Assembly: GCF_019931575.1 (NCBI RefSeq)
Contig: NZ_CP082923.1
Coordinates: 3,782,001-3,846,000 of the forward strand
Reading direction: 5' to 3'
DNA length: 64,000 nucleotides
Source of the DNA: Caulobacter segnis
Lineage (GTDB): Bacteria > Pseudomonadota > Alphaproteobacteria > Caulobacterales > Caulobacteraceae
The notes under the pieces were generated by a model that made no database searches, was not told the DNA's origin, and was given only the letters and a program-made list of their open reading frames with translations. A program made the translations under genes and the position numbers. Numbering within the stretch: position 1 is the stretch's first letter; every line of letters starts with the position of its first letter. Positions 1-64,000 of the stretch are shown here, piece by piece.

Positions 1-901
1 CCGCGACCTGGGCCGGGGTCAGGCAGTCCTTCGCCTGGCCGTCCTTGCACTGAACCACGACGGGGTCGAAGCGGCAGCGGCGCGGATCCTCGATCACGCC
101 GTCGGCGACGCCGTCCAGTTTGTCGCACTGGGCCAGGGCCGCCTTCTGGACGACCGGCAGCAACGCGTCGGGGATGCGGCTCTCGGGAACCTCGTGCACG
201 GCCTTCCACGACCAGGCGAAGCTACCCATCAGCCGCGTCCAGGCGTTGGCCGGGGCGCCGGCCACGACGCCGTCGAAGTCGCCGGGATAGCGCTGGACCT
301 CCATCAGCGCCTCGCGGCCGCCGTCAGAGCAGCCGGTGAAGTAGGCGCGGCGCGGGCCCTTGCCGTAGTGGGCGGCGATCAGGGCCTTGGCGAAGACCGC
401 GGTCTCGTGGTTGGCGCGATGGCCCCAGTCGGCGATCTTCTCGGGCTGGTTCAGCGCCCACTCGGCCGAGCCGCCGGCCCCGTCCTCGGTATGGCCCATG
501 TCGGTCCCGGCGACGGCGTAGCCGGCCTTGACCGCCGGGCGCATGGCCAGGCGCGGTCCGCCTAGCGCGCCGCCGTAGCCGCCATTGCCGGTGGCCATGA
601 ACTTGCCGTTCCAGGCCGCCTCGGCCGGCAGCCAGACCTCGACCTTGATCGACGAGGCGGGGGTCGGCGACAGGGTGGCGTTGACCCGGCAATAGGCGGC
701 CGAGGCCGGCAGCGGCGGGATGCCGAAGACCTCGATCTCCTGCGGCGCGCCCAAGGCCATCGCCTTGACGGCGGTGATCTTGGCGCCGGCGATCTGGACC
801 TTGGCCAGGTCGTCGCAGGGCGTGGCGGCGTGGGCCTGGCCCGCCAGGGCCAGGGCGCCCGTGAGGGCCAGCGGAGCGGCCAGATAAGCGGCGCGGGTCA
901 T
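1..901 (-). CDS. Tannase/feruloyl esterase family protein, 3'-truncated by window edge
   Basis: Reading leftward from an ATG at 901, the frame stays open to the window edge, so only about the first 300 residues are visible. It begins with a Sec signal peptide (hydrophobic run ending AGQAHA). Around residue 188 is the GCSDGG serine-nucleophile motif typical of the tannase/feruloyl esterase family (PF07519), which hydrolyses ester bonds to galloyl or hydroxycinnamoyl groups. The start overlaps the stop of the upstream MFS gene as ATGA, so the two are an operon. The family is clear; the exact ester substrate is not. Confidence 0.85.
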   Translation of the reverse strand, partial: MTRAAYLAAPLALTGALALAGQAHAATPCDDLAKVQIAGAKITAVKAMALGAPQEIEVFGIPPLPASAAYCRVNATLSPTPASSIKVEVWLPAEAAWNGKFMATGNGGYGGALGGPRLAMRPAVKAGYAVAGTDMGHTEDGAGGSAEWALNQPEKIADWGHRANHETAVFAKALIAAHYGKGPRRAYFTGCSDGGREALMEVQRYPGDFDGVVAGAPANAWTRLMGSFAWSWKAVHEVPESRIPDALLPVVQKAALAQCDKLDGVADGVIEDPRRCRFDPVVVQCKDGQAKDCLTPAQVA

Positions 902-2328
902 TGGATCACCGTTTCTTGCAGCGACAGCTTGGTGGGAGCGACCGGCGCGTCGGCCGAGCGGGCGGCGATCTCGGCCACCATCTGCTCGTGCGAGGCGCGG
1001 GTGATGGGATAGAGGGCGATCAGGCCTGCCGAGGCCAGACCCCCGACCAGCGGGATCCAGAACATCATCGCCTTGATGCCTGCCAGGGTCTCGGGGCTCT
1101 GCGTCGCGTTGGGCGCGTAGCCGACGTGGGTCAGGGCGATCCCCAGGAACCCCGCGCCCAGGCCCAGCGCCGCCTTCTGGCCCAGCACGACCAGGCCGAA
1201 GACCAGGGACTCGGTGCGCACGCCGGTGCGCCATTCGCCGTACTCGACGGTGTCGGGCAGCATGCCCCAGAAGCAGACGACGTAGGACGCCAGGCCCATG
1301 GCCTGCAGCGCCACGGCGGCGAACAACAGGACCACGCCCTGGCCGTCGGCCAGGTGCCAGAGGACCAGGCCCGCCAGGCCCGGGACCGCGCCGATCAGCC
1401 AGGCCGCGCGCTTGCCCGCCAGGCGGACCACGACCGCGAAGGCCGGCACGCAGATCGCCGCCGTCAGGGCGCCGATGGCCAGGGCCGCGCTGCCCAGCTT
1501 GGCGTCGCCGACCACGTACTTGAAATAGTAGAGCAGGTTCTTGGAGAACATCGTGCCCGAGAAGGCGCTCAGCACCACCGCCCCCAGCACCAGCATAAGG
1601 GCGCGGTTGGCGGCCAGGCTGCGCAGCACGTCGCGCAGCGGGCGCGGCGGCGGAGCCTCTTCCTCGGCGACGTCCAGCCCACGCGCGGCCCAGGCCACGG
1701 CCAACAGGCAGAAGGCGGCGATCACGCCATAGACGGCGGCCAGGATCAGCCAGCCCCGGCGAGGCGCCTCTTGTGTCGACAGGGCCTGGGCGACGGGCAG
1801 GGTCAGGGCCGCCACGGCGATCGCCGCCAGCGTACCGAACACCATCCGCACGCCGGCCATGTCGCCGCGCTGGGTGCTGTCGCGGGTGATGCGAGCGAAC
1901 AGCGCCGCATAGGGAATCGAGACCACCGCGTAGAGCGTACGGAACAGCAGGTGGGTGATCGCGGCGAACACCACCGCCCCGCCCGCCGGCCAGACCGGCC
2001 CGGCGAACACCGCCACGAAGCCCAGCGCCAGCGGCGCTCCCCCCAAGAGCAGATAAGGCCGATAGCGGCCCATGCGGGTGCGGGTGCGGTCGACCACCAC
2101 ACCCAGCACCGGATCCAGGGCCGCGTCCCAGATCAGGGCCGCCATGTAGATGAAGCCGGCGGTCGCCGCCGGCAGGTCCAGCACGTCCGTATAGAAGAAC
2201 AGCAGGTAGAGCCCGGCCGTCTGCCAATACAGGTTGAAGCCGAAATCCCCGACCCCGATCGCCGCCTTCCGGACAGCCGTCAGCCGGGGCGCGTCGCCCC
2301 CCACCGCACCTAAAGCCACGCTTGGCAT
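898..2328 (-). CDS. MFS transporter, GPH (glycoside-pentoside-hexuronide:cation) symporter family
   Basis: A 476-residue inner-membrane protein with about 12 hydrophobic segments. After the second segment it carries DPVLGVVVDRTRTRMGRYRP, the loop signature of GPH symporters (LacS, MelB, XylP relatives), which import glycosides with a cation. It is the first gene of a two-gene operon with the esterase, and is divergent from the GH5 gene across a 100-bp region containing a degenerate copy of the locus palindrome. The likely role is uptake of the sugar or glycoside released by the neighbouring hydrolases; the substrate is inferred from context only. Confidence 0.85.
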   Translation of the reverse strand: MPSVALGAVGGDAPRLTAVRKAAIGVGDFGFNLYWQTAGLYLLFFYTDVLDLPAATAGFIYMAALIWDAALDPVLGVVVDRTRTRMGRYRPYLLLGGAPLALGFVAVFAGPVWPAGGAVVFAAITHLLFRTLYAVVSIPYAALFARITRDSTQRGDMAGVRMVFGTLAAIAVAALTLPVAQALSTQEAPRRGWLILAAVYGVIAAFCLLAVAWAARGLDVAEEEAPPPRPLRDVLRSLAANRALMLVLGAVVLSAFSGTMFSKNLLYYFKYVVGDAKLGSAALAIGALTAAICVPAFAVVVRLAGKRAAWLIGAVPGLAGLVLWHLADGQGVVLLFAAVALQAMGLASYVVCFWGMLPDTVEYGEWRTGVRTESLVFGLVVLGQKAALGLGAGFLGIALTHVGYAPNATQSPETLAGIKAMMFWIPLVGGLASAGLIALYPITRASHEQMVAEIAARSADAPVAPTKLSLQETVIQ

Positions 2329-2380
2329 TCCCTACTCGCCTCCCCTGGGTTCGGGGCTGGACCAACCGGCGCGCCCCGTT

Positions 2381-2400
2381 TATTCACCACTTGTATAACG
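2381..2400. promoter_or_regulatory. Degenerate copy of putative TetR operator
   Basis: The right half cTTGTATAACGAAAT closely matches the right half of the palindrome at 8371-8390 (TTGCATAATGAAAT). The left half is poorly conserved. It lies between the divergent MFS and GH5 starts, where a shared operator would control both. This is weaker than the other two sites. Confidence 0.45.
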
Positions 2401-2428
2401 AAATCGACAATGCCTTCAGGGGAGCCGA

Positions 2429-4378
2429 ATGTCAAAGCCGCCGATCGATGTTCAAGGAAGCCGGTTCGTCGACGCGCAAGGGCGTCACGCGATCCTGCGC
2501 GGGGTCAATCTGGGCGGCGATTGCAAGGTCCCCTGGCCCGACGGCGGCACCGACCGGCCCAGCAATTTCTCCGATCATCGGACCGTCAGTTTCGTGGGTC
2601 GCCCCTTCCCGCTGGAGGAGGCCGACGCGCACCTGGGCCGCATCGCCCACTGGGGGTTCAACACCCTGCGCCTGCTGACCACCTGGGAGGCCGTCGAGCA
2701 TGCGGGGCCCGGCCAGTACGACGAGGAATACCTCGACTACTTCGCCGCCGTGGCCGAGCGCGCGGGCGCCCACGGGCTCTTCGTCTTCGTCGACTTCCAC
2801 CAGGACGTCTGGAGCCGGATGAGCGGCGGCGACGGCGCGCCCGGCTGGGTGTTCGACGCGCTGGGCCTGGACTTCACCCGGTTCGACGCCGCTGACGCGG
2901 CCCACGTCATGCAGCACCGCTACGACTACGCCAGCGAGGAACGGCGCCAGGAGAACCGCTATCCGATGATGAGCTGGGCCAGCAACTACCGCCTGGCCGC
3001 CAATGGCATCGCCTGGAGCGCCTTCTTCGCCGGCGAGATCCTGACGCCCGACTGGACGGTCGAGGGCCGCAACGTCCAGCGCTTCCTGCAGGACGGCTAT
3101 CTGGGGGCCATGGCCGCCGTGGCCCGCCGCGTGGCGCACCTCACCAACGTCATCGGCTTCGACACCTTCAACGAGCCGGGCCTGGGCTGGGTCGGCCTGC
3201 CGATGAGCCAGCCGCGCCTGCGCGCGACACCGGAGGATCCCCTGCCCGTCTGGCCCGGCCCGGCCTGGACGCCGCTGGACGGCCTGCGCGCCGCGCGCGG
3301 CCGCACGGTCGAGGTGGCGACCCTGGGCTGGGGCGACGAGCGCGGCGTGCTGCGCGTGCTGGGTCACGAGACCGCCAACGAAGCGGGCGTGTCGATCTGG
3401 CGGGACGACGGCCCCGACCCCTTCGAGCGCGCCGGCGCCTGGCGCTTCGATCAAGGTGGCGACTTCGTGCTGGACGAGGACTTCTTCCGCCTGAAGGACG
3501 GCCAGCCGATCGACCACGAGAACCAGTGCATGGCCCCGTTCTTCGCGCGGGTCGCCGAGACGGTCCGCGCGGTGCGGCCGGACTGGCTGCTGTTCGCCGA
3601 GCTGTGCCCTTACCTGATCGGCACCGGACGGATGTTCCCCGACGCCATGCCCGCGCGCAGCGTCAACGCCAGCCACTGGTACGACATCGACATCCTGCGC
3701 AAGAAGCGCTTCGACCCCGACCAGCATCTGGACCCGCTGCGGGCCAAGTACTTCAATCAGATGGCCTATATCGCCTGGCTGGGGACCAAGTTCGGCGACA
3801 CGGGCGCGCCGACCCTGATCGGCGAGTTCGGCATCCCCTACGATCTCAACCACGGCGAGGCCTTCGAGGCCTGGGCGCGGGGCGAGCGCGGCGAGGACGT
3901 CTGGACCGCCCACGCCCAGTCCCTGGCGCTGATGTACGACGCCCTGGACGCCCTGAAGCTGTCCTCCACACAGTGGAACTACACCGCCACCAACCGCAAC
4001 GACCTGCGGGTGGGCGACGGCTGGAACCAGGAGGACCTGTCGATCTTCTCGCCCGACCAGGTCGACGGGACCGGCGCGAACGGCCCCGACGCCGGGGCCC
4101 GCGCCCTGCTGGGCTTCTGCCGTCCCTACGCGCCGCTGGCCCAGGGCCTGATCGCCACGATGCGCTACGCCGACGGCCGCTTCGAGCTGGAACTGGAGGC
4201 CGATCCGGCCATCGCCGCGCCGACCGAGATCTATGTCCCCGAGGCGCGATTCCCGAACGGCCTGACGGTGCGCGTCTCACAGGTCTCTGCCCGCTGGCGC
4301 CATGATCGAGCCGCCCAGAAGGTGTTGGTCTGGGCCGACGAAGCCGGACCGCTGTCGATCGTCATCGCGCCGGCGTGA
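2429..4378 (+). CDS. Glycoside hydrolase family 5 protein (GH5_12-like)
   Basis: A 649-residue retaining beta-glycosidase of clan GH-A. The acid/base glutamate is in FDTFNEPG (about E249) and the nucleophile in LIGEFGIPY (about E466). The N-terminus has RGVNLGGDCKVPWP and VGRPFPLEEADAHLGRI, and the latter resembles, from memory, the fungal steryl-beta-glucosidase/glucocerebrosidase subfamily GH5_12. No clear signal peptide is visible, so it may act in the cytoplasm on imported glucosides, which fits the divergent GPH symporter. A C-terminal beta-rich domain follows the barrel. The GH5 fold is secure; the subfamily and a lipid or steroid glucoside substrate are tentative. Confidence 0.85.
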   Translation: MSKPPIDVQGSRFVDAQGRHAILRGVNLGGDCKVPWPDGGTDRPSNFSDHRTVSFVGRPFPLEEADAHLGRIAHWGFNTLRLLTTWEAVEHAGPGQYDEEYLDYFAAVAERAGAHGLFVFVDFHQDVWSRMSGGDGAPGWVFDALGLDFTRFDAADAAHVMQHRYDYASEERRQENRYPMMSWASNYRLAANGIAWSAFFAGEILTPDWTVEGRNVQRFLQDGYLGAMAAVARRVAHLTNVIGFDTFNEPGLGWVGLPMSQPRLRATPEDPLPVWPGPAWTPLDGLRAARGRTVEVATLGWGDERGVLRVLGHETANEAGVSIWRDDGPDPFERAGAWRFDQGGDFVLDEDFFRLKDGQPIDHENQCMAPFFARVAETVRAVRPDWLLFAELCPYLIGTGRMFPDAMPARSVNASHWYDIDILRKKRFDPDQHLDPLRAKYFNQMAYIAWLGTKFGDTGAPTLIGEFGIPYDLNHGEAFEAWARGERGEDVWTAHAQSLALMYDALDALKLSSTQWNYTATNRNDLRVGDGWNQEDLSIFSPDQVDGTGANGPDAGARALLGFCRPYAPLAQGLIATMRYADGRFELELEADPAIAAPTEIYVPEARFPNGLTVRVSQVSARWRHDRAAQKVLVWADEAGPLSIVIAPA

Positions 4379-4388
4379 GCGAAAAAAG

Positions 4389-4415
4389 AGGCCGGAGAGC
4401 GATGCTCTCCGGCCT
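4389..4415 (-). terminator. Intrinsic terminator-like hairpin after TonB receptor
   Basis: A perfect 12-bp stem (aggccggagagc / gctctccggcct) with a 3-base loop. On the minus strand the hairpin is followed by CTTTTTTC, as expected of a Rho-independent terminator for the leftward TonB receptor. It also lies just past the GH5 stop on the plus strand, where no T-tract follows. Confidence 0.75.
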
Positions 4416-4462
4416 GGGGCAGCGGCGGGGTTCGGGACAAGATCACACCCGTCGCATCGCGA

Positions 4463-4494
4463 AGGCCCGGCGCGGGAGAGCCGGCGCCGGGCCT
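4463..4494 (-). terminator. Second strong hairpin directly after TonB receptor stop
   Basis: An 11-bp inverted repeat (aggcccggcgc / gcgccgggcct) with a 10-base loop, starting about 10 bases beyond the receptor stop codon. It has no T-tract. It probably protects the transcript 3' end or backs up the terminator at 4389-4415. Confidence 0.5.
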
Positions 4495-4504
4495 CGCAAT
4501 CTGG

Positions 4505-6736
4505 TCAGTAGCGCAGGTTCAGGGTCACTCCGTAGCGTCGGAAGGCGTCGCCGGTCAGGACCTGGCTGTAGTCGCCCTTGCCGCCGAACGGCGTGCCGAA
4601 CAGGGCGCTGGGGAAGCGCTTGTCGGTGAGGTTCTTGCCCCACACGGCCAGGCGCCAGCGGTCGTTCTCGGCCCCGATCCCGACCGTGCCGCCCAGGATG
4701 CCGTAGCTCTTGATCGCGGTGTTCGGGTCGCCCGTGGCCGAGGCGTTGTAGCCGTCGCGCCAGCCGTAGTCGGCCGAGGCGTTGACCTGCAGGCCGTGGC
4801 CGATCGAGCGTTCGTAGACCGCCGCCAGGCTGGTCTTCCACTTCGACACACCGCTCAGCGACTTGCCCGAGGCGTCGAAGCCGTAGAGGCCCGGCGCGAT
4901 CAGCACGCAGCCCGAGGGCGTCGTCACCGGATCGCACGAGATCGGCGCGAAGTCTCCGTACTGGGCGTCGATATAGGCCGCCGAGGCGGTGACCAGCAGA
5001 CCTGGCGCCAGCACGGCCGTCAGGTCGCCCTCGATCCCCTTGGTTTTCAGGTCACCCGCGTTGATGGTCCGGAAGGCCGGCGGGGTCAGGGTGAAGTCGA
5101 CGGTCTGGGCCTGGTAGTCCTCGAACTTGGTCGAGAAGGCCGCGACGTTCAGCACGGCCAGGCCGCCCAGCAGGGTGGTCTTCACGCCCAGCTCGTAGCT
5201 GGTCGGGATCTCGGGACCGACCGCCTGGCTGGTCGTGGCGTTGGAGACGCCGGTCTGGTTGAAGCCCGGCCCCTTGTAGCCGCGCGACACCGTCGCATAG
5301 CCCATGGTCCGCTCGGCCAGCTGGTACTGGGCGCCCAGCTTCCACGAGACGTTGGTCTCCTTGGCGGTGTCGTCGAAGGTCACCGTCGGGTTGATCCCGA
5401 AGAAGCCCGGCCGGGTGAACTGGCGGAAGTCCAAGCTGACCTTGTCGCGGGTCAGGCGCGCGCCGCCCAGCAGGGCCAGCTTGTCGGTCAGCTGGTAGCT
5501 GGCCTGGCCGAAGACCGCGTAGCTTTCGGTGTCCACCAGGCTGTTGATCGTCGAGTTGATGATCGGCAGCGGCGAGACGCCGAAGGTGCCGGTCTGGTCG
5601 GTCACCTGGTTGGTCTTCTGGCGGTAGTAGTAGAGGCCCGCGACGTACTCCAGCTTGCCGCCCGTCGGCGAGGCCAGGCGCAGTTCCTGGCTGACCTGGC
5701 GCAGGTCCTGATTGGAGATGTTGTTGTTCAGGATGTTGACCGGCAGGCTGTCGGAGTCGCCGTTGCTGAAGTCGAAGTCGCGGCGGCCGGCGCTGATCGA
5801 GGTCAGGGTCAGGCCGCCCGGCAGGCTCCAGTCGACCTGGGCCGAGAAGCCGTAGTTCTCACGGTCCTTGTACTGCGGACCGTCGATGCAGAGGTCGGCG
5901 TTGTCTGGCGAGGCCTTCACCCCGCAGGCCGCCAGGGTCAGGCCCATGACGCCGGTCGGATTGAGCTTATACGGCGACCAGGTGATCGACTGGTCCTGCT
6001 TGGCGTAGTCGGCGGTGATCAGCACGTCGACGGTGTCGGAGGGCCGCCACAGCAGCTTGGCGCGGGCGCCCCACTCGTCATTGCCGTTGAAGCGGCGGCC
6101 GTCCTTCTTGTTGTTCAGGACGCCATCCAGCTTGTTGACGAAGCCGCCGAGGCGCAGGGCGGCCTTGTCGCCCAGCGGCAGGTTCACCGTGGCGTCGGAC
6201 TTGTTGTAGCCATCCTGGCCGGCGTTGAGGTTGGCGATGGCCTCGACCCGGCCGATCTTCGGCGCGTTGGTGGTGATGCTGACCAGGCCGGCCGAGGCGT
6301 TCTTGCCGAACAGCATGCCCTGCGGACCACGCAGGATCTCGACGCGGGCGACGTCGTAGAAGCTGCCCAGCGCCATCTCGGGCCGGCCCAGCACCACGCC
6401 GTCTAGCACGGTCGACACCGTCGGCTCGATCGAGGTCGAGAAGGTCGAGGTGCCGACGCCGCGCACCGACACGCCGAACGAGGTGGCTTCGAAGCTGGGC
6501 ACGACCAGTTTCAGCTGGTCGATATTGCCGATGTTGCGCCGCTGCAGGTCGGCCTCGCCGACCACGCTGACGGCGACCGGCACCTCCTGCAGCTTCTCCT
6601 CGCGCTTCTGGGCGGTGACGACCACCTCGGTGATCATCATCGTCTCGTCGGGCCTGGCCTCCTGCGCCAGAGCCTGGCCCGCCGACAGGGCCATCATCGA
6701 GGCCCCCAGCGTCAGCGCCGTCTTCAAGGTCTTCAT
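4505..6736 (-). CDS. TonB-dependent outer membrane receptor
   Basis: A 743-residue outer-membrane protein with a signal peptide (cleavage after GQALAQ), a TonB-box-like stretch followed by VVVTAQKREEKLQEVPV, and a plug domain (about residues 40-160, including RVEILRGPQGMLFGKNASAG). A 22-strand barrel follows and ends in the aromatic terminus NLRY. It would import a bulky ligand across the outer membrane using TonB energy. It lies 30 bp downstream of the secreted carboxylesterase on the same strand, so both are probably co-transcribed from the operator-bearing promoter near 8371. The ligand is probably an acylated plant glycoside or a phenolic (inference). Confidence 0.93.
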   Translation of the reverse strand: MKTLKTALTLGASMMALSAGQALAQEARPDETMMITEVVVTAQKREEKLQEVPVAVSVVGEADLQRRNIGNIDQLKLVVPSFEATSFGVSVRGVGTSTFSTSIEPTVSTVLDGVVLGRPEMALGSFYDVARVEILRGPQGMLFGKNASAGLVSITTNAPKIGRVEAIANLNAGQDGYNKSDATVNLPLGDKAALRLGGFVNKLDGVLNNKKDGRRFNGNDEWGARAKLLWRPSDTVDVLITADYAKQDQSITWSPYKLNPTGVMGLTLAACGVKASPDNADLCIDGPQYKDRENYGFSAQVDWSLPGGLTLTSISAGRRDFDFSNGDSDSLPVNILNNNISNQDLRQVSQELRLASPTGGKLEYVAGLYYYRQKTNQVTDQTGTFGVSPLPIINSTINSLVDTESYAVFGQASYQLTDKLALLGGARLTRDKVSLDFRQFTRPGFFGINPTVTFDDTAKETNVSWKLGAQYQLAERTMGYATVSRGYKGPGFNQTGVSNATTSQAVGPEIPTSYELGVKTTLLGGLAVLNVAAFSTKFEDYQAQTVDFTLTPPAFRTINAGDLKTKGIEGDLTAVLAPGLLVTASAAYIDAQYGDFAPISCDPVTTPSGCVLIAPGLYGFDASGKSLSGVSKWKTSLAAVYERSIGHGLQVNASADYGWRDGYNASATGDPNTAIKSYGILGGTVGIGAENDRWRLAVWGKNLTDKRFPSALFGTPFGGKGDYSQVLTGDAFRRYGVTLNLRY

Positions 6737-6766
6737 GTCACGCCTCCCCTTATTGTCGTTGATGTC

Positions 6767-8329
<1,563 letters not shown>

Positions 8330-8370
8330 CGGCGTTCCCTTCGGGCTCTGTCGGCCCGTCCCATGGATTA

Positions 8371-8390
8371 CGTTATGCAGTTGCATAATG
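8371..8390. promoter_or_regulatory. Putative TetR operator (near-perfect palindrome)
   Basis: CGTTATGCA-gt-TGCATAATG is a 9+2+9 palindrome with one mismatch. It is 42 bp upstream of the esterase start and about 107 bp upstream of the divergent tetR start. The same sequence recurs at 9122-9141. Confidence 0.75.
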
Positions 8391-8496
8391 AAATGTCGAG
8401 ACTGATTCACCGATTGGTGAACCAATTTCCTTTCCGGCGCGACTGTTGCTAGTCTCGCGCCCCTTGGCTCCAGCCCACCCCGACGAGGATGCACCC

Positions 8497-9108
8497 TTGA
8501 ATCTCCGCGCGCGTCAGAAGGCCGCCACCCAGGCCAGCATCCTCCAGGCGGCCCTGGAGATCTTTTCGGAACAGGGCTTCGAGGGGGCCTCGACGCGGGA
8601 GATCGCCGCCAAGGCCGGCGTCCACCACGCGCTGATCAAGTATCACTTCGACAACAAGGACGCCCTTTGGCGGTCGGCCGTGACCTTCCTGTTTCAGCGC
8701 CAGGCCGACGAGTTGAAGCTGCCGGCCCCGGACGACCCGGCCTATCGCTCGTACCGCGACTTCGCCAAGGCGGTGATCCGTTCGGTGGTGATGTACTCGG
8801 CCCGTCATCCCGAGCACGCGCGCCTGATGGTCCAGGAGAGCGTGCGCGACAGCGAGCGATTCCGCTGGGCCGCCGACGAGTTCATCGTCGAGACCCGCAA
8901 GGCCGCCGAGAGCTTCATCCTGCTGTGTCAGAGAGAGGGCATCCTGCCCAAGGTGTCGGTGGCGGCCAGCGTCTACATCTTCGTCGGCGCGGCCCAGCTG
9001 TTCTACACCCTGGCCCCCGAGGTGCGGCAGGTCTGGGGCATCGATCCGTCCGATCCGGAGGTGATCGAGCAACACGCCGAGGCCCTTTCGGCGATCCTGG
9101 TTCGCTGA
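8497..9108 (+). CDS. TetR/AcrR family transcriptional regulator
   Basis: A 203-residue one-component repressor. The helix-turn-helix is at about residues 20-60 (STREIAAKAGVHHALIKYHF), followed by an all-helical ligand-binding domain. The TTG at 8497 is preferred because GACGAGGA sits 8 bases upstream and the HTH spacing is then normal; a TTG at 8446 would add 17 residues. It lies between two copies of a 20-bp palindrome and is divergent from the esterase-TonB receptor pair. It is the likely local repressor, autoregulating itself and controlling the glycoside locus. The inducer is unknown, possibly a phenolic or aglycone released by the esterases. Confidence 0.9.
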   Translation: MNLRARQKAATQASILQAALEIFSEQGFEGASTREIAAKAGVHHALIKYHFDNKDALWRSAVTFLFQRQADELKLPAPDDPAYRSYRDFAKAVIRSVVMYSARHPEHARLMVQESVRDSERFRWAADEFIVETRKAAESFILLCQREGILPKVSVAASVYIFVGAAQLFYTLAPEVRQVWGIDPSDPEVIEQHAEALSAILVR

Positions 9109-9121
9109 CCCTCTCGACTTT

Positions 9122-9141
9122 CGTTATGCATTTGCATAACG
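9122..9141. promoter_or_regulatory. Putative TetR operator (perfect palindrome)
   Basis: CGTTATGCA-tt-TGCATAACG is a perfect 9+2+9 palindrome, 13 bases after the tetR stop and 61 bases before the small secreted gene. It probably controls the 9203-12842 rhamnosidase operon. Confidence 0.8.
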
Positions 9142-9202
9142 TGATCAACGATAACCCGCGCGGCCAAGACGGGCGAACGCGGCGGGAACGGGAAGAGTGA
9201 CG

Positions 9203-9595
9203 ATGAAGCGTATGATGACGCGCGTGTCGACCGGACTGGTCGCGGCGACCCTTTGCCTGGCCCCCCTGGGCCTGGCGCAGGCCCGGCAGACGGCGCCCGC
9301 CCAGCCCTACTACACGCTGGACACCAAGATCGCCGACATCTTCGCCGATCCCAACGCCCGCACCGTCTTTGGCGAGTTCTTCCGCAAACGCGGCGAAGCG
9401 GCCGGCCAGCCCGAGGCCTCGCCCGAGGAGCAGGCCAACGTCGCCCAGGTGATCAAGAACTTCACCCCGCGCCAGCTGGCGACCTTCCCGCAGGCCAATC
9501 TGGACGAGGAAGGGCTGAAGACCCTGGCCGAGGCCCTGGCCAAGGTCCCCGCGCCGACCGCCACGCCGCCCGCCGCCGCGACCGCCGCGAACTGA
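9203..9595 (+). CDS. Small secreted protein preceding rhamnosidase
   Basis: 130 residues. The ATG at 9203 has GGAAGAG upstream. A Sec signal peptide ends around LAQARQ. The mature part begins YYTLDTKIADIFADPNAR and reads as a compact helical domain with an Ala/Pro-rich tail. From memory, similar short domains occur appended to secreted glycosidases in Caulobacterales and sphingomonads, but I cannot name the family. It ends 7 bases before the GH78 gene and shares its operator-controlled promoter, so it may act with the rhamnosidase. Confidence 0.75.
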   Translation: MKRMMTRVSTGLVAATLCLAPLGLAQARQTAPAQPYYTLDTKIADIFADPNARTVFGEFFRKRGEAAGQPEASPEEQANVAQVIKNFTPRQLATFPQANLDEEGLKTLAEALAKVPAPTATPPAAATAAN

Positions 9596-9602
9596 TCCGC
9601 CG

Positions 9603-12600
9603 ATGACCGGTCCCACGCGGCGCGACGCCCTTTCGGGGGCGGCGGCCCTGGCGGCCTGCCTGACGGCCGGCTCCGGTCGCGCCGCGGCGGCCGTCCCCGC
9701 GCCTGGTGCCCTGACCAGCGAGCACGCCGGCGGGCCGATCGGCCTGGAGACGCCCAGCCCTCGCCTGGCCTGGCGACCGCCCGTGGCGCGCCAGAGCGCC
9801 TGGCGCGCGCAGGTCGCCGCCTCGGAGGCCGACCTGCTGGCCGGACGCCTGACCTGGGACAGCGGCAAGGTCGCCGACGCCGCTGCGGTAGAAGCCGTCT
9901 ACGGCGGTCCTCCCCTGCCCTCTCGGGCTCGGCGCGTCTGGCGCGTGCGGCTGTGGGACGGCGACGGCCGCCCCGGCGCCTGGAGCGCGCCGGCCAGTTT
10001 CGAGATGAGCCTGCTGGCGCCCAAGGACTGGGGCGACGCCGCCTGGATCGGCCGCCGCCTCGCGCCGCCGCGCGGCTGGGCCGACCTGACGCTGACGATC
10101 GACTTCACGCTGAAGGGCCGGTTCTTCGACGTCCTGTTCCGGGCCCGCCCCGAGGGCAAGACCTATGGCGAGGCCTACGCCCTGCGGGTCGGCGAGGTCG
10201 ATGGCGCGCCGTCCCTGATGCTGCAGGTTAGGCAGTACCCGGGCGGCGCCAGCCCGCAGGTCAAGCTGAGGCGCCTGCAGGTCTGGCCGCTGCCGCCCGC
10301 CCTCGCGGCCCTGAAGGGCCAGCGCCGCCGCCTGACCGTCGAGGCGCATGGAACGGCCCTGCGCTTCAGCCTGGACGGCGTCCTGGTCGGCGCGCTGGAC
10401 GATGCGACCCAGGCCGAAGGAACCTTCGGCTTTCTGGCCCCGGAGGCCGAGGCCGCCGTCCTCCACGCCGTGACCTTGCAGGCGCCCGACCGACCCGGCT
10501 TCGCGAGCCGGTTCGAGGACGGCGACAATCCGCTGACCGGTGGCGACGTCGGCGAGGATGGCCTGATCCTGGCCTCGGGCGTGCCTGGCAAGGACCTCGT
10601 CATCCCGCTGGCCCATCCCGCGCCGCTGCTGCGCCGGGCTTTCGCCGTGAAGGGCGACATCGTCCGCGCCCGCCTCTACGTCGCCGCCGGCGGCTTCGCG
10701 GCGGTCAGCCTGAACGGCGCGGCCGTCGGCGAGAGCGCCATCGCCACCGGCTGGACGGCCTATGACAAGCGCGTGCTCTACCAGGCCCACGACGTCACCG
10801 CCCTGCTGAAGGCCGGCGACAACGTCCTGGCCGCCGAGCTGGCGCGCGGCTGGTACGGGATCGCCGAGCCCAACGAGTGGTACTTCCACAAGGCGCCCTG
10901 GACCGCCGAGCCGGTGCTGAAGGCGCGGCTGGAGATCGTCCTGACCGACGGTTCGACGCAGGTGCTGACCACGAACGAGACCTGGCGGGCCGCCGACGGC
11001 CCGTGCTTGTGGGATTCGATCTACGCGGGCGAGCGCCGCGACGCCCGGCGCGAGCCGTCGGGCTGGCGCGAGAGCGGCTTCGACGACCGCGCCTGGGACA
11101 AGGCCCTGATCGCCAAGGGACCGGCGGGCCGCCTGGTCGCCGCCACGCACGAGCCCATCGCCCCGGTCGCCCGCCACGCGGCGGTGTCGGTCAAGGAAGT
11201 GAAGCCCGGCGTCTGGCTGTTCGACTTCGGCCGCATCCGCACCGGCGTTCCCGAACTGGCCGTCACCGGCCCCGCCGGCCGCACCGTCTCGATGGCGCTG
11301 GCCGAGAAGCTGCGCAAGGACGGCGCGATCCAGGTCGCCAGCGGCCTGATCGACGCCCAGCTGATGACCTGGCGCTACACCCTGGCCGGCAAGGGGCGCG
11401 AGACCTGGCGGCCGGCCTTCGGCTATGGCGGCTTCCGCTATGTCCAGGTCTGGGGCCTGGACGGGACGCCGGCGCCCGACACGGTCGCGGCGATCGAGAT
11501 CCATTCGGCCGTCGCCTCGATCGGCCGGTTCGAATGCGCCGATCCCCTGGTCAACCAGATCCACGACGCCGCGCGCCAGGGCCTGCTGAACAACATGCAC
11601 GCGGCGCAGACCGACACGCCCAGCCTCGAAAAGAACGGCTGGACCGGCGACGCCCAGGCCTCGTCGGCCGCCGCCACCGTCAACTTCGACGTGGTCCGCA
11701 CCTGGGAGAAGTGGCTAGGCGACTTCGTCGACGCCCAGGCGGCCAGCGGCGAGCTGCCCGAGATCGTGCCCTCCACGCCCTATTACGGCTTCGAGGACAC
11801 GCCGGGCTGGAACTATGTCTGGGGGCCGACCCCGGCCTGGGACGTAGCGGCCTTCGTCCTACCGGAGGAGCTGGAACTGCGGTTCGGAACACGCGCCGCC
11901 GAGCCCGTCCGCGCCCTGCAGAAGCGCCTGGCCACCTACACCGCGCGGTTCCTGAAGGCGCCTGACTACCGCTACGACCACGGCCTGGGCGAGTACGCCG
12001 CCGCCGGCCCGACCGGACCGGTCGACGCGACCTCGACGGCCTATGTCTTCCACATGTTGAAGGCCACGGGCCAGGCCGAGTTGGCCGCCAAGATCCGCGC
12101 CGCCTACAACGCCCGCTACTGGGACGCGGCCAGGCGGCGCTACGTCGCCCCGCCGGAGGGCGGCAAGCCCGCGCCGTACTGCCAGACCATGAACGTGCTG
12201 CCCGTGGCCCTGGGCCTCGTCCCGGACGGCCAGGCCAAGGCGGTGATCGCTGGCCTGGCCGCCGACATCGCCGACAAGGGCCACCGCCTCGACGTCGGGG
12301 TCTACGCCCTGCGCTACCTGCCGCTGCTGCTCAGCGACCACGGCCACGGCCACGTCGTGTGGAAGGTCGTCACCCGCACCGACGAGCCCGGCTGGGGCTT
12401 CTGGCTGAAGAACGACATCCGCAGCATGCCCGAGGGCTGGGGCCTGGGATCGCGGTCGTGGAACCACCACTACTTCGCCTCGATCAGCAGCTGGTTCTAC
12501 GAAGGGCTGGCGGGCCTTCGGCCGGCCGCGCCGGGCTATGCGCGCCTTCGGGTGCGGCCGGTCATGCCGGCGGGGCTCGCCAGCGCCGCCGCGACCCAGA

Positions 12601-12842
12601 TGACGCCGCGCGGCGAAGCCAGTTCGCGCTGGACGCGCGGGGCCGATGGCGGAGTCACCCTTACGGTCGGCGTCCCGGGCGCCTGCGAGGCGGACATCTG
12701 GCTGCCGAACGGCGGGCGTCGCCTGACCCGTCCGCCGCCGGGCGCCCTCTGGCGCGGCCCGCGCGACGCCCACGCCGTCTATCGCGTCGGACCGGGATCC
12801 TGGACCTTCGAGATCGTCGGGGCTCAGGCGTCAGCCTTGTGA
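9603..12842 (+). CDS. GH78 alpha-L-rhamnosidase, exported
   Basis: 1079 residues. A Tat-like signal (TRRDALSGAAALAACL) precedes the mature protein. An N-terminal Ig-like domain (about residues 35-140) is followed by a beta-sandwich insert (about 150-300), the Bac_rhamnosid_N region, and the (alpha/alpha)6 catalytic domain. That domain has DTPSLEKNGWTGDAQ at about residue 671, the equivalent of the family's acidic catalytic loop, and a SMPEGWGLGSRSWNHHYF segment near residue 940. The C-terminal beta domain has YARLRVRP. It removes terminal L-rhamnose from plant glycosides such as flavonoid rutinosides or rhamnogalacturonan pieces. Family assignment is firm; the substrate is inferred. Confidence 0.92.
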   Translation: MTGPTRRDALSGAAALAACLTAGSGRAAAAVPAPGALTSEHAGGPIGLETPSPRLAWRPPVARQSAWRAQVAASEADLLAGRLTWDSGKVADAAAVEAVYGGPPLPSRARRVWRVRLWDGDGRPGAWSAPASFEMSLLAPKDWGDAAWIGRRLAPPRGWADLTLTIDFTLKGRFFDVLFRARPEGKTYGEAYALRVGEVDGAPSLMLQVRQYPGGASPQVKLRRLQVWPLPPALAALKGQRRRLTVEAHGTALRFSLDGVLVGALDDATQAEGTFGFLAPEAEAAVLHAVTLQAPDRPGFASRFEDGDNPLTGGDVGEDGLILASGVPGKDLVIPLAHPAPLLRRAFAVKGDIVRARLYVAAGGFAAVSLNGAAVGESAIATGWTAYDKRVLYQAHDVTALLKAGDNVLAAELARGWYGIAEPNEWYFHKAPWTAEPVLKARLEIVLTDGSTQVLTTNETWRAADGPCLWDSIYAGERRDARREPSGWRESGFDDRAWDKALIAKGPAGRLVAATHEPIAPVARHAAVSVKEVKPGVWLFDFGRIRTGVPELAVTGPAGRTVSMALAEKLRKDGAIQVASGLIDAQLMTWRYTLAGKGRETWRPAFGYGGFRYVQVWGLDGTPAPDTVAAIEIHSAVASIGRFECADPLVNQIHDAARQGLLNNMHAAQTDTPSLEKNGWTGDAQASSAAATVNFDVVRTWEKWLGDFVDAQAASGELPEIVPSTPYYGFEDTPGWNYVWGPTPAWDVAAFVLPEELELRFGTRAAEPVRALQKRLATYTARFLKAPDYRYDHGLGEYAAAGPTGPVDATSTAYVFHMLKATGQAELAAKIRAAYNARYWDAARRRYVAPPEGGKPAPYCQTMNVLPVALGLVPDGQAKAVIAGLAADIADKGHRLDVGVYALRYLPLLLSDHGHGHVVWKVVTRTDEPGWGFWLKNDIRSMPEGWGLGSRSWNHHYFASISSWFYEGLAGLRPAAPGYARLRVRPVMPAGLASAAATQMTPRGEASSRWTRGADGGVTLTVGVPGACEADIWLPNGGRRLTRPPPGALWRGPRDAHAVYRVGPGSWTFEIVGAQASAL

Positions 12843-12874
12843 TCAGGCCTGAAAACCCTTACGCCACGGGACAT

Positions 12875-12959
12875 GGGGACGTGGCGGAATCGGTAGACGC
12901 GCCGGACTTAAAATCCGTTGGAGCAATCCGTGTGGGTTCGAGTCCCACCGTCCCTACCA
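12875..12959 (+). tRNA. tRNA-Leu (UAA anticodon), CCA encoded
   Basis: The acceptor arm ggggacg pairs with cgtccct (one G-U), followed by discriminator A and an encoded CCA. The D-arm contains tggcggaatcggtagac, the anticodon loop is CTTAAAA (anticodon TAA), and there is a long variable arm (ggagcaatccg) and T-loop ttcgagt. The long variable arm and anticodon identify a class II leucine tRNA reading UUA/UUG. Confidence 0.95.
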
Positions 12960-13007
12960 TCGGGCTCCACCTTTGGCGTTAGACGTCGCCCGACTTCCCG
13001 TCATTCG

Positions 13008-13040
13008 GGAATAAACATTCCGTGGAGGAATAAACGTTTC
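13008..13040. promoter_or_regulatory. Tandem GGAATAAACRTT repeats upstream of XRE gene
   Basis: GGAATAAACATTCC (13008-13021, itself an inverted repeat GGAAT/ATTCC) and GGAATAAACGTTTC (13027-13040) lie 19 bp apart, about 113 bp upstream of the XRE regulator. They are AT-rich in a GC-rich intergenic region. They are plausibly operators for autoregulation (inference). Confidence 0.45.
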
Positions 13041-13152
13041 TCGGGGCGTCGACTCCCCCCAGGATCACGGCCGCGTCTCGCAGGGCGAACACCGTTCTCG
13101 CGCGGCGGCTCGATGAGCTACCTCCCCACCCGTTGCGTTCGAGTATCTGACC

Positions 13153-13551
13153 ATGGCCGAAGACAAGACCCCTGATCCCGTCGACATTCACGTGGGTCGC
13201 CGCCTGCGTATGCGCCGCAAGGATCTGGGCTATTCCCAGCAAGCCCTGGCGGACGCCCTGGGCCTGACGTTCCAGCAGGTCCAGAAGTACGAGGGCGGCA
13301 GCAACCGCATCAGCGCCAGCAAGCTGCACGCCACGGCCATGTTCCTGAAGACGCCGATCGGCTTCTTCTTCGAGGGCCTGGACGATCCGGAAGGGCTGGA
13401 CACCACCGCCGCCGACCTGGCCAACGAGATGGCCGACTTCTGGTCGCTGCCCGGCGCCCCCGACCTGGCCCGCGCCTTCACGACCATCCAGTCGGCCGGC
13501 ATGCGCAAGCATCTGGTCGACCTGGCGCGCGCGGTGGCCGGCGAGGAGTAG
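13153..13551 (+). CDS. XRE family helix-turn-helix regulator
   Basis: 132 residues. A Cro/CI-type HTH occupies about residues 13-68 (GRRLRMRRKDLGYSQQALAD, then LTFQQVQKYEGGSNRISASK). An alpha-helical C-terminal part follows (FFFEGL, MRKHLVDLARAV). It resembles the conserved alphaproteobacterial XRE regulators of the PraR type that act in biofilm or quorum-related control, but that likeness is from memory. It is monocistronic, convergent with the cinA-like gene. Possible self-operators lie at 13008-13040. Confidence 0.9.
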   Translation: MAEDKTPDPVDIHVGRRLRMRRKDLGYSQQALADALGLTFQQVQKYEGGSNRISASKLHATAMFLKTPIGFFFEGLDDPEGLDTTAADLANEMADFWSLPGAPDLARAFTTIQSAGMRKHLVDLARAVAGEE

Positions 13552-13567
13552 CGCCCGCTTTCCGGGG

Positions 13568-14332
13568 TCAGGCCGGATCGGCCAGCAGCTCGATATTGGC
13601 GGCCCCGGCTTCGGCCAGGGCCGAGATCAGCTCGCCGACGGCCGCGTCCAGCTCCGCGGCGTCGCGACCGCGCAGCACCAGGTTGGCGCCGTAGACATCC
13701 GGAGGGCTGAAGAACGGATAGCTGCCCAGCGACATGTCCGGATGGGCCTTGGCCACCGCCTCCAGCGGCGCGGCGATCGTGCCCTCGCCCGTACCCGTGA
13801 CGCGGACGGTCTTGCTCAGCACCACCGCGCCCGTGCGCAGGCGAGGACCCACGTCCTCCAGCATGCCGCGCATGATCGCCGGCACGCCCGCCAGGACGAA
13901 GACGTTGTCCTTCTGAAAGCCGGGAGGGCCCTGCACCGGGTTCTTCACCAGGCTGCCGCCTTCCGGCACGTGGGCCATGCGGCGGCGGGCGGCGTTCGGC
14001 TCGCCCCAGCGCTCGCGCAGCATGGCCATGATCTCGGGGTGCTCGGGCGCCGTGACCCCGAAGGCCTTGGCGATCGAGTCGGCGGTGATGTCGTCGTGGG
14101 TCGGGCCGATGCCGCCGGTGGTGATGACGTAGTCGTAGCGGGTCCGCAGGGCGTTGACCGCGTCGATGATCTCCTGCTCGACGTCGGGCACCACCCGCGC
14201 CTCGCACAGGTCAACGCCGTAGGTCGCCAGGTACCTGGCGATGGCCGCCAGGTTCACGTCCTGGGTGCGACCCGACAGGATCTCGTCGCCGATGATCATC
14301 ACGGCGGCTGTCACGCGCTCGCTGGTGGTCAT
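13568..14332 (-). CDS. CinA-type competence/damage-inducible protein, MoCF domain
   Basis: 254 residues covering the MoCF/MoaB-MogA-like domain found at the N-terminus of Cin[18 protein letters not shown] at residues 11-27 and [14 protein letters not shown] near residue 75. The C-terminal nicotinamide-nucleotide amidase domain of full-length CinA is absent, so deamidase activity is not expected. MoCF-only proteins of this kind are annotated as molybdopterin-binding proteins. It is divergent from sfsA with a 52-bp gap. Confidence 0.88.
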
Positions 14333-14384
14333 CCGTTCAATCCCTTACATCGCCAGTGTTCCCGCCCTCCGACTTAGGCCCCGC

Positions 14385-15104
14385 ATGCTGCTCCCGCAAC
14401 CGCTGATCCACGGCCGGCTGGTCAGTCGCTACAAGCGCTTCTTCGCCGACCTCATGCTGGACGACGGACGCGCGATCACCGCCCATTGCCCCAATCCCGG
14501 CGCCATGCTGGGCGTCAGGGATCCGGGCCAGGGCGCCTGGGTGTCATGGTCGGACGATCCCAAGCGCAAGCTGGCCTACACCCTGCAATACGTGGAGCAG
14601 GGCAACGCCCTGGTCGGCATCAACACCCTGCTGCCCAATCGGCTGGTCGCCGAGGCCCTGGCGGCCGACGCCCTTCCCGAGCTCTCCGGCTACGCGACGA
14701 TCTGCCCGGAGGTGAAGTACGCGCAGGCCAGCCGGGTCGACTTCCTGCTGACCCATCCCGACCGGCCGCCCTGCTGGCTGGAGGTCAAGAACTGCCACTT
14801 CTCGCGCACGCCGGGCCTGGCCGAGTTCCCCGACTGCAAGGCCGAGCGCTCGACCCGGCACCTCTCCGATCTGGCCGCCCAAGTCGCCGAGGGCCACCGC
14901 GCCGTGGTGCTGTTCGTCGTCCAGCGCGAGGACTGCGAGACCTTCAGCGCCTGCGCCGACCTGGACCCGAAGTTCGCGGCCGGCCTGGACGCGGCGGCCC
15001 AGGCCGGGGTGGAGGTGCTGGTCTATGCGTGCGCGACGAGCACGGAGACGGTGCGCATCGATCGCCGCATCCTGTGGACCAACGCTCACCTAACAGCGAT
15101 TTAA
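14385..15104 (+). CDS. sfsA: SfsA family protein (sugar fermentation stimulation homolog)
   Basis: 239 residues with typical SfsA features: [51 protein letters not shown] and [11 protein letters not shown]. The family has an OB-fold plus a nuclease-like domain; its name comes from an E. coli maltose phenotype and its biochemical role is unresolved. The ATG at 14385 gives the family-normal N-terminus ([19 protein letters not shown]); the 48 in-frame codons upstream would overlap the divergent cinA-like gene. Confidence 0.93.
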
Positions 15105-15174
15105 GCTGCAATCGGCGCGCCTTCGGTTACCTCTTCGCACGCTCGAAAAAGGCTGGCGCACCGAGGGGGATCGC

Positions 15175-15561
15175 ATGAAGAGGACCGTCCTGGCGCTGAC
15201 CGCTCTGGCGCTGGTCTTGTCGGGCTGTGGACGGAGCGATCCGACCAAGCCGGAGAGCGGCTTCATGACCGGCCTGCGGGCCGTGTTCGCGTTCAAGGCC
15301 TGCACCGGCGAACTCGAGGAACGCTTCGACCTCAAGCATGTCGGCAGCATCAATTCCGACGACATGGACCCGATACCGGTTGGCCGGCCGGGCGAGTGGG
15401 ACGTGAAGTTCACCGCCGACATCACCGAGAAACCCACCGGCCGGGTCACCCGCTACAAGGGCGTCTGCCACGTGCGGCGCGACAAGCCGACCTCGCTGGA
15501 CGCGACCTTCATCAAGGAAATCCGCCCCGCCGACGGCGTCGTGCGACGCATCACCCCATAG
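15175..15561 (+). CDS. Small conserved lipoprotein
   Basis: 128 residues. A lipoprotein signal peptide with lipobox LSGC ends at Cys 18, and GAGGGGAT lies just upstream of the ATG. The mature domain has two cysteines (KACTGEL, GVCHVRR) and a beta-rich pattern (WDVKFTADITEKPTGRVTRY). I do not recognise a characterised family. It sits between sfsA and map on the same strand, 101 bp before map, and may be independently transcribed. Confidence 0.8.
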   Translation: MKRTVLALTALALVLSGCGRSDPTKPESGFMTGLRAVFAFKACTGELEERFDLKHVGSINSDDMDPIPVGRPGEWDVKFTADITEKPTGRVTRYKGVCHVRRDKPTSLDATFIKEIRPADGVVRRITP

Positions 15562-15662
15562 CAAAAGGCGTCGAAGGGAGGTCAGGGGTTGAAATCCGTG
15601 CTAGGATCAGCAGATACGCCCCGACCCTATCGCCGCCTCGCGGCGGCGCCGCCGAGTAGAGC

Positions 15663-16493
15663 ATGACCTTGGACAACACCCTCGAGATCGAAGCCGAGAC
15701 CCGCACGGGCCAGATCAAGATCCACAAGGCCGAGGACTTCGAGGGCATGCGCAAGGCCGGCAAGCTGGCCGCCGAGTGCCTGGACATCCTGGTCCCGCAC
15801 GTCCAGCCGGGCGTCTCGTCCGACGAGCTGGACCGCCTGGCCCGCGAGTTCATCCTGGACCACGGCGCCCTGCCCGCCTGCCTCTATTATCGCGGCTATC
15901 CCAAGACGGTCTGCATCTCGCGCAACCACGTGGTCTGCCACGGCATCCCGGGCGACTGGAACGTGCGCGAGGGCGACATCGTCAATATCGACGTCACCGT
16001 CATCGTCGACGGCTGGCATGGCGACACCTCGCGGATGTACGGCGTCGGCGAGGTGGGCCCGCGCGCCCGCCGCCTGGTCGAGATCACCTATGAGGGTATG
16101 AAGCGCGGCCTGGACGCGGTGAAGCCGGGCGCGACCCTGGGCGATATCGGCCACGCCATCCAGAGCTACGTCGAGGCCCAGCGCTGCTCGGTGGTCCGCG
16201 ACTTCTGCGGCCACGGCCTGGGCAAGGTGTTCCACGACGCCCCGAACATCCTGCACTTCGGCCGCCCCGGCCAGGGCGCAGTGCTGAAGCCTGGCATGTT
16301 CTTCACCGTCGAGCCGATGGTGAACCTGGGCAAGCCGGCGGTGAAGGTGCTGAACGACGGCTGGACCGCCGTGACCCGCGACAAGTCGCTGTCGGCCCAG
16401 TGCGAGCACTCGATCGGCGTGACGGAAGACGGCTACGAGGTCTTCACGGCCTCGCCGGCCGGCCTGTTCCAGCCGGCGATCCTGGGCGGCTAG
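15663..16493 (+). CDS. map: Methionine aminopeptidase, type I
   Basis: 276 residues; removes the N-terminal Met from nascent proteins. The dinuclear-metal ligands are recognisable: the Asp pair in NIDVTVIVDGWHGDTSRM, His in FCGHGLGKVFH, Glu in FFTVEPMVNLG, and Glu in the C-terminal EHSIGVTEDGYEVF. Length and lack of a zinc-finger extension fit bacterial type Ia enzymes. Its 3' end overlaps the convergent msrQ gene by 50 bp. Confidence 0.96.
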   Translation: MTLDNTLEIEAETRTGQIKIHKAEDFEGMRKAGKLAAECLDILVPHVQPGVSSDELDRLAREFILDHGALPACLYYRGYPKTVCISRNHVVCHGIPGDWNVREGDIVNIDVTVIVDGWHGDTSRMYGVGEVGPRARRLVEITYEGMKRGLDAVKPGATLGDIGHAIQSYVEAQRCSVVRDFCGHGLGKVFHDAPNILHFGRPGQGAVLKPGMFFTVEPMVNLGKPAVKVLNDGWTAVTRDKSLSAQCEHSIGVTEDGYEVFTASPAGLFQPAILGG

Positions 16494-17106
16494 CCCACGC
16501 GTCCCACGCCCGCCACCCCATCAGGACGACGAACACCGCCCCATAGATCAGCGGCGGCCGGTGGTCGGCCTTGACCAGCAGGTAATAGTGGACGACCCCC
16601 AGCGGGACGATCACGTAGATCAGCCGGTGCAGCCGGCTCCATGCCGCGCGGCCCAGGCGGATGACCCAGCCATTGGTCGAGGTCACGGCCAGCGGGATCA
16701 GCAACAGAAAGCCCGCCATCCCCAGGGTGATGAAGGGCCGCTTCAGGATGTCCTTCCACAGCTGCCTGAAGTCGAAGAACAGGTCGACGCCCACATAGCT
16801 GACGAGATGCAGCACGATGTAGCTGAAGGCGAACAGGCCGATGGTCCGTCGGAAGCGGACCAGCCTGGGCGCCTTCAGGATCCGCGCGGCCGGGGTGATG
16901 GCCAGGCCGACCAGCAGCAGGCGCAGGCCCCAGACGCCCAGCTGGCGGATCAGCTTCTCGATCGGATTGGCGCCCAGCTCGCCCGCGTAGCCCTTCCAGG
17001 CCAGCCAGACGATCGGCGCGAAACAGGCCAGCCAGACCAGGGCGTAGACGAGGCTGTCCCGGAGCTTGGAGGGGCGCTTGCTCTTCCCCTTCTGGGCGGA
17101 AGCCAT
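16444..17106 (-). CDS. msrQ: MsrQ, heme-binding membrane subunit of periplasmic methionine sulfoxide reductase
   Basis: 220 residues with about six transmembrane helices (ferric-reductase-like fold). Histidines in SYIVLHLVSYVGVD and VPLGVVHYYLLVKADHRPP are in family-typical positions. It passes quinone/flavin electrons to MsrP. The ATG at 17106 overlaps the msrP stop (ATGA), giving the normal msrP-msrQ order. A start at 17154 would lie inside msrP. The last 17 codons overlap the convergent map gene. Confidence 0.93.
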   Translation of the reverse strand: MASAQKGKSKRPSKLRDSLVYALVWLACFAPIVWLAWKGYAGELGANPIEKLIRQLGVWGLRLLLVGLAITPAARILKAPRLVRFRRTIGLFAFSYIVLHLVSYVGVDLFFDFRQLWKDILKRPFITLGMAGFLLLIPLAVTSTNGWVIRLGRAAWSRLHRLIYVIVPLGVVHYYLLVKADHRPPLIYGAVFVVLMGWRAWDAWASRPGSPAGTGRPARP

Positions 17107-18026
17107 CAATAGAACTTCTTCAGGTCCATGCCGCGATAGAGGTCGGCGACCCACTCGCCATAGCCGTTAAACGGCAGGGTGTCGCGGCGGCGGAACTCGC
17201 CGATGCGGCGCTCGGTGGCCTGGGACCAGCGGGGATGGTCCACGGCCGGATTGACGTTGGAATAGAAGCCATACTCGCGCGGCGCCAGCTTGTTCCAGGC
17301 GGTGACCGGCTGGCTCTCGACCAGGCTGATCCGCACGATCGACTTGATGCCCTTGAAGCCGTACTTCCAAGGCACGACGAGGCGCAGCGGCGCGCCGTTC
17401 TGGTTGGGCAGGACGTCGCCGTACAGGCCGACCGCCATCAGGGTCAGCGGGTGCATGGCCTCGTCGATGCGCAGGCCCTCGCGATAGGGCCAGTCCAGGG
17501 TGTTCCAGCCCTGGCCGGGCATTTCCGACGGCCGCATCACCGTCTCGAAGGCCACGAACTTGGCCTTCGAGGTCGGCTTGACCGAGGCCAGCAAGTCCTT
17601 CAGCGGGAAGCCGACCCACGGAATGACCATCGACCAGCCCTCGACGCAGCGCATGCGGTAGATGCGCTCCTCGAGCCTGTTCCCCTTGATCAGGTCCTCG
17701 ATGCCGACCGTGCGCGGAGCCTCGCAGGCGCCGTCGATGCGGACGGTCCAGGGACGCGGCTTGAAGCGGCCCGAGTTCTCGGCCGGATCGCCCTTGTCGA
17801 CGCCGAATTCGTAGAAGTTGTTGTAGCTGGTGATGTCGTCCTTCGGGGTCGCCTTCTCGGTGGTCGAGAAGCCCTTGGTGAAGGACAGCTCTGCCCGCGC
17901 CTGGCCCGCCGCCGCCCCGGCCAGGCCCACGCCCGCCAGGCCCGTCATCAGCGTCCGGCGCTTCAGATAGAGCCCCTGGTCGGTGACGTCGTTGTCGGTC
18001 AGGTCGGGGGCGTGGCGGATCAGCAT
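17106..18026 (-). CDS. msrP: MsrP, periplasmic molybdoenzyme methionine sulfoxide reductase
   Basis: 306 residues of the sulfite-oxidase-like fold. A Tat signal is present ([18 protein letters not shown], after an N-terminal extension typical of the family). The molybdenum-ligating cysteine is in [15 protein letters not shown], and [17 protein letters not shown] and [15 protein letters not shown] are characteristic. It repairs oxidised methionines in envelope proteins, with electrons from MsrQ encoded by the overlapping downstream gene. Confidence 0.95.
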
Positions 18027-18100
18027 GGGGCGGCTCTCCGAGGGCGGCGTTCAATACGGATACGAACCGCGCCGCCCCTTGGTTACGTCGGGCGCGAAAT

Positions 18101-18763
18101 TCAGTTCGGCCCCTTCATTGGCCGCGGCGTCGGAGCGTAGACGCGTGACAGGCCGTCGGCCAGTTGCGCGCGTTCCTGCGGGGACAGCGTGGCGGTGAAC
18201 GCCGCCAGCGCCGCCTCGACATTGCCCCGCGCCTGCAGCTCCAGGCTCCGGGCCGACGCCAGCCGCCGGGACACCTCGCCCGCGTCGTAGCCAGGAGAGA
18301 CCAGGGCGTCCAGGGCCGCCTGCCGATCGGCGCGGGCCTGCTGGGTCAGGGGCCTGTTGCGCTTGTTGGCCTCGTTCAGCGCCTTGCGGAACGCCTGCCG
18401 CCGATCGGGCGACAGCGCGTCGGCCGCCGAGATCAGGGCCGGCCGTGGCGGCGCGGGCTGCGGAGCGGCCTCGGCGGGCGGGGCGGCCACAGGCGTCGGC
18501 GGACGCGCGATGACCGGCGCCGATGGCGCGTGGACGGCGGGACGGCGTGTCGACCTCGGCGGCGCTTCGGACGGGGCGACCGGCGCCGGGGGCGCGGCGA
18601 CCAGCGGCGGCGCGGCGACCACGATCGGACGCGGCGGCGCCGGCGCGGGCGGCGGCGGAGTCGTCAGCCGCATATAGGCCATGCCCGCCACCCCGCCGAT
18701 CAGGAAGACGTTGACCGCCGCCGAGACAGCCAGGGCGATCGCCCACGGGCGCGAGGTCGTCAT
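18101..18763 (-). CDS. Periplasmic heavy-metal-sensor-like (CnrX/Spy-type) protein
   Basis: 220 residues. An N-terminal membrane anchor (about 8-30) is followed by a long Pro/Ala-rich linker (about 35-115) and a C-terminal helical domain. That domain has ALSPDRRQAFRKALNEAN and LSPQERAQLADGL, the paired-helix pattern of the Metal_resist/CnrX/Spy fold (PF13801-like). In CnrYXH-type systems such proteins sense metals or stress in the periplasm and act on the anti-sigma factor. Its start overlaps the upstream anti-sigma-like gene (ATGA), consistent with that role. Direct metal binding is not evident from the sequence. Confidence 0.8.
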   Translation of the reverse strand: MTTSRPWAIALAVSAAVNVFLIGGVAGMAYMRLTTPPPPAPAPPRPIVVAAPPLVAAPPAPVAPSEAPPRSTRRPAVHAPSAPVIARPPTPVAAPPAEAAPQPAPPRPALISAADALSPDRRQAFRKALNEANKRNRPLTQQARADRQAALDALVSPGYDAGEVSRRLASARSLELQARGNVEAALAAFTATLSPQERAQLADGLSRVYAPTPRPMKGPN

Positions 18764-19203
18764 AGCTCGGAAGGCTCCGCGATGGCGTCCTGCAGCGCCG
18801 CCGAGGTGTCGACGGCCGTGACGACGGACTCGGACCCGACCGGCGCGGCGACCTCGGCCGGCCGGCCGATCGCCACGCCCACGGCCACGCCAGCCAGGGC
18901 GGCGGCCGACAGGCCCAGGGCCGCGCCGACCCCGGCGATCCAGCGCCGCGCCTGGCCGGTCGGTCGGGGCGCGGCGGCGATCAGCCGACCCAGCAGGGCC
19001 GCGTCCGGCGCGGGGGCTGGCGCCAGGTCCAGCAGGCGGTCCAGCTGAGCGGCGGCGGCCAGCACCGGCGACAGGCGCTCGGCATGGGCGGCCAAGAGGG
19101 CGCGCGCGGCCTCGCGCTCGCCTTCGGGCCAGCGGGCGATTTCGCCGCCATAGCTCTCGGCCAGGGCCTCGAACCGCCCAATGGACATTTCTGGCGTCAT
19201 CAT
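18760..19203 (-). CDS. Putative membrane anti-sigma factor
   Basis: 147 residues. The N-terminal helical region (RFEALAESYGGEIARWPEGE, about 10-60) is followed by one transmembrane helix (about 90-112) and a short periplasmic tail. It is encoded between an ECF sigma gene and a CnrX-like gene with an ATGA overlap, the position and topology of an anti-sigma factor. No zinc-anti-sigma HxxxCxxC motif is present. The ATG at 19203 is chosen because GGAGG lies 7 bases upstream. Anti-sigma function is inferred from position and topology. Confidence 0.7.
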   Translation of the reverse strand: MMTPEMSIGRFEALAESYGGEIARWPEGEREAARALLAAHAERLSPVLAAAAQLDRLLDLAPAPAPDAALLGRLIAAAPRPTGQARRWIAGVGAALGLSAAALAGVAVGVAIGRPAEVAAPVGSESVVTAVDTSAALQDAIAEPSEL

Positions 19204-19231
19204 GCCCACGCCTCCTTCAAGACCGTTCCCA

Positions 19232-19792
19232 TCAGCCCCCTCCCCCTCGCAGATCCGCCAGCGACGCCTTCAGGGCGCGACGCCCCCGCGACAGCAGGCT
19301 CTCCAGCGCCTCGACGCTGATCTCCATCAGGGCGGCGGCCTCGATATTGCCCAAGCCCTGGTGATGGCAAAGCACGATCGCCTCGCGCTGGCGCGGCGGC
19401 AAAGCCGCCAGAGCCGCCTCGACGCGCTTCGAAAGTTCGGTCCCGATCAGGCCAGCGTCCGGCGCGGGCCCCGGATCGACCTGCTCGGGCGGCGCGTCCG
19501 TCACCACCTCGCGCCGTCGGCGCAGCCGGTCGTAGCAGAGGTTCAAGGCCACGCGGTGCAGCCAGGTGTCGAACCTGGCCTGCCCCGGCGTCCAGGCCCG
19601 GGCCTGCCGCCAGGCGCGCAGGAAGGTCTCCTGGGCCACGTCCTCTGCGTCGCCGGCATCGTTCAGCATGCGCCGGGCCAGGGCCAGGATACGCGGCAGC
19701 CGTCGATCCAGCAGTTGGCGAACGGCGGTCGGGTCGCCCCGGCCCACCCCCGCCAGCAAGGTTTCGTCGGGATCGTTCCCGTCGGACGCCAA
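19232..19792 (-). CDS. ECF-family RNA polymerase sigma factor
   Basis: 186 residues. Region 2 is at about residues 25-95 (DAEDVAQETFLRAWRQ, FDTWLHRVALNLCYDRLRRR) and region 4 at about 120-180 (LPPRQREAIVLCHHQGLGNI, EISVEALESLLSRGRRALK). The start is a TTG at 19792 with TTGAGG upstream. It is followed at 28 bp by the anti-sigma-like gene and preceded at 26 bp by an EF-hand gene, suggesting one four-gene stress operon. The target promoter is not known. Confidence 0.92.
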   Translation of the reverse strand: MASDGNDPDETLLAGVGRGDPTAVRQLLDRRLPRILALARRMLNDAGDAEDVAQETFLRAWRQARAWTPGQARFDTWLHRVALNLCYDRLRRRREVVTDAPPEQVDPGPAPDAGLIGTELSKRVEAALAALPPRQREAIVLCHHQGLGNIEAAALMEISVEALESLLSRGRRALKASLADLRGGGG

Positions 19793-19818
19793 GCCTCAAC
19801 CCGCCGCGCACGTCGTCA

Positions 19819-20235
19819 TCAGACCCCGACCTTGGCCTTGCCGGACTTGGCCTGCAACTCCTCCAGCGACAGGATCCCGTCGGCGTTGGCGTCCATGCGC
19901 TTGAAGCGCCAGGCCAGCAGGGCGTCGGCCTCGGTCCGCGACAGGGATCCGTCCTTGTCCTTGTCGAAGCGGGAGAACAGCTTTTGGCCCCGCTTGCCGG
20001 CCTTGGTCGCCTTGGCGTCGGCCTCGGCGTTCTCCTTGCGGAAGGCGGTGAACTCGGCGGGCGAGATCTTGCCGTCCTTGTTGGTGTCCAGGCGCGTGAA
20101 CAGCTTGTCGCCGTTCTTGGCCTGGAACTGCTGCAGGGTCATGCCCGCGGGCGCGGCGGGCGCCGTCGTCTGGGCCAGGACAGGACCGGCCAGGCCGGCC
20201 ATCAGGCCGGCGGCGATCAGGGTGCGTCGTGTCAT
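19819..20235 (-). CDS. Periplasmic EF-hand protein
   Basis: 138 residues. A signal peptide (cleavage after GPVLAQ) precedes three EF-hand loops: DTNKDGKISPAEF, DKDKDGSLSRTEA and DANADGILSLEEL. All have the canonical Asp/Asn/Asp ligand pattern and the position-12 acidic ligand, except for A in the second. It probably binds calcium in the periplasm. It is the first gene of the apparent operon with the ECF sigma, the anti-sigma-like protein and the CnrX-like sensor, which raises the idea of a metal- or calcium-linked envelope response. Confidence 0.88.
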   Translation of the reverse strand: MTRRTLIAAGLMAGLAGPVLAQTTAPAAPAGMTLQQFQAKNGDKLFTRLDTNKDGKISPAEFTAFRKENAEADAKATKAGKRGQKLFSRFDKDKDGSLSRTEADALLAWRFKRMDANADGILSLEELQAKSGKAKVGV

Positions 20236-20330
20236 CGGTCGAAGGTCTCCAGACTCGGATGGTCCGTCCCATGAAGACTTGAACGCCCGAGCGGCGAAAT
20301 TCCGTCGTCGCGATGGCGAAGATCTTTCGC

Positions 20331-21116
20331 CTACATCAACCCCAGCGCCTTGAAGCTGGCCACGCCGTCGCGGGCGACCACCAGGTGGTCGTGGACGGCG
20401 ATCTTCAGCGCCTTGCCGGCCTCGACGATCTGCCGGGTCATGTCGATGTCCGGCCGCGACGGGGTCGGGTCGCCGGACGGATGGTTGTGCAGGATGATGA
20501 TGTTGCTGGACGACAGCTCCAGCGCCCGGCGCATCACCTCGCGCGGATAGACGGGAGCATGGTCGACGGTGCCGCGGTTCATCACCTCGTCGGCGATCAG
20601 CTGGTTCTTCTTGTCCAGGAACAGCACCCGGAACTGCTCGCGCGACTCGTTGGCCAGGGCGACGCGGACATAGCCCAGCAGCGCGCTCCATGAGGCGATC
20701 ACCGGCCGCTTGGCGATCTTGTCGCGTCCGGCCCGCAGCGTGGCCTCGTGCAGCAGCTTCAGGTCCATGGCCGCCGCCTCGCCGACGCCGGGCACGGTGG
20801 CCAGTTCCTCGGGCGTGGCGCCCAGCACTGCGCCCAGCGAGCCGAACCGGGCCAGGAGCGCCTTGGCCAGCGGCTTGACGTCGCCGCGCGGGAAGGTGCG
20901 GAAGAGATAGAGCTCCAGCAGCTCGTAGTCGGGCAAGGCGACGAAGCCGCCGGTCTTGGCCCGCTGGCGCAGGCGTTCGCGGTGACCGGCGTGATGGGCA
21001 TGGACCGCCTTGCGGGACGCCCCGGCGGGCGGGCGCTCGACCGCCCCCGAGCCGCCCTCCCCGCCGATCTCAAGGGGCAGCTCGTCCGATACGCCCAGGG
21101 ATTTGACGCTGACCAT
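20331..21116 (-). CDS. radC: RadC family protein (JAMM/MPN+ domain)
   Basis: 261 residues. A helix-hairpin-helix-like region (EELATVPGVGEAAAMDL, about 105-122) precedes the JAMM metalloprotease-like domain with the zinc motif HNHPSGDPTPSRPD (about residue 210). Despite the name, a role in DNA repair is not established. It is a chromosomal housekeeping-type copy with no plasmid or phage genes beside it. The start at 21116 is the first of several possible; the first 30 residues are poorly conserved in character. Confidence 0.92.
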   Translation of the reverse strand: MVSVKSLGVSDELPLEIGGEGGSGAVERPPAGASRKAVHAHHAGHRERLRQRAKTGGFVALPDYELLELYLFRTFPRGDVKPLAKALLARFGSLGAVLGATPEELATVPGVGEAAAMDLKLLHEATLRAGRDKIAKRPVIASWSALLGYVRVALANESREQFRVLFLDKKNQLIADEVMNRGTVDHAPVYPREVMRRALELSSSNIIILHNHPSGDPTPSRPDIDMTRQIVEAGKALKIAVHDHLVVARDGVASFKALGLM

Positions 21117-21205
21117 GCCGCCCTCGACTCCAGGCGAGCAGTAGGCTCGATCGCGCCAGGGTTGTCCAGATGGAATTCTCCCCCGACGAGGGGAGCCCCC
21201 GCGTC

Positions 21206-22441
21206 CTACTTGGCCACGCTCTTGGCGTAGGCCTGGGCCCCGGCGACCAGGCGCAGGACGTTGCCGCTCCAGATGTCCTGGATGTCGGCGTCGCTATAGC
21301 CCTCGGCCTTCAGGCGGGCGGTGATCTTGGGCAAGTCGGCGACATCTTCCAGCCCCTCGACGCCGCCGCCGCCGTCCCAGTCGGCCCCGACGCAGACGCC
21401 CTTGGGCCCGGCGATCTTCAAGGTGTACAGCATGCTGGCCATGAAGGTGTCGAAGTTGGCGCGCGGGAACGGATACTTGGCGTTGACCTCCATCAGCTTC
21501 TTGACCCAGGCCTTCACCTCGGCCTCGCTGCCGCTCTCGGGCTGCGGGCCCAGGGCGTCGAGAGCGGCCTTGCGCTCGGCGCTCGGCGGTGTCGGGGCCT
21601 TCAGATAGACCGAGTTGATGCAGATCGCCCCGCCGCTGGCGGCGATCTTCTTGATCCGCCCGTCGTCCAGGTTGCGCGGGTGGTCGAAGATGGCCTTGGC
21701 CCCCGAATGCGAGGCGATGATCGGCGCCTTGGACAGGGCCACTGACTGGTCGACGACGTCGTCGCTGGCGTGGCTGACGTCGATCAGGATCCCCAGGCGA
21801 TTGGCCTCGGCCAGCCAGCGCAGGCCCAGCGGCGAATAGCCGTTCCAGATCTTGCCCTTGGGGTCCGTCGAGCTGTCGGCGAACTGGTTGTTGCGGAAGT
21901 GAACGGGCCCCGCCATGCGCACGCCGGTGTCGTAGAAGGTGCGCAGCAGGGTCAGGTCCTCGCCGATCGGCCAGGAGTTCTCGATGCTCTGGTAGACGAA
22001 GCTCTTGCCGGCCTTGTTGATCCGGGCGGCGTCCTCGGCGGTGTAGGCCAGCTCGAACTGATCGGAATGGGCCGCGACCATCTCGCGGATCTCCGTCGCC
22101 CGCTCCAGGGCGAAGTCGCGGGCGAAGCGGTAGCCCTCGGCGGTCAGCTCGCCCTGGCCAGTGTAGATCACGTAGAACCCGCCATCCAGGCCGCCGGCCT
22201 TCATGCGCGGCAGGTCCACCTGGGTCAGGTCGTCCAGATAGGCGTGGCGGTCCAGCATCGACCAGCCCTTGCGCGCGAAGTGCTCGGGGGTGTCGAGGTG
22301 GGTGTCCAGGGTCAGGAAGCCGTCGTGCAGCGTCTTGATGGCCTTGGGGACCTCCCCCTCGACGGGCTTCTTGTCGGCGGCGTGAGCGCCCCCGCCCAGC
22401 AGGGCGGCCGAGCCGAGGAGGACGGTGAGCAGGCGACGCAT
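21206..22441 (-). CDS. Membrane dipeptidase (peptidase M19), exported
   Basis: 411 residues. The ATG at 22441 gives a clean signal peptide ([21 protein letters not shown]). Zinc ligands of the M19/renal dipeptidase family are visible: His-x-Asp in [11 protein letters not shown], and the histidines in IDVSHASDD and [15 protein letters not shown]. It cleaves dipeptides, including some with D-residues. It acts in the periplasm, so it may recycle peptidoglycan or dietary dipeptides. It is divergent from the DUF6311 membrane protein across 157 bp. Confidence 0.93.
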
Positions 22442-22598
22442 GGGACGCTCCGAAACAACGGGAGCGGCCAAGCTCGGGGCGTTGCGCGGGGCCGTCAAGG
22501 GCCAGCGTCGGAATCCCGCGCTTGGCGCGCCAAAGCCATTCACATGAACGTTCCGCCTGCTACTTATCGCGCCTCCAGTTGCATTCGGTCGGGGGCGC

Positions 22599-24770
22599 AT
22601 GCGGTTTCGAAATTCGGCGGTCGTGGACAGGCTTACGCGACCGACGGTGCTGGCGGCTCTGGCGGGCGTCCTGTTGTTCGGCTGGACCCTGGGCTTCGAC
22701 GCGCTGCTCGCGTCGGGCCGGGCCTGGGTCACGCCGCGCTTTGACATGGCCGCCATGATGACCGGCTATTACGGCTTCCTGAACGCGCCCTGGTCGCTTC
22801 GGCCGACCGTCGTCGAGGGCCTGGGCGCCCATCCGCTGTCGATCGTCTTCACCGACAGCGTCCCGTGGGTGTCGCTGGCCCTGAAGGCCCTTCACCTGGG
22901 GCGGGTGCTCAACCCGCTCGGGGTGATCCTGTTCGCTTCCTACGTCCTGCAACCGGTGGGCGCGATCAGCCTGGCGCGCGCCTTAGGGATCAAGGATCGC
23001 CTGCCGCTGCTGGTGATGGGCCTGCTGGCCCTGGCCGTTCCGACCTGGATCGCGCGGCAGTTCGGGCATCCGGCGCTGTGTGCGCACTGGCTGCTGCTGT
23101 TCGGAGCCGCGGCCTCGGTCGACGCCGCCGTCCAGGGGCTGCGCGGCCGTCACGTCGCCGCCTTCTGCCTGCTGTTCGGCCTGGCGGTGGGTATTCACGC
23201 CTACCACCTGGTCCCGCTGAGTCTGCTGTTCGCCGCCGCGCTGGTCGCCGAACTCGTGCGCGGCCGAGGGCGTTCCGTGGGGCGGGTGTTCGCGGGCGGC
23301 ATCCTCGTGACGCTGGTCGTCGCCGCCTCGGCGGCCTTCCTGGGTTACGACGTCGGGGACGGCGTGGCCGACAGCGGCAGCAAGCCGGGGTTCTATTCCA
23401 TGAACCTGGACGCCCCCTGGCGCCCGGCAGGCTCTGGCCTGCTGCGCCAGGCCTGGCACGGCGGCGGCTTCGCGGGGACGTCCGACGCCACCGGCGGACA
23501 GTCCATCGAGGGCTACCAGTATATGGGCGCCGGCGCGCTGGGGCTGATCCTTGTCGCCCTGGCGCTGGCCTGCGTGAACGCCGACGTCCGGCGACGGATC
23601 CGGGCGCGGGCGTCGGCCCTGTGGCCCCTGGCCGTCGCCATGCTGATCCTGACGCTCTGGGCCATCGGGCCGCGCGCCTATCTGGGCCACCGGCTCGTCC
23701 TCGACCTGCCCCTGCCCGAGGCGATGGCCAAGGCGCTGGGCGTCTTCCGCGCCCACGGCCGCTTCTTCTGGGCGCCGGCCTATCTGCTGCTGGCCGCCGC
23801 CGTCGTCATCATCTGGCGCGCCCTGCCCCGCAAGGCCGCGTCCGTGGTCCTGGTCGCCGCCCTGGCGCTGCAGGTCGTCGACTCGGCCACCGTGCGAGCG
23901 ACGATCCGAGGCTTCTTCAACATCCCGTTCGCGCCGATCGTTCACGTGGACGACCAGGGCGCCCGCGCGCTGGCTGCTCGCCCCTGGGTCTTCGCGCCCG
24001 ACTACTTCTGCCTGGTGAACCCCGAGGAGATCACCGCCTTCACCCACACCGCCCACCTGGCGGCGCGCCTGGGCGGCAGGGTCAGCAGCATCCCGACCGC
24101 CCACAACGCCTACAAGGGCTGCGCGCTGCCGACCGGCGCGATGCTCCAGACCGCCCCGCCCGGCGATCGCACGGTGACCGTCATCTTCAACGACGGGGAA
24201 AGCCGAGGCGGACGCCTCGGCGTGTTCGCGGCGCGCACCGACTGCTACCGGATGGAACGCGGTGTCATCTGCGGACGCGACCTGGCTCCGCTGGGGCTGC
24301 CCCCGATGCGGCGGGGCGACTTCCTGTCCGGCGACGGCGGCCTGGAAGGCTGGATCCCGACCGAGGCGGCCGGCGTGAAGCCCGCCGCCCTGGTCGAGGG
24401 CTGGGCCACGCCCGAGGGCGCCGGGGTCTGGACTGTCAGCAAGCACGTCGTCCTGCGTCTGCCGGCCGCGCCGGGCCGGCCGACCCAGGTGACGCTGCAG
24501 GCGCTGGCCTATTCGGAGCAGCCGCCGCGTCCCCAGATCGTCACCATCCGGTTCGACGGTCGCGCCGTGACCAAGCTGGCGGTGGCCGCCGGCGGCTACC
24601 AGCCCTACACGTTCGTTGTCCCGCCGCGCTCCAACGGGCGAGCCGGTCCGCTCGACATCGTCCTGGAGATTCCCGGGGCCCGGACGCCGCCCACCGACTA
24701 CCGGGCGCTCGGGATCGGCGTGCGGGAGATCCGCTATCGCGCCCTGCCCGCCGACGCCGGCAGGCCCTAG
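22599..24770 (+). CDS. Multi-spanning membrane protein, DUF6311-like
   Basis: 723 residues. About 10-11 hydrophobic helices fill the first 430 residues, followed by a soluble periplasmic domain with a beta-rich end ([34 protein letters not shown]). The layout, and conserved pieces such as [13 protein letters not shown]-like residues in loop 1 and HGRFFW, match the DUF6311 family of GT-C-like integral membrane proteins, probably involved in cell-surface polysaccharide or lipid glycosylation. The family assignment is from memory; no catalytic residue can be assigned. It overlaps the convergent glnE by 4 bp. Confidence 0.75.
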
Positions 24771-27649
24771 CCCGGCGCCCGCACGATCGTCTCATAGGCG
24801 GCGCGGGCCTCGGCCTTGGCCTTGGCCAGCTTCGGCTTCAGCGACTTGAACTGGCTCACGCGCCCGGCCTTGGCCATCAGGGCCTTGAAGGCCTTGGGCT
24901 CGGCCTCGACGTCGAGGCCGTCCTCCAGCGCGACCTTGATCAGCTGCGAGAGATCCTGCTCCAGCCGCCAGGCGGCCTCCAGCCTGGCCAGCGCCCCGTC
25001 GTCGGCCAGGCCCGCCGCGCGCAGAGCCGCCAGGGCCTCGCCGGTATTCTGGCGCAAAGGACCGCCGCCCGCCGCGTGGGCCAACTGCAGGAACTGGGCG
25101 GCGAACTCGATGTCGACCAGGCCGCCGGGGTCGAGCTTGAGGTCCCAGTCGCCCTTGCCAGGCCGCTCGCGCTCCATCAGCTCGCGCATCTCGATGACGT
25201 CGGCGGCGGTCTTCTTCCATTCGCGCGACCGGCGCAGGGCCGCCTCGATCGCCCCCTCGGCGCGAGCCTTGAAGTCGGACGAGCTGGCCCAGACCACCCG
25301 GGCGCGGGTCAGGGCCAGCAGCTCCCAGGTCTCGGCCTCACGTTCATAATAATCCTCGAAGGCCGCGAAGCTGACCGCCACCGGACCCTTGGTCCCGGAG
25401 GGACGCAGCTTCAGGTCGACCTCGTACAGCGTCCCCTCGCCCGTCGGCGCCGACAGGGCCGAGGTCATCCGCTGGGTGAAGCGGGCGTAGAAGACGTCGG
25501 CGCTCCACTCCTTGGTGGCGGAATGGGCCGCTGGCCCATCGGCCGCGTAGAGGGTCATCAGGTCCAGGTCCGACTTGGCGGTCATCTCGCGCGAGCCGGC
25601 CTTGCCCAGGGCCACCACGGCCACCTGGCCGGGGAAGGCCCCGCCCAGGCGCTCGGTCTCGGCCAGGGCGGCGGGAGCCAGGCCGCCGATGATCAGGTCG
25701 GCCAGCTCGGCGAAGGCCCGGCCGATGTCGCGGGCGTCGGCGCTGCCGCTCATCACCCGCACCCCGATCCGGAAACTCTGGTCGCGGAACAGGCGGCGGG
25801 CCGCGTCCATCGCCCCCTCGAAGTCGGCCGGGTCCCAGGGCGCGACGGCGGGGGTCTCGATCGGGCCGAAGAAGCTGGGGTCCAAGAGGGCGTCCAGGGC
25901 CGTCGGCCGCTTGGCCATGGTCGTGGCCAGGCGCGGGGCGAAGGCCATGACCTCGACGATCAGCTCGAACAGCCGCGGCTGTGCCAGGAACAGCGACTGG
26001 ATCTGCACGCCCGAGCTCAGGGACGCGAAGAAATCGGCGAAGCGGTTGAAGGCCTGGTCCGGCGCGCCGGTGGCGTTGGCCGCGTCCAGCAGGCGCGGGG
26101 CCAGGCGCGTGAAGAGCTCTCGGCCCCGCTCGGTGCGGGTGGCGGCGATGTGGCCGTGGTGCCAGCCCCGGATGGTGGCGGCCACCCGTTCGGGGCTGGA
26201 AAAGCCCATGCGCTTGAGGGTGGCCAGGGTCTCGGGATCGTCGTCGACGCCGGTGAAGACCAGGCTGCCGAACCGCGACGACAGCTCCTCCTCGCCGGCG
26301 AACAGGCGGCCATAGCGCTGGTTGACGCCCTTGAGGATCCGGCCGACGGCGGCGTCGAAGCCGCGCAGATTGTCCTGGCCCCACAGGGCCGCGACCTTCT
26401 TCCGCTCGGCGTCCGATTCCGGAAGCTTGTGGGTCTGGTCGTCGGCGATCATCTGGGCGCGGTGCTCCAGCGCCCGCAGGTCCTGATAGGCCTTGGCCAG
26501 CCAGCCGGCGTCCTCCAGCGTCACGTGGCCGGCCGTGGCCAGGGCCAGCAGGGCGTCCAGGGTGCGCGGGCCGCGCAGGTCGGGCTGGCGGCCGCCCAGG
26601 ATCAGCTGCTGGGTCTGGACGAAGAACTCGATCTCGCGGATGCCGCCCCGCCCCAGCTTGAGGTCCGCGCCCTTGGCGGTCAGGCGGTCGTCGACCTTGT
26701 AGGTATGGATCTGGCGCTTGATCGAGTGGATGTCGGCGATGGCCGCGAAGTCCAGGTTGCGCCGCCAGATGAAGGGCTGCAGCGCTTCGAGGAAGGCCGC
26801 GCCCTCGGCGAGGTCGCCGGCGGCGATGCGGGCCTTGATGTGCGCCGCACGCTCCCAGTTCTGGCCGACGCTCTCGTAGTAGTCCATGGCCGCGTCGACC
26901 GGCATGGCGGGCGGGGTCGAGGACGGATCGGGACGCAGGCGCAGGTCGATGCGGAAGACGTAGCCGTCGGCCGTGCGCTCCTGCAGCACCCGGCCCAGGT
27001 GGTTGGCGATCCGCACCGCCACGGCCTGGGGCTCGTGCCCGTCGGCGACTGGCAGCTTCTCGGGCGCGTAGAAGATCGAGAAGTCGATGTCGCTGGAATA
27101 GTTCAGCTCGAACGCGCCATGCTTGCCCATGGCCACGCAGAAGAGACCGGGGGCGGGGCCGCCCTCGCCGTCGCCGATGTGGGTCAGGGCGCCGCGATCG
27201 ACCTCCTGACGCACGGCCTGGGCAAGGCCGGCCCGCAGCACCGCGTCGGCGAAGCGGGTCAGGGCGCCGGTCACCTGATCCAGGTCCCAGACCCCGCCCA
27301 GGTCGCACAGGGCCGTCAGCAGGTGCAGGTCGGCCTTCAGCTCGCGCAGGGCCTTGCGGGCGGTCTCGAAGTCCGGCTCGCCTGCGACGGCCAGGGCGTC
27401 CTTCAGGATCGCGGCCAGGGTCTGGTCGGGCTCGCCCTCCAGCAGCCGGGGCAGGCGCTGGCCGTCGCGGCGCGCCAGGCTGGCCAGATAGGGCGAGGCG
27501 GCGAAGATGGGGGCCAGGGCGCTCCAGGCCGCGTCGACCCCCGCCATCGCCTCGCCGACCCGCTTGGCGATGGCCTCGTGGGCCCGTTCGGCGGCCTTGG
27601 CGTCGAGGACGGGGCCGCAGGGGACGAGGTGATCGGCGAGACGAGTCAT
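24767..27649 (-). CDS. glnE: Bifunctional glutamine synthetase adenylyltransferase/deadenylyltransferase
   Basis: 960 residues with the duplicated GlnE architecture. The first nucleotidyltransferase site is in GKHGAFELNYSSDIDFSIFY (N-terminal deadenylylase half) and the second in GSREMTAKSDLDLMTLY (C-terminal adenylylase half). Each is followed by a helical PII-UTase-type domain. It adenylylates or deadenylylates GlnA in response to PII, tuning nitrogen assimilation. The ATG at 27649 gives MTRLADHLVPCG. Length is normal. Confidence 0.96.
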   Translation of the reverse strand: MTRLADHLVPCGPVLDAKAAERAHEAIAKRVGEAMAGVDAAWSALAPIFAASPYLASLARRDGQRLPRLLEGEPDQTLAAILKDALAVAGEPDFETARKALRELKADLHLLTALCDLGGVWDLDQVTGALTRFADAVLRAGLAQAVRQEVDRGALTHIGDGEGGPAPGLFCVAMGKHGAFELNYSSDIDFSIFYAPEKLPVADGHEPQAVAVRIANHLGRVLQERTADGYVFRIDLRLRPDPSSTPPAMPVDAAMDYYESVGQNWERAAHIKARIAAGDLAEGAAFLEALQPFIWRRNLDFAAIADIHSIKRQIHTYKVDDRLTAKGADLKLGRGGIREIEFFVQTQQLILGGRQPDLRGPRTLDALLALATAGHVTLEDAGWLAKAYQDLRALEHRAQMIADDQTHKLPESDAERKKVAALWGQDNLRGFDAAVGRILKGVNQRYGRLFAGEEELSSRFGSLVFTGVDDDPETLATLKRMGFSSPERVAATIRGWHHGHIAATRTERGRELFTRLAPRLLDAANATGAPDQAFNRFADFFASLSSGVQIQSLFLAQPRLFELIVEVMAFAPRLATTMAKRPTALDALLDPSFFGPIETPAVAPWDPADFEGAMDAARRLFRDQSFRIGVRVMSGSADARDIGRAFAELADLIIGGLAPAALAETERLGGAFPGQVAVVALGKAGSREMTAKSDLDLMTLYAADGPAAHSATKEWSADVFYARFTQRMTSALSAPTGEGTLYEVDLKLRPSGTKGPVAVSFAAFEDYYEREAETWELLALTRARVVWASSSDFKARAEGAIEAALRRSREWKKTAADVIEMRELMERERPGKGDWDLKLDPGGLVDIEFAAQFLQLAHAAGGGPLRQNTGEALAALRAAGLADDGALARLEAAWRLEQDLSQLIKVALEDGLDVEAEPKAFKALMAKAGRVSQFKSLKPKLAKAKAEARAAYETIVRAPG

Positions 27650-27687
27650 GGCGGGCAACGTGACCCGCCCTCGCCCCAGGAGCAAGA

Positions 27688-28878
27688 TCAGGCCGGGCGT
27701 GCGGCCATGCGGGCGTAGAGCGCAGCGATGGTCGAGACCGCCGTGCGGGCCTCGTCCATGTCGGCGACCTCGCGGTCGTCATTGTAGCCATAGGCCTCGG
27801 TCTCGCCGACCTGCTGGAAGACGATGCCGTCGCGGCGCGGCAGCACCGAGATGTTCTTGTAGTAGAGGCCATAGCGCAGCTCGGGCTGGGGGATCAGCCA
27901 GGCGATCTGTCCGCGCACCGGCACGATGCTCTCGTCCTTCCACAGCGCCCGCGCGCCATAGCCGGTGCAGTTGACGATCACCGGCTCCTTCAGCCCCGTC
28001 AGCTCGCCCGGCGTGTTGAAGACCCGGGTCTCGACCTTGCCGCCGGCCAGCAGGAAGTCGGTCATCAGCACGTGGGCGTATTCCGTGACGTTGAACTGCA
28101 GCGACGCGCCGCGACGGACATGGGCGACCGGGAAAGGATTGGCCTCGGGCGGCAGATCGACCTGGCGGGGCATGATGTCCCGCACCCGGTCGGCGTACTC
28201 GACGAAGTGCGGGACGCCTGGCGCGCGGACATGGCCGCTGGTCGGGGCGGCGTCGAACAGGCTGTAGCGGTCGCTCCACTCGACCGGCGAGCCGGCCAGG
28301 CCGACATAGGTCTGGAAGGTCCGGAACGAGGTCCGGCACATCGTCTCCCACAGCTCGGGAAACCCGGCCGGGGTCTCGCCCTCGGCGGCGATGCGCGAGT
28401 CGGGCGACCATGTGCCGGTGGCCCGCGACGAGCGCGTGTCGGCCAGACGCTCGGCGGCGTAGATGGTGACGTTGGCGCCGGCCCGGCGCAGCACGGTGGC
28501 CGTGGTCAGGCCCAGGGCTCCGCACCCGATCACCGCCACCTCGCGCGCCCCGCCGGCCAGGGCCTTGCGGGCGGCCTGCTCGGCCGAGCCCCACGACAGC
28601 GACCAGCCGCTGCCGCCATGTCCGTAGTTGTGGACCACGGTCTTGTCGCCGACCGTCTCGACGTCGAAGCGCGGCCCAGCCTTGCGGAAGGGGCGCAGGC
28701 AGACGGTGACGCGAGTGATCCGGTCCAGCTCGGCCCGCACGGCCGGCAGGATCGGGGCCCGCGCCGCGCCCGGCCGGGCCAGCGAGACCGGCCCCGTGGC
28801 GCAGCCCGCCAGGCTGCTGGCCCCGAAGCCGCCCAGTCCCGCCAGGACGGCGCGCCGCCCCAAGGTCTCCATCCGCAT
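27688..28878 (-). CDS. Exported FAD-dependent oxidoreductase, D-amino acid oxidase-like
   Basis: 396 residues. The N-terminus combines a twin-arginine motif with a lipobox (METLGRRAVLAGLGGFGASS, then LAGC), so it is probably folded with FAD in the cytoplasm and exported as a Tat lipoprotein. The Rossmann motif is VAVIGCGALGLTTATVLRRA (about 112-131). WSDRYSLF and NCTGYGARALWKDE match the DAO family (PF01266), and a C-terminal arginine-containing segment follows. The ATG at 28878 has GGAAGAGG upstream. It lies 38 bp upstream of glnE on the same strand. Substrate unknown; oxidation of D-amino acids in the periplasm is the best guess. Confidence 0.82.
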   Translation of the reverse strand: MRMETLGRRAVLAGLGGFGASSLAGCATGPVSLARPGAARAPILPAVRAELDRITRVTVCLRPFRKAGPRFDVETVGDKTVVHNYGHGGSGWSLSWGSAEQAARKALAGGAREVAVIGCGALGLTTATVLRRAGANVTIYAAERLADTRSSRATGTWSPDSRIAAEGETPAGFPELWETMCRTSFRTFQTYVGLAGSPVEWSDRYSLFDAAPTSGHVRAPGVPHFVEYADRVRDIMPRQVDLPPEANPFPVAHVRRGASLQFNVTEYAHVLMTDFLLAGGKVETRVFNTPGELTGLKEPVIVNCTGYGARALWKDESIVPVRGQIAWLIPQPELRYGLYYKNISVLPRRDGIVFQQVGETEAYGYNDDREVADMDEARTAVSTIAALYARMAARPA

Positions 28879-29044
28879 GCTCACGCCTCTTCCCCTCGTC
28901 GCCGCGCGGCCAGTTGAGGGCGCGTCGCGCGGCCCGGTCACCCGGACATTCGGCCGGCCGTCGGGATTTCCCTCGGGCGCTGAAAGCCTAGGCGCCCAGC
29001 GTGTTGAGCGTAGCGGTTGAGGTCATGCGGATCCACGGGCCCGC

Positions 29045-29069
29045 TTGACGGGAGAATTTACAGTCGTAA
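29045..29069 (+). promoter_or_regulatory. Promoter with BlaI/CopY-like operator, M56 gene 1
   Basis: A TTGACG -35-like element at 29045 is followed by TTACAgtCGTAA at 29058-29069, a near match to the TACAnnTGTA box of BlaI/CopY-type repressors (one mismatch). The box overlaps where the -10 of a Caulobacter housekeeping promoter would fall. The same TTGACGnGAGAATTTACAGT is repeated upstream of the second M56 gene. Confidence 0.65.
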
Positions 29070-29126
29070 CTGTTCCATCCGGCAAACCCGGCGCGACGAC
29101 CAGAAGCCGGGGATCGGGAAACGACC

Positions 29127-29993
29127 ATGATCGAACTGCTGGCCTTGGCTTTGATGCGCGCGCAGGTCGCCGCGGCGTTCGGCGTGGTCCTGGTGCTGCT
29201 GCTGCGCCTGCCCCTGCGCCGCCTGTTCGGGCCGCGCCTGGCCTACTGGCTGTGGGCCATCGCGCCGGCCGCCGCGATCGCCAGCCTGTTCCCCAGCCTT
29301 TCGGAGTCGCTCGAGATCGGCGCGACCGCCTCGCCCCTGGCGCCGGACGCGGCGCTGAAGGTGGTGGCGGTCTGGCTGGCCGGGGCAGGCGTCTTCGCCG
29401 GCTTCGTCGCGTGGCGGGAGCGCGCCTTCCGCCGGCTGGTCGAGCGGGGCGAGGCCGGGCCCGCCGTCATGGGCGCCCTGTGGCCGCGCCTGGTGCTGCC
29501 CGCCGACTTCGAGGACCGCTTCAGCGCTCGCGAGCGCGAGCTGATCCTGCTGCACGAGCGCACCCACATCCGGCGCGGCGACCCGATGGCCAATCTGATC
29601 GTGGCCGGCTGCCGGGTGCTGGGCTGGTTCAACCCCATGGTCCATCTCGGCGCGGCCTTCCTCCGCATCGACCAGGAACTGGCCTGCGACGCCAGCGTGC
29701 TGGCCCTGCGGACCGGCATCCGGAGCGACTACGCCCGGGCGCTGCTGAAGGTGTCGATGGTCGGCAGCAGCTCGCCCCTGGCCTGCGGCTGGGGGACCCA
29801 TCCGCTGATCCTGCGCGTCGGCTTCGTGGGCCGGACCGAGCCCAGCCGCCGGCGCGAGATCGTCGGCTTCCTGGCCGTGACGGTCTTCACCCTCGCCACC
29901 GTCGTCGGCGTGTGGATGCTGGCGCCGCGCGGCTTCGACCAGCACGCCTTCGCGCCGGACGCCCTCTACGCCGCCCGCCCCGGCCTGAACTGA
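29127..29993 (+). CDS. M56/BlaR1-like membrane metalloprotease 1
   Basis: 288 residues. N-terminal transmembrane helices are followed by a cytoplasmic gluzincin domain with the zinc motif LLHERTHIRRGDP (HExxH form H-E-R-T-H), a downstream Glu in RIDQELACDASVLAL, and a final helix (about 258-280). It is similar to the zinc protease part of BlaR1/MecR1 but ends without a penicillin-sensor domain. In BlaR1 systems this protease inactivates the BlaI repressor. No blaI-like gene is in the window, although a BlaI-type box precedes this gene. Confidence 0.85.
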   Translation: MIELLALALMRAQVAAAFGVVLVLLLRLPLRRLFGPRLAYWLWAIAPAAAIASLFPSLSESLEIGATASPLAPDAALKVVAVWLAGAGVFAGFVAWRERAFRRLVERGEAGPAVMGALWPRLVLPADFEDRFSARERELILLHERTHIRRGDPMANLIVAGCRVLGWFNPMVHLGAAFLRIDQELACDASVLALRTGIRSDYARALLKVSMVGSSSPLACGWGTHPLILRVGFVGRTEPSRRREIVGFLAVTVFTLATVVGVWMLAPRGFDQHAFAPDALYAARPGLN

Positions 29994-30107
29994 TCCCGCC
30001 CCCAACGGCCGGAGGAAGCACGACCGCAATCTTGCCGTCTTGCGGCCGGATCGTTCCCCGTGAGCGAGGATCGCGGCGGTTGCGCCCACGTCGATCAACG
30101 CGCCGGC

Positions 30108-30132
30108 TTGACGTGAGAATTTACAGTTGTAA
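30108..30132 (+). promoter_or_regulatory. Promoter with BlaI/CopY-like operator, M56 gene 2
   Basis: TTGACG at 30108 and TTACAgtTGTAA at 30121-30132. The box is a perfect palindrome and an exact TACAnnTGTA. After TTGACGT there are 11 bases and then GTTGTAAC, acceptable for a Caulobacter -10 (GCTANAWC type), so the operator would block the promoter. Confidence 0.72.
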
Positions 30133-30170
30133 CCATTGACGCGAGGAAACGGCAGGAACCGCATCCGACG

Positions 30171-31055
30171 ATGATCGAGCTCTTCGCCCTCGCCCTGATC
30201 CGGGCCCAGATCGCCGCCGCCGCCGCGGTGCTGCTGGTCATCATCCTGCGGCCGTCGGCCCGCCGTCTGTTCGGGCCGCGCCGCGCCTACGGCCTGTGGG
30301 CCGTGGTGCCGGCCGCCGCCGCCGCCGCCTTCCTGCCCAGCCTGGCCGAGACGATGGACCTGGGTTCTCCCGCTCGCCCCCTGGGCGTCTGGGCCGGCAA
30401 GCTGATCCTGCTGTGGCTGGCCGGCTGCGCGGTCGCCACCGCCATCCTGGTCCTGCGCGAGCGCCTGTTCCGCAAGAAGGTCGACCAGGGCCTGGCCGGT
30501 CCGGCCGTGATGGGCGCCCTGTGGCCGCGCATCGTCCTGCCGTCCGACTTCGCCCAGCGCTTCGAGCCCCGCGAGCGCGAGATGATCACCCTGCACGAGC
30601 GCACCCACATCAATCGTGGCGATCCGATCGCCAACCTGGTCATCGCCGGGGCCGGCGTGGTCGGCTGGTGCAACCCGATGATCGCCCTGGCTTCGCGCCT
30701 GGTCCGCATCGACCAGGAGCTGGCCTGCGACGCCACCGTCGTGGCCCTGCGTTCGGACATCCGCGCCGACTACGCCAAGGCCCTGATGAAGGCGCAGATG
30801 AGCGTTTCGACCTCGCCCCTGGCCTGCGGCTGGGCCACCCATCCGCTGATCCTGCGGGTGTCGCTGCTGAACCGCCGCGAGCCCAGCCTGCACCGCGACA
30901 TCGCCGGCTTCCTGACCATGACCTTCCTGGCGATCATGGCGATGGTCGTCGTCTGGAGCGTGTCGCCGCGCGGTCCCGACTTCCGCGACCTGCGCCCTGG
31001 CCTGGCCGCCCAGATGGACGCCAACGGCGTGATCACCTGGGTGCAGGGCGAGTAG
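30171..31055 (+). CDS. M56/BlaR1-like membrane metalloprotease 2 (paralog)
   Basis: 294 residues, clearly a tandem duplicate of the preceding gene: both begin MIEL-ALAL-RAQ-AAA, and share LHERTHI-RGDP, RIDQELACDA and SPLACGWxTHPLILRV. It has the same topology of N-terminal helices, gluzincin domain and a C-terminal helix (about 247-268), again without a penicillin-binding sensor. It has its own promoter/operator at 30108-30132, so the copies are probably co-regulated but separately transcribed. Confidence 0.85.
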   Translation: MIELFALALIRAQIAAAAAVLLVIILRPSARRLFGPRRAYGLWAVVPAAAAAAFLPSLAETMDLGSPARPLGVWAGKLILLWLAGCAVATAILVLRERLFRKKVDQGLAGPAVMGALWPRIVLPSDFAQRFEPREREMITLHERTHINRGDPIANLVIAGAGVVGWCNPMIALASRLVRIDQELACDATVVALRSDIRADYAKALMKAQMSVSTSPLACGWATHPLILRVSLLNRREPSLHRDIAGFLTMTFLAIMAMVVVWSVSPRGPDFRDLRPGLAAQMDANGVITWVQGE

Positions 31056-31064
31056 CGCCCGCCC

Positions 31065-32195
31065 CTAGCCCAGGAACAGCTTCACGTATTCCTCGACCGG
31101 CCGGCGGTTGAGCGTGTCGTTGATCCAGACCTCCGTCGTCCCGTCCGCGCCCGGCTTGATCAGCCGCACGCCGGCCAGGCGCATGCGGTCGAAGACCCCC
31201 TCGGCGACCTTGGGCTTCAGGACCAACTGGCGGATGTTCGAGGCGTTGGGCGCGGGCTTCAGCTTGGCGGCCCCGGCCTTCTCCAGCGCGGCGAACAGCT
31301 GGTCGGCGGCGGCGAAGGCGGCCTTGTGCCGGGCGTCGAAGTCGTCCAGCGCCGCGAGCGTCAGCACCGCGCACGGCCAGGCCTGGTAGAGCGTCCCGCC
31401 GAACTGGTGGCGCAGGGCGCGGGCCTTGGCGATGTCGGCCTTGGAGCCCGCCAGCACCGCCCCGAACGGCGCGTCCAGGTACTTGTAGAGCGAGACATAG
31501 ACCGTATCGAACAGGGCCGCCGTCCCGGCCACGTCATAGCCGGGCGGGGCCAGCAGCAGGCGCGCCCCGTCCAGGTGCAGGCGGATCCCCTTGCCCCGGG
31601 CGTAGGCGGCGATGTCGCGCAGGGCCGACGGGTCCAGCAGCTCGCCATGGGCGCGGCGCACCGGGCTCTCCAGCGAGATGGCCCCGACCCTCAGCGGATA
31701 GGGTCCGTTCTCGGCCTCGTCGACGGCGGCCTTGATCTCGTCCAGGGTCGGGCCCGCGCGGCCGGGCGCCAGGCTCACCAGATTCAGGCCCGACAGCAGC
31801 TGGGTCGCGTCGCTCTCGTCGCGATAGAGGTGGCTTTCGTGCTGGACGACGACCCGCGTGGCCTCCCCCGCCAGGATGCGCACGGCCACGTGGTTGGCCA
31901 GGGTCCCGGTCGGGAGGAAGGCGCAGTCCTCCTTGCCCAGCATGGCGGCGAAGCGCCGCTCCAGCTCGCCCACCGCGCCGCCGGCCAGATAGCTGTCGCG
32001 CGGCTTGCCCTTCTGGACCAGCTCGGCCAGACGCGCGGCGGTCCTGACCGCGTCCGGCGGCGCGCTGTCGCCGGCCAGCCAGACGCTGCGGGCGTCGACG
32101 GGCGGGAACGGCGGCGGAGCGGCCTGGGTCTGGGCGAAGGCGACGGTCGGCGCGAAGGCCAGCAGGGACGAGGCGAGGAACTGGCGGCGGCGCAT
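31065..32195 (-). CDS. Exported PLP-dependent threonine aldolase-like protein
   Basis: 376 residues. The fold-type I core matches the beta-eliminating lyase/low-specificity L-threonine aldolase family (PF01212): FLPTGTLANHVAVR, HLDGARLLLAPPG, and the PLP lysine in VSLYKYLDAPFGAVLAGS. Unusually, it begins with a signal peptide of Tat form (MRRRQFLASSLLAFAPTVAF). A periplasmic PLP enzyme would need folded export, as Tat allows. The ATG at 32195 is preferred over the adjacent TTG at 32198. Substrate unknown; it may cleave beta-hydroxy amino acids. Confidence 0.82.
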   Translation of the reverse strand: MRRRQFLASSLLAFAPTVAFAQTQAAPPPFPPVDARSVWLAGDSAPPDAVRTAARLAELVQKGKPRDSYLAGGAVGELERRFAAMLGKEDCAFLPTGTLANHVAVRILAGEATRVVVQHESHLYRDESDATQLLSGLNLVSLAPGRAGPTLDEIKAAVDEAENGPYPLRVGAISLESPVRRAHGELLDPSALRDIAAYARGKGIRLHLDGARLLLAPPGYDVAGTAALFDTVYVSLYKYLDAPFGAVLAGSKADIAKARALRHQFGGTLYQAWPCAVLTLAALDDFDARHKAAFAAADQLFAALEKAGAAKLKPAPNASNIRQLVLKPKVAEGVFDRMRLAGVRLIKPGADGTTEVWINDTLNRRPVEEYVKLFLG

Positions 32196-32204
32196 CAAGT
32201 CATC

Positions 32205-32332
32205 CCTTCTTCCCCCTCCGGGGAGGAGGGCTGAAAGCCCGGAGGGGGCAAGTGAAGTGCGTGCTCACACCCTTTGCCCCCACCTGACCGCTGCGCGGTC
32301 GTCCGCCCCCCGGGAGGGGGCGGAAGGTGATA
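32205..32332. repeat. Palindromic G/C-rich intergenic repeat, locus A
   Basis: A type-1 unit (cttcttccccctccgggg, then stem GGGCT-gaa-AGCCC, then cggagggggcaagtg) is followed by a type-2 unit (gcccccacctgaccgc-tgc-gcggtc, then gtccgccccccgggag, then ggcggaaggtgat). It fills the gap between the aldolase start and the histidine kinase stop. Confidence 0.85.
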
Positions 32333-32339
32333 TCCGCCC

Positions 32340-33746
32340 CTACTCCACCCGCGGCAGCACCAGGGCCACGCGCAGGCCCGGGCCCATGCCGTTGTATTCG
32401 CCCGGTCCCTCGGCCAGCTCCAGGCGACCGCCGTGCGAGACGGCGACGGCGCTGACCAGGGACAGGCCCAGGCCCGCGCCCGGCTCGCTGCGGCTGTTCT
32501 CCAGGCGCACGAAGCGCTGGATGACGCGGGCGCGGTCGGCCTCGGGCACGCCCGGGCCGGTGTCGGTGACCGAGAACTCCAGCTCGCCCGAAGAGGTGCG
32601 ACGGGCGCGCAGCATGATCGCCCCGCCCTCGGGCGTGTACTTGATGGCGTTGTCGAGGATGTTGGCCAGGGCCTGGGCCAGGAACTCGCGATTGCCCTTG
32701 ATCGGCAGGGCCGGGACGATCTCGGCCTTGAAGTCCAGGCCCTTGTCCTCGCACGACAGCTCATAGAGCTCGGCCATGTCGGTGGCCAGTTCCGAGGCGT
32801 CGAACGGGCGCTGGTCCGGGGCCGAACCGGCGGCCTGCAGGCGGGCGATGGCCAGCACGGCGTTGAAGGTCTTCAGCACCCCGTCGGCGTCCTGCAGGGC
32901 GGTCTCCAGCGCCGCCACCGGGTCGCCCTTGCCGTTCTCGGCGTCGATCAGGGCGACCTCCATGCGGGCGCGCAGGCGGGTCAGGGGCGAGCGCAGGTCG
33001 TGGGCGATGGCGTCGCCGGCATGGCGCAGGCCGCCCATCAGGCGCTCGATCCGGTCGAGCATGTCGTTCAGGCCCTCGGCCAGCTCGTCATACTCGTCGC
33101 GCGTGCCCCGCACCCGGGCGCGGGCGTGCAGGTCGCCGGCGCGCACGTCGTTGACCACATCCACCAGCCCCTGCATCGAGCGGCTGACATTGCGGCTGAT
33201 CAGCACCCCGCCGGCCATGCCCAGCAGGATGACCAGCGCCCCGGCGCCCCACAGGGCCCGGACGATCTTGCGGACATAGGCCTCGGACGCATCGACGTCG
33301 GCCCCGACGAACAGGATCTCGCCGTGCTCCAGCCGCTGCTGCACCCCGCGTGCGGCGGCCTTGACCTCGGCCCCGTCCAGGTCGGTCTCGGTGACCTTGA
33401 AGCTGGCCCATTGCGGGCCGTCGCCGCTGAAATTGGCGACCGGCGACTCCTCGATCGAGCCCGAGATGCGCTTGCCGTCCCTGTCGGCCAGGAAATACAG
33501 GAACGGCCGCTCGCCCGTCGCCCGCTCGACGATGGTCTGGTTCAGGGCGTCGACGCCGCCCTGGCGATAGGCCGCTTCCAGGCTCTCGAACTCGCGGCTG
33601 ATCTCGGCCTGCGAGCGGCGGTTCACCTCGCCCGCCGTGGCCACGTAGATGTAGCCCAGGAAGGCGCTGGCGGCCGCCGCGAACAGGGCCAGGAACAGCA
33701 GGGTCAGCCGGAACGGCGTGGTGCGGAGAAGGCGCGGCAGACGCAT
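32340..33746 (-). CDS. Two-component sensor histidine kinase
   Basis: 468 residues. Two transmembrane helices (about 10-32 and 165-190) enclose a periplasmic sensor. Then come HAMP (about 190-240), HisKA with the phospho-His in AIAHDLRSPLTRLRARME (about residue 250), and HATPase_c with ANILDNAIKYTPEGG and GAGLGLSLVSAVAVSHGG. It is transcribed after the OmpR-type regulator (36-bp gap), its obvious partner. The order regulator then kinase and the sequence style resemble QseBC/CusRS-like systems; the signal is unknown. Confidence 0.93.
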   Translation of the reverse strand: MRLPRLLRTTPFRLTLLFLALFAAAASAFLGYIYVATAGEVNRRSQAEISREFESLEAAYRQGGVDALNQTIVERATGERPFLYFLADRDGKRISGSIEESPVANFSGDGPQWASFKVTETDLDGAEVKAAARGVQQRLEHGEILFVGADVDASEAYVRKIVRALWGAGALVILLGMAGGVLISRNVSRSMQGLVDVVNDVRAGDLHARARVRGTRDEYDELAEGLNDMLDRIERLMGGLRHAGDAIAHDLRSPLTRLRARMEVALIDAENGKGDPVAALETALQDADGVLKTFNAVLAIARLQAAGSAPDQRPFDASELATDMAELYELSCEDKGLDFKAEIVPALPIKGNREFLAQALANILDNAIKYTPEGGAIMLRARRTSSGELEFSVTDTGPGVPEADRARVIQRFVRLENSRSEPGAGLGLSLVSAVAVSHGGRLELAEGPGEYNGMGPGLRVALVLPRVE

Positions 33747-33782
33747 GACGGGTCCGGCGGCATGGGAGCCGCCGCTGCTCTC

Positions 33783-34454
33783 CTACGGATCCAGCCGGTA
33801 GCCGGCGCCGCGCACGGTCTGCAGCATGGCCCGGTCGAAGCCCTTGTCGATCTTGCTGCGGAGACGCGAGATGTGCACGTCGATGACGTTGGTCTGCGGG
33901 TCGAAGTGGTATTCCCAGACCTTCTCCAGCAGCATGGTGCGGGTCACCGACTGGCCGGCGTGGCGCATCATGAACTCCAGCAGCTGGAATTCGCGCGGCT
34001 GCAGGTCGATTTCCTTGCCTTGGCGATGGACCGTCCGGTTGATCAGGTTCATCTCCAGCTCGCCGACCTTCAGGGTCGTGGCGACGGCGCCGGTCTCGCG
34101 ACGGCGCGACAGGGCCTCGACGCGGGCCATCAGCTCGGGGAAGGCGTACGGCTTGACCAGATAGTCGTCGGCGCCGGCGCGCAGGCCGGTGACGCGGTCA
34201 TTGATCTCGCCCAGGGCCGAGAGGAACAGGACCGGCGTCTGGTCGCCCTCGCGGCGCAGGGTCTCGACCACCTGGACACCGTCAAGCTTGGGCATCATCC
34301 GGTCGACGATCAGGACGTCGAAGCCGCCCTTCTGGGCCGCGGCCAGCCCGGCCTCGCCGTCGGGCGCGTGCTGGACGTCGTAGCCGGCCTCCGTCAGGCC
34401 ATGCGCCATGGCGCCGGCGGCTTCCAGGTCGTCCTCGATAATCAGAATACGCAT
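33783..34454 (-). CDS. OmpR-family response regulator
   Basis: 223 residues. The receiver domain (1-118) has acidic EDD near the start, phospho-acceptor Asp in LIVDRMMPKLDG (about D51) and Lys in DDYLVKPYAF. The C-terminal winged helix (about 128-222) has LQPREFQLLEFMMRHAG, VWEYHFDPQTNVIDVHISRL and VRGAGYRLDP. The ATG at 34454 gives MRILIIEDD; the open frame further upstream is not conserved-looking. It forms an operon with the downstream kinase. Confidence 0.95.
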   Translation of the reverse strand: MRILIIEDDLEAAGAMAHGLTEAGYDVQHAPDGEAGLAAAQKGGFDVLIVDRMMPKLDGVQVVETLRREGDQTPVLFLSALGEINDRVTGLRAGADDYLVKPYAFPELMARVEALSRRRETGAVATTLKVGELEMNLINRTVHRQGKEIDLQPREFQLLEFMMRHAGQSVTRTMLLEKVWEYHFDPQTNVIDVHISRLRSKIDKGFDRAMLQTVRGAGYRLDP

Positions 34455-34588
34455 CGTAGAGCCCCTCATGCGCTCGGGCGGAACAGCGGAACGATCGACG
34501 TTCTCGCGATTCCGCGCATCGCGCGATAGTTGCTCTTGCAATAGCGGTTTCGACGACCGCCGTAACTTAAACCTTGGACAGATACGAA

Positions 34589-34622
34589 AAAGCCCCGCTC
34601 CGGCGGACCGGGGCGGGGCTTT
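34589..34622 (-). terminator. Rho-independent terminator after Do-like protease
   Basis: A 10-bp stem (aaagccccgc / gcggggcttt) with a loop containing its own CCGG/CCGG pairing. On the minus strand it ends GGGGCTTTTTCGTATC. It starts about 20 bp past the stop of the protease gene and separates it from the downstream two-component genes. Confidence 0.88.
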
Positions 34623-34642
34623 CCGTTCGCAAGTCTATCCGC

Positions 34643-36223
34643 TTACGGCGCGATCTTCAGCGCCACGAAGACCGGGCGGTTCTGGCGGATCACCTTGACC
34701 AGCACGCTGGTGCGGCCGGCCTTCTTGGCGTTGGCCACGGCGGCGTTGACGTCGGCCACGCTGGCCACCGCCGCGCCGTTGATGTTCGACAGCACGTCGC
34801 CCTTGGCCAGGCCCTTCTCGCCCGCGTCGCTGTCGCCCTTCACGCCGGTGATCAGCAGGCCCTTGATCTCGCTGTCGATCTTGTAGGTCTGGCGCGAGGC
34901 CGGGTCGATCGCGCCCAGGGTCAGGCCCAGGGCCTCGACCTTTTGAGCGGCGGGCTTGTCCGGGGTCGGCGCGGCGCCGTCCTGATCCTGATCGTCGTCG
35001 TTCTGGGCCAGGGTGCCCTCGGCCGGGCGGGTGCCCGACTTGATGTCGACCGTGCGCGGCTTGCCGTCGCGGATGATCGACAGCTTAATCGTCTCGCCCG
35101 GACGGGCCTTGGCGACCTCGCGGGTCAGTTCCGAGCGGTTGGCCACGGCCACGCCGTTGACGGCGGTCAGGATGTCGTCGGGCAGCAGGCCGGCCTTGGC
35201 GGCCGGGCCGCCGGCGACGATCTCGCTGATGATCGCGCCCTTGACGTCCTTCAGGCCCAGCGCCTCGGCCGCGTCGGCGCCGAAGTCCTGGATGGTCACG
35301 CCGATATAGCCGCGCACGACCTTGCCGCCGGAGATCAGCTGCTTGGCCACGCCCTCGGCGATGTCGGCGGGGATCGCGAAGCCGATGCCGACCGAGCCGC
35401 CCGACGGCGAGTAGATGGCGCTGTTGACGCCGATCACCCGGCCATAGATGTCGAAGCTGGGACCGCCCGAATTGCCCCGGTTGATGGGCGCGTCGATCTG
35501 GATGTAGTTCACGAACGACGAGGTCTGGTCGCCCAGGTCGCGGTCATAGGCCGAGATGATGCCGGCCGTGGCCGTGCCGCCCAGGCCGAACGGGTTGCCG
35601 ATGGTGATGACCCAGTCGCCGACACGCGGCTTGGCCTGGTTCTCGAAGTTCACATACGGGAACTCGGCGTTCTTGGCCTTGGGATCGACGACCTTGATCA
35701 CGGCCAGGTCGGTGCCTTCGTCGCGGCCGATCAGGGTGGCCTTCAGCTCGCGGCCGTCCTTCATCACCACCTGGATGTCGTCGGCGTCGGCCACGACGTG
35801 GTTGTTGGTGACGATGTAGCCGTCGGCCGAGATGAAAAAGCCCGAGCCGGCCGACTGCTGCTTCGGCGTGGCCGGCGTGTCGCCGTCATCGCCGTCCTGG
35901 CCTTGCTGGCCCGGCTTGCCCTTCTGGCCGCGCGGCACGATGTCGAAGCCTTCCAGGCCCGGGATGCGCAGGCCCTGCGGCGAGGCCTTGGAGGTCACGT
36001 TGATCTGGACGACCGCGGGAGAGACCTTCTCGAAGATGTCGGCGAACGACATCGGCGCGCCCGGCGGCGGGGCGAAGGCCGGCGCGCCGGCCATCGAGGC
36101 GCGGATGGCCGGGGCCTCGGCGGCCGCCGTCCCCATGCGCATGCCTACCCCGGCCAGAGCCGCGCAGGCCACGCCCGCACCGGCGACGGCGCCCACAATG
36201 AATCCCGACTTCCTAGCGGTCAT
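34643..36223 (-). CDS. DegP/Do-family periplasmic serine protease
   Basis: 526 residues. An N-terminal signal/anchor (about 8-30) is followed by a trypsin-like domain with His in VTNNHVV (about 139), Asp in TDLAVIK (about 170) and Ser in GNSGGPSFD (about 249). Two PDZ domains follow (about 300-390 and 430-520). Between the LA-loop region and the protease core is a Gly/Gln/Asp-rich collagen-like stretch (GQKGKPGQQGQDGDDGD, about 98-115). It degrades or chaperones misfolded envelope proteins. It is upstream of, and co-oriented with, a two-component pair but separated by a terminator. Confidence 0.94.
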   Translation of the reverse strand: MTARKSGFIVGAVAGAGVACAALAGVGMRMGTAAAEAPAIRASMAGAPAFAPPPGAPMSFADIFEKVSPAVVQINVTSKASPQGLRIPGLEGFDIVPRGQKGKPGQQGQDGDDGDTPATPKQQSAGSGFFISADGYIVTNNHVVADADDIQVVMKDGRELKATLIGRDEGTDLAVIKVVDPKAKNAEFPYVNFENQAKPRVGDWVITIGNPFGLGGTATAGIISAYDRDLGDQTSSFVNYIQIDAPINRGNSGGPSFDIYGRVIGVNSAIYSPSGGSVGIGFAIPADIAEGVAKQLISGGKVVRGYIGVTIQDFGADAAEALGLKDVKGAIISEIVAGGPAAKAGLLPDDILTAVNGVAVANRSELTREVAKARPGETIKLSIIRDGKPRTVDIKSGTRPAEGTLAQNDDDQDQDGAAPTPDKPAAQKVEALGLTLGAIDPASRQTYKIDSEIKGLLITGVKGDSDAGEKGLAKGDVLSNINGAAVASVADVNAAVANAKKAGRTSVLVKVIRQNRPVFVALKIAP

Positions 36224-36399
36224 TCGTCTTTCCTCATCCGCGCGATCCGCGCGGTCCCTTTCGCGTCAACCGCGCGCCCGGCGCGCGGTCCCAGTCGATC
36301 TGAGAACCTAGTCCCGACAATAAAAGGTGCAATGGTTCTCGAATTATCTTTCCGTCATCCGAAAGGCGCTTCTTGAGGCTCCTTTTCGGCGCAATCGTG

Positions 36400-36846
36400 T
36401 CAATCGTCTTCCAGCAGGCGCTTCACGCGCTCTTCCTCGTCCTGCGAAAGCTCGGTCGGCTCGCTCTCGCGGCGACGCAGAAGTCCGAACATCAGCGCGC
36501 CCCCCGCCAGCAGCACGCCCACCGGGGCCAGCCACAGCACGGCGTTGCCGGCCGAGAAGGCCGGCTTCAGCAGCACGAATTCGCCATAGCGCTGCACAAG
36601 GAACGCGCGGATTTCGCGGTCGGAGCGCCCGGCCTTGACCTGTTCGCGGACGATACGCCGCAGGTCGCCGGCCAACTGGGCCTCGGAGTCGTCGATCGAC
36701 TCGTTCTGGCAGACCAGGCAGCGGACCTCCTTGAAGAGGTCGCGGGCCCGGGCCTCCTGGGCCGGATCGGGCAGCCGCTCGGACGGGTCCGACGCGCCGG
36801 CCATCAGGGCGACCGACGCCAGGGCGATCAGCAGGGCGCGCTTCAC
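36400..36846 (-). CDS. ccmH: Cytochrome c maturation protein CcmH (CycL)
   Basis: 148 residues. The signal peptide is followed by the thiol-redox motif RCLVCQNESI (about 42-51) of CcmH, which reduces apocytochrome c haem-binding cysteines. RYGEFVLLKPAFS and a C-terminal transmembrane helix (about 103-125) follow. The start overlaps the ccmF stop by 4 bp (ATGA). It is the last gene of the ccmIEFH operon. Confidence 0.95.
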   Translation of the reverse strand: MKRALLIALASVALMAGASDPSERLPDPAQEARARDLFKEVRCLVCQNESIDDSEAQLAGDLRRIVREQVKAGRSDREIRAFLVQRYGEFVLLKPAFSAGNAVLWLAPVGVLLAGGALMFGLLRRRESEPTELSQDEEERVKRLLEDD

Positions 36847-38825
36847 GACACGACCTCCCCGGCCCGCCTTCCCACGCCCAGGCGCACGCGGCGGTCGGAC
36901 AGCGAGACCACGCCGCCGATGGCCATGATCAGCGGGCCCAGGAAGATCAGCCGCACCCAGGGGTTCACATAGGCGCGGACCAGCCAGGCCGGCTTGCCGC
37001 CCTCGCCCGCCCGGCGCTCGCCCAGCACGACATAGATGTCGTCCAGCACGCGCGGACAGATGGCGACCTCAGAGGTGGTCTGGGGGCCGGTCGGGTAGAA
37101 GCGGCGCTCGGGCTCGGCGCGGCAGACCAGGGCGCCGGACTTGTCGGTGACCTTCACGACGCCGCGCTCGGCCAGGTAGTTGGGGCCCTCGACCGTCCCG
37201 ACATCGGCCAGGGTCAGGGTGTAGGCGCCCAGCGGCTGGCTGCCGTTCAGGCTCAGCGCCTGGGCGGCCTCGACTCGCCAGGCGGTCTCGAACGAGGCCC
37301 CCAGCACGAAGATCCCCAGGCCCGCGTGGGCCAGGGTGGTGCCCCAGGCGCTGCGCGGCAGGCCGCGGGCGCGGCGGACGCTCTCGCCGGCGGGGACGCG
37401 CAGCAGCTTCAGGCGGTCGGCCATCTCCAGCAGCGCCCCGCCCACGAGCCAAAAGCCGACGACCAGGCCGCCGCTGGCCAGGGCCTTGCGCGGCTGGACG
37501 ATCCCGTAGGCGACCAGGCCCAGCACGGCGGCGACGGCCAGGACGACCCACAGCTTGCGGGCCACGCCCTTGGCGTCGCCGCGCTTCCAGGCCAGCAGCG
37601 GGCCGGCCGGCAGCACGGCGAAGGCCAGCACCATCAGCGGCACGAAGGTCAGGTTGAAGAACGGCGCGCCGACCGAGACGGCCTCGCCGTCCATGGCCTC
37701 GCGGATCAGCGGGTACAGCGTGCCCAGCAGCACCACCGCCGTCGCCGTCGACAGCAGGATGTTGTTGAGCACGATGGCGCTCTCACGGCTGATCGTGCGG
37801 AACTGGCCGCCGGGGTTCAGGGTCGGGGCGCGCAGGGCGAACAGAAGGAAGCCCGCGCCGGCGGCGACGCCCATCATGATCAGCAGCAGCACGCCGCGCG
37901 TCGGGTCGACGGCGAAGGCATGGACGCTGGTCAGCACGCCCGAGCGCACCAGGAAGGCGCCCAGCATCGAGAAGGTGAAGGCCGCCAGGGCCAGGAACGC
38001 CGTCCAGCCCGGCAGGGCGCCGCGCTTCTCGGTGACGATGGCCGAGTGCAGCAGGGCCGCGCCAATCAGCCAGGGCATGAAGCTGGCGTTCTCGACCGGG
38101 TCCCAGAACCACCAGCCGCCCCAGCCCAGCTCGTAATAGGCCCAGAAGGCGCCGAGCGTGATGCCGACGGTCAAGAGGCTCCAGGCCGCCAGGGTCCAGG
38201 GTCGCACCCAGCGGGCCCAGGCCGCGTCGATCCGGCCCTCGATCAGGGCCGCCAGCGACAGTGAATAGACCACCGAGAAGCCGACATAGCCCGCGTAGAG
38301 GAACGGCGGGTGGAAGGCCAGGGCCGGGTCCTGCAGCAGCGGGTTCAGCGAGCGGCCCTCGATCGGGACCTCCAGCAGGCGCTCCAGCGGGTTCGAGGCG
38401 AAGACGGTGTAAGCCAGGAACAGGACGCCCAGCGCCCCCTGGATGGCGATGGCGTAGGCCCTGAGACGGGGAGGAAGGCTGTCGCCGAAGAAGGCCATGG
38501 CCGCGCCGTAGCCGGTCAGCACCAGGCACCACAGCAGCATCGAGCCCTCGTGGCTGCCCCAGGCGCCGGCCACCTTGTAGAGCAGCGGTTTGGCGGTGTG
38601 CGAGTTGGCCGCGACATTGGCGACCGAGAAGTCCGAGCCGACGAAGGCGTGGATCAGGGCCGCGAAGGCGACCAGCACGGCCAGGAACGTCGCCACGGCC
38701 GCGCCGCGTCCCGCCCCCGCCAGCACCGGCGAGCGCCGCGCGCCACCCACGGCCGACAGGCCGGCCTGGGCGACCGACAGCATCAGCGACAGGATCAGGG
38801 CGAAAGCGCCCAGCTCTACGATCAT
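36843..38825 (-). CDS. ccmF: Haem lyase subunit CcmF (CycK)
   Basis: 660 residues with about 15 transmembrane helices and the tryptophan-rich WWD haem-handling motif GWGGWWFWDPVENASFMPW (about residues 224-242). Conserved histidines lie in the flanking loops. It transfers haem from CcmE to apocytochrome c together with CcmH and CcmI. The ATG at 38825 overlaps the ccmE stop (ATGA). No ccmG (dsbE) lies in the operon; it must be encoded elsewhere. Confidence 0.96.
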   Translation of the reverse strand: MIVELGAFALILSLMLSVAQAGLSAVGGARRSPVLAGAGRGAAVATFLAVLVAFAALIHAFVGSDFSVANVAANSHTAKPLLYKVAGAWGSHEGSMLLWCLVLTGYGAAMAFFGDSLPPRLRAYAIAIQGALGVLFLAYTVFASNPLERLLEVPIEGRSLNPLLQDPALAFHPPFLYAGYVGFSVVYSLSLAALIEGRIDAAWARWVRPWTLAAWSLLTVGITLGAFWAYYELGWGGWWFWDPVENASFMPWLIGAALLHSAIVTEKRGALPGWTAFLALAAFTFSMLGAFLVRSGVLTSVHAFAVDPTRGVLLLIMMGVAAGAGFLLFALRAPTLNPGGQFRTISRESAIVLNNILLSTATAVVLLGTLYPLIREAMDGEAVSVGAPFFNLTFVPLMVLAFAVLPAGPLLAWKRGDAKGVARKLWVVLAVAAVLGLVAYGIVQPRKALASGGLVVGFWLVGGALLEMADRLKLLRVPAGESVRRARGLPRSAWGTTLAHAGLGIFVLGASFETAWRVEAAQALSLNGSQPLGAYTLTLADVGTVEGPNYLAERGVVKVTDKSGALVCRAEPERRFYPTGPQTTSEVAICPRVLDDIYVVLGERRAGEGGKPAWLVRAYVNPWVRLIFLGPLIMAIGGVVSLSDRRVRLGVGRRAGEVVS

Positions 38826-39325
38826 GTGCCGGACTTCCCGGCGGCGGGCGTTCCATAGGCGGGCGCGCCCGCGCCCTCGCCCCGCCATTCGCCCTGCTTC
38901 TTCAGCGCCTTGGCGACGTCGCGCGGCATGTAGCGCTCGTCGTGCTTGGCCAGCACCTGCTTGGCGACGAAGACGCCGCTAGCGTCGAAGGTCCCTTCGG
39001 CCACGATCCCCTGGCCCTCGCGGAACAGGTCGGGCAGGTCGCCGTGATAGGTCACCTTGGCCTTGGCCTTCTGGTCGGCGACCACGAACTCGACGTCGCC
39101 GCCGGGGTGCTTGACCACGCTGCCGTGCTGGACGAGGCCGCCCAGCTGGACCTTGCGGCCGGGCGCGACCTTAGCCTCCTGGGCCTGGGCGGGCGTGTAG
39201 AACAGCGAGATGCTGTCGCGCAGGCCGTACAAGGCCAGGCCCACGGCCAGGGCCAGCACCGGCGCGACGGCCAGCAGGATGGTCAGGCGACGGCGCGCCT
39301 TGCGGGATTTCGGCCAGAAACTCAT
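38822..39325 (-). CDS. ccmE: Haem chaperone CcmE (CycJ)
   Basis: 167 residues. An N-terminal membrane anchor (about 13-35) and the OB-fold periplasmic domain are followed by the haem-binding motif VLAKHDERYMP, whose His forms the covalent haem bond. A flexible Gly/Ala tail ends the protein. It carries haem from CcmC to CcmF. Both ends overlap neighbouring ccm genes by 4 bp. Confidence 0.96.
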   Translation of the reverse strand: MSFWPKSRKARRRLTILLAVAPVLALAVGLALYGLRDSISLFYTPAQAQEAKVAPGRKVQLGGLVQHGSVVKHPGGDVEFVVADQKAKAKVTYHGDLPDLFREGQGIVAEGTFDASGVFVAKQVLAKHDERYMPRDVAKALKKQGEWRGEGAGAPAYGTPAAGKSGT

Positions 39326-40425
39326 TGGACGTTCTTCTGAGCGGGCGTGTCGGCGGCCTGGCGCAGGGCCGACAGCACCTTGGGCTGGTCCTTGAAGCGG
39401 GCGGAGGCCTCGGCCAGGGCGGAGTCGCGCTTGGCGGTCTCGCCCAGCACGGCGTAGGCGCGGACCAGGCGGACCCAGCCGTCGGGATCGTCGGGCGCCT
39501 GGGCCAGGCGCGCGGCCAGGCCCTCGACCATGCCGGCGATCATGCCCTGCACCTGCGGGTTCTCGTTCGCGGCGGGCTCGGCGCTGGGCAGGCCGCCGGT
39601 GTTCTCGACGCGGGCGATCTCCTGCAGCAGGGCCGCGTGGCCCGGATCCTGCGGCGGCAGGCTGTCGGCCAGGGCGCGCCAGTCGGACAGGCCGCCGCGC
39701 ACGTCGCCGTCGGCGATCTTGCCGCGCGCCAGGTAGTAGCGGGCGCGAAGGTCCGCGGGATCGTTCTTCAGCGCCTCGCCGAAGGCCAGCTTGGCGTCGG
39801 CGCCCACCTGGCCCTTGCCTTCCATGACGAAGGTCTCGCCCAGCAGACTCCAGATGTCGGCGCGCTTGGGCGCGACGCGGACAGCGCGGCGCAGGGCGGC
39901 CTCGGCGCCGGGCAGGTCGCCGGCGGCGGCGCGGGCCTTGGCCAGGAACAGCAGCGGCTCGGCGTCCTTGGGCCGCTCGGCCGCGACGCCTTCCAGCACG
40001 GCGGCGATCTGAGCGGGCTCCAGGGTGGAGGGGTCGGCGGCCTTCCAGGCGGCGACGCGCTTGGCGTAGGGCTGGTCGGGCCGTTCGGGACGGCCCAGCA
40101 CGACATAGGCGCCGACGGCGGCGACACAGGCCGCGCCGACGGCGGCGACCACGACCTTGCGCGGTCCCTTGCCGTCACGGCTCCAGGTCTCGGCCTGGTC
40201 GGCGGCGGCCAGCAGGCCACGGCCCGCCTCGGCGCGAGCGGCCTTCAGCTCGTCCGGCGCCAGCAGGCCGTCCACGGCCAGGCGCTCGACCTCGGCCAGG
40301 CGGCGGCGATGCGGCTCAAGCCGGGTCTGGGCGTCGTCGACGGGCCGGGCGCGGGCCGCGCCACGCAGCACCAAGCCCGCCGTCACGGCCGACAGCCCCG
40401 TCGCTGCGATCCAGAAAGCGATCAT
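39322..40425 (-). CDS. ccmI: Cytochrome c maturation protein CcmI (CycH)
   Basis: 367 residues. Two N-terminal membrane helices (about 2-22 and 92-112) flank a leucine-zipper-like cytoplasmic loop (LAEVERLAVDGLLAPDELKA). The periplasmic C-terminal domain carries TPR repeats (ERPKDAEPLLFLAKARAAAG, APDDPDGWVRLVRAYAVLGE). It binds apocytochrome c and presents it to CcmF/H. It is the first gene of the ccmIEFH operon. Confidence 0.93.
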   Translation of the reverse strand: MIAFWIAATGLSAVTAGLVLRGAARARPVDDAQTRLEPHRRRLAEVERLAVDGLLAPDELKAARAEAGRGLLAAADQAETWSRDGKGPRKVVVAAVGAACVAAVGAYVVLGRPERPDQPYAKRVAAWKAADPSTLEPAQIAAVLEGVAAERPKDAEPLLFLAKARAAAGDLPGAEAALRRAVRVAPKRADIWSLLGETFVMEGKGQVGADAKLAFGEALKNDPADLRARYYLARGKIADGDVRGGLSDWRALADSLPPQDPGHAALLQEIARVENTGGLPSAEPAANENPQVQGMIAGMVEGLAARLAQAPDDPDGWVRLVRAYAVLGETAKRDSALAEASARFKDQPKVLSALRQAADTPAQKNVQ

Positions 40426-40500
40426 GGCCGCGTGTTAGCTTGTTCCCGCGTCCGCCGTTAGTAGGAAAAGTGCGTAAGGGCGGCGCGAAGTCCCGGTTTG

Positions 40501-41832
40501 TCAGGCCGCGATCGCCGCCGCCGCCCGACGTCGCACGATCTCGGCGGTCTTGTCGTCGCGGGTGTAGGCGATGAAGCCGGCGGCGACGTCCAGGTACTTC
40601 ACGGCCAGACCCGAGTCGCCGCCGTCGCCCGTGCGGGCCACGTGCAGGACGTCTTCGATATAGGGGTCCAGGCGGCTGTTCAGCTTTTCCAGGACCTTGT
40701 TGCGCGACGTGCCGTAGCCGGCCTTGTCCGCGCATGAGCGCAGCTCGGCGATGAAGGCCAAGGCCCCCTGCGCGCGGAGGATCATCGCCTGGTCCGGCTC
40801 CTCGGTCAGCCGGGCCGCGCCCTTGTTGCCCTTCTTGGACATCATCGAGATCGAGCGGGTCGGCAGGGCCTTTTCCAGCTCCTTGTCGGCCTGGTCCATG
40901 CGCTGCTCGCAGACCTTGGCCATCTGCTGCTTGTGACGCGCCAGGCGCTTACCCCAAGGGCCGTCCTTGGCGATGTCGACCGACTGCTGGAACTCGACGA
41001 TCTGCAGCTGGGCGCGGTGGGCGCCCTGGGCGGCCTCGCGGCCGGCCTTCTCGCCCTCGGCGAAGTTGAAGGTCTCGATGCGAGCGATCGAGGCGTCGAT
41101 GTCGGCCAGGATGCGTTCGCCGAACTCGCGCACCTCGGACGAGGCCAGGTAGCGGTCGGTCGGCCGGTCCATGACCGCCGAGATCACGCGCATGATGCGC
41201 CACTCGTCGGGCAGGTGGGCCGACAGCACGTCCAGCAGCAGCGGGCCGGCGTCGTCGCTGATGCGGCAGGCGTCGCGATAGGCCAGCTTGGCGGCGAAGG
41301 CGCGCTCTTCCGACATCCGGCTGACCCATTCGGCCAGCTTGGGCAGGCAGGTGCGGGCGATGGTCGACACCTGCAGGCACAGGGCCAGATGCTCGGGATC
41401 GCACAGCGAACGCACGCTGTCGAAGGTGGCGTTGGCCGGATCGCGCAGGCCGGCGGCGGCGATCTTGCACAGGTCGTCGAAGACCTCGGGAACGCCGTTC
41501 TCGAGGTCCCAGGGATTGCACTTGGCCGCGGCTTCCTCGACGCGGTCGGGCGCGATGATCTTCAGCGCCTTCCACAGGCGGGACAGCACCGGGCTGGGGA
41601 AGGCCACGCCGCTTTCCACGCGGCGGCCGCACAGCGGGACGATCGGGGCCAGGACGTTGTTGCGGACGAAGCGGCTGGCGGTCTCGTCCTCGATCAGGCC
41701 GCGCACCAGGGCCAGGGCGCCCTGCGCCCCCGCGCCGGACAGGGCCAGCTCCAGGCTGCGCAGCGCCGCGTCCGGAGCGGTTTCCACCAGCGTCCGGATG
41801 ATCTGCAGTTTGTGCGCGGCGATAGCGGCCAT
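40501..41832 (-). CDS. Uncharacterised 443-residue helical protein
   Basis: I do not recognise a family. The ATG at 41832 gives MAAIAAHKLQIIRTLVETAP. The protein has no signal peptide or transmembrane segment and is strongly alpha-helical, with Leu/Ala-rich helices reminiscent of HEAT-type repeats in the first 200 residues. A basic, coiled-coil-like stretch at about 280-345 (RLARHKQQMAKVCEQRMDQA) follows. Codon use looks like its neighbours. It is flanked by ccmI downstream and a two-component kinase upstream, with intergenic gaps on both sides, so it is probably monocistronic. Probably a cytoplasmic lineage-conserved protein. Confidence 0.75.
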   Translation of the reverse strand: MAAIAAHKLQIIRTLVETAPDAALRSLELALSGAGAQGALALVRGLIEDETASRFVRNNVLAPIVPLCGRRVESGVAFPSPVLSRLWKALKIIAPDRVEEAAAKCNPWDLENGVPEVFDDLCKIAAAGLRDPANATFDSVRSLCDPEHLALCLQVSTIARTCLPKLAEWVSRMSEERAFAAKLAYRDACRISDDAGPLLLDVLSAHLPDEWRIMRVISAVMDRPTDRYLASSEVREFGERILADIDASIARIETFNFAEGEKAGREAAQGAHRAQLQIVEFQQSVDIAKDGPWGKRLARHKQQMAKVCEQRMDQADKELEKALPTRSISMMSKKGNKGAARLTEEPDQAMILRAQGALAFIAELRSCADKAGYGTSRNKVLEKLNSRLDPYIEDVLHVARTGDGGDSGLAVKYLDVAAGFIAYTRDDKTAEIVRRRAAAAIAA

Positions 41833-42031
41833 GGTCCCCCGAGTCGGACTCGCACGGCCGACGGACGTCAACCATGTTCGAAACGAGGTTAAGGATTTCC
41901 GAAACGGACCAAAAATCAACGACGGCGGCGCAAGATGTCGCGGCTGGAAAGCCTTTGGCCACCAGAGGTTTAGCCCGTTGGCGTAGCGGCGGCGCTTCCC
42001 GGCGATCGCGACAAGACGCCGCAACCCGGGG

Positions 42032-43423
42032 TCAGGTTTCGGCGCGCGGCAGATCCAGCGTGACGCGCAGCCCGCCCAGAGGCGATTCACCAAGCTGGAC
42101 CGAGCCGCCATAGGCGCGGGCCAGCTCGTCGACAATGGACAGGCCCAGGCCCGAGCCGGGCGCGTTCTCGTCCAGCCGCTGGCCGCGCTTCAGCGCCTGG
42201 GCCCGTTCCTCGGGCGGAAGGCCGGGACCGTCGTCGTCGACGGTCAGCAGCATCCGCGCCTCGCCCGACGGCGCGGCCTCGACCCGGATCCGGCCCTTGC
42301 ACCACTTGCCGGCGTTTTCCATCACGTTGCCGGCCAGCTCCAGGAAGTCCTGTTTCTCGCCCTGGAAGGCCAGGTCCTCGGGACAGCGCCAGTCGATCTC
42401 GACGCCCCGGCCCTCGGACTTGTCCTGGAAGATCCGCTCCAGGGTCACGGCCAGCTCGTCCAGGATCGGCTCGACGGGCGTGCGCTCGCCGCTGGTCTGC
42501 GAGCGGGCGGCGGCGCGGGCCCGGCGCAGGTGATGGTCGACCTGCTCGCGCATGGTCTGGGCCTGGCGCTCGACCACCTCGGCCAGTTGGCCCGGCTGCT
42601 GGTTGGCCTCGGTCAGCATCACCGACAGCGGGGTCTTCAGGGCGTGGGCCAGGTTGCCGACGTGGGTGCGCTGGCGCTCGACGACCTCCTGGTTGTGGGC
42701 CAAGAGCGCGTTCAGTTCGACGGCCAGCGGCTCCAGCTCCTCGGGATAGCGGCCGTCGACCCGCTCGGCCTTGCCCCGGCGGACCGAGGCCACCTCGCGG
42801 CGCAGGCGGAACAGCGGCTGCAGGCCGAAACGCACCTGCACCACCACCGCCAGGATCAGGCCGCCGCCCAGGATCAGCAGGGCGAAGGCGGTGATGCGGG
42901 CGAAGCGGTCGGCGTCGTCGTCGATCGGCGAACGGTCCTCGGCGGCCAGGAAAACCACTGGATCGGGATAGTTCGGCAGCTGGGCCTGAATCGCGGCGGC
43001 GCGCAGCGGCTTGTCCTGCGGGCCGCGCATGTCGAAGAACTGGGTCTTGCCCGGCGCGGCGTCCAGGCGGTCGATCTGATCCGAGGACAGCATCAGGTCG
43101 CTGTCCCACAGCGAGCGCGAGCGCACGAGCTGGGCCATCGCGCCGTCGCGCTTCTTGCCCAGGATCAGCCAGTAGCGGCCGGAATAGGCGCGCGTGGCCC
43201 GCACGTCGGTCAGGAAGGGCGCCTTCAGCTGACCGTTCTCAACGCTCGAGCCCGCATAGAGGTCGTCGGTCAGCACGGCCAGCGACTGGTCGAACCGGCG
43301 GATGGCCGCGTCGCGGAACTGGGCGGTCAAGAAGACCCCGGCGATCAACACCACCAGCAGCGTCCAGCCGCCGGCGATCAGAACCATCCGGCGGACCAGC
43401 GAGAGGCGGCGCAGGCTTATCAC
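42032..43423 (-). CDS. Sensor histidine kinase, PhoQ/FeuQ-like
   Basis: 463 residues. Transmembrane helices at about 10-35 and 168-190 flank a periplasmic sensor domain. HAMP is followed by HisKA with the phospho-His in VGNLAHALKTPLSVML (about residue 257) and an ATPase domain with GNVMENAGKWCKGRI (N box), DDDGPGLPPEER and GSGLGLSIVDELARAYGG. LAHALKTPL is the kinase signature of the PhoQ/FeuQ group. It is third in an apparent PepSY-regulator-kinase operon, 3 bp after the regulator. The signal is unknown; divalent cations or envelope osmolytes are known signals for the group. Confidence 0.93.
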   Translation of the reverse strand: MISLRRLSLVRRMVLIAGGWTLLVVLIAGVFLTAQFRDAAIRRFDQSLAVLTDDLYAGSSVENGQLKAPFLTDVRATRAYSGRYWLILGKKRDGAMAQLVRSRSLWDSDLMLSSDQIDRLDAAPGKTQFFDMRGPQDKPLRAAAIQAQLPNYPDPVVFLAAEDRSPIDDDADRFARITAFALLILGGGLILAVVVQVRFGLQPLFRLRREVASVRRGKAERVDGRYPEELEPLAVELNALLAHNQEVVERQRTHVGNLAHALKTPLSVMLTEANQQPGQLAEVVERQAQTMREQVDHHLRRARAAARSQTSGERTPVEPILDELAVTLERIFQDKSEGRGVEIDWRCPEDLAFQGEKQDFLELAGNVMENAGKWCKGRIRVEAAPSGEARMLLTVDDDGPGLPPEERAQALKRGQRLDENAPGSGLGLSIVDELARAYGGSVQLGESPLGGLRVTLDLPRAET

Positions 43424-43426
43424 GGG

Positions 43427-44104
43427 CTAGTCGGCGCTCTCGCCTTCCAGCGGGGTGAGGCGATAGCCCAGGCCGCGGACGGTCTCGATGCGGTCGGCGC
43501 CCAGCTTCTTGCGCAGCCGGCCGATGAACACCTCGATGGTGTTGCTGTCGCGGTCGAAGTCCTGGTCGTACAGGTGCTCGACCAGCTCGGTGCGGCCGAT
43601 CACCCGGCCCTGGTGCATCATCATGTAGTGCAGCAGGCGGTATTCCAGCGAGGTCAGGCGCAGCGGCTCGCCGTTGACGCTGGCCCGCGCGGCGCGCGGA
43701 TCCAGGCGCAGGGCGCCGCACGACAGCGACGGCGCGGCGTGGCCGGCCGAGCGGCGCAGCAGGGCGCGCAGGCGGGCCAGCAGCTCCTCGGTGTGGAAGG
43801 GCTTGGCCAGATAGTCGTCGGCCCCGGCGTCGAACCCGGCGACCTTGTCGCTCCAGGCGGCGCGGGCGGTCAGGATCAGCACCGGCGTAGCGACATTGCC
43901 GCGGCGCCAGCGCTCCAGCACCGAGACGCCGTCCACCTTGGGCAGGCCCAGGTCCAGGATCACCGCATCATAGGGCTCGGTCTCGCCCAGGAACTGGGCC
44001 TCCTCGCCGTCCGGGGCGTGGTCCACGGCGTAGCCGGCGTCGGCCAGGGCCAGCTTCAGCTGGCGCGTCAGGTCGGGATCATCCTCGACGAGCAGGATTC
44101 GCAT
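43427..44104 (-). CDS. OmpR-family response regulator, PhoP/FeuP-like
   Basis: 225 residues. The receiver has the phospho-Asp in VILDLGLPKVDGVSVLERWR (about D51) and AGADDYLAKPFHTEELLARL. The winged helix has LTSLEYRLLHYMMMHQGRVI and NTIEVFIGRLRKKLG. The phrase DGVSVLERWRR plus FHTEELLAR closely recalls FeuP of rhizobia (from memory). It is 9 bp downstream of the PepSY gene and 3 bp upstream of the kinase. Confidence 0.94.
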   Translation of the reverse strand: MRILLVEDDPDLTRQLKLALADAGYAVDHAPDGEEAQFLGETEPYDAVILDLGLPKVDGVSVLERWRRGNVATPVLILTARAAWSDKVAGFDAGADDYLAKPFHTEELLARLRALLRRSAGHAAPSLSCGALRLDPRAARASVNGEPLRLTSLEYRLLHYMMMHQGRVIGRTELVEHLYDQDFDRDSNTIEVFIGRLRKKLGADRIETVRGLGYRLTPLEGESAD

Positions 44105-44113
44105 AAGTACTCC

Positions 44114-44440
44114 TCAGCCCCCGCTGATGATCTGGCCGGTGCGGGCGTCGACGATGAAGTCGATGCGGCGGCCGTCGGCCGCCGCCCAGCGGACGCGGTA
44201 GTTGGAGCCTTCCAGGCCGGCGTCCAGCACGCGGCCGGGCACGCGGCGCGCGATCATGTCGATCACGCGCGACAGCGGCACCAGCTGGCCCGACTGCACG
44301 CCGCCCCGCGCCTGGTCCGACTGCGCGCGCCAGTCGGCGCCCAGCGAGTCGGGACCCCGGTCACGACGCTGCGCCGAGGCCCCGCCCGGAAGGGCGGCGA
44401 CCAGCGCGGCGGCGACAAGAAGGACACGGATCGTTTTCAT
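44114..44440 (-). CDS. Secreted PepSY-domain protein
   Basis: 108 residues. A signal peptide (cleavage near GGASAQ) is followed by a single PepSY-like domain: LVPLSRVIDMIARRVPGRVL, YRVRWAAADGRRIDFIVDAR and TGQIISGG. Such proteins commonly accompany PhoP/FeuP-like systems and may modulate sensor or protease activity in the periplasm. It is first in the operon with the regulator and kinase. Confidence 0.88.
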   Translation of the reverse strand: MKTIRVLLVAAALVAALPGGASAQRRDRGPDSLGADWRAQSDQARGGVQSGQLVPLSRVIDMIARRVPGRVLDAGLEGSNYRVRWAAADGRRIDFIVDARTGQIISGG

Positions 44441-44532
44441 GCTCTCCGGTCTAAAGGAGCTCGGCTGAATGGAGACTGAACGTCCGGGTTATGAACGGGC
44501 TGCGTCGTTCTGTCACGGTGGGACATCGTCCG

Positions 44533-44655
44533 TATCTCTCCTCCCCTTTTGGGGGAGGTGTCGGCGGAGCCGACGGAGGGGGCCATCGCGGCCGACCGCC
44601 AGTCGCCCCCTCCGGCTCTCCGGGCCGCCTCCCCCTGAGGGGGAGGAGGAAAAAT
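44533..44655. repeat. Palindromic G/C-rich intergenic repeat, locus B
   Basis: Two type-1 units in opposite orientation. The first has ccccttttgggggaggt, then stem GTCGGC-gga-GCCGAC, then ggagggggc. The second, read on the minus strand, has tccccctcagggggagg and then ggagggggc. It lies between the PepSY gene start and the TonB receptor stop. Confidence 0.82.
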
Positions 44656-47237
44656 CATAGCGCGATCAAACTCTTCCGCAGAGTCAGCTTCACCGTCCGG
44701 CCCAGCGGGTCCAGGTAGTCGGGCTGGTAGGCCTGGGGCGTGGCGCCCTTGGCGTCCCTCACGACGGGGCGGCTGTAGAAAACGTTGTCGGCCGCCAGGG
44801 TGACGCGGGTTCCGGCCAGCCAGCTGGACGCCGGCCCCGCCTTCACGTCGCGCGGGACCTCGTAGAAGGCCGACAGGTTGACCGTGGTCTGGTCGTCGAA
44901 GCGCAGGGCCCCGTTGCCCGGCCCCGCGTCGATGGTGCTGCCACCGCGCCAGGCGCCGTTCAGGTTGACGCCGACGCCTTGCCGGAAGGCGTTGAGGCGG
45001 AAGTTCAGCTCCTCGCGCGGCTGGCCCCGGCGGCTGGTGCTGGCCCCGTTCAGCAGGTCCAGCGGCGGCAGGCCGTGGCGCAGGGTGGTCTCGTCGCGCA
45101 GGCGCAGGACGTAGTTCAGCGACAGCTGCACCTGGCCGGCGTTCTTCAGGTCCGGCTTGGCCCCCTTGGGCGCGCCCTTCTTGGGCCGGCCGATGAAGCG
45201 GGTCAGGTTGAAGCCGCCGCGCAGCTCCTCGCGGTCGATGGCGTCGAAGTTCAGCGGCCGGCTGTCGATGGCCGTCAGATTGCCGTCGGCGTTGCGCGTG
45301 AAGCGCTCGGGGAAAGCCGCCTCCAGCGCCGGGGTGAGCAGCGGGAAGTTCGAGATCGGGTCGTCGATATGGGTGCGCACCCAGTTGGCGTTGACCGTCA
45401 GGCGCGTGGGGCCGCCGTCGCGACCGATCGGCTTGACGTTGACGCCCGCCCGCAGCGTGCGGCGGCGGTCGTTCGCCAGGCCGCTGTTTCCGCCTTCCAC
45501 CCGGCTGACCGTCACGCTCTGGTTGGTGGCGAAGTCGAACACTGTGACGCTGGGGGTCAGCACCACCGGATCGACGATCTGGTTGGCGTTGGGGGCCGAC
45601 TGTTCCTCGCTGAAACTGACATTGACCTGCACCAGCTGGTCCGGCGACCAGTGCAGACCCGCGCCCAGGGCCAGGCGGTCCTTGAAGGTCTCGAGATTGT
45701 AGCCGGCGTTGACGCTGGCGGTCAGTTCGCCCAGCGCCGGCAGCACCTCGTGCGAGCGGCTGGCCAGGGGCACGTCGATGTCGCCCTGCACCGAGACTGT
45801 GCGGCGGTCGTAGTCGCTGCGCACGGGGACGCCGTTGCGCAGGGCGTCGGACATCTGCTCGACCCGCTCGCCGCCGACCTTGACGGTCGAGGAGACGCGA
45901 CCGGCGGGGATCTCGGCGACGTCGCCGTTCAGGACGAGTTCGGCCTTGGCGGTCTTGGAGCGCGACTTGGCGACGTCGCGGGCGTTGACCTTCAGGAGGG
46001 CGCGCGAGACCGGGCCGAACGGATTGACCGCCGGGTCGCGGGCGGCGATGGCGGCCTTCCAGGCGGCGGAGTCGACGCCCCGACCGGTCGTCGTCTCGTT
46101 GTCGTTGCGGTCATAGGTCCCGTTCAGCGACCAGCGCCAGTCGCCGACATAGCCGTTGGCGGCCAGGGCCAGCTGGCCCTTGACCGTGTCGGCCACGCGC
46201 AGCAGCGACCACGGGGCGTCGAGATAGCGATAGACGGTGACGTCATTGGCGAACGGCGAGAACGGACTGCCGGCCGGCAGCTTCACCGAGGTCGCGGGCA
46301 GGCCCAGGAAGCTGGTGCGCCGGGCGTCCTCCAGGTCGAGGCTGACCGTGACGGCGACCTGGCGAGCCAGGTCCCGGGTGATGGCGGCCTTGAAATTGCC
46401 CTGTCCCAGCGACGGCAGGAGGCTGCGGTTGGCGGTGATGCCGGAGAGCTCCGGATCGCCGGCCCCGGCCGCGAAGCCGGCCAGCGACACGGGACCGTTC
46501 CAGGCCGCGTCCGGCGCGCCGGCCACCGTGACCGGGCCGCCGGCCAGGGCCGACAGGGTCGGATCGATCGCATTCCCGAAGGTGGTCGAGGCGACATTGC
46601 CGACCAGACCGTAGGGCGCGGCAGCCGATGGGACGCGATAGATGTCGCGCTCGGCCTCGAACAGGGTCGACTCCTGGCGCCAGTCCAGGCCGACGGTCGT
46701 GCGCTCGTCGCCGGCCAGGCGGAAGACGTCGCCGTCGAAGCGCTCGGCCGTGCGCCCGTCCGCCGTGGTGGCGTTCTCCTCCAGCTCGACCGCCGCCGAG
46801 CGGAAGCGCTTGCGGAGCACGAAGTTCACGACCCGCTGGTTGGGCCGGTAGCCATAGGCCAGCGCCGTGGCCGGCGGCAGCACGTCCATGCGCTCGATCG
46901 CCTGGCTCGGCAGGCCGCTGATCTCCGAAAAGCCCGAGATGCGCCGGCCGTTGGCCAGGTAGATCGGCGGCGGGGCGTCGGGCTCGCCCGTGGTGATCTC
47001 GGCCGCCAGCAGCGCGACCAGGTCCTGGATGGTGCTGGCCCCGGTGGCCTGAATCTCGGACGCGTCGAGGGTCAGTTCCGGCTGGGCCGGGCCATTGGCC
47101 TTGCCGCGCGTGGCCTTGACCACCAGGCTGTCGACCAGCCCGGTCTGCTCGCTCTCCGGCGGCGTCGGAGAGGTAACCGGTGTCTCCTGCACCGGCGCGG
47201 CGACCTGCAAGAGCGCCAGAACGCTGACCAGAACCAT
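44655..47237 (-). CDS. TonB-dependent receptor-like outer membrane protein
   Basis: 860 residues. The signal peptide is short (MVLVSVLALLQVAAPVQ). The plug-like domain (about 45-140) has ATGASTIQDLVALLAAEITT and IYLANGRRISGFSEISGLPS, followed by a long beta-barrel with alternating patterns. The C-terminus LTLRKSLIAL lacks the usual terminal aromatic residue. The sequence is a divergent member of the TonB receptor superfamily, of the type with a NGRR motif in the plug. Ligand unknown. It may be monocistronic, with repeat locus B just downstream. Confidence 0.85.
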   Translation of the reverse strand: MVLVSVLALLQVAAPVQETPVTSPTPPESEQTGLVDSLVVKATRGKANGPAQPELTLDASEIQATGASTIQDLVALLAAEITTGEPDAPPPIYLANGRRISGFSEISGLPSQAIERMDVLPPATALAYGYRPNQRVVNFVLRKRFRSAAVELEENATTADGRTAERFDGDVFRLAGDERTTVGLDWRQESTLFEAERDIYRVPSAAAPYGLVGNVASTTFGNAIDPTLSALAGGPVTVAGAPDAAWNGPVSLAGFAAGAGDPELSGITANRSLLPSLGQGNFKAAITRDLARQVAVTVSLDLEDARRTSFLGLPATSVKLPAGSPFSPFANDVTVYRYLDAPWSLLRVADTVKGQLALAANGYVGDWRWSLNGTYDRNDNETTTGRGVDSAAWKAAIAARDPAVNPFGPVSRALLKVNARDVAKSRSKTAKAELVLNGDVAEIPAGRVSSTVKVGGERVEQMSDALRNGVPVRSDYDRRTVSVQGDIDVPLASRSHEVLPALGELTASVNAGYNLETFKDRLALGAGLHWSPDQLVQVNVSFSEEQSAPNANQIVDPVVLTPSVTVFDFATNQSVTVSRVEGGNSGLANDRRRTLRAGVNVKPIGRDGGPTRLTVNANWVRTHIDDPISNFPLLTPALEAAFPERFTRNADGNLTAIDSRPLNFDAIDREELRGGFNLTRFIGRPKKGAPKGAKPDLKNAGQVQLSLNYVLRLRDETTLRHGLPPLDLLNGASTSRRGQPREELNFRLNAFRQGVGVNLNGAWRGGSTIDAGPGNGALRFDDQTTVNLSAFYEVPRDVKAGPASSWLAGTRVTLAADNVFYSRPVVRDAKGATPQAYQPDYLDPLGRTVKLTLRKSLIAL

Positions 47238-47313
47238 GAAGTCGCCCCAACGCGGTTCGCTGAAAGCCCGTGAATTCCCCTAGGATGAGGTCGCGGGACT
47301 GGCAAGTACACAA

Positions 47314-47360
47314 GCGTCTCATCCCGGATAGCCTCGCAGAGGCTATCCGGGATGAGACGC
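47314..47360. terminator. 22-bp perfect hairpin downstream of dnaJ-like gene
   Basis: A perfect 22-bp inverted repeat (arms 47314-47335 and 47339-47360, loop gca) begins 15 bp beyond the dnaJ-like stop on the minus strand. No T-tract follows, so it is either a Rho-assisted terminator, a transcript stabiliser, or a palindromic repeat unrelated to the loci A-H family. Confidence 0.6.
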
Positions 47361-47375
47361 ATTTGGTGGCGGAAA

Positions 47376-48311
47376 TTACTTCCGCTTGGGCGTGTACGGC
47401 TTTTGCTCTCGCCAGGCCTGGGCGAATTTCTCGAGGTCCTGGTCGACCGTGTCGGGCAGGGTCACGATCAGGCGCGCCAGCAAGTCGCCGCGCTTGCCCT
47501 TGGCGTCGGGCATGCCGCGTCCCTTCAGGCGCAGGGTCTGGCCGCTGTTGCTGCCCTTGGGCACGTTCAACATGACATTGCCGTCGGGGGTCGGGGCCTC
47601 GACCTTGCCGCCCAGCACCGCGTCGGGGATCGAGACGGCCAAGTCCATGACCAGTTGGTCGCCCTCGCGGCGATAGATCGGGTGCGGCTTGACCGCCAGT
47701 TCGATCAGGGCGTCGCCGGCCCCGCCGCGACCGGCTTGGCCCTGGCCCTTCAGGCGCAGGGTCTGGCCTTCCTGGGCGCCGGCCGGGATGGTGACGTCGA
47801 TGGTGCGGCCGTCCGAGAAGGCCACGCGCTTCTTGCCGCCCTTGATCGCCTCTTCCAGGTCGATGTCCAGGCGCGCCTTGATGTCCGCGCCCTTGGTCGC
47901 GAAGCCCGCGCCGCCGCCGCCACCGAACGGGCCGCGTCCAGCCCCGCCGCCGCCGAACATGCCGCCGAACAGATCCGACAGGTCGATCTCCGGCCCCTCG
48001 CCCGCGCGGTGGAAGCCGCCCTGGCCGAAGCCGCCGGCGTTGAACGGGCCGTTGCCGGGCTGGCCGCCGAAGCCGCGCATGGTCTCGCGCCCGTCGGCGT
48101 CGATCTGGCCCAGGTCGAACTTCTTGCGCTTCTCGGCGTCGCCGACGATGTCGAACGCGGCGCTGACCTGCTTGAACTTCTCTTCCGCCTTCTTGTCACC
48201 CGGATTGGTGTCCGGGTGATGCTGCTTGGCGAGCTTGCGGAACGCCTTGCGGATCTCGTCCGCGCTCGCGGTCCGGGAAACGCCGAGTTCCTGATAGGGG
48301 TCGCGCGCCAA
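47376..48311 (-). CDS. DnaJ-family (CbpA-type) co-chaperone
   Basis: 311 residues with the TTG start at 48311 (AGAGGACC upstream). A J domain at 3-65 has the HPD tripeptide in KQHHPDTNPG. A Gly/Phe-rich linker (GGMFGGGGAGRGPFGGGGG, about 115-135) is followed by two beta-barrel C-terminal domains (DGRTIDVTIPAGAQEGQTLR, VPKGSNSGQTLRLKGRGMP). It lacks the cysteine-rich zinc domain, so it is CbpA/DjlB-like rather than DnaJ proper. It stimulates DnaK ATPase. A start at 48356 would add non-conserved residues and ignore the RBS. Confidence 0.9.
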   Translation of the reverse strand: MARDPYQELGVSRTASADEIRKAFRKLAKQHHPDTNPGDKKAEEKFKQVSAAFDIVGDAEKRKKFDLGQIDADGRETMRGFGGQPGNGPFNAGGFGQGGFHRAGEGPEIDLSDLFGGMFGGGGAGRGPFGGGGGAGFATKGADIKARLDIDLEEAIKGGKKRVAFSDGRTIDVTIPAGAQEGQTLRLKGQGQAGRGGAGDALIELAVKPHPIYRREGDQLVMDLAVSIPDAVLGGKVEAPTPDGNVMLNVPKGSNSGQTLRLKGRGMPDAKGKRGDLLARLIVTLPDTVDQDLEKFAQAWREQKPYTPKRK

Positions 48312-48398
48312 GGAAGGTCCTCTGGAAAGGTGGGCAGGTTGGGTACCGCCCTCCATCTAGAACGTCCAGAGCGGTGCGCAAGGCCTGATGTGGCAATT

Positions 48399-51300
48399 TT
48401 ACCACAGAACGGTCGTCGCGGGCGCGCCCCAGCCGTAAAGCGCGGCGCCTTGCGTCACTTCGAGGCGCGCCGAGGCCGACGGCGCGTCGGCGGTGCGCTG
48501 GGCGGCCGTGTAGACGAAGGCGGGCGTCACGACCTCGGCTTCGCGCAGCACGGTCGCGCCATCCAGCACCCGCACGCGATAGCGCTCGGCGCCTTCGCCC
48601 AACGGGACCTCATCCGCCCAGACGTCGCCGCCGACGCGGGCGCGGCGGATCCACGACAGGGTCAGGTCGCCGCCGATGAGGCGCTTCCTCAGATGGGCCG
48701 GAGCCAGCGGCCGTAGCGCCCGGCCGGTCCAGACGGTCGTGACCTCGCTCATCGCCGTCCCGGCCGGCGGTCCGCCCGCCGGCGCGGCGCGGACCACCAA
48801 CGGCGCGCCGCGCTCGAAGGCGGCCACGCTCATCGGGACCACCGCCTCGTCCAGCAGCACCACGCTGGCGCCGGCCGGGATCGCGATCTCCGACGCCGCC
48901 CCGTCGCGCTGGCCCCGCAGCAGGCCCGACAGCCGCCAGACGTCCGGGGCGACCAGCTGGGCGGCCTGGAAGGCGACGACCTCCCAGTCGCCGGACGGCG
49001 CGCGGATCGCCAGGGCGTTGTCGCCGGCCAGCATGGCGGCCAGCGGCGCGGACGCCAGGGCCCGCCCCTCCATCCGCACGGTCAGGCTCGCACCCGACAG
49101 GCGATGTGGCGAGGCCGTCGGCAGGTCGTCCAGGGTCACGCCCAGGGTGGCCGGAGCCGCGATCCGGGCGCGCACGGTCAGGGTCTCGATCCCGGCCCCG
49201 GCATGGATGTCCAGCGGCCGCCACGGCTCGCCGGCGGCGGCGACCAGCGGCCGGGCGTCGTCCGAGAGCGCCCCGTCCGAGGGCAGGTCCAGCACGTGCA
49301 GCACCGGCGGCGCGGCCGGGTCGCGCGGCGGGGCGGGCGTCCAGTCGACGCCGCCGACCACGCCGAAGCCGGTCAGGACCGGGACCAGGGTGGCGCGGGG
49401 ACGCTCGTCGAGGTCCAGCCGTTGGACGCGCCAGGTCGCGCCGTCCAGGACCAGGCGGTCGCCGGCCTCGAACCGCAGGGCCGCCGAGGGCGACAGCCGC
49501 ACGATCCGGGCCCGCCGCGCGGCCTCGTCGGCGGCCAGCATCCGGCGGGCGACGGCTTCGGCCTCGGCGGCGGCCAGGACGATCGGCGCGTCGGCGTCGC
49601 GGGTCCCCTGCCCGGCCTCGCGCCGCACGACCAGGGCCCCGACCTGATAGTCGCGGGCGGCGTCGATGAAGCGCAGACGCAGAGCCTCGGCGGCGGGCTC
49701 CAGCACGCGGGTCTGGGTCTCGCCCGGCCCGTCGTCGGGCAGGGCCAGGTCGTCCGGCGCGACGGCCCCGACCGGACGGCCGGCGCGGCTCAGCATCTTC
49801 ACGTGATCGCCGCGCTCGACCGGGTCCAGGGCGAAGGCCTCGGTCAGGGGCGCGAGGGCGTCGCGCAGCCGCATCGGCCGGTCGACGACATAGCCGCCGA
49901 CGGCGCCGCCCGCCTCGCCGGGATCGATCGTCACATCCGCCCGCGCGCCCAGGGCCTGGATCAGCTCCGGCAGCGGCGCGATCCCGGCCCGGCCGGTCAG
50001 CCAGTGGCCCAGCACCCAGTTGCCGCCGTCGCTCCACACGTCCGAGCGGGCGGGAAAGTCGGGGAACGGCCGTGCGTCCCAACACCAGGCGCTGGCGGCC
50101 TCGACCATCGGCCCGCCATAGATGGGCGAGACCGGATTGGCCGCCGGCTCGGCCAGCCAGGCCAGCACCGCCTCCAGGTAGCGCCGCTGGCCGAAGTCGT
50201 CGCGCTCGCCGGTGGAATAGGGCGGCAGAAAGCTCTCCGAGCTCTTGGGGTCGATGAAGAGGTTCGGGGAATTGCTCCCCTTGTCGACGGCGGGGCAGCC
50301 GAACTCGGTCAGGCGGATCGGCTTGGACTTCGGGACCCAGGCCGTGGGCGTCCCCGAACGCACGCCGGCGGGCCGGTCGTGATGCGGATTGCTCCACCAC
50401 GACTTCAGGTCCTTGGCCCGGAACATCCAGGCCTCGCCATGGGCGCCGTCGGTGATCGGGGTGCGGGCCTGGGCGTCGCGGGCGGCCGGGCTTGTGTAGC
50501 ACCAGTCGAAGGCCTCGCCGCCGGTCAGGCCGGCGCGCAGATAGGCGCCGTCGTGCGGGCCGAGGAAGCCGGCGGCGGCGTCCAGGTGCGTCTCGCCCTC
50601 GCGCCAGTCGGTGACCGGCGGATACCAGTCGACGCCGACGAAATCGATGTTCGGGTCGGCCCACAGCGGGTCGAGGTGGAAGACGGCGTGACCGCTCCCG
50701 TCGCCGGGCTGGTGGCCGAAATACTCGCTCCAGTCGGCCGCGTAGCCCAGCTTCGTCGCCGGCCCGACCACGCCCCGGACCTCAGCCGCCAGGCCCTTGA
50801 GCTTGGCCACCGCCGGATAGGTCCCGCCCGCGCCGCGCACGGTGGTCAGGCCGCGCAGCTCCGAGCCGATGACGAAGCCGTCCACCCCGCCGGCCTGGGC
50901 CGCCAGCGCGGCCTGGTGCAGCACCATGCGGCGCAGGCCCCATTCGCCGTCGAAGAAAGCGGCGACCTGGCTGGTCGCGGCCGCCGTCCCGTCGCTGCCC
51001 GCCTCGCAGGTGATCCGGCCGCGCCACGGATAGGCCGCCTGGCCGGCCGGCGGGTCCATCAGGATGAACGGATAGAGGGTGACCTTCAGCCCGCGCCGCT
51101 TCAGCTCGGCGATGGCCTGCAGCACCACGGAATCGGCCGGCGTGCCGCCATAGGCGGGGGCGCCGTCCTTCAGCGAGATCAGGTGGGCGCCGGCGCGGCC
51201 GACGCCGGCCACGCTCCAGGTCAGAGGCAGGGTGTCCTTGACCGCGCCCTCCACGCCCGGCCGGACCTGGCATTGGCCGCAGCGCAGATCGGTCCCGAAC

Positions 51301-52106
51301 CAGGCGACGACCAGGGTGACGTGGTCGACGTTCGGCAGCTGGGCCTGCAGCTGGTCCAGGGCCACCACCAGGTCGGGCCGCCCCTCGGCGTTGTGGACGC
51401 TCTCGGACGCCGTGCGGGTCAGGCCCTCGCGGCGCAGCACCGCCTCGGTGGCGTAGACGAACTCGCCCGCGCCGGGGATCAGGCAGACGCCCTTCAGCCT
51501 TTCCTCCAAACCCGCTGGCGCGCCGCTGGCGCGCGGCCGGCGGAACACCTCGAACGACAGCTGCGGCGGGCGATTGCCGTAGGGCTCCAGTGGCAGGTCC
51601 TCGAACACCACATAGGCCACGCCGCGATAGGCCGGGGCCTGCCCCTCGATCACGGCGATCAGCGGGTCGGGAAGCTGGTCCTCGGCGCCCAGATGGACGC
51701 GCAGGGTCGCGCCGGACAGGTCCATCACCTTGCCGTCGGCCCAGACCCGGCCGATCCCGTCGATCGGGCCCTCGGCCACGGCGACGGCGAACGACAGGCT
51801 GTAGGCGTAGGCGCTGGTCTTCTGGCCCTTGGAGCCGCCGACCCGGCCCTCGACCCGCTTCTCGCGGAAGCGCGCGGCCCAGATCACCTGGCCGCCGACG
51901 CGGGCGCGACCGAACACGCAAGGCAGGGCCGCGCCCTCGGCCGCCCCGGTCAGGCGCAGCTCGGGGATGCGCGGGCCGACCTGGCGCGCCGGCGACAGGG
52001 CCGAGATCGCCGCCTGGTCGACCGCCGCGCCCAGCGCCGCCCCGACCACGGCCCCCAGCGGTCCGCCGATCGCCGCGCCAACGCTGGAGAGGATGACTTG
52101 GGCCAT
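48399..52106 (-). CDS. GTA gp15: baseplate/host-recognition megatron
   Basis: 1235 residues. The N-terminal hydrophobic AAIGGPLGAVVGAALGAAVD is typical of GTA/siphophage tail tip proteins. Then come a tail-hub-like domain (LPCVFGRARVGGQVIWAA), the GTA TIM-barrel-like glycosidase domain (about 390-700, with FVGVDWYPPVTDWR and LTEFGCPAVDKGS) and Phage-tail_3-like and fibronectin-like C-terminal domains. It probably forms the central baseplate piece and contacts the recipient envelope. The ATG at 52106 is 4 bp past the gp14 stop. Confidence 0.93.
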   Translation of the reverse strand: MAQVILSSVGAAIGGPLGAVVGAALGAAVDQAAISALSPARQVGPRIPELRLTGAAEGAALPCVFGRARVGGQVIWAARFREKRVEGRVGGSKGQKTSAYAYSLSFAVAVAEGPIDGIGRVWADGKVMDLSGATLRVHLGAEDQLPDPLIAVIEGQAPAYRGVAYVVFEDLPLEPYGNRPPQLSFEVFRRPRASGAPAGLEERLKGVCLIPGAGEFVYATEAVLRREGLTRTASESVHNAEGRPDLVVALDQLQAQLPNVDHVTLVVAWFGTDLRCGQCQVRPGVEGAVKDTLPLTWSVAGVGRAGAHLISLKDGAPAYGGTPADSVVLQAIAELKRRGLKVTLYPFILMDPPAGQAAYPWRGRITCEAGSDGTAAATSQVAAFFDGEWGLRRMVLHQAALAAQAGGVDGFVIGSELRGLTTVRGAGGTYPAVAKLKGLAAEVRGVVGPATKLGYAADWSEYFGHQPGDGSGHAVFHLDPLWADPNIDFVGVDWYPPVTDWREGETHLDAAAGFLGPHDGAYLRAGLTGGEAFDWCYTSPAARDAQARTPITDGAHGEAWMFRAKDLKSWWSNPHHDRPAGVRSGTPTAWVPKSKPIRLTEFGCPAVDKGSNSPNLFIDPKSSESFLPPYSTGERDDFGQRRYLEAVLAWLAEPAANPVSPIYGGPMVEAASAWCWDARPFPDFPARSDVWSDGGNWVLGHWLTGRAGIAPLPELIQALGARADVTIDPGEAGGAVGGYVVDRPMRLRDALAPLTEAFALDPVERGDHVKMLSRAGRPVGAVAPDDLALPDDGPGETQTRVLEPAAEALRLRFIDAARDYQVGALVVRREAGQGTRDADAPIVLAAAEAEAVARRMLAADEAARRARIVRLSPSAALRFEAGDRLVLDGATWRVQRLDLDERPRATLVPVLTGFGVVGGVDWTPAPPRDPAAPPVLHVLDLPSDGALSDDARPLVAAAGEPWRPLDIHAGAGIETLTVRARIAAPATLGVTLDDLPTASPHRLSGASLTVRMEGRALASAPLAAMLAGDNALAIRAPSGDWEVVAFQAAQLVAPDVWRLSGLLRGQRDGAASEIAIPAGASVVLLDEAVVPMSVAAFERGAPLVVRAAPAGGPPAGTAMSEVTTVWTGRALRPLAPAHLRKRLIGGDLTLSWIRRARVGGDVWADEVPLGEGAERYRVRVLDGATVLREAEVVTPAFVYTAAQRTADAPSASARLEVTQGAALYGWGAPATTVLW

Positions 52107-52110
52107 GGGG

Positions 52111-52650
52111 TTATTCCTCTGGGAGTGGGAATCTGAATGCCGCCGCCAGCCGCTCCCGCCACCAGCGGCCCAGCGCGCTCTCGACACAGGCCCGGCCCCA
52201 ATAGGCGTGGATCATGCGGTCGGGGCCGGACTGGATCGCGCAGTGCTTGGCGACCGCGCCGGGGGCCATTCGGAAGACCAGGACGTCGCCGGGTTCCGGG
52301 ACGTCGGTGGGGATCAGCCAGCGTCCGAAGGCCTCGAGCAGCCGCTCGCCCCCGCCGATCTCGGCCCAGTCGGGGCGATAGGGCGGCGGGGCTTCGGGCT
52401 CGACGCCATGGAGCGCACGCCAGACGCCGCGCACCAGGCCCAGGCAGTCGCAACCGGCGCCCAGCGTCGAGGCCTGGTGGCGATAGGGCGTGCCGAGCCA
52501 GAGGCGGGTTTGGGCGAGGACTAAATCCTCCCCCCAGCGGGGGAGGTGTCGGGCCGCCAGGGACGACGGAGGGGGAGGAAGGTGATCATCCTTCCGCCCC
52601 CTCTGGGGGCGGACGACCGCGCGCTGGCGCGCGGTCAGGTGGGGGCTCAC
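52111..52650 (-). CDS. GTA gp14: NlpC/P60 tail peptidase
   Basis: The conserved domain begins at RLWLGTPYRHQASTLGAGCD (catalytic Cys in GCDCLGLVRG) with later His in AVAKHCAIQ and IHAYWGRA, matching the GTA cell-wall peptidase. No ordinary start precedes this domain. The only plausible one is a GTG at 52650 that overlaps the gp13 stop (GTGA), giving 179 residues. About 42 N-terminal residues (SPHLTARQRAVV... to ...RWGED) would then be translated from intergenic repeat C. The enzyme domain is certain; the start is not. Confidence 0.82.
   Translation of the reverse strand: MSPHLTARQRAVVRPQRGRKDDHLPPPPSSLAARHLPRWGEDLVLAQTRLWLGTPYRHQASTLGAGCDCLGLVRGVWRALHGVEPEAPPPYRPDWAEIGGGERLLEAFGRWLIPTDVPEPGDVLVFRMAPGAVAKHCAIQSGPDRMIHAYWGRACVESALGRWWRERLAAAFRFPLPEE
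52525..52647. repeat. Palindromic G/C-rich repeat, locus C, within gp14 5' end
   Basis: It contains a type-1-like unit (ccccccagcgggggaggtg ... gacggaggggga) and a type-2 unit. On the minus strand the latter reads gcccccacctgaccgcgcgc-ca-gcgcgcggtc and then ggcggaagg. The type-2 stem is longer than at locus A but still perfectly paired. It sits where the gp14 start should be. Confidence 0.8.
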
Positions 52651-53273
52651 CGCCGCCCCCCGTCGTTGCGCTCGCCCTCGACCGGGTACAGCGTCAGGAA
52701 GTCCTCGCCGGGCGCGGTGGGAAAGCCCCGGAAGTTGACGCCGTTGGCGAAGGTCGCCACGCACGTCGCCCACCGCTTGTCGCAAGCCGCGCCGGCCGGC
52801 GGGGTGATCCCGCAGCGGGCGTCGCCCAGCCGCGCGTCGCACAGCCGAGTGAAGGTCCGCCCGGCCACGCGCTCCAGGTCGGCCAGCGGCCCGGCCAGGG
52901 TGGCCTTAAACGCCTCGCCCTCGCGCGACACCGCCGCGATGGTGGCGGTCCACAACCGCACCAGGCGCGTGGGCGCGCGCCAGTCGACGCGCAGCGCCGC
53001 GACCCTGGCCCCGTCATAGAGCCCGGCCGCCAGGTCGGTCGCCGTGATCCCCGCGTCGTCCAGCACGCCCAGCGCCGCGCCCTGACCGGCCGCGTAGCCG
53101 GCGGCGGTCTCGCTGGCGCCCGGGCTCCAGCCGCCGCCCGCCCGGCAGGTCACGCCGTCGACAGAGAGGTCGCGATCGTGGTCGGTGAAGCCCAGCACCG
53201 TCCCATCGGCGCGGGTGACGATCCAGGCTTGGCACAGCCGGCCCGGATCCAGGTCTTCCGGGAGGGCGCGCAT
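52647..53273 (-). CDS. GTA gp13: baseplate hub protein (DUF2163)
   Basis: 208 residues. The N-terminal MRALPEDLDPGRLCQAWIVT, GFTDHDRDLSVDGVTCRAG and the cysteine-bearing C-terminal RLCDARLGDARCGITPPAGA and CDKRWATCVATFANGVNFRG are typical of the DUF2163/TIGR02218 tail protein. In RcGTA the protein is a baseplate hub with an iron-sulphur site, and the cysteines fit this. The ATG at 53273 overlaps the gp12 stop (ATGA). Confidence 0.93.
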   Translation of the reverse strand: MRALPEDLDPGRLCQAWIVTRADGTVLGFTDHDRDLSVDGVTCRAGGGWSPGASETAAGYAAGQGAALGVLDDAGITATDLAAGLYDGARVAALRVDWRAPTRLVRLWTATIAAVSREGEAFKATLAGPLADLERVAGRTFTRLCDARLGDARCGITPPAGAACDKRWATCVATFANGVNFRGFPTAPGEDFLTLYPVEGERNDGGRR

Positions 53274-53905
53274 CAGACCCGCACCTCGACCAGGGCGCAG
53301 GCGGCCACGCGGCCGGCGGCGAAGCCCTCCAGGGTCACGTCCAGCCGGTCGAGATCGAAGCGCACGGGCGTGTCGAACTCGAACCCCGCCGTCACCGCCG
53401 CCCCGGCGGCCGGAGCCGTGGTCAGGGTGACCAGGCCCGTCGTGGCGTCGACCGCGACAGCGCCGGCGGCCAGCGTCACGCCCGCCACCGCGACCTTGAC
53501 CGTACCGGCGACCGGCTTGGCGATCGGCCGGACCACCGCCTGGGCGCCGGTCCCGTAGGTCTTGACCAACTGGAAGGCCTTGGTCGTCCCGTCGCCGGTC
53601 CCCAGCGCCTGGTCGCTCGCCGCAGGCTGGGCCGAGGGCGCGCACGACTTGAAGTCGGTGGGATCGCGGAACCGGAAGCCCGCCAGCCGACCGCCCCGCG
53701 CCTCGAAGAACGAAACGAGCTCGGCCACCTCGTCCAGCGGGCGGGCGGCGGTGGCGATCAGGAACCGGCGGCGGCCGAGCGTCCAGGGACTGGTGCGGCG
53801 CTCGAAGCCCGAGGCCAGGGTGACGATCTCGGTGCGCCGCTCGATCCCGCCCGTACAGCCGAACGCCAGGCGCGCGGGCAGGCGCGCCTCATGGAACTCG
53901 CTCAT
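53273..53905 (-). CDS. GTA gp12: distal tail protein (DUF2460)
   Basis: 210 residues. FHEARLPARLAFGCTGGIER, TLASGFERRTSPW and FRFRDPTDFKSC are characteristic of the DUF2460/TIGR02217 family that forms the distal tail ring. The ATG at 53905 (MSEFHEA) is the natural start; the 22 codons upstream are not conserved in character. Immediately upstream is a 153-bp spacer that hosts the DUF805 gene promoter. Confidence 0.93.
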   Translation of the reverse strand: MSEFHEARLPARLAFGCTGGIERRTEIVTLASGFERRTSPWTLGRRRFLIATAARPLDEVAELVSFFEARGGRLAGFRFRDPTDFKSCAPSAQPAASDQALGTGDGTTKAFQLVKTYGTGAQAVVRPIAKPVAGTVKVAVAGVTLAAGAVAVDATTGLVTLTTAPAAGAAVTAGFEFDTPVRFDLDRLDVTLEGFAAGRVAACALVEVRV

Positions 53906-54058
53906 GGCGATCCCCCACTCACGGAAAAGGTTTGCAAGAAATTTGATGGAAAGCGGAGCCGTTGCCGCCAAAGGCCATTAAGTCTGCGTCATGACCCGCT
54001 TTTCACTTCATGCGCGGGACTTGGAGCCCTAGGTATGGGTCCAAGATTGGAGACCGAA

Positions 54059-54523
54059 ATGGATTGGAAGACCCTGTTCCTGTCGCCCGAGGGCCGCATC
54101 GGCCGCCAGGCGTTCTGGATCGGCTGGCTTTGCCTGTTGGGCGCCAACGTGGTGCTGAACGCCGTCCCGGGTCTGGGCCATGTCGTGGCCTTGGCGCTGA
54201 TCTATCCCAGCGTCTGCGTCCACTCCAAGCGCCTGCACGACATGGGACAGACCGGCTGGTGGCAGCTGCTGCCCTGGGTCCTGGGGCCCATCCTCGTGTT
54301 CGGGGCCATCGCCTCGGTGGGCGTCTCGGCCCTGATGACCGCCATCAACGGCGGCGAGCCCTCGGCGGCCCTGTTCGCCACCATCGGCGGCCTCCTGATG
54401 TCGATGTTCATCGCCTTCGCCATCTGGCTGGCCTTCACCCTGTGGGTCGGCTGCAGCAGCGGCCAGGCCGGCGACAACCAGTACGGCGCGCCGCCCACCG
54501 ACACCGCCGCGGTGGCGCTCTAG
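54059..54523 (+). CDS. DUF805 membrane protein inserted within GTA cluster
   Basis: 154 residues with four predicted transmembrane helices. The N-terminal LFLSPEGRIGRQAFWIGWL and HSKRLHDMGQTGWWQLLPW are the DUF805 signatures. RBS-like GGAGACC precedes the ATG at 54059. It is oriented against the GTA genes and lies between gp12 and gp11, overlapping the gp11 stop by 4 bp (CTAG). DUF805 proteins are widespread small inner-membrane proteins of unknown function, so this is not a GTA structural gene. Confidence 0.9.
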   Translation: MDWKTLFLSPEGRIGRQAFWIGWLCLLGANVVLNAVPGLGHVVALALIYPSVCVHSKRLHDMGQTGWWQLLPWVLGPILVFGAIASVGVSALMTAINGGEPSAALFATIGGLLMSMFIAFAIWLAFTLWVGCSSGQAGDNQYGAPPTDTAAVAL

Positions 54524-55029
54524 AGGCGCCGCGCCCCTAGGGACACCGCCCGCGCCAGGGCCTGGGCGAGCTGGGCGTCGGAGCGGATCAGGCCGGGGGT
54601 GTCGCCGCCCTGGACATTGACCGTCACCGACACCCCGCCGGCCGTTCCGACCGGTTCGACCGTTCCCGCGCCATGCGGGCGGAACAACTCCGGCCCGCGC
54701 TCGCCGACCAGATAGGCCCCGCCCGGCAGCACCGGGCCGCCGTCGGCCCTGGCTCCCGCGAAGCTCTTCGAAATCGCCTCGGTGAGGCCCCCGCCCTTCA
54801 GCGCCGCCCCGGCCGCGCCCAGCACGGCGCGCGCCAGTTCGGCCAGCGACACCTGGCCGTCCGAAGCCGCGCGGGCCAGCGACCGGGCCAGGGACGTCCC
54901 GGCGCGGGCGAAGGCCTCGTCGATCGACCGCGCGGCCCGCTCGGCCGGGGCCTTCAGGGCGTCCAGCGCCGCGGCCGCCTCGGCGGCGCGGGCGGGGACG
55001 GTCCCCAGCCCGTCCTGTTCGAAACTCAT
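54520..55029 (-). CDS. GTA gp11: short tail tape measure protein
   Basis: 169 residues. Helical N-terminus (AEAAAALDALKAPAERAARS, SIDEAFARAGTSLARSLARA), a Gly-rich centre (GAALKGGGLTEAIS) and the C-terminal GAYLVGERGPELFRP, the classic end motif of tape measure proteins. The small size agrees with a very short tail or a pared-down GTA tape measure. The ATG at 55029 overlaps the gp10.1 stop (ATGA). Confidence 0.9.
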   Translation of the reverse strand: MSFEQDGLGTVPARAAEAAAALDALKAPAERAARSIDEAFARAGTSLARSLARAASDGQVSLAELARAVLGAAGAALKGGGLTEAISKSFAGARADGGPVLPGGAYLVGERGPELFRPHGAGTVEPVGTAGGVSVTVNVQGGDTPGLIRSDAQLAQALARAVSLGARRL

Positions 55030-55208
55030 GGGATCGTCTCCTCGTCGGGATAGCGGGCGATCAGGGCGGCCAGGTCGGCGCGCGAGGGAACCGGCGTCGG
55101 CGCAACCTCGGTCAGGGCCCGCCACTCAGCCAGGGACAGCCGCCAGAACGCCTCGGGCCCGATCCCCAGCCGCGCGGCCAGGCGCAGCGGTTCGGCCCAG
55201 GCGGTCAT
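55026..55208 (-). CDS. GTA gp10.1: tail assembly chaperone fragment gene
   Basis: 60 residues (MTAWAEPLRLAARLGIGPEA ... LIARYPDEETIP). Small, with FWRLSLAEWRALTE, the pattern of phage tail assembly chaperone TAC_2-like proteins (PF09550) found just after gp10 in GTAs. Start and stop both overlap neighbours by 4 bp, ensuring translational coupling. Confidence 0.88.
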   Translation of the reverse strand: MTAWAEPLRLAARLGIGPEAFWRLSLAEWRALTEVAPTPVPSRADLAALIARYPDEETIP

Positions 55209-55489
55209 GCGCAGGCCGCCAGGGCGGCCGCCAGGGCGCTGGCGGCTTCGGGGACCGTGGCGCGGGCGGCGATCGCCGGATCCTCGCCGCCGCCGTCCAG
55301 CAGGGCGGCCAGGATGGCCGACAGCTCGCCGGCCGACAGGGTGGCGATGCGCTCGGGCAGCTGGCTCCAGTCCGAGAGGCCCAGCGCCGCCTCGATCCGC
55401 GCCAGGGCGCCCAGGGTCAGACACAGCCGCCGCGGCGCGCCGGCGATCGTGACGGCCACCTCGCCGCGGGCGGGGTTGGGGGGCGGCAT
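55205..55489 (-). CDS. GTA gp10: tail assembly chaperone
   Basis: 94 residues of the GTA_gp10 family (PF11836-like): PARGEVAVTIAGAPRRLCLT and LGALARIEAALGLSDWSQLP, followed by an Ala-rich helical C-terminus. It is believed to chaperone the tape measure with gp10.1. Its stop overlaps the gp10.1 start (ATGA). Confidence 0.9.
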   Translation of the reverse strand: MPPPNPARGEVAVTIAGAPRRLCLTLGALARIEAALGLSDWSQLPERIATLSAGELSAILAALLDGGGEDPAIAARATVPEAASALAAALAACA

Positions 55490-55491
55490 CG

Positions 55492-55908
55492 TCAGATCGC
55501 CGTGAACGTCACGGCGCCTGCGCTGGCCAGGCTCAGCGCGAACGCCGCCTCGCCGTCGTGTTCGCCGGCGTATTCCAGCGCCGCGACGACGAACGGGCCC
55601 TCCAGCTGGCCGAAGTCGGGGACCACCAGCCGCCAGGTGCGGGCCGACTGGTCGAAGAAGCTGGTCCGCACCTGGGCGTCCGAGGCCGCGTCGCGGAAGA
55701 TCCCCGAGCCCGACACGGCCACCGACTTGACGCTGGCCCCGGCCAGCAACTCGCGCCAGCGGCCCGTGCTGTCGCTGTCGGTGGCGTCGATGGTCTTGGC
55801 GTTGAGGCTGATCGTCCGGGCGCGCAGGCCCGCGACGGTGTGGAAGGTCGGGGCCTGGGCCCCGTCGCTGATCTTCAGCAGCATGTCCTTGCCGGCTTGG
55901 GCGGCCAT
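55492..55908 (-). CDS. GTA gp9: major tail tube protein (TP901-1 family)
   Basis: 138 residues. MAAQAGKDMLLKISDG, GLRARTISLNAKTIDATDSD and WRELLAGASVKSVAVSGSGI are typical of the TP901-1-type major tail protein of GTAs, which polymerises into the tail tube. The start at 55908 is 13 bp past the gp8 stop. Confidence 0.93.
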   Translation of the reverse strand: MAAQAGKDMLLKISDGAQAPTFHTVAGLRARTISLNAKTIDATDSDSTGRWRELLAGASVKSVAVSGSGIFRDAASDAQVRTSFFDQSARTWRLVVPDFGQLEGPFVVAALEYAGEHDGEAAFALSLASAGAVTFTAI

Positions 55909-55921
55909 GGGTCTCTCCGTG

Positions 55922-56314
55922 TCAGGAAGCTTCGGTCACCGCCCGCACGCGGACGATCCCCAGGGTGGTCTCGCGGTCGGCGCCGGCGAAGCAGTCGGCA
56001 TAGGGCACACGCAGATTGACCAGCCGCCGGCCGCTCAGGACCGGCCGCGCGTCGTGCAGCGCCGCGCGCACCGCCGCGACCAGGGCGCGCGCCTCCTCAG
56101 GTCCGCCGAAGCGGCTGGCGCAGGTCAGGGTCAGCAGGTGCTCGATGGCGTCGCCCTCCCCTGCTGGCCGGCCTTCCGACCGGGTGACGACGATGCAGGG
56201 ATAGGTCGGCAGGCGGGGCGCGGTCGCGTAGACGCGCTGGCCGGCGAGGACGGTGACGGCGGGCGCGGCCTTCAGGCTGGCGACCAGGGCGTCGATCAGG
56301 GGCTTGTCGCTCAC
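55922..56314 (-). CDS. GTA gp8: tail terminator (DUF3168)
   Basis: 130 residues (MSDKPLIDALVASLKAAPAV, VYATAPRLPTYPCIVVTRSE, LTLTCASRFGGPEEARALVA) of the DUF3168 family that caps the tail. The GTG at 56314 overlaps the gp6 stop as GTGA. The immediately preceding gene is gp6, so no gp7 (stopper) gene lies between them. Confidence 0.92.
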   Translation of the reverse strand: MSDKPLIDALVASLKAAPAVTVLAGQRVYATAPRLPTYPCIVVTRSEGRPAGEGDAIEHLLTLTCASRFGGPEEARALVAAVRAALHDARPVLSGRRLVNLRVPYADCFAGADRETTLGIVRVRAVTEAS

Positions 56315-56580
56315 AGCCGCGCCTTTCGATAGGGGGTCAGCCACGGCTCGACGAGGGCCAGCGCGGGCTCTCCGGCGTCCCGGTGCTCGTAGGCGTGGGC
56401 GACCAGGGTCAGGACGGCCAAGCGCAGCGGCGCCGGGCTGACGGCTGTCAGGGCGACGCCGGCGGCGCTGGCCACGCGGGCCTCGGCGGCGTCGATCAGG
56501 ATCGTGAGGACCGCGTCCTCCGAGGCGTCCGGCACGCGCAGGAACGCCCGGGCCTCGGCCAGGGTGAGGGATTGGGGCAT
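56311..56580 (-). CDS. GTA gp6: head-tail adaptor
   Basis: 89 residues, helical: SLTLAEARAFLRVPDASEDA, LTILIDAAEARVASAAGVAL, LVAHAYEHRDAGE. This is the gp6-like/QLRG connector fold (PF05135 type) that bridges portal and tail. It is preceded by repeat locus D and overlaps gp8 (GTGA). Confidence 0.9.
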   Translation of the reverse strand: MPQSLTLAEARAFLRVPDASEDAVLTILIDAAEARVASAAGVALTAVSPAPLRLAVLTLVAHAYEHRDAGEPALALVEPWLTPYRKARL

Positions 56581-56596
56581 GGGGATTTCCGGGAAA

Positions 56597-56690
56597 GGGG
56601 GTCACTTGCCCCCTCCGCGCTTCGCGCTCCTCCCCCGGAGGGGGAAGAAGGACGGCGGCGCAGGTCAGGTGGGGGCAAGTGACCGGGTCA
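56597..56690. repeat. Palindromic G/C-rich repeat, locus D
   Basis: On the minus strand it is a type-1 unit: cttcttccccctccgggg, then stem GCGC-gaa-GCGC, then ggagggggcaagtga. A truncated type-2 piece (aggtcaggtgggggcaagtg on the plus strand) lies to its right. It fills the gap between capsid stop and gp6 start. Confidence 0.83.
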
Positions 56691-56695
56691 GACGA

Positions 56696-57922
56696 TTAGC
56701 TCGCCGCGAACTTCAGCAGCTTCACGGCGTCGAAGTTCTGCACGCCGCCGCCGACGCGCTTGGTGGTGTAGAACAGCACGTGCGGCTTGGCCGAGTACGG
56801 GTCGCGCAGCACCCGCACGCCGGCGCGGTCGACGATCAGGTAGCCCTTCTCGAAGTCGCCGAACGCCACCGACAGGCTGCTCGCCGCCACGTCGGGCATG
56901 GCCTCGATCTCGGTGACCGGGAAGCCCAGCAGGGACGCCGACTGGCCCGGCTGCAGGGCCGCGTTCCAGATGTAGTTGCCCTGCGCGTCCTTGAACTTGC
57001 GCACCGCGCTGACCGTGCGGCGGTTCATCACGAAGCGGCCGTTCTGGCGGTACTGGGTCTTGGTCGCGTAGATCAGGTCGATGAGCTTGTCGGTCGGGTT
57101 CGAGGCGGTCCAGCCGCCGGCCACGCCGGTGGCCAGGTAGCCGAGCTGCCCCCAGGTGTAGCTGGCGTCCGGCGCGGCGGTGTAGGCCAGCACGCCCTTG
57201 GGCTTGTTGACCCCGTCGCCGGTCACGAAGGCTGTGGTCTCCTGGGCGGCGAAGGCGTCCTGCACCTCCTCGGCCAGCCATTCGTCGATGCTGACATAGG
57301 CGTCGTCCAGCAGGGCCTGGGTGGCGGCCGGGCTGGCGTAGAGCTCGCCGGCCGGGAAGTCGATGACGTCCAGGGTCGGGGCGGTCGTCTCGGGCCGCGC
57401 GGCGGTCTCGGCCACCCAGGCGGCGGCCAGGCCCGTCGGCGACACCGGCTTGCGGAAGGTCCCGGCGCCGATGGTGCGCACCTGGCAGATCTCGCGCATG
57501 GGGCTGGTCGCCGCCAGGCGACGCAGGATCAGCCGCTCCAGCTCCGGCGGGGCGACATAGCCGCCGGCCGTGGCCACGCCCTCCGACAGGCCCTTGGCTT
57601 CCAGCAGCGCGGAGGCCGTCTCGCCGGTCTTCACATAGCGGTCGAAGGCGGCCTTGCGCTCGTCCACGACATGCGCCAGCGGCGCGTCAGCCGAAAGGGA
57701 CGGCCGCCGCAGGTCGCTCATGATCCGGTCCAGCCGCGCCTGGGCCTGGGCGACGGCCTCGTCGATGCGGCCGACCTTCTCTTCCAGCAGGACGTCGGCC
57801 CGCTTGGTCTCGATAGCGGCCAGGCGCTGGTCGTTGGCGGCCTTGAAGCTCTCGAACGCCGTCAGGACGTCGGCCAGCGCCGCGCGGGCCTCGGGCGAGG
57901 CCGCGTGTTTGGTTTCCTTCAT
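56696..57922 (-). CDS. GTA gp5: HK97-family major capsid protein
   Basis: 408 residues. The N-terminal coiled coil (about 10-75; VGRIDEAVAQAQARLDRIMS) is the scaffold/delta domain removed by the protease. The capsid core has GGYVAPPELERLILRRLAAT, DEWLAEEVQDAFAAQE, AFVTGDGVNKPKGVL and RVLRDPYSAKPHVLFYTTKR, standard for HK97-fold GTA capsids. The start at 57922 gives MKETKHAASPEAR. Confidence 0.95.
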   Translation of the reverse strand: MKETKHAASPEARAALADVLTAFESFKAANDQRLAAIETKRADVLLEEKVGRIDEAVAQAQARLDRIMSDLRRPSLSADAPLAHVVDERKAAFDRYVKTGETASALLEAKGLSEGVATAGGYVAPPELERLILRRLAATSPMREICQVRTIGAGTFRKPVSPTGLAAAWVAETAARPETTAPTLDVIDFPAGELYASPAATQALLDDAYVSIDEWLAEEVQDAFAAQETTAFVTGDGVNKPKGVLAYTAAPDASYTWGQLGYLATGVAGGWTASNPTDKLIDLIYATKTQYRQNGRFVMNRRTVSAVRKFKDAQGNYIWNAALQPGQSASLLGFPVTEIEAMPDVAASSLSVAFGDFEKGYLIVDRAGVRVLRDPYSAKPHVLFYTTKRVGGGVQNFDAVKLLKFAAS

Positions 57923-57937
57923 GGGGATCTCCGGAAA

Positions 57938-58043
57938 AGTCCCCTCCCCTTGATGGGGAGGGATTGGGGTGGGGAGGGATGAGGATGTGTGGGGTGATGC
58001 GGCCTTGGCCGCGCCCCAGCCCTTCCCCGCCAGGGAGGAAGGG
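57938..58043. repeat. Divergent G/C-rich palindromic repeat, locus E
   Basis: cccctccccttgatggggag and, further right, ccttccccgccagggaggaa resemble the hairpin-forming edges of the other loci, but the central hairpin is not clear. It separates the capsid gene from the VOC gene. Confidence 0.55.
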
Positions 58044-58068
58044 AGTTCGAATCTGCTAGGCTCGCGCC

Positions 58069-58425
58069 ATGACCGACCAGGCCACGCCAAACCTGCCATC
58101 CCGCGACTTCGAGGTGACCGAACGCTTCTATGTCGCGCTCGGGTTCGAGCGAGGCTCCCGCGACGATGGCTGGATGATCCTGCAGCGCGGGAAACTGACG
58201 CTGGAGTTCTTCCCGTTCCCGACGCTGGACCCGTTGGTCAGCAACTTCAGCTGCTGCCTGCGCGTGGACGACCTGGCCGGCTTCCACGCGGTGTGCAAGG
58301 CGGCGGGCGTCGAGGAGAAGACCACCGGATGGCCCCGCCTGCACCCGGCCCGCGAGAGCGGTCCGATGGTCATGGCCTCCCTGATCGACCCGGACGGCAC
58401 GCTGGTGCGGCTCATCCAGAACTGA
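58069..58425 (+). CDS. VOC-fold (glyoxalase/bleomycin-resistance type) protein
   Basis: 118 residues: PSRDFEVTERFYVALGFERG, DGWMILQRGKLTLEFFPF, CCLRVDDLAGFHAV and ASLIDPDGTLVRLIQN. The beta-alpha-beta-beta-beta pattern and ending DPDGTLVRL are typical of the small-molecule-binding bleomycin-resistance-type VOC proteins. It is on the strand opposite the GTA genes, between capsid and protease, and overlaps the protease 3' end by 14 bp. It is not a GTA component; function unknown. Confidence 0.9.
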   Translation: MTDQATPNLPSRDFEVTERFYVALGFERGSRDDGWMILQRGKLTLEFFPFPTLDPLVSNFSCCLRVDDLAGFHAVCKAAGVEEKTTGWPRLHPARESGPMVMASLIDPDGTLVRLIQN

Positions 58426-58834
58426 CCGCCGGCGCCAAACTCAGGCGCGCGCCCGGCAGCATCGGGAAGGTCACGATCGACACCTCCCACAGCTCGACGC
58501 GGGACAGCACGCGCAGGCGGCCCTCCGTGCGGGCCTTCACCTGGCGGAAGCCGATCGACAGGCCGTCCAGGGCCCCGGCCTCGACCAGGGCGGCGACGAG
58601 TCTTCCTCTCGGGGTCGCGCGCAGAATGCGGCCGCGCACGAACAGGCCCTTGGCGTCCTCGACCACCGCGTCCCAGACGCCGACCGGCTCGGTCTCGTCG
58701 TGCTGGTGCAGCATGACGACCGGCGCGCCCTCAGCCAGGCTGGCGGCGAAGGCCCCGGCCGCGGTGACGTCGTCATTGAGGTCGCGGGTCCAGAACAGGG
58801 AGGCGTAGCCTTCGATCTTCAGCTCATCCTTCAT
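58412..58834 (-). CDS. GTA gp4: HK97 prohead protease
   Basis: 140 residues. IEGYASLFWTRDLNDDVTAA, PVVMLHQHDETEPVGVWDAV (His 55 region), LDGLSIGFRQVKA and LWEVSIVTFPMLPGA match the capsid maturation protease S78 family, with catalytic His and Ser in VVMLHQH and LSIGF. It processes gp5. The ATG at 58834 overlaps the gp3.5 stop (ATGA). Confidence 0.92.
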   Translation of the reverse strand: MKDELKIEGYASLFWTRDLNDDVTAAGAFAASLAEGAPVVMLHQHDETEPVGVWDAVVEDAKGLFVRGRILRATPRGRLVAALVEAGALDGLSIGFRQVKARTEGRLRVLSRVELWEVSIVTFPMLPGARLSLAPAVSSG

Positions 58835-59079
58835 GGCGCGCGCTCCAGTCGGGCTTCGATGCGGGCCAGGCTCTGGCGGCTGGCGGTCGCCTGTTCCTCC
58901 AGCCGCGCCAGGCGCTCGGCGACGGGAGCCTGAGCCTCGAGCCGGCGCTGCATCTCGTCGATCCGGGCCGAGGCGCGGCCGGTCCACAGCAGGGCGGCGG
59001 CGAACTGCAGGGCCACGGCGACCAGGACGGCGGCCGAGACCTGGCGATCGAGGCGCCAGCGGTTGGCCGGCGCGCTCAA
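58831..59079 (-). CDS. GTA gp3.5: small membrane protein
   Basis: 82 residues. One transmembrane helix (about 13-33, VSAAVLVAVALQFAAALLW) is followed by a coiled coil (IDEMQRRLEAQAPVAERLAR). Position between portal and protease, size and topology match gp3.5 of RcGTA. It starts with TTG overlapping the portal stop (TTGA). Confidence 0.78.
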   Translation of the reverse strand: MSAPANRWRLDRQVSAAVLVAVALQFAAALLWTGRASARIDEMQRRLEAQAPVAERLARLEEQATASRQSLARIEARLERAP

Positions 59080-60227
59080 TGCTCCAGCCCCGCCAGCCGG
59101 CGACGCTCGGCGTCGGTGAGGAAGCTCGCGGCCTGCAAGCGGCTCCACAGGGCGTCGCGCTCAGCCGATAGGGCCGGGACGGCGTCCAGGTCGGGGGCGA
59201 TCCGCGCGCCGGGGAACTTGCCGCCCAGCCAGCCGGTCAGGGCCCGCGCCGCGCGCTCGGCCAGCGGGACCACCGTCCCGCGCCAGAAGGCGGCGTTGGC
59301 CTCGCGATAGTTGGCGTAGGTGTTGTCGCCGGGGATGCCCAGCAACTGTGGCGGTACGCCGAACGCCAGGGCGATCTCGCGGGCGGCGGCGTGCTTGCCC
59401 TGCGTGAAGTCCATCTCGGCCGGGGTCAGCGACATGGCCCGCCAGTCGAGGCCGCCTTCCAGCAAGAGCGGCCGGCCGGCGTTGGCCTGGCCCGAATGGG
59501 TGGCGGCCAGCTCGGTCTTCAGCCGGTCGAACTGCTCGTCGGTCAGGCGGTCGCCGGCGTCCTTGCTGCTGTAGACCAGCGCCCCCGAGGGCCGGGCCGA
59601 ATTGTCCAGCAGCGCCTTATTCCAGGCGCTGGAGGCGTTGTGGACGTCGATGGCGAAGGCGGCCGCCTCCAGCGGCGAGAAGCCGTAGTGGTCGTGGGTC
59701 GGGTTGAACAGCTTCAGGTGCAGTATGGGCAGCCAGCCGTCGCCGTCACGCCCGATCCGCGCCGTGCGCCCGGCGGCCTGGTAGTCGTAGGCCAGCGGCC
59801 AGCCGCGCGGTCCGGGGACCACCGTCATCCGGTCGGGGCGCAGGGCGTAGAGCTCGGTGGGCGCGCCGTCCCCGGCCGCCTCCAGATAGGCGTTGCCGGC
59901 CACCTGCAGACTCCCGAAGAACCCCTCCATCAGGTCGGCCCCGCCCTGCTCGGGATTGGGCCGGTCGAGGAGGCGCTTGAGCGGGTGATCGTCCGCGCGC
60001 CGACCGTTCGCGAACACGGCCAGCGGCGTCGAGGCGGCCGCCTCGGCGATCAGCCGCACGCAGCGATAGGCGACAGGGTTCTTCGCGAATCCCTCGGCCG
60101 CCAGCGCGCCATAGTCCCGCGGCGTCCACTGCGGCCGCCCGCCGGTGGTCAGGGCGATCAGCCGCGCGGCGCGGGAGTCCTTGTGTTCGCGCCGGGGATT
60201 GGGCGGGCGGGGTTTGAAGAGGGGCAT
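59076..60227 (-). CDS. GTA gp3: portal protein (HK97 family)
   Basis: 383 residues: PVAYRCVRLIAEAAASTPLA, HPLKRLLDRPNPEQGGADLM, QVAGNAYLEAAGDGAPTELY, NASSAWNKALLDNSARPSGA and LAFGVPPQLLGIPGDNTYAN, all typical of the phage portal family PF04860. It forms the DNA entry ring. The ATG at 60227 (MPLFKPRPPNPRR) is the normal start. Confidence 0.95.
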   Translation of the reverse strand: MPLFKPRPPNPRREHKDSRAARLIALTTGGRPQWTPRDYGALAAEGFAKNPVAYRCVRLIAEAAASTPLAVFANGRRADDHPLKRLLDRPNPEQGGADLMEGFFGSLQVAGNAYLEAAGDGAPTELYALRPDRMTVVPGPRGWPLAYDYQAAGRTARIGRDGDGWLPILHLKLFNPTHDHYGFSPLEAAAFAIDVHNASSAWNKALLDNSARPSGALVYSSKDAGDRLTDEQFDRLKTELAATHSGQANAGRPLLLEGGLDWRAMSLTPAEMDFTQGKHAAAREIALAFGVPPQLLGIPGDNTYANYREANAAFWRGTVVPLAERAARALTGWLGGKFPGARIAPDLDAVPALSAERDALWSRLQAASFLTDAERRRLAGLEH

Positions 60228-60284
60228 GGGACGCTCCCGACGGATTGAGAACAAAGAAAGAACGACCTAGAGTGGCGAAACCCG

Positions 60285-60334
60285 CCTTCTTCCCCCTTCG
60301 GGGGAGGAGGGCCGCAGGCCCGGAGGGGGCCAGT
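60285..60334 (+). repeat. Palindromic type-1 repeat unit, locus F (left of DUF559 gene)
   Basis: cttcttcccccttcggggga, then stem GGGCC-gca-GGCCC, then ggagggggcc. A complete type-1 unit in plus orientation, ending 13 bases before the DUF559 start. Locus G carries the same unit inverted on the other side of the gene. Confidence 0.88.
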
Positions 60335-60347
60335 CAGGGAGTTCGCG

Positions 60348-60734
60348 ATGTCAGCGCCCAAGACGACCGTCGCCAACGCGCGGCGCCTCAGGAAGGAAAT
60401 GTCCAAGCCGGAATTGAATCTGTGGCGCGCCCTCAGGCGCGGCGCACTCGATGATCACAAGTTTCGAAGACAGCACCCGATCGGGCCCTACGTGCTCGAC
60501 TTCTTCTGCTCGGCGCTGAGGCTGGCCGTGGAGGTCGATGGCTACGATCATTGCGTCGGGTCGCGGCCTCGGCGAGACTTGACGCGTGACCAGTGGCTGA
60601 CCGCCATGGGGGTGCGAACGCTGCGAATTCCGGCACGCGAAGTGATGGCCTCCATGGACGACACGCTCTCCACGATCCGAGACCTCATCGCTCGCTTGCC
60701 CCCTCCGGATGCTTCGCATCCTCCTCCCCCGTAG
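60348..60734 (+). CDS. DUF559 (Vsr-like) endonuclease domain protein
   Basis: 128 residues. ARRLRKEMSKPELNLWRALR, DDHKFRRQHPIGPYVLDFFC, LRLAVEVDGYDHC and GVRTLRIPAREVMASMDDTL are the DUF559/MTES_1575-type restriction-endonuclease-like fold, related to Vsr nucleases. E and D of AVEVDG are the likely metal ligands. It lies on the strand opposite the GTA genes, between terminase and portal. The last residues (LPPPDASHPPPP) are encoded by repeat unit G. A complete inverted pair of repeats therefore flanks it. Confidence 0.9.
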   Translation: MSAPKTTVANARRLRKEMSKPELNLWRALRRGALDDHKFRRQHPIGPYVLDFFCSALRLAVEVDGYDHCVGSRPRRDLTRDQWLTAMGVRTLRIPAREVMASMDDTLSTIRDLIARLPPPDASHPPPP

Positions 60735-60790
60735 GGGGAAGAAGGGCCGCGGCGTCCTCCGGGCCACCTCCCCCGCATCGCGGGAGAGGA
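60697..60790. repeat. Palindromic repeat, locus G (right of DUF559 gene)
   Basis: On the minus strand it is a type-1 unit: cttcttccccctacggggga, then stem GGATGC-gaa-GCATCC, then ggagggggcaa, inverted relative to locus F. A second shorter type-1-like half (ggccacctcccccgcatcgc) follows. It overlaps the DUF559 3' end and nearly abuts the terminase stop. Confidence 0.86.
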
Positions 60791-60796
60791 TCTTGA

Positions 60797-62137
60797 TCAC
60801 AGAGCCCGCAGCCTCGGTGTTCGACCGACACCCAGCATCAACTCGCTCACCGCCCAGACCAGGGCGTCGGCGCGGTCGGGGCTGTGTTCCAGTTCGCCGG
60901 AGCCCAGGGCCATCAGCTCCTCCTCCAGTGCAACGAAGGCGCCGCAGTGGAGGACGCGGCCTTGTTCGTACAGAGCCGCCACGGGTTCGGCCCGAGCGCG
61001 CTTGCCCACCGAGGCCCGCACCAGCTTGACCCGGCACGGCGGGTCGGCCTGGGCCAGGACGCTGCGGACCATGTCGCCGCCCTGGTTGGCCTCGGCCACG
61101 AGGGCGTCGGCGGTCCAGGCCCGCGCGGCCGCGACCGCCTTCGCGGCCCAGCCGGCGGGGGAAAGGCCGCGCGCGGTCTCGTCGGCCAGGACGAAGGCGC
61201 GGTCGTCGCGGCGGCCAACGACCACGATCCCGCAGGCGTCGCCGGTCGCCGTGGCGGGCGGGTCGACGGCGACCACCACGCGGTCCAGCCGCGCGGGCCG
61301 GGCCGCCCGGCATCGCGCCAGGTCCTCGGCGCGGAACAGGCCGCCGTCGCTCTCGACGATCACCCCGTCCAGCTCCTGAGCGGCCAGGCGGGTGCCGCCA
61401 TAGAGGCTCTCCAGCGTGCGCAGGAAGGCCGGGGCCAGGTTGGCGGCGTTGGCGACCGTGCCCGCGCGGCTGACATGGACCCCCGGCTCGGCCATCAGGG
61501 CCTTCAGCGCCCGCAGCGGGCGCGGCGTCGAGGTCACGACCAGGCGCGGATCCTCGCCCAGCCGCAGGCCGAAGCGCAGCATGGCCAGGGTCTCAGCGGG
61601 CTTGGGCCAGGCGCAGAATTCGTCGGCCCAGGCGGCGTGGAACTGTGGCCCGCGCAGGCTGTCGGGATCCTCGGCCGAGAAGGCGTAGGCGGTGGCGCCG
61701 TTGGGCCAGACCAGGCGCCGGCGCGAGGCCTCCCAGCGCGGGCGGAACAGCGGCCCGCCCATCGCCTTCAGCCCCGACGGCCCCTCGATCATCACCTCGC
61801 GCACGTCGTGCAGGGTGGGCCCGACCAGGGCCAGCGCCGGATAGGTTAGGGCGTTCCAAGTGATCCAGCGCGCCCCGGCGAAGGTCTTGCCCGCGCCGCG
61901 CCCGCCCAGCATCAGCCAAGTGGTCCAAGACTTGTAGTCCGGCGCCTGCTGATGCTCGAGCGGGTCAGCCAGGATCGCGCTGAGCAGGCGCTGCTGGTCC
62001 AGCGGCTCCAGCCCCGCCGTCGCTTCCGCCATCAGCTTGATCCGCTCGCCGCTTTCGCTCGACGAGATCAGCGATGCGAGCAAAGCGGGCGACAAGAGCG
62101 GCCTGAATTTCCTCGGGGTCGTCCGGGATGTCGGCAT
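60797..62137 (-). CDS. GTA gp2: terminase large subunit
   Basis: About 446 residues from the ATG at 62137. The ATPase has Walker A LGGRGAGKT (about residue 78) and Walker B-like AAWADEFCAWPKP. The nuclease domain has VVVAVDPPATATGDACG, ALVAEANQGGD and HSPDRADALVWAV. It packages host DNA into GTA heads. The N-terminal LISSSESGERIKLMAEATAG fits family N-termini, which favours 62137 over a later ATG at 62032. The 62137 start overlaps gp1 by 173 bp in a different frame. Confidence 0.92.
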   Translation of the reverse strand: MPTSRTTPRKFRPLLSPALLASLISSSESGERIKLMAEATAGLEPLDQQRLLSAILADPLEHQQAPDYKSWTTWLMLGGRGAGKTFAGARWITWNALTYPALALVGPTLHDVREVMIEGPSGLKAMGGPLFRPRWEASRRRLVWPNGATAYAFSAEDPDSLRGPQFHAAWADEFCAWPKPAETLAMLRFGLRLGEDPRLVVTSTPRPLRALKALMAEPGVHVSRAGTVANAANLAPAFLRTLESLYGGTRLAAQELDGVIVESDGGLFRAEDLARCRAARPARLDRVVVAVDPPATATGDACGIVVVGRRDDRAFVLADETARGLSPAGWAAKAVAAARAWTADALVAEANQGGDMVRSVLAQADPPCRVKLVRASVGKRARAEPVAALYEQGRVLHCGAFVALEEELMALGSGELEHSPDRADALVWAVSELMLGVGRTPRLRAL

Positions 62138-62390
62138 GCATGGAGACCTCGTCGTCGTCATTGGCCGCCTCGTCGGCGGGGGGCTTGGCGTTAGGCTCGG
62201 GAACCATGGTCGCGATCGCCTTGGCCGAGCGCGCGAAGACGCCGCAGGTGCGGGCCTCCTTCTCGATCTGGGCGATTTCGGCGGGATCCTTGGTCGCTTC
62301 GAGCCGGGTCCAGAGGGCGCTCAGTCGCCCCATGAGGCGGGTCTGCAGCGTCTCGCTCCAGTCCCTGACCTCGTCGCTTCTTCCGGCCAT
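61965..62390 (-). CDS. GTA gp1: putative small terminase
   Basis: 141 residues, largely helical and acidic in the middle (ADEAANDDDEV). N-terminal RDWSETLQTRLMGRLSALWT and ARTCGVFARSAKAIATM, C-terminal IQAALVARFARIADLVERKR. It is the first gene of the cluster and precedes the large terminase. RcGTA gp1 in this position acts as small terminase, so this role is inferred from position and helical character, not from a recognised motif. The 3' end overlaps gp2. Confidence 0.7.
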   Translation of the reverse strand: MAGRSDEVRDWSETLQTRLMGRLSALWTRLEATKDPAEIAQIEKEARTCGVFARSAKAIATMVPEPNAKPPADEAANDDDEVSMHADIPDDPEEIQAALVARFARIADLVERKRRADQADGGSDGGAGAAGPAAPAQRDPG

Positions 62391-62513
62391 GACACAAAGA
62401 TACGGCGCCAGCGGGCGCGGATCATTCAGGGGCGCGTAAAAGTGACAAGCGGTTGATTTCGTGGGATTCGATCTCGCGAACGCCGGGGATTGAGGGCGCT
62501 GAATGCTCGTGGT

Positions 62514-62656
62514 CCCTCCTCCCCATTAGGGGGAGGTGGATCGATGCGGATACGCATCGAGACGGAGGGGGTCCGCGAAGCGGTGCTGAAGAGGCCGCGC
62601 CCCAAAGCCCCCTCCACCGCCATTCGGCGGTCCCCCTCCCCCTAAGGGGGAGGAGA
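62514..62656. repeat. Palindromic G/C-rich repeat, locus H
   Basis: Two type-1 units in opposite orientation. The left has ccccattagggggaggt, then stem CGATGCG-gata-CGCATCG, then gacggagggggt. The right, on the minus strand, has ccccttagggggag, then ACCGCC-gaat-GGCGGT, then ggagggggc. It lies between the start of gp1 and the end of the MpaB-like gene. Confidence 0.84.
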
Positions 62657-62665
62657 GACTGTCCG

Positions 62666-63547
62666 TCACCGCCGGTACAACCAGTTCCCCGGCAGCCCCA
62701 TCCGCACGCTCGCCTCCCAGGGCGGCGCGCCGGGGATCGGCGTCCGGTCGGCTAGGCGGGCGGCGGCGCGGATGACCGGCAGTTCCAGGGGCCTCGGCAG
62801 CCATTCACGGCCCAGGCCCAGCACGTCCCGCACCGGCGCGGGGACCAGCCCCACCGCCGCCCGGATCAGCGGATGCTGCAGGCGACTGAGCGGTCCGGCG
62901 ACCTTCACCGCCCGCATCAGCCCCAGGAACTCCAGCACGATGTCCGAGCGCTCCAGCCGGGGCAGCATGGCGGCCAGCTGGACTTCCCAGTCGGCCTCCG
63001 AGGTCGGCGCGCCCAGGGCGCCGTACAGGCGCGCGGCGGGGGCAGCCTCGGCGTAAAAGCGATCGCGGTCGGCGCGGGACAGGGGCTGGGCCAAGGCGTG
63101 ATAGGCGCCCATGAAGCCGAAGCTGGCCGTGGCCTGCACCCAGTCCAAGAGCTCGACCGCGTCGGCGCGGTAGGCGGTCCCGTCGGGCGTGGTCCCGGCC
63201 ACCCGCGCGTGCTGGCGGCCGACCCCGGCGATCATGGCCTCGGCGACCGAGCGCGCGCCATAGACCGTGACCATGGCCGCCAGGCCGGTGCGCTTGAGCC
63301 GCGTCAACGGGTCGGTGCGGAAGCTGGAGTGCTCCCACACCCCGGTGCGCACGCGCGGCTCGGCCAGTTCCAGGATCACCGCCGTGACCCCGCCGACGAA
63401 CAGGGCGACCGGGTTCTTGAACACCCGCCACGACACCGAATCCGCCGCCGCCAGGGCCGCTTCGCCCGCCGGAGCGGTAAAATCGACGCGCGGACCGCCC
63501 GGAATCTCGAACAGGGACTTGGCGGCGTCGGCGAAACGGGCTTTCAA
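62666..63547 (-). CDS. Oxygenase MpaB family protein (DUF2236)
   Basis: 293 residues. WRVFKNPVALFVGGVTAVIL, VWEHSSFRTDPLTRLKRTGL, LLDWVQATASFGFMGAYHAL and DRDRFYAEAAPAARLYGALG match DUF2236/MpaB, named for latex-clearing or mycophenolate-pathway oxygenases. Histidines and the HARV/DWVQ region are probably haem-related, but the substrate in this organism is unknown. It is divergent from the aldehyde dehydrogenase gene. Confidence 0.9.
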   Translation of the reverse strand: MKARFADAAKSLFEIPGGPRVDFTAPAGEAALAAADSVSWRVFKNPVALFVGGVTAVILELAEPRVRTGVWEHSSFRTDPLTRLKRTGLAAMVTVYGARSVAEAMIAGVGRQHARVAGTTPDGTAYRADAVELLDWVQATASFGFMGAYHALAQPLSRADRDRFYAEAAPAARLYGALGAPTSEADWEVQLAAMLPRLERSDIVLEFLGLMRAVKVAGPLSRLQHPLIRAAVGLVPAPVRDVLGLGREWLPRPLELPVIRAAARLADRTPIPGAPPWEASVRMGLPGNWLYRR

Positions 63548-63617
63548 GGGCGCCTCCGGGGAAGGGTTTCCTCAGACAATAACGCCCAACCCGGCGAGCG
63601 CGCGCATGGACATGTCA

Positions 63618-63631
63618 TGTTAGCGCTCCCA
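63618..63631. promoter_or_regulatory. Putative LacI-family operator (XylR-like)
   Basis: TGTTAGCGCTCCCA, with the LacI-type core TAGCGCT, differs by one base from the XylR operator TGTTAGCGCTACCA reported for Caulobacter crescentus xylose promoters (recalled, not checked). It is 42 bp upstream of the aldehyde dehydrogenase start. Confidence 0.6.
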
Positions 63632-63672
63632 TTTATGCGACGACCACTTCAAACCTTGCAGGGACGACCAAC

Positions 63673-64000
63673 GTGCATCTGACGGGCGAGCTTCTGATCG
63701 GCGGCGAGAGCCGCAAGGGCGGCAACGGCGAGATCAAGGGGGTCAACCCCGCGACCGGCGAGATCCTGGAACCCGCGTTCGGCGGCGCGACCAAGGCCGA
63801 TGTCGAGGCCGCCGCCGCGCTGGCCCATGAGGCCTTCGCCAGCTACCGCGCCCTCTCGTACGAGACCCGCGCGACGTTCCTGGAAGCCATCGCCGAGCAC
63901 ATCGAGGCGATCGGCGACGACCTGATCGTCCGGGTGATGGCTGAGACCGGCCTGCCCCGCCCCCGCCTGGAAGGCGAGCGCGGCCGCACCACCGGCCAGC
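63673..64000 (+). CDS. Aldehyde dehydrogenase, alpha-ketoglutaric semialdehyde dehydrogenase-like, truncated by window edge
   Basis: Only the first 109 residues are visible. From a GTG start: HLTGELLIGGESRKGGNGEI, GVNPATGEILEPAFGGATKA, VMAETGLPRPRLEGERGRTT. This is the N-terminus of the NADP+-type family containing alpha-ketoglutarate semialdehyde dehydrogenases (pentose/uronate oxidative pathways). The XylR-like operator upstream supports a pentose or sugar-acid role. The catalytic Cys and Glu lie beyond the window. Confidence 0.85.
   Translation, partial: MHLTGELLIGGESRKGGNGEIKGVNPATGEILEPAFGGATKADVEAAAALAHEAFASYRALSYETRATFLEAIAEHIEAIGDDLIVRVMAETGLPRPRLEGERGRTTGQ

Follow-up and report, generated by a model that had tools for sequence, protein, structure and literature searches.

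The R-DUF559-R' block described here, which spans 461 nt (60285-60745) of a 64,000-nt window from Caulobacter segnis (the window being the whole stretch of DNA analyzed), is likely a member of a family of REPtron-like minimal mobile elements whose enzyme is unrelated to the RAYT transposases. The closest known systems are the REPtron, a RAYT (TnpA-REP) gene with flanking REPs, and the REPINs (PMC3116915, PMC3733652, PMC8266576). While the movement of the block is shown by genome comparison, recognition and cutting of the repeats by the nuclease are inferred, and no biochemistry is available. A first-pass annotation, made from the sequence alone, had proposed either a small mobile unit or, by analogy with RAYTs and REPs, the enzyme that spreads the repeats. 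The former is supported by precise boundaries, copies within one genome and empty sites. The latter is supported only indirectly, through a clade-specific copy-number correlation and the congruence of repeat types with the nuclease tree; DUF559 is probably responsible for the spread of the many similar hairpins of these genomes.

The block in the window and its nuclease

The block lies antisense between the portal and terminase-like genes of a GTA-like cluster that also contains capsid and protease genes (Table 1). Its inverted arms (60285-60310 and 60720-60745) are 26 nt long, 96% complementary and 409 nt apart, with P1 directed outward on both sides, and the longer type C unit matches at 60287-60330 (+) and 60698-60743 (-), given as genome coordinates minus 3782000. 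In each repeat unit, an outer hairpin (P1) is joined by an inner one (P2) and a tail rich in G; when the left unit was folded as ssDNA, pairing was found slightly 3' of the P2 assigned by eye. The final codons of the DUF559 gene (LPPPDASHPPPP) extend into the right arm. Two claims of the first-pass annotation, namely a DUF559 gene between inverted repeats, antisense between portal and terminase, and an overlap of the repeat with its last codons, have thereby held, with the reservation that the terminase is named on a weak match.

Table 1. Coordinates of the block, its parts and related features in the window.
Feature	Position	Strand	Remarks
Left repeat unit R, type C	60285..60336	+	outer hairpin P1, inner palindrome P2, G-rich tail
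P1 of left unit R	60285-60310		CCTTCTTCCCCC-ttc-GGGGGAGGAGG
P2 of left unit R	~60309-60321		judged by eye
G-rich tail of left unit R	60322-60329		
DUF559 gene	60348..60734	+	complete ORF, 128 aa, Vsr-like PD-(D/E)XK nuclease
Right repeat unit R', type C, inverted	60693..60745	-	runs over final codons of the DUF559 gene
Extra right-arm remnant, other GTA-locus repeat subtype	60756..60793	-	blastn
HK97-type portal gene, GTA cluster, left neighbour	59076..60254	-	TIGR01537, E 2e-59
Terminase large subunit-like gene, right neighbour	60797..62161	-	weak match only, E 7.1e-4, below cut-off
Type C repeat unit, no gene	56608..56649	-	genome 3838608-3838649
Type C and type D units, 26 nt apart, no gene	32207..32323	n/a	

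The additional remnant to the right of the block is 89-97% like the arms in L126, L127 and L130 (blastn and sequence) and was, by inference, likely left behind by an earlier module. Compared with shuffled sequences, folding of the window units as ssDNA gave a moderate gain (z -2.1 left, -1.4 right), and that of one type A and one type B unit a strong one (z -4.7 and -4.6). An Rfam scan of 60200-60850 returned MIR7532 as its sole match, far below threshold (21.6 vs 100 bits), and a repeat search of the whole window yielded GC-rich matches, with the type C repeat absent from the 20 families shown. A further antisense ORF within the GTA cluster (58069-58425, +) was noticed, which we take by eye to be a VOC/glyoxalase-like protein.

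The protein encoded in the block belongs to DUF559 (PF04480; 99.7 bits vs a curated cut-off of 20.6, E 1.1e-28) and is one of the Vsr-like PD-(D/E)XK nucleases of ~110-140 aa that are the only gene of such elements. The active-site-type residues E22, D51, E62, D64, H68 and D77 are intact in the window protein and, together with R80 and R93, invariant in 95/95 bracketed DUF559 proteins, the only ones counted. An AlphaFold2 model built from 21 aligned sequences (pLDDT 84.7) has its top PDB match in NGO0050 (3hrl, E 5e-7, 38% identity), followed by the Vsr-like homing endonuclease I-Bth0305I (3r3p, E 1.3e-4), and a weak match to Vsr itself (1vsr, E 0.047). Several Toxoplasma mitoribosome proteins (9i05, 9g6k), which we take to be possibly RAP-domain proteins, also match the fold with E 8e-4 to 1e-1. 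The family is under purifying selection, with a median dN/dS of 0.17 over 582 pairs (GTA site: 0.11, 31 pairs) and a maximum of 0.34; some genes entered these pairs twice, as loci fetched twice were not merged. No HUH/Y1 domain was detected in the window gene, for which the Pfam scan returned only DUF559 and, below cut-off, MTES_1575, and known transposase domains were likewise absent according to Pfam and NCBIfam.

Inverted repeats flank DUF559 genes and follow the nuclease clade

Bracketing was scored as the best inverted match between two 300-nt flanks, with a cut-off of 40. Both DUF559 genes found in the source genome are bracketed (2/2), the second one (L001) by inverted type A units with a local inverted score of 94. 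In the family of the host, this applies to 64/80 DUF559 loci vs 4/362 other genes of the same loci, one of the latter (L069) being itself a DUF559 gene, and at a score of at least 80 to 42/80 vs 0/362. These 80 loci, mostly of ~10 kb, are not a random draw: they were hand-picked from among the best-scoring matches, and several share one genome. A set of 79 named loci, mostly from Caulobacterales and Sphingomonadales with a few others (e.g. Bauldia, Stenotrophomonas terrae and a Planctomycetaceae MAG), gave 63 bracketed DUF559 genes vs 0/86 controls. The remaining 16/80 family loci and 16/79 named loci fall below the score. P1 points mostly outward across the 80 loci and, by eye, inward in L094 and L097. 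In a phylum-wide sample, DUF559 was found in 37/120 genomes; from 29 loci, five with short weak matches (L317-L321) were set aside, and 13 of the other 24 scored at least 40, here without a control set. Bracketing by chance was rejected on the control counts (4/362 and 0/86). In Caulobacterales and Sphingomonadales, inverted hairpin repeats regularly accompany DUF559 genes on both sides, and the check that had been proposed along with the first-pass annotation came out in its favour (64/80 and 63/79). Its notion of "the repeat" as one sequence needs correction, since the repeats comprise many types, each tracking its own DUF559 clade.

This follows from a comparison of nucleases with their arms. 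From 140 DUF559 matches, 117 were unique and 96 scored at least 40, 95 of which entered the Mantel test, the tree and the above residue counts, to the exclusion of unbracketed genes. Distances between DUF559 proteins and between arms are correlated (Mantel r 0.755, n=95, p 5e-4), and this is also seen at the GTA site alone (r 0.645, n=26; 0.61 as partial correlation on the portal, p 2e-4), where portal and arms give r 0.33. For those 43 of the 95 with a divergent DUF559 partner in the same genome, the arms were closer to the arms of the most similar DUF559 from a different genome than to those of the divergent partner in 41 cases. On the DUF559 tree, 13 arm types require 13 changes (minimum 12), compared with a mean of 52 and a minimum of 46 after shuffling; other cut-offs for the types gave 17 changes for 17 types and 10 for 9. 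For the 65 host genomes, mapped as labels on the same tree, 82 changes are required (minimum 64). Comparison hence shows the repeat type to travel with the nuclease clade and not with the host. Such co-variation of gene and arms demonstrates joint travel, which would follow from block movement even without recognition of the arms by the enzyme.

The block moves as a unit

Bracketed modules with 1200 nt of flank were compared all against all by blastn, retaining the best segment per pair (978 pairs), and the 946 pairs whose flanks reached 300 nt or more were kept. In 602 of these, homology reaches less than 60 nt beyond the outer arm ends on either side, in some cases ending inside the module. 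Another 339/946 pairs share at least 150 nt past the arms on one side or more, i. e. a common neighbourhood, and merely 5/946 are intermediate. Of the 602, 483 pairs have alignments of 420 nt or longer, and here the overshoot has a median of 0 nt on the left and -1 nt on the right, with 5-95% ranges of -27 to 7 and -54 to 8, respectively. Moreover, 29/602 pairs, 27 with an alignment of that length, stem from one and the same genome and have unrelated flanks. The best of them, from G164, is 97.6% identical over 535 nt and lies on two contigs.

One module of this G164 pair is situated between PCuAC-like and M13-peptidase-like genes (names by eye). The orthologous site was read in 8/30 loci, those closest to the query. 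It is empty in G191 and G194, with gaps of 85 and 87 nt vs 651 nt in G164, which corresponds to an insertion of 564 nt relative to G194. In G201 and G204 (128 and 103 nt), no such repeat was seen by eye; G207 has only a single P1 hairpin and G206 a different kind of palindromic pair. G199 (L265) carries a DUF559 module of 81% identity that is reversed with respect to that of G164 (L263), possibly by arm-mediated inversion or by independent insertion. At the L001 site, both neighbouring genes were found in 18/30 genus loci, and among the 30 only the source genome holds DUF559. A type A pair without a gene is present in L164, pairs of other types in L155 and L159, and a lone hairpin in L158, and no pair was seen by eye in L169 and L172; palindromic pairs of unrelated kinds occupy several of the other loci. 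Taken together, comparison shows that R-gene-R' is copied as a unit whose ends are the outer repeat edges and which may occupy an orthologous site, be missing from it or lie there in reverse.

A duplicated target was not found: the mean direct-repeat length around 36 type A modules is 2.5 vs 2.28 in shuffled sequence (sd 0.18), and none is visible at the empty G164 orthologous site. A GGACG-like target, suggested by a first look at the outer flanks, was dropped after counts over 106 type A flanks. These show (A/G)AAYC next to P1, reaching up to 1.4 bits at position -1, and a weak excess of G near -17. The former could conceivably be an element end or a preferred target, and no target motif is claimed from the 106 flanks.

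A further observation, made by eye, concerns the gap after an oxygenase gene (L154-L183), where many unrelated palindromic pairs occur across relatives: CGTCATTCCCGC- or GTCATTCCCGC-like ones in L160 and L175, CGTCATCCCGCGC-like or similar ones in L165 and L168, and GGGGACA-like ones in L176, L177 and L182. Read in this way, the gap is likely an insertion hotspot.

The portal-terminase gap itself tells a different part of the history. A portal search matched 44/61 genomes of the genus, and loci were taken for the best 30 (the source genome and 29 others), of which L140 was cut off, leaving 28 readable relatives. An antisense DUF559 gene lies between portal and terminase in 27/28, and L151 (G146) has a gene-less type B pair in its place. 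Bracketing of at least 40 applies to 25/27, the exceptions being L138 (39) and L150 (18). DUF559 at this site is 45-85% identical to the window copy and the portal 82-95%. In 129 genome pairs the portals share 90% identity or more, yet DUF559 identity is under 65% in 89 of these, and the correlation between portal and DUF559 is only 0.27 (r). Accordingly, two simple histories were rejected: a recent insertion by the occupancy of 27/28 relatives, and a plain vertical GTA gene by the 89/129 close-portal pairs. The gap is more likely an old site at which modules were repeatedly replaced by different members of the family. Empty sites between portal and terminase, which the first-pass annotation had suggested to look for, were hence not what the relatives offered, as 27/28 carry DUF559, often a different one, and the other the gene-less pair.

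Gene-less repeats, proposed mechanism and rival explanations

Type A repeats occur in 55/199 and type B repeats in 132/199 genomes of the family, and a search with the pattern reversed, as a control, yielded 0 matches in the listed rows. The total number of DUF559 genes is correlated with that of A and B repeats (rho 0.56; within-genus r 0.45, p 5e-5). Taken genus by genus, the correlation is significant in g1 and g7 and not in g3 (p 0.08), g15 and g22. At least five A+B repeats are present in 5/36 DUF559-negative vs 95/163 DUF559-positive genomes. The relation becomes specific once clades are separated. With the A-clade set by our own cut at 55% identity or more to L001 (counted by hand, partial copies included), A-clade copies and A repeats in 39 genomes of the genus give rho 0.82, 0.71 after accounting for genome size, and 0.59 after additionally subtracting two repeats per A-clade gene, compared with 0.14 for A-clade copies and B repeats. 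Other DUF559 genes and A repeats give 0.25 (p 0.13), or -0.02 after genome size. The link for type B is weak (non-A DUF559 and B repeats: rho 0.28, p 0.09; partial on genome size 0.24, p 0.07), in a test for which no B clade was defined.

For type C, it was predicted before the search that the six genomes whose GTA site holds the window DUF559 clade would be rich in these repeats. This held (p 3.6e-4), with 10-74 copies in these six (median 30, module arms included) and a median of 0 in the other 23; exceptions, lacking this clade at that site, are G211 and G224 (24 each), G201 (19) and G138 (12). Type D, not predicted beforehand, amounts to 23-71 copies in four D-clade genomes, compared with a median of 5 and a maximum of 45 in the remaining 25 (p 1.6e-3). 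None of these clade-repeat count tests was corrected for relatedness within the genus. Comparison thus shows gene-less A, C and D repeats to be more numerous in genomes with the matching nuclease clade. Orphan repeats exist as well. G081 holds 78 type A+B repeats, and no DUF559 was found there; as several of the repeats are only 14-16 nt away from a contig end, modules may have dropped out in assembly gaps. G197 has 53 type A repeats and no A-clade DUF559, which may have been lost after the spread.

In the proposed mechanism, the nuclease would recognize its cognate R, probably in hairpin form within single-stranded or cruciform DNA, and cut at the outer base of P1, whereupon host repair or replication would reinsert the block elsewhere without target duplication. 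A gene-less R-R' pair would be moved with the enzyme acting in trans, type A and B pairs being the miniature form, so that the system may resemble RAYT-REPIN in operation, with a differently folded enzyme. The gap between GTA portal and terminase is read as an old site, settled time and again by different family members. A bolder reading, towards which the balance tips only slightly, is that DUF559 constitutes a second, independent class of repeat-spreading enzymes beside the RAYTs, in which each clade mobilizes its own two-hairpin repeat; many GC-rich palindromic repeats in Alphaproteobacteria and other Pseudomonadota would then go back to these clades collectively.

Several rival explanations have to be weighed against the REPtron-like reading. 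Unlikely, though a co-moving passenger nuclease remains possible and is not excluded, is that R-R' is moved in trans by another enzyme, e.g. a RAYT or IS200-type transposase, with DUF559 as a hitch-hiker or a defence or repair gene. In favour of this, PD-(D/E)XK nucleases on their own are not known to transfer or join strands; repeats persist without matching DUF559 in G081 and G197; and C. crescentus VsrA has been proposed to act in mismatch repair (PMC12907096). Against it, the DUF559 frame occupies most of the space in the blocks read (window, L001, L062), the arm type tracks the DUF559 tree, and A repeats track A-clade DUF559 and not other DUF559. Similarly unlikely is a free-standing Vsr-like homing endonuclease of the EDxHD type that cleaves allelic sites lacking it, repair then copying it in, with the repeats as binding sites or a hotspot. 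I-Bth0305I as the second-best fold match (3r3p, E 1.3e-4) would suit this, as would a GTA site that is nearly always occupied (27/28) and re-colonized. Yet, allelic homing does not give 29 same-genome pairs in unrelated flanks, both arms travel with the gene, and gene-less copies spread too.

A settled housekeeping gene of the GTA cluster with hairpins as terminators is very unlikely. Its synteny in 27/28 readable relatives and the purifying selection (dN/dS 0.11 at the GTA site) speak for it, but DUF559 below 65% in 89/129 close-portal pairs is unlike a vertically kept gene, the portal-DUF559 correlation is only 0.27, and the same kind of unit is found at many other sites. All but excluded is that pre-existing repeats recombined around an ordinary nuclease gene, with brackets arising by chance or at a hotspot. 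Some intergenic sites do gather many unrelated palindromic elements, such as that after the oxygenase gene, but controls are bracketed in only 4/362 and 0/86 cases, and the arm type tracks DUF559 rather than the genome (41/43). This version, in which the nuclease is carried along by recombination between repeats, had been the alternative offered by the first-pass annotation and explains the clade-specific pattern less well.

Returning to the REPtron-like reading, the likeness to known systems lies in a small enzyme gene between palindromic repeats that are also scattered elsewhere in the genome, in the occurrence, for types A and B, of inverted pairs lacking a gene in those genomes, and in the joint divergence of enzyme and repeat. 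In contrast to a REPtron, DUF559 is a Vsr-like PD-(D/E)XK nuclease and not an HUH/Y1 transposase, and its unit has two hairpins and no visible terminal GTAG tag. With classical insertion sequences the block shares terminal inverted repeats at its exact ends, while no target duplication and no known transposase domain were found. I-Bth0305I and other EDxHD homing endonucleases have a related fold (3r3p) and a nuclease gene able to spread itself. However, DUF559 has ectopic copies with their own inverted arms, gene-less repeats have spread, and a restriction to allelic sites is not met, given the 29 same-genome pairs with unrelated flanks. NGO0050 (3hrl) is the best structural match (E 5e-7, 38% identity). 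The DUF559/Vsr-like fold is also shared by the Vsr endonuclease, which the model of the window protein matches weakly (1vsr, E 0.047), and by the DUF559 protein VsrA (CCNA_02930), which acts in Caulobacter. VsrA differs in that it is a proposed mismatch-repair enzyme, and the relevant sections of PMC12907096 do not mention palindromic repeats; a repair role for some DUF559 members is possible.

No paper linking DUF559 to palindromic repeats was found in the open-licence literature searched (judged from titles, term counts and abstract openings). Palindromic repeats occupy intergenic space in many bacteria. If the proposal is true, a "domain of unknown function" would gain a role in spreading cognate repeats, a transposition-like process would rest on a PD-(D/E)XK nuclease where HUH or DDE enzymes normally serve, and recognition could be tested on numerous naturally occurring pairs of enzyme and repeat. 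The interpretation of Caulobacter VsrA, a DUF559 protein with a proposed part in mismatch repair (PMC12907096), would be affected as well. R-DUF559-R' blocks, with 461 nt in the window and 564 nt for the G164 insertion, would be among the smallest self-mobilizing DNA elements.

The orientation of gene-less pairs differs between repeat types. Near pairs of type A (9/9) and type B (20/21) are tails-facing, with median gaps of 73 and 47.5 nt, whereas 20/26 near pairs of types C and D (18 C/D, 2 C/C) are head to head with gaps of 8-18 nt, as are 5/8 of the sphingomonad type S. C-D heterodimers of this kind, opposite to the A and B pairs, were noticed in L003-L014, L128, L131 and L136; the window pair at 32207-32323 (C+ D-) is tails-facing, unlike the usual C-D pairs. 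Hence, pairs of types C, D and S do not fit simply as the gene-less form of the module, and the head-to-head pairing of type C with type D is a difference from REPINs. As a mere guess, head-to-head C, D and S pairs might represent the joint of abutted ends.

A GTAG tag was not found in position counts just outside P1 for types A, B and S, nor, by eye only, for types C and D, and GTAG does occur inside the loops of some units. CGTC repeats are short palindromic repeats found mainly in Alphaproteobacteria including C. crescentus, apparently without a dedicated transposase (PMC3733652). Types A-D are likewise short palindromic repeats of Alphaproteobacteria, but, as judged by eye against the text description, do not fit its stems of 8-9 bp, which start with AT pairs and have a CCA tail. 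Membership of type C in the CGTC super-family is nonetheless possible: CGTC directly precedes P1, by eye, in 5/10 readable type C copies of the source genome (L004, L009, L010, L011 and L014).
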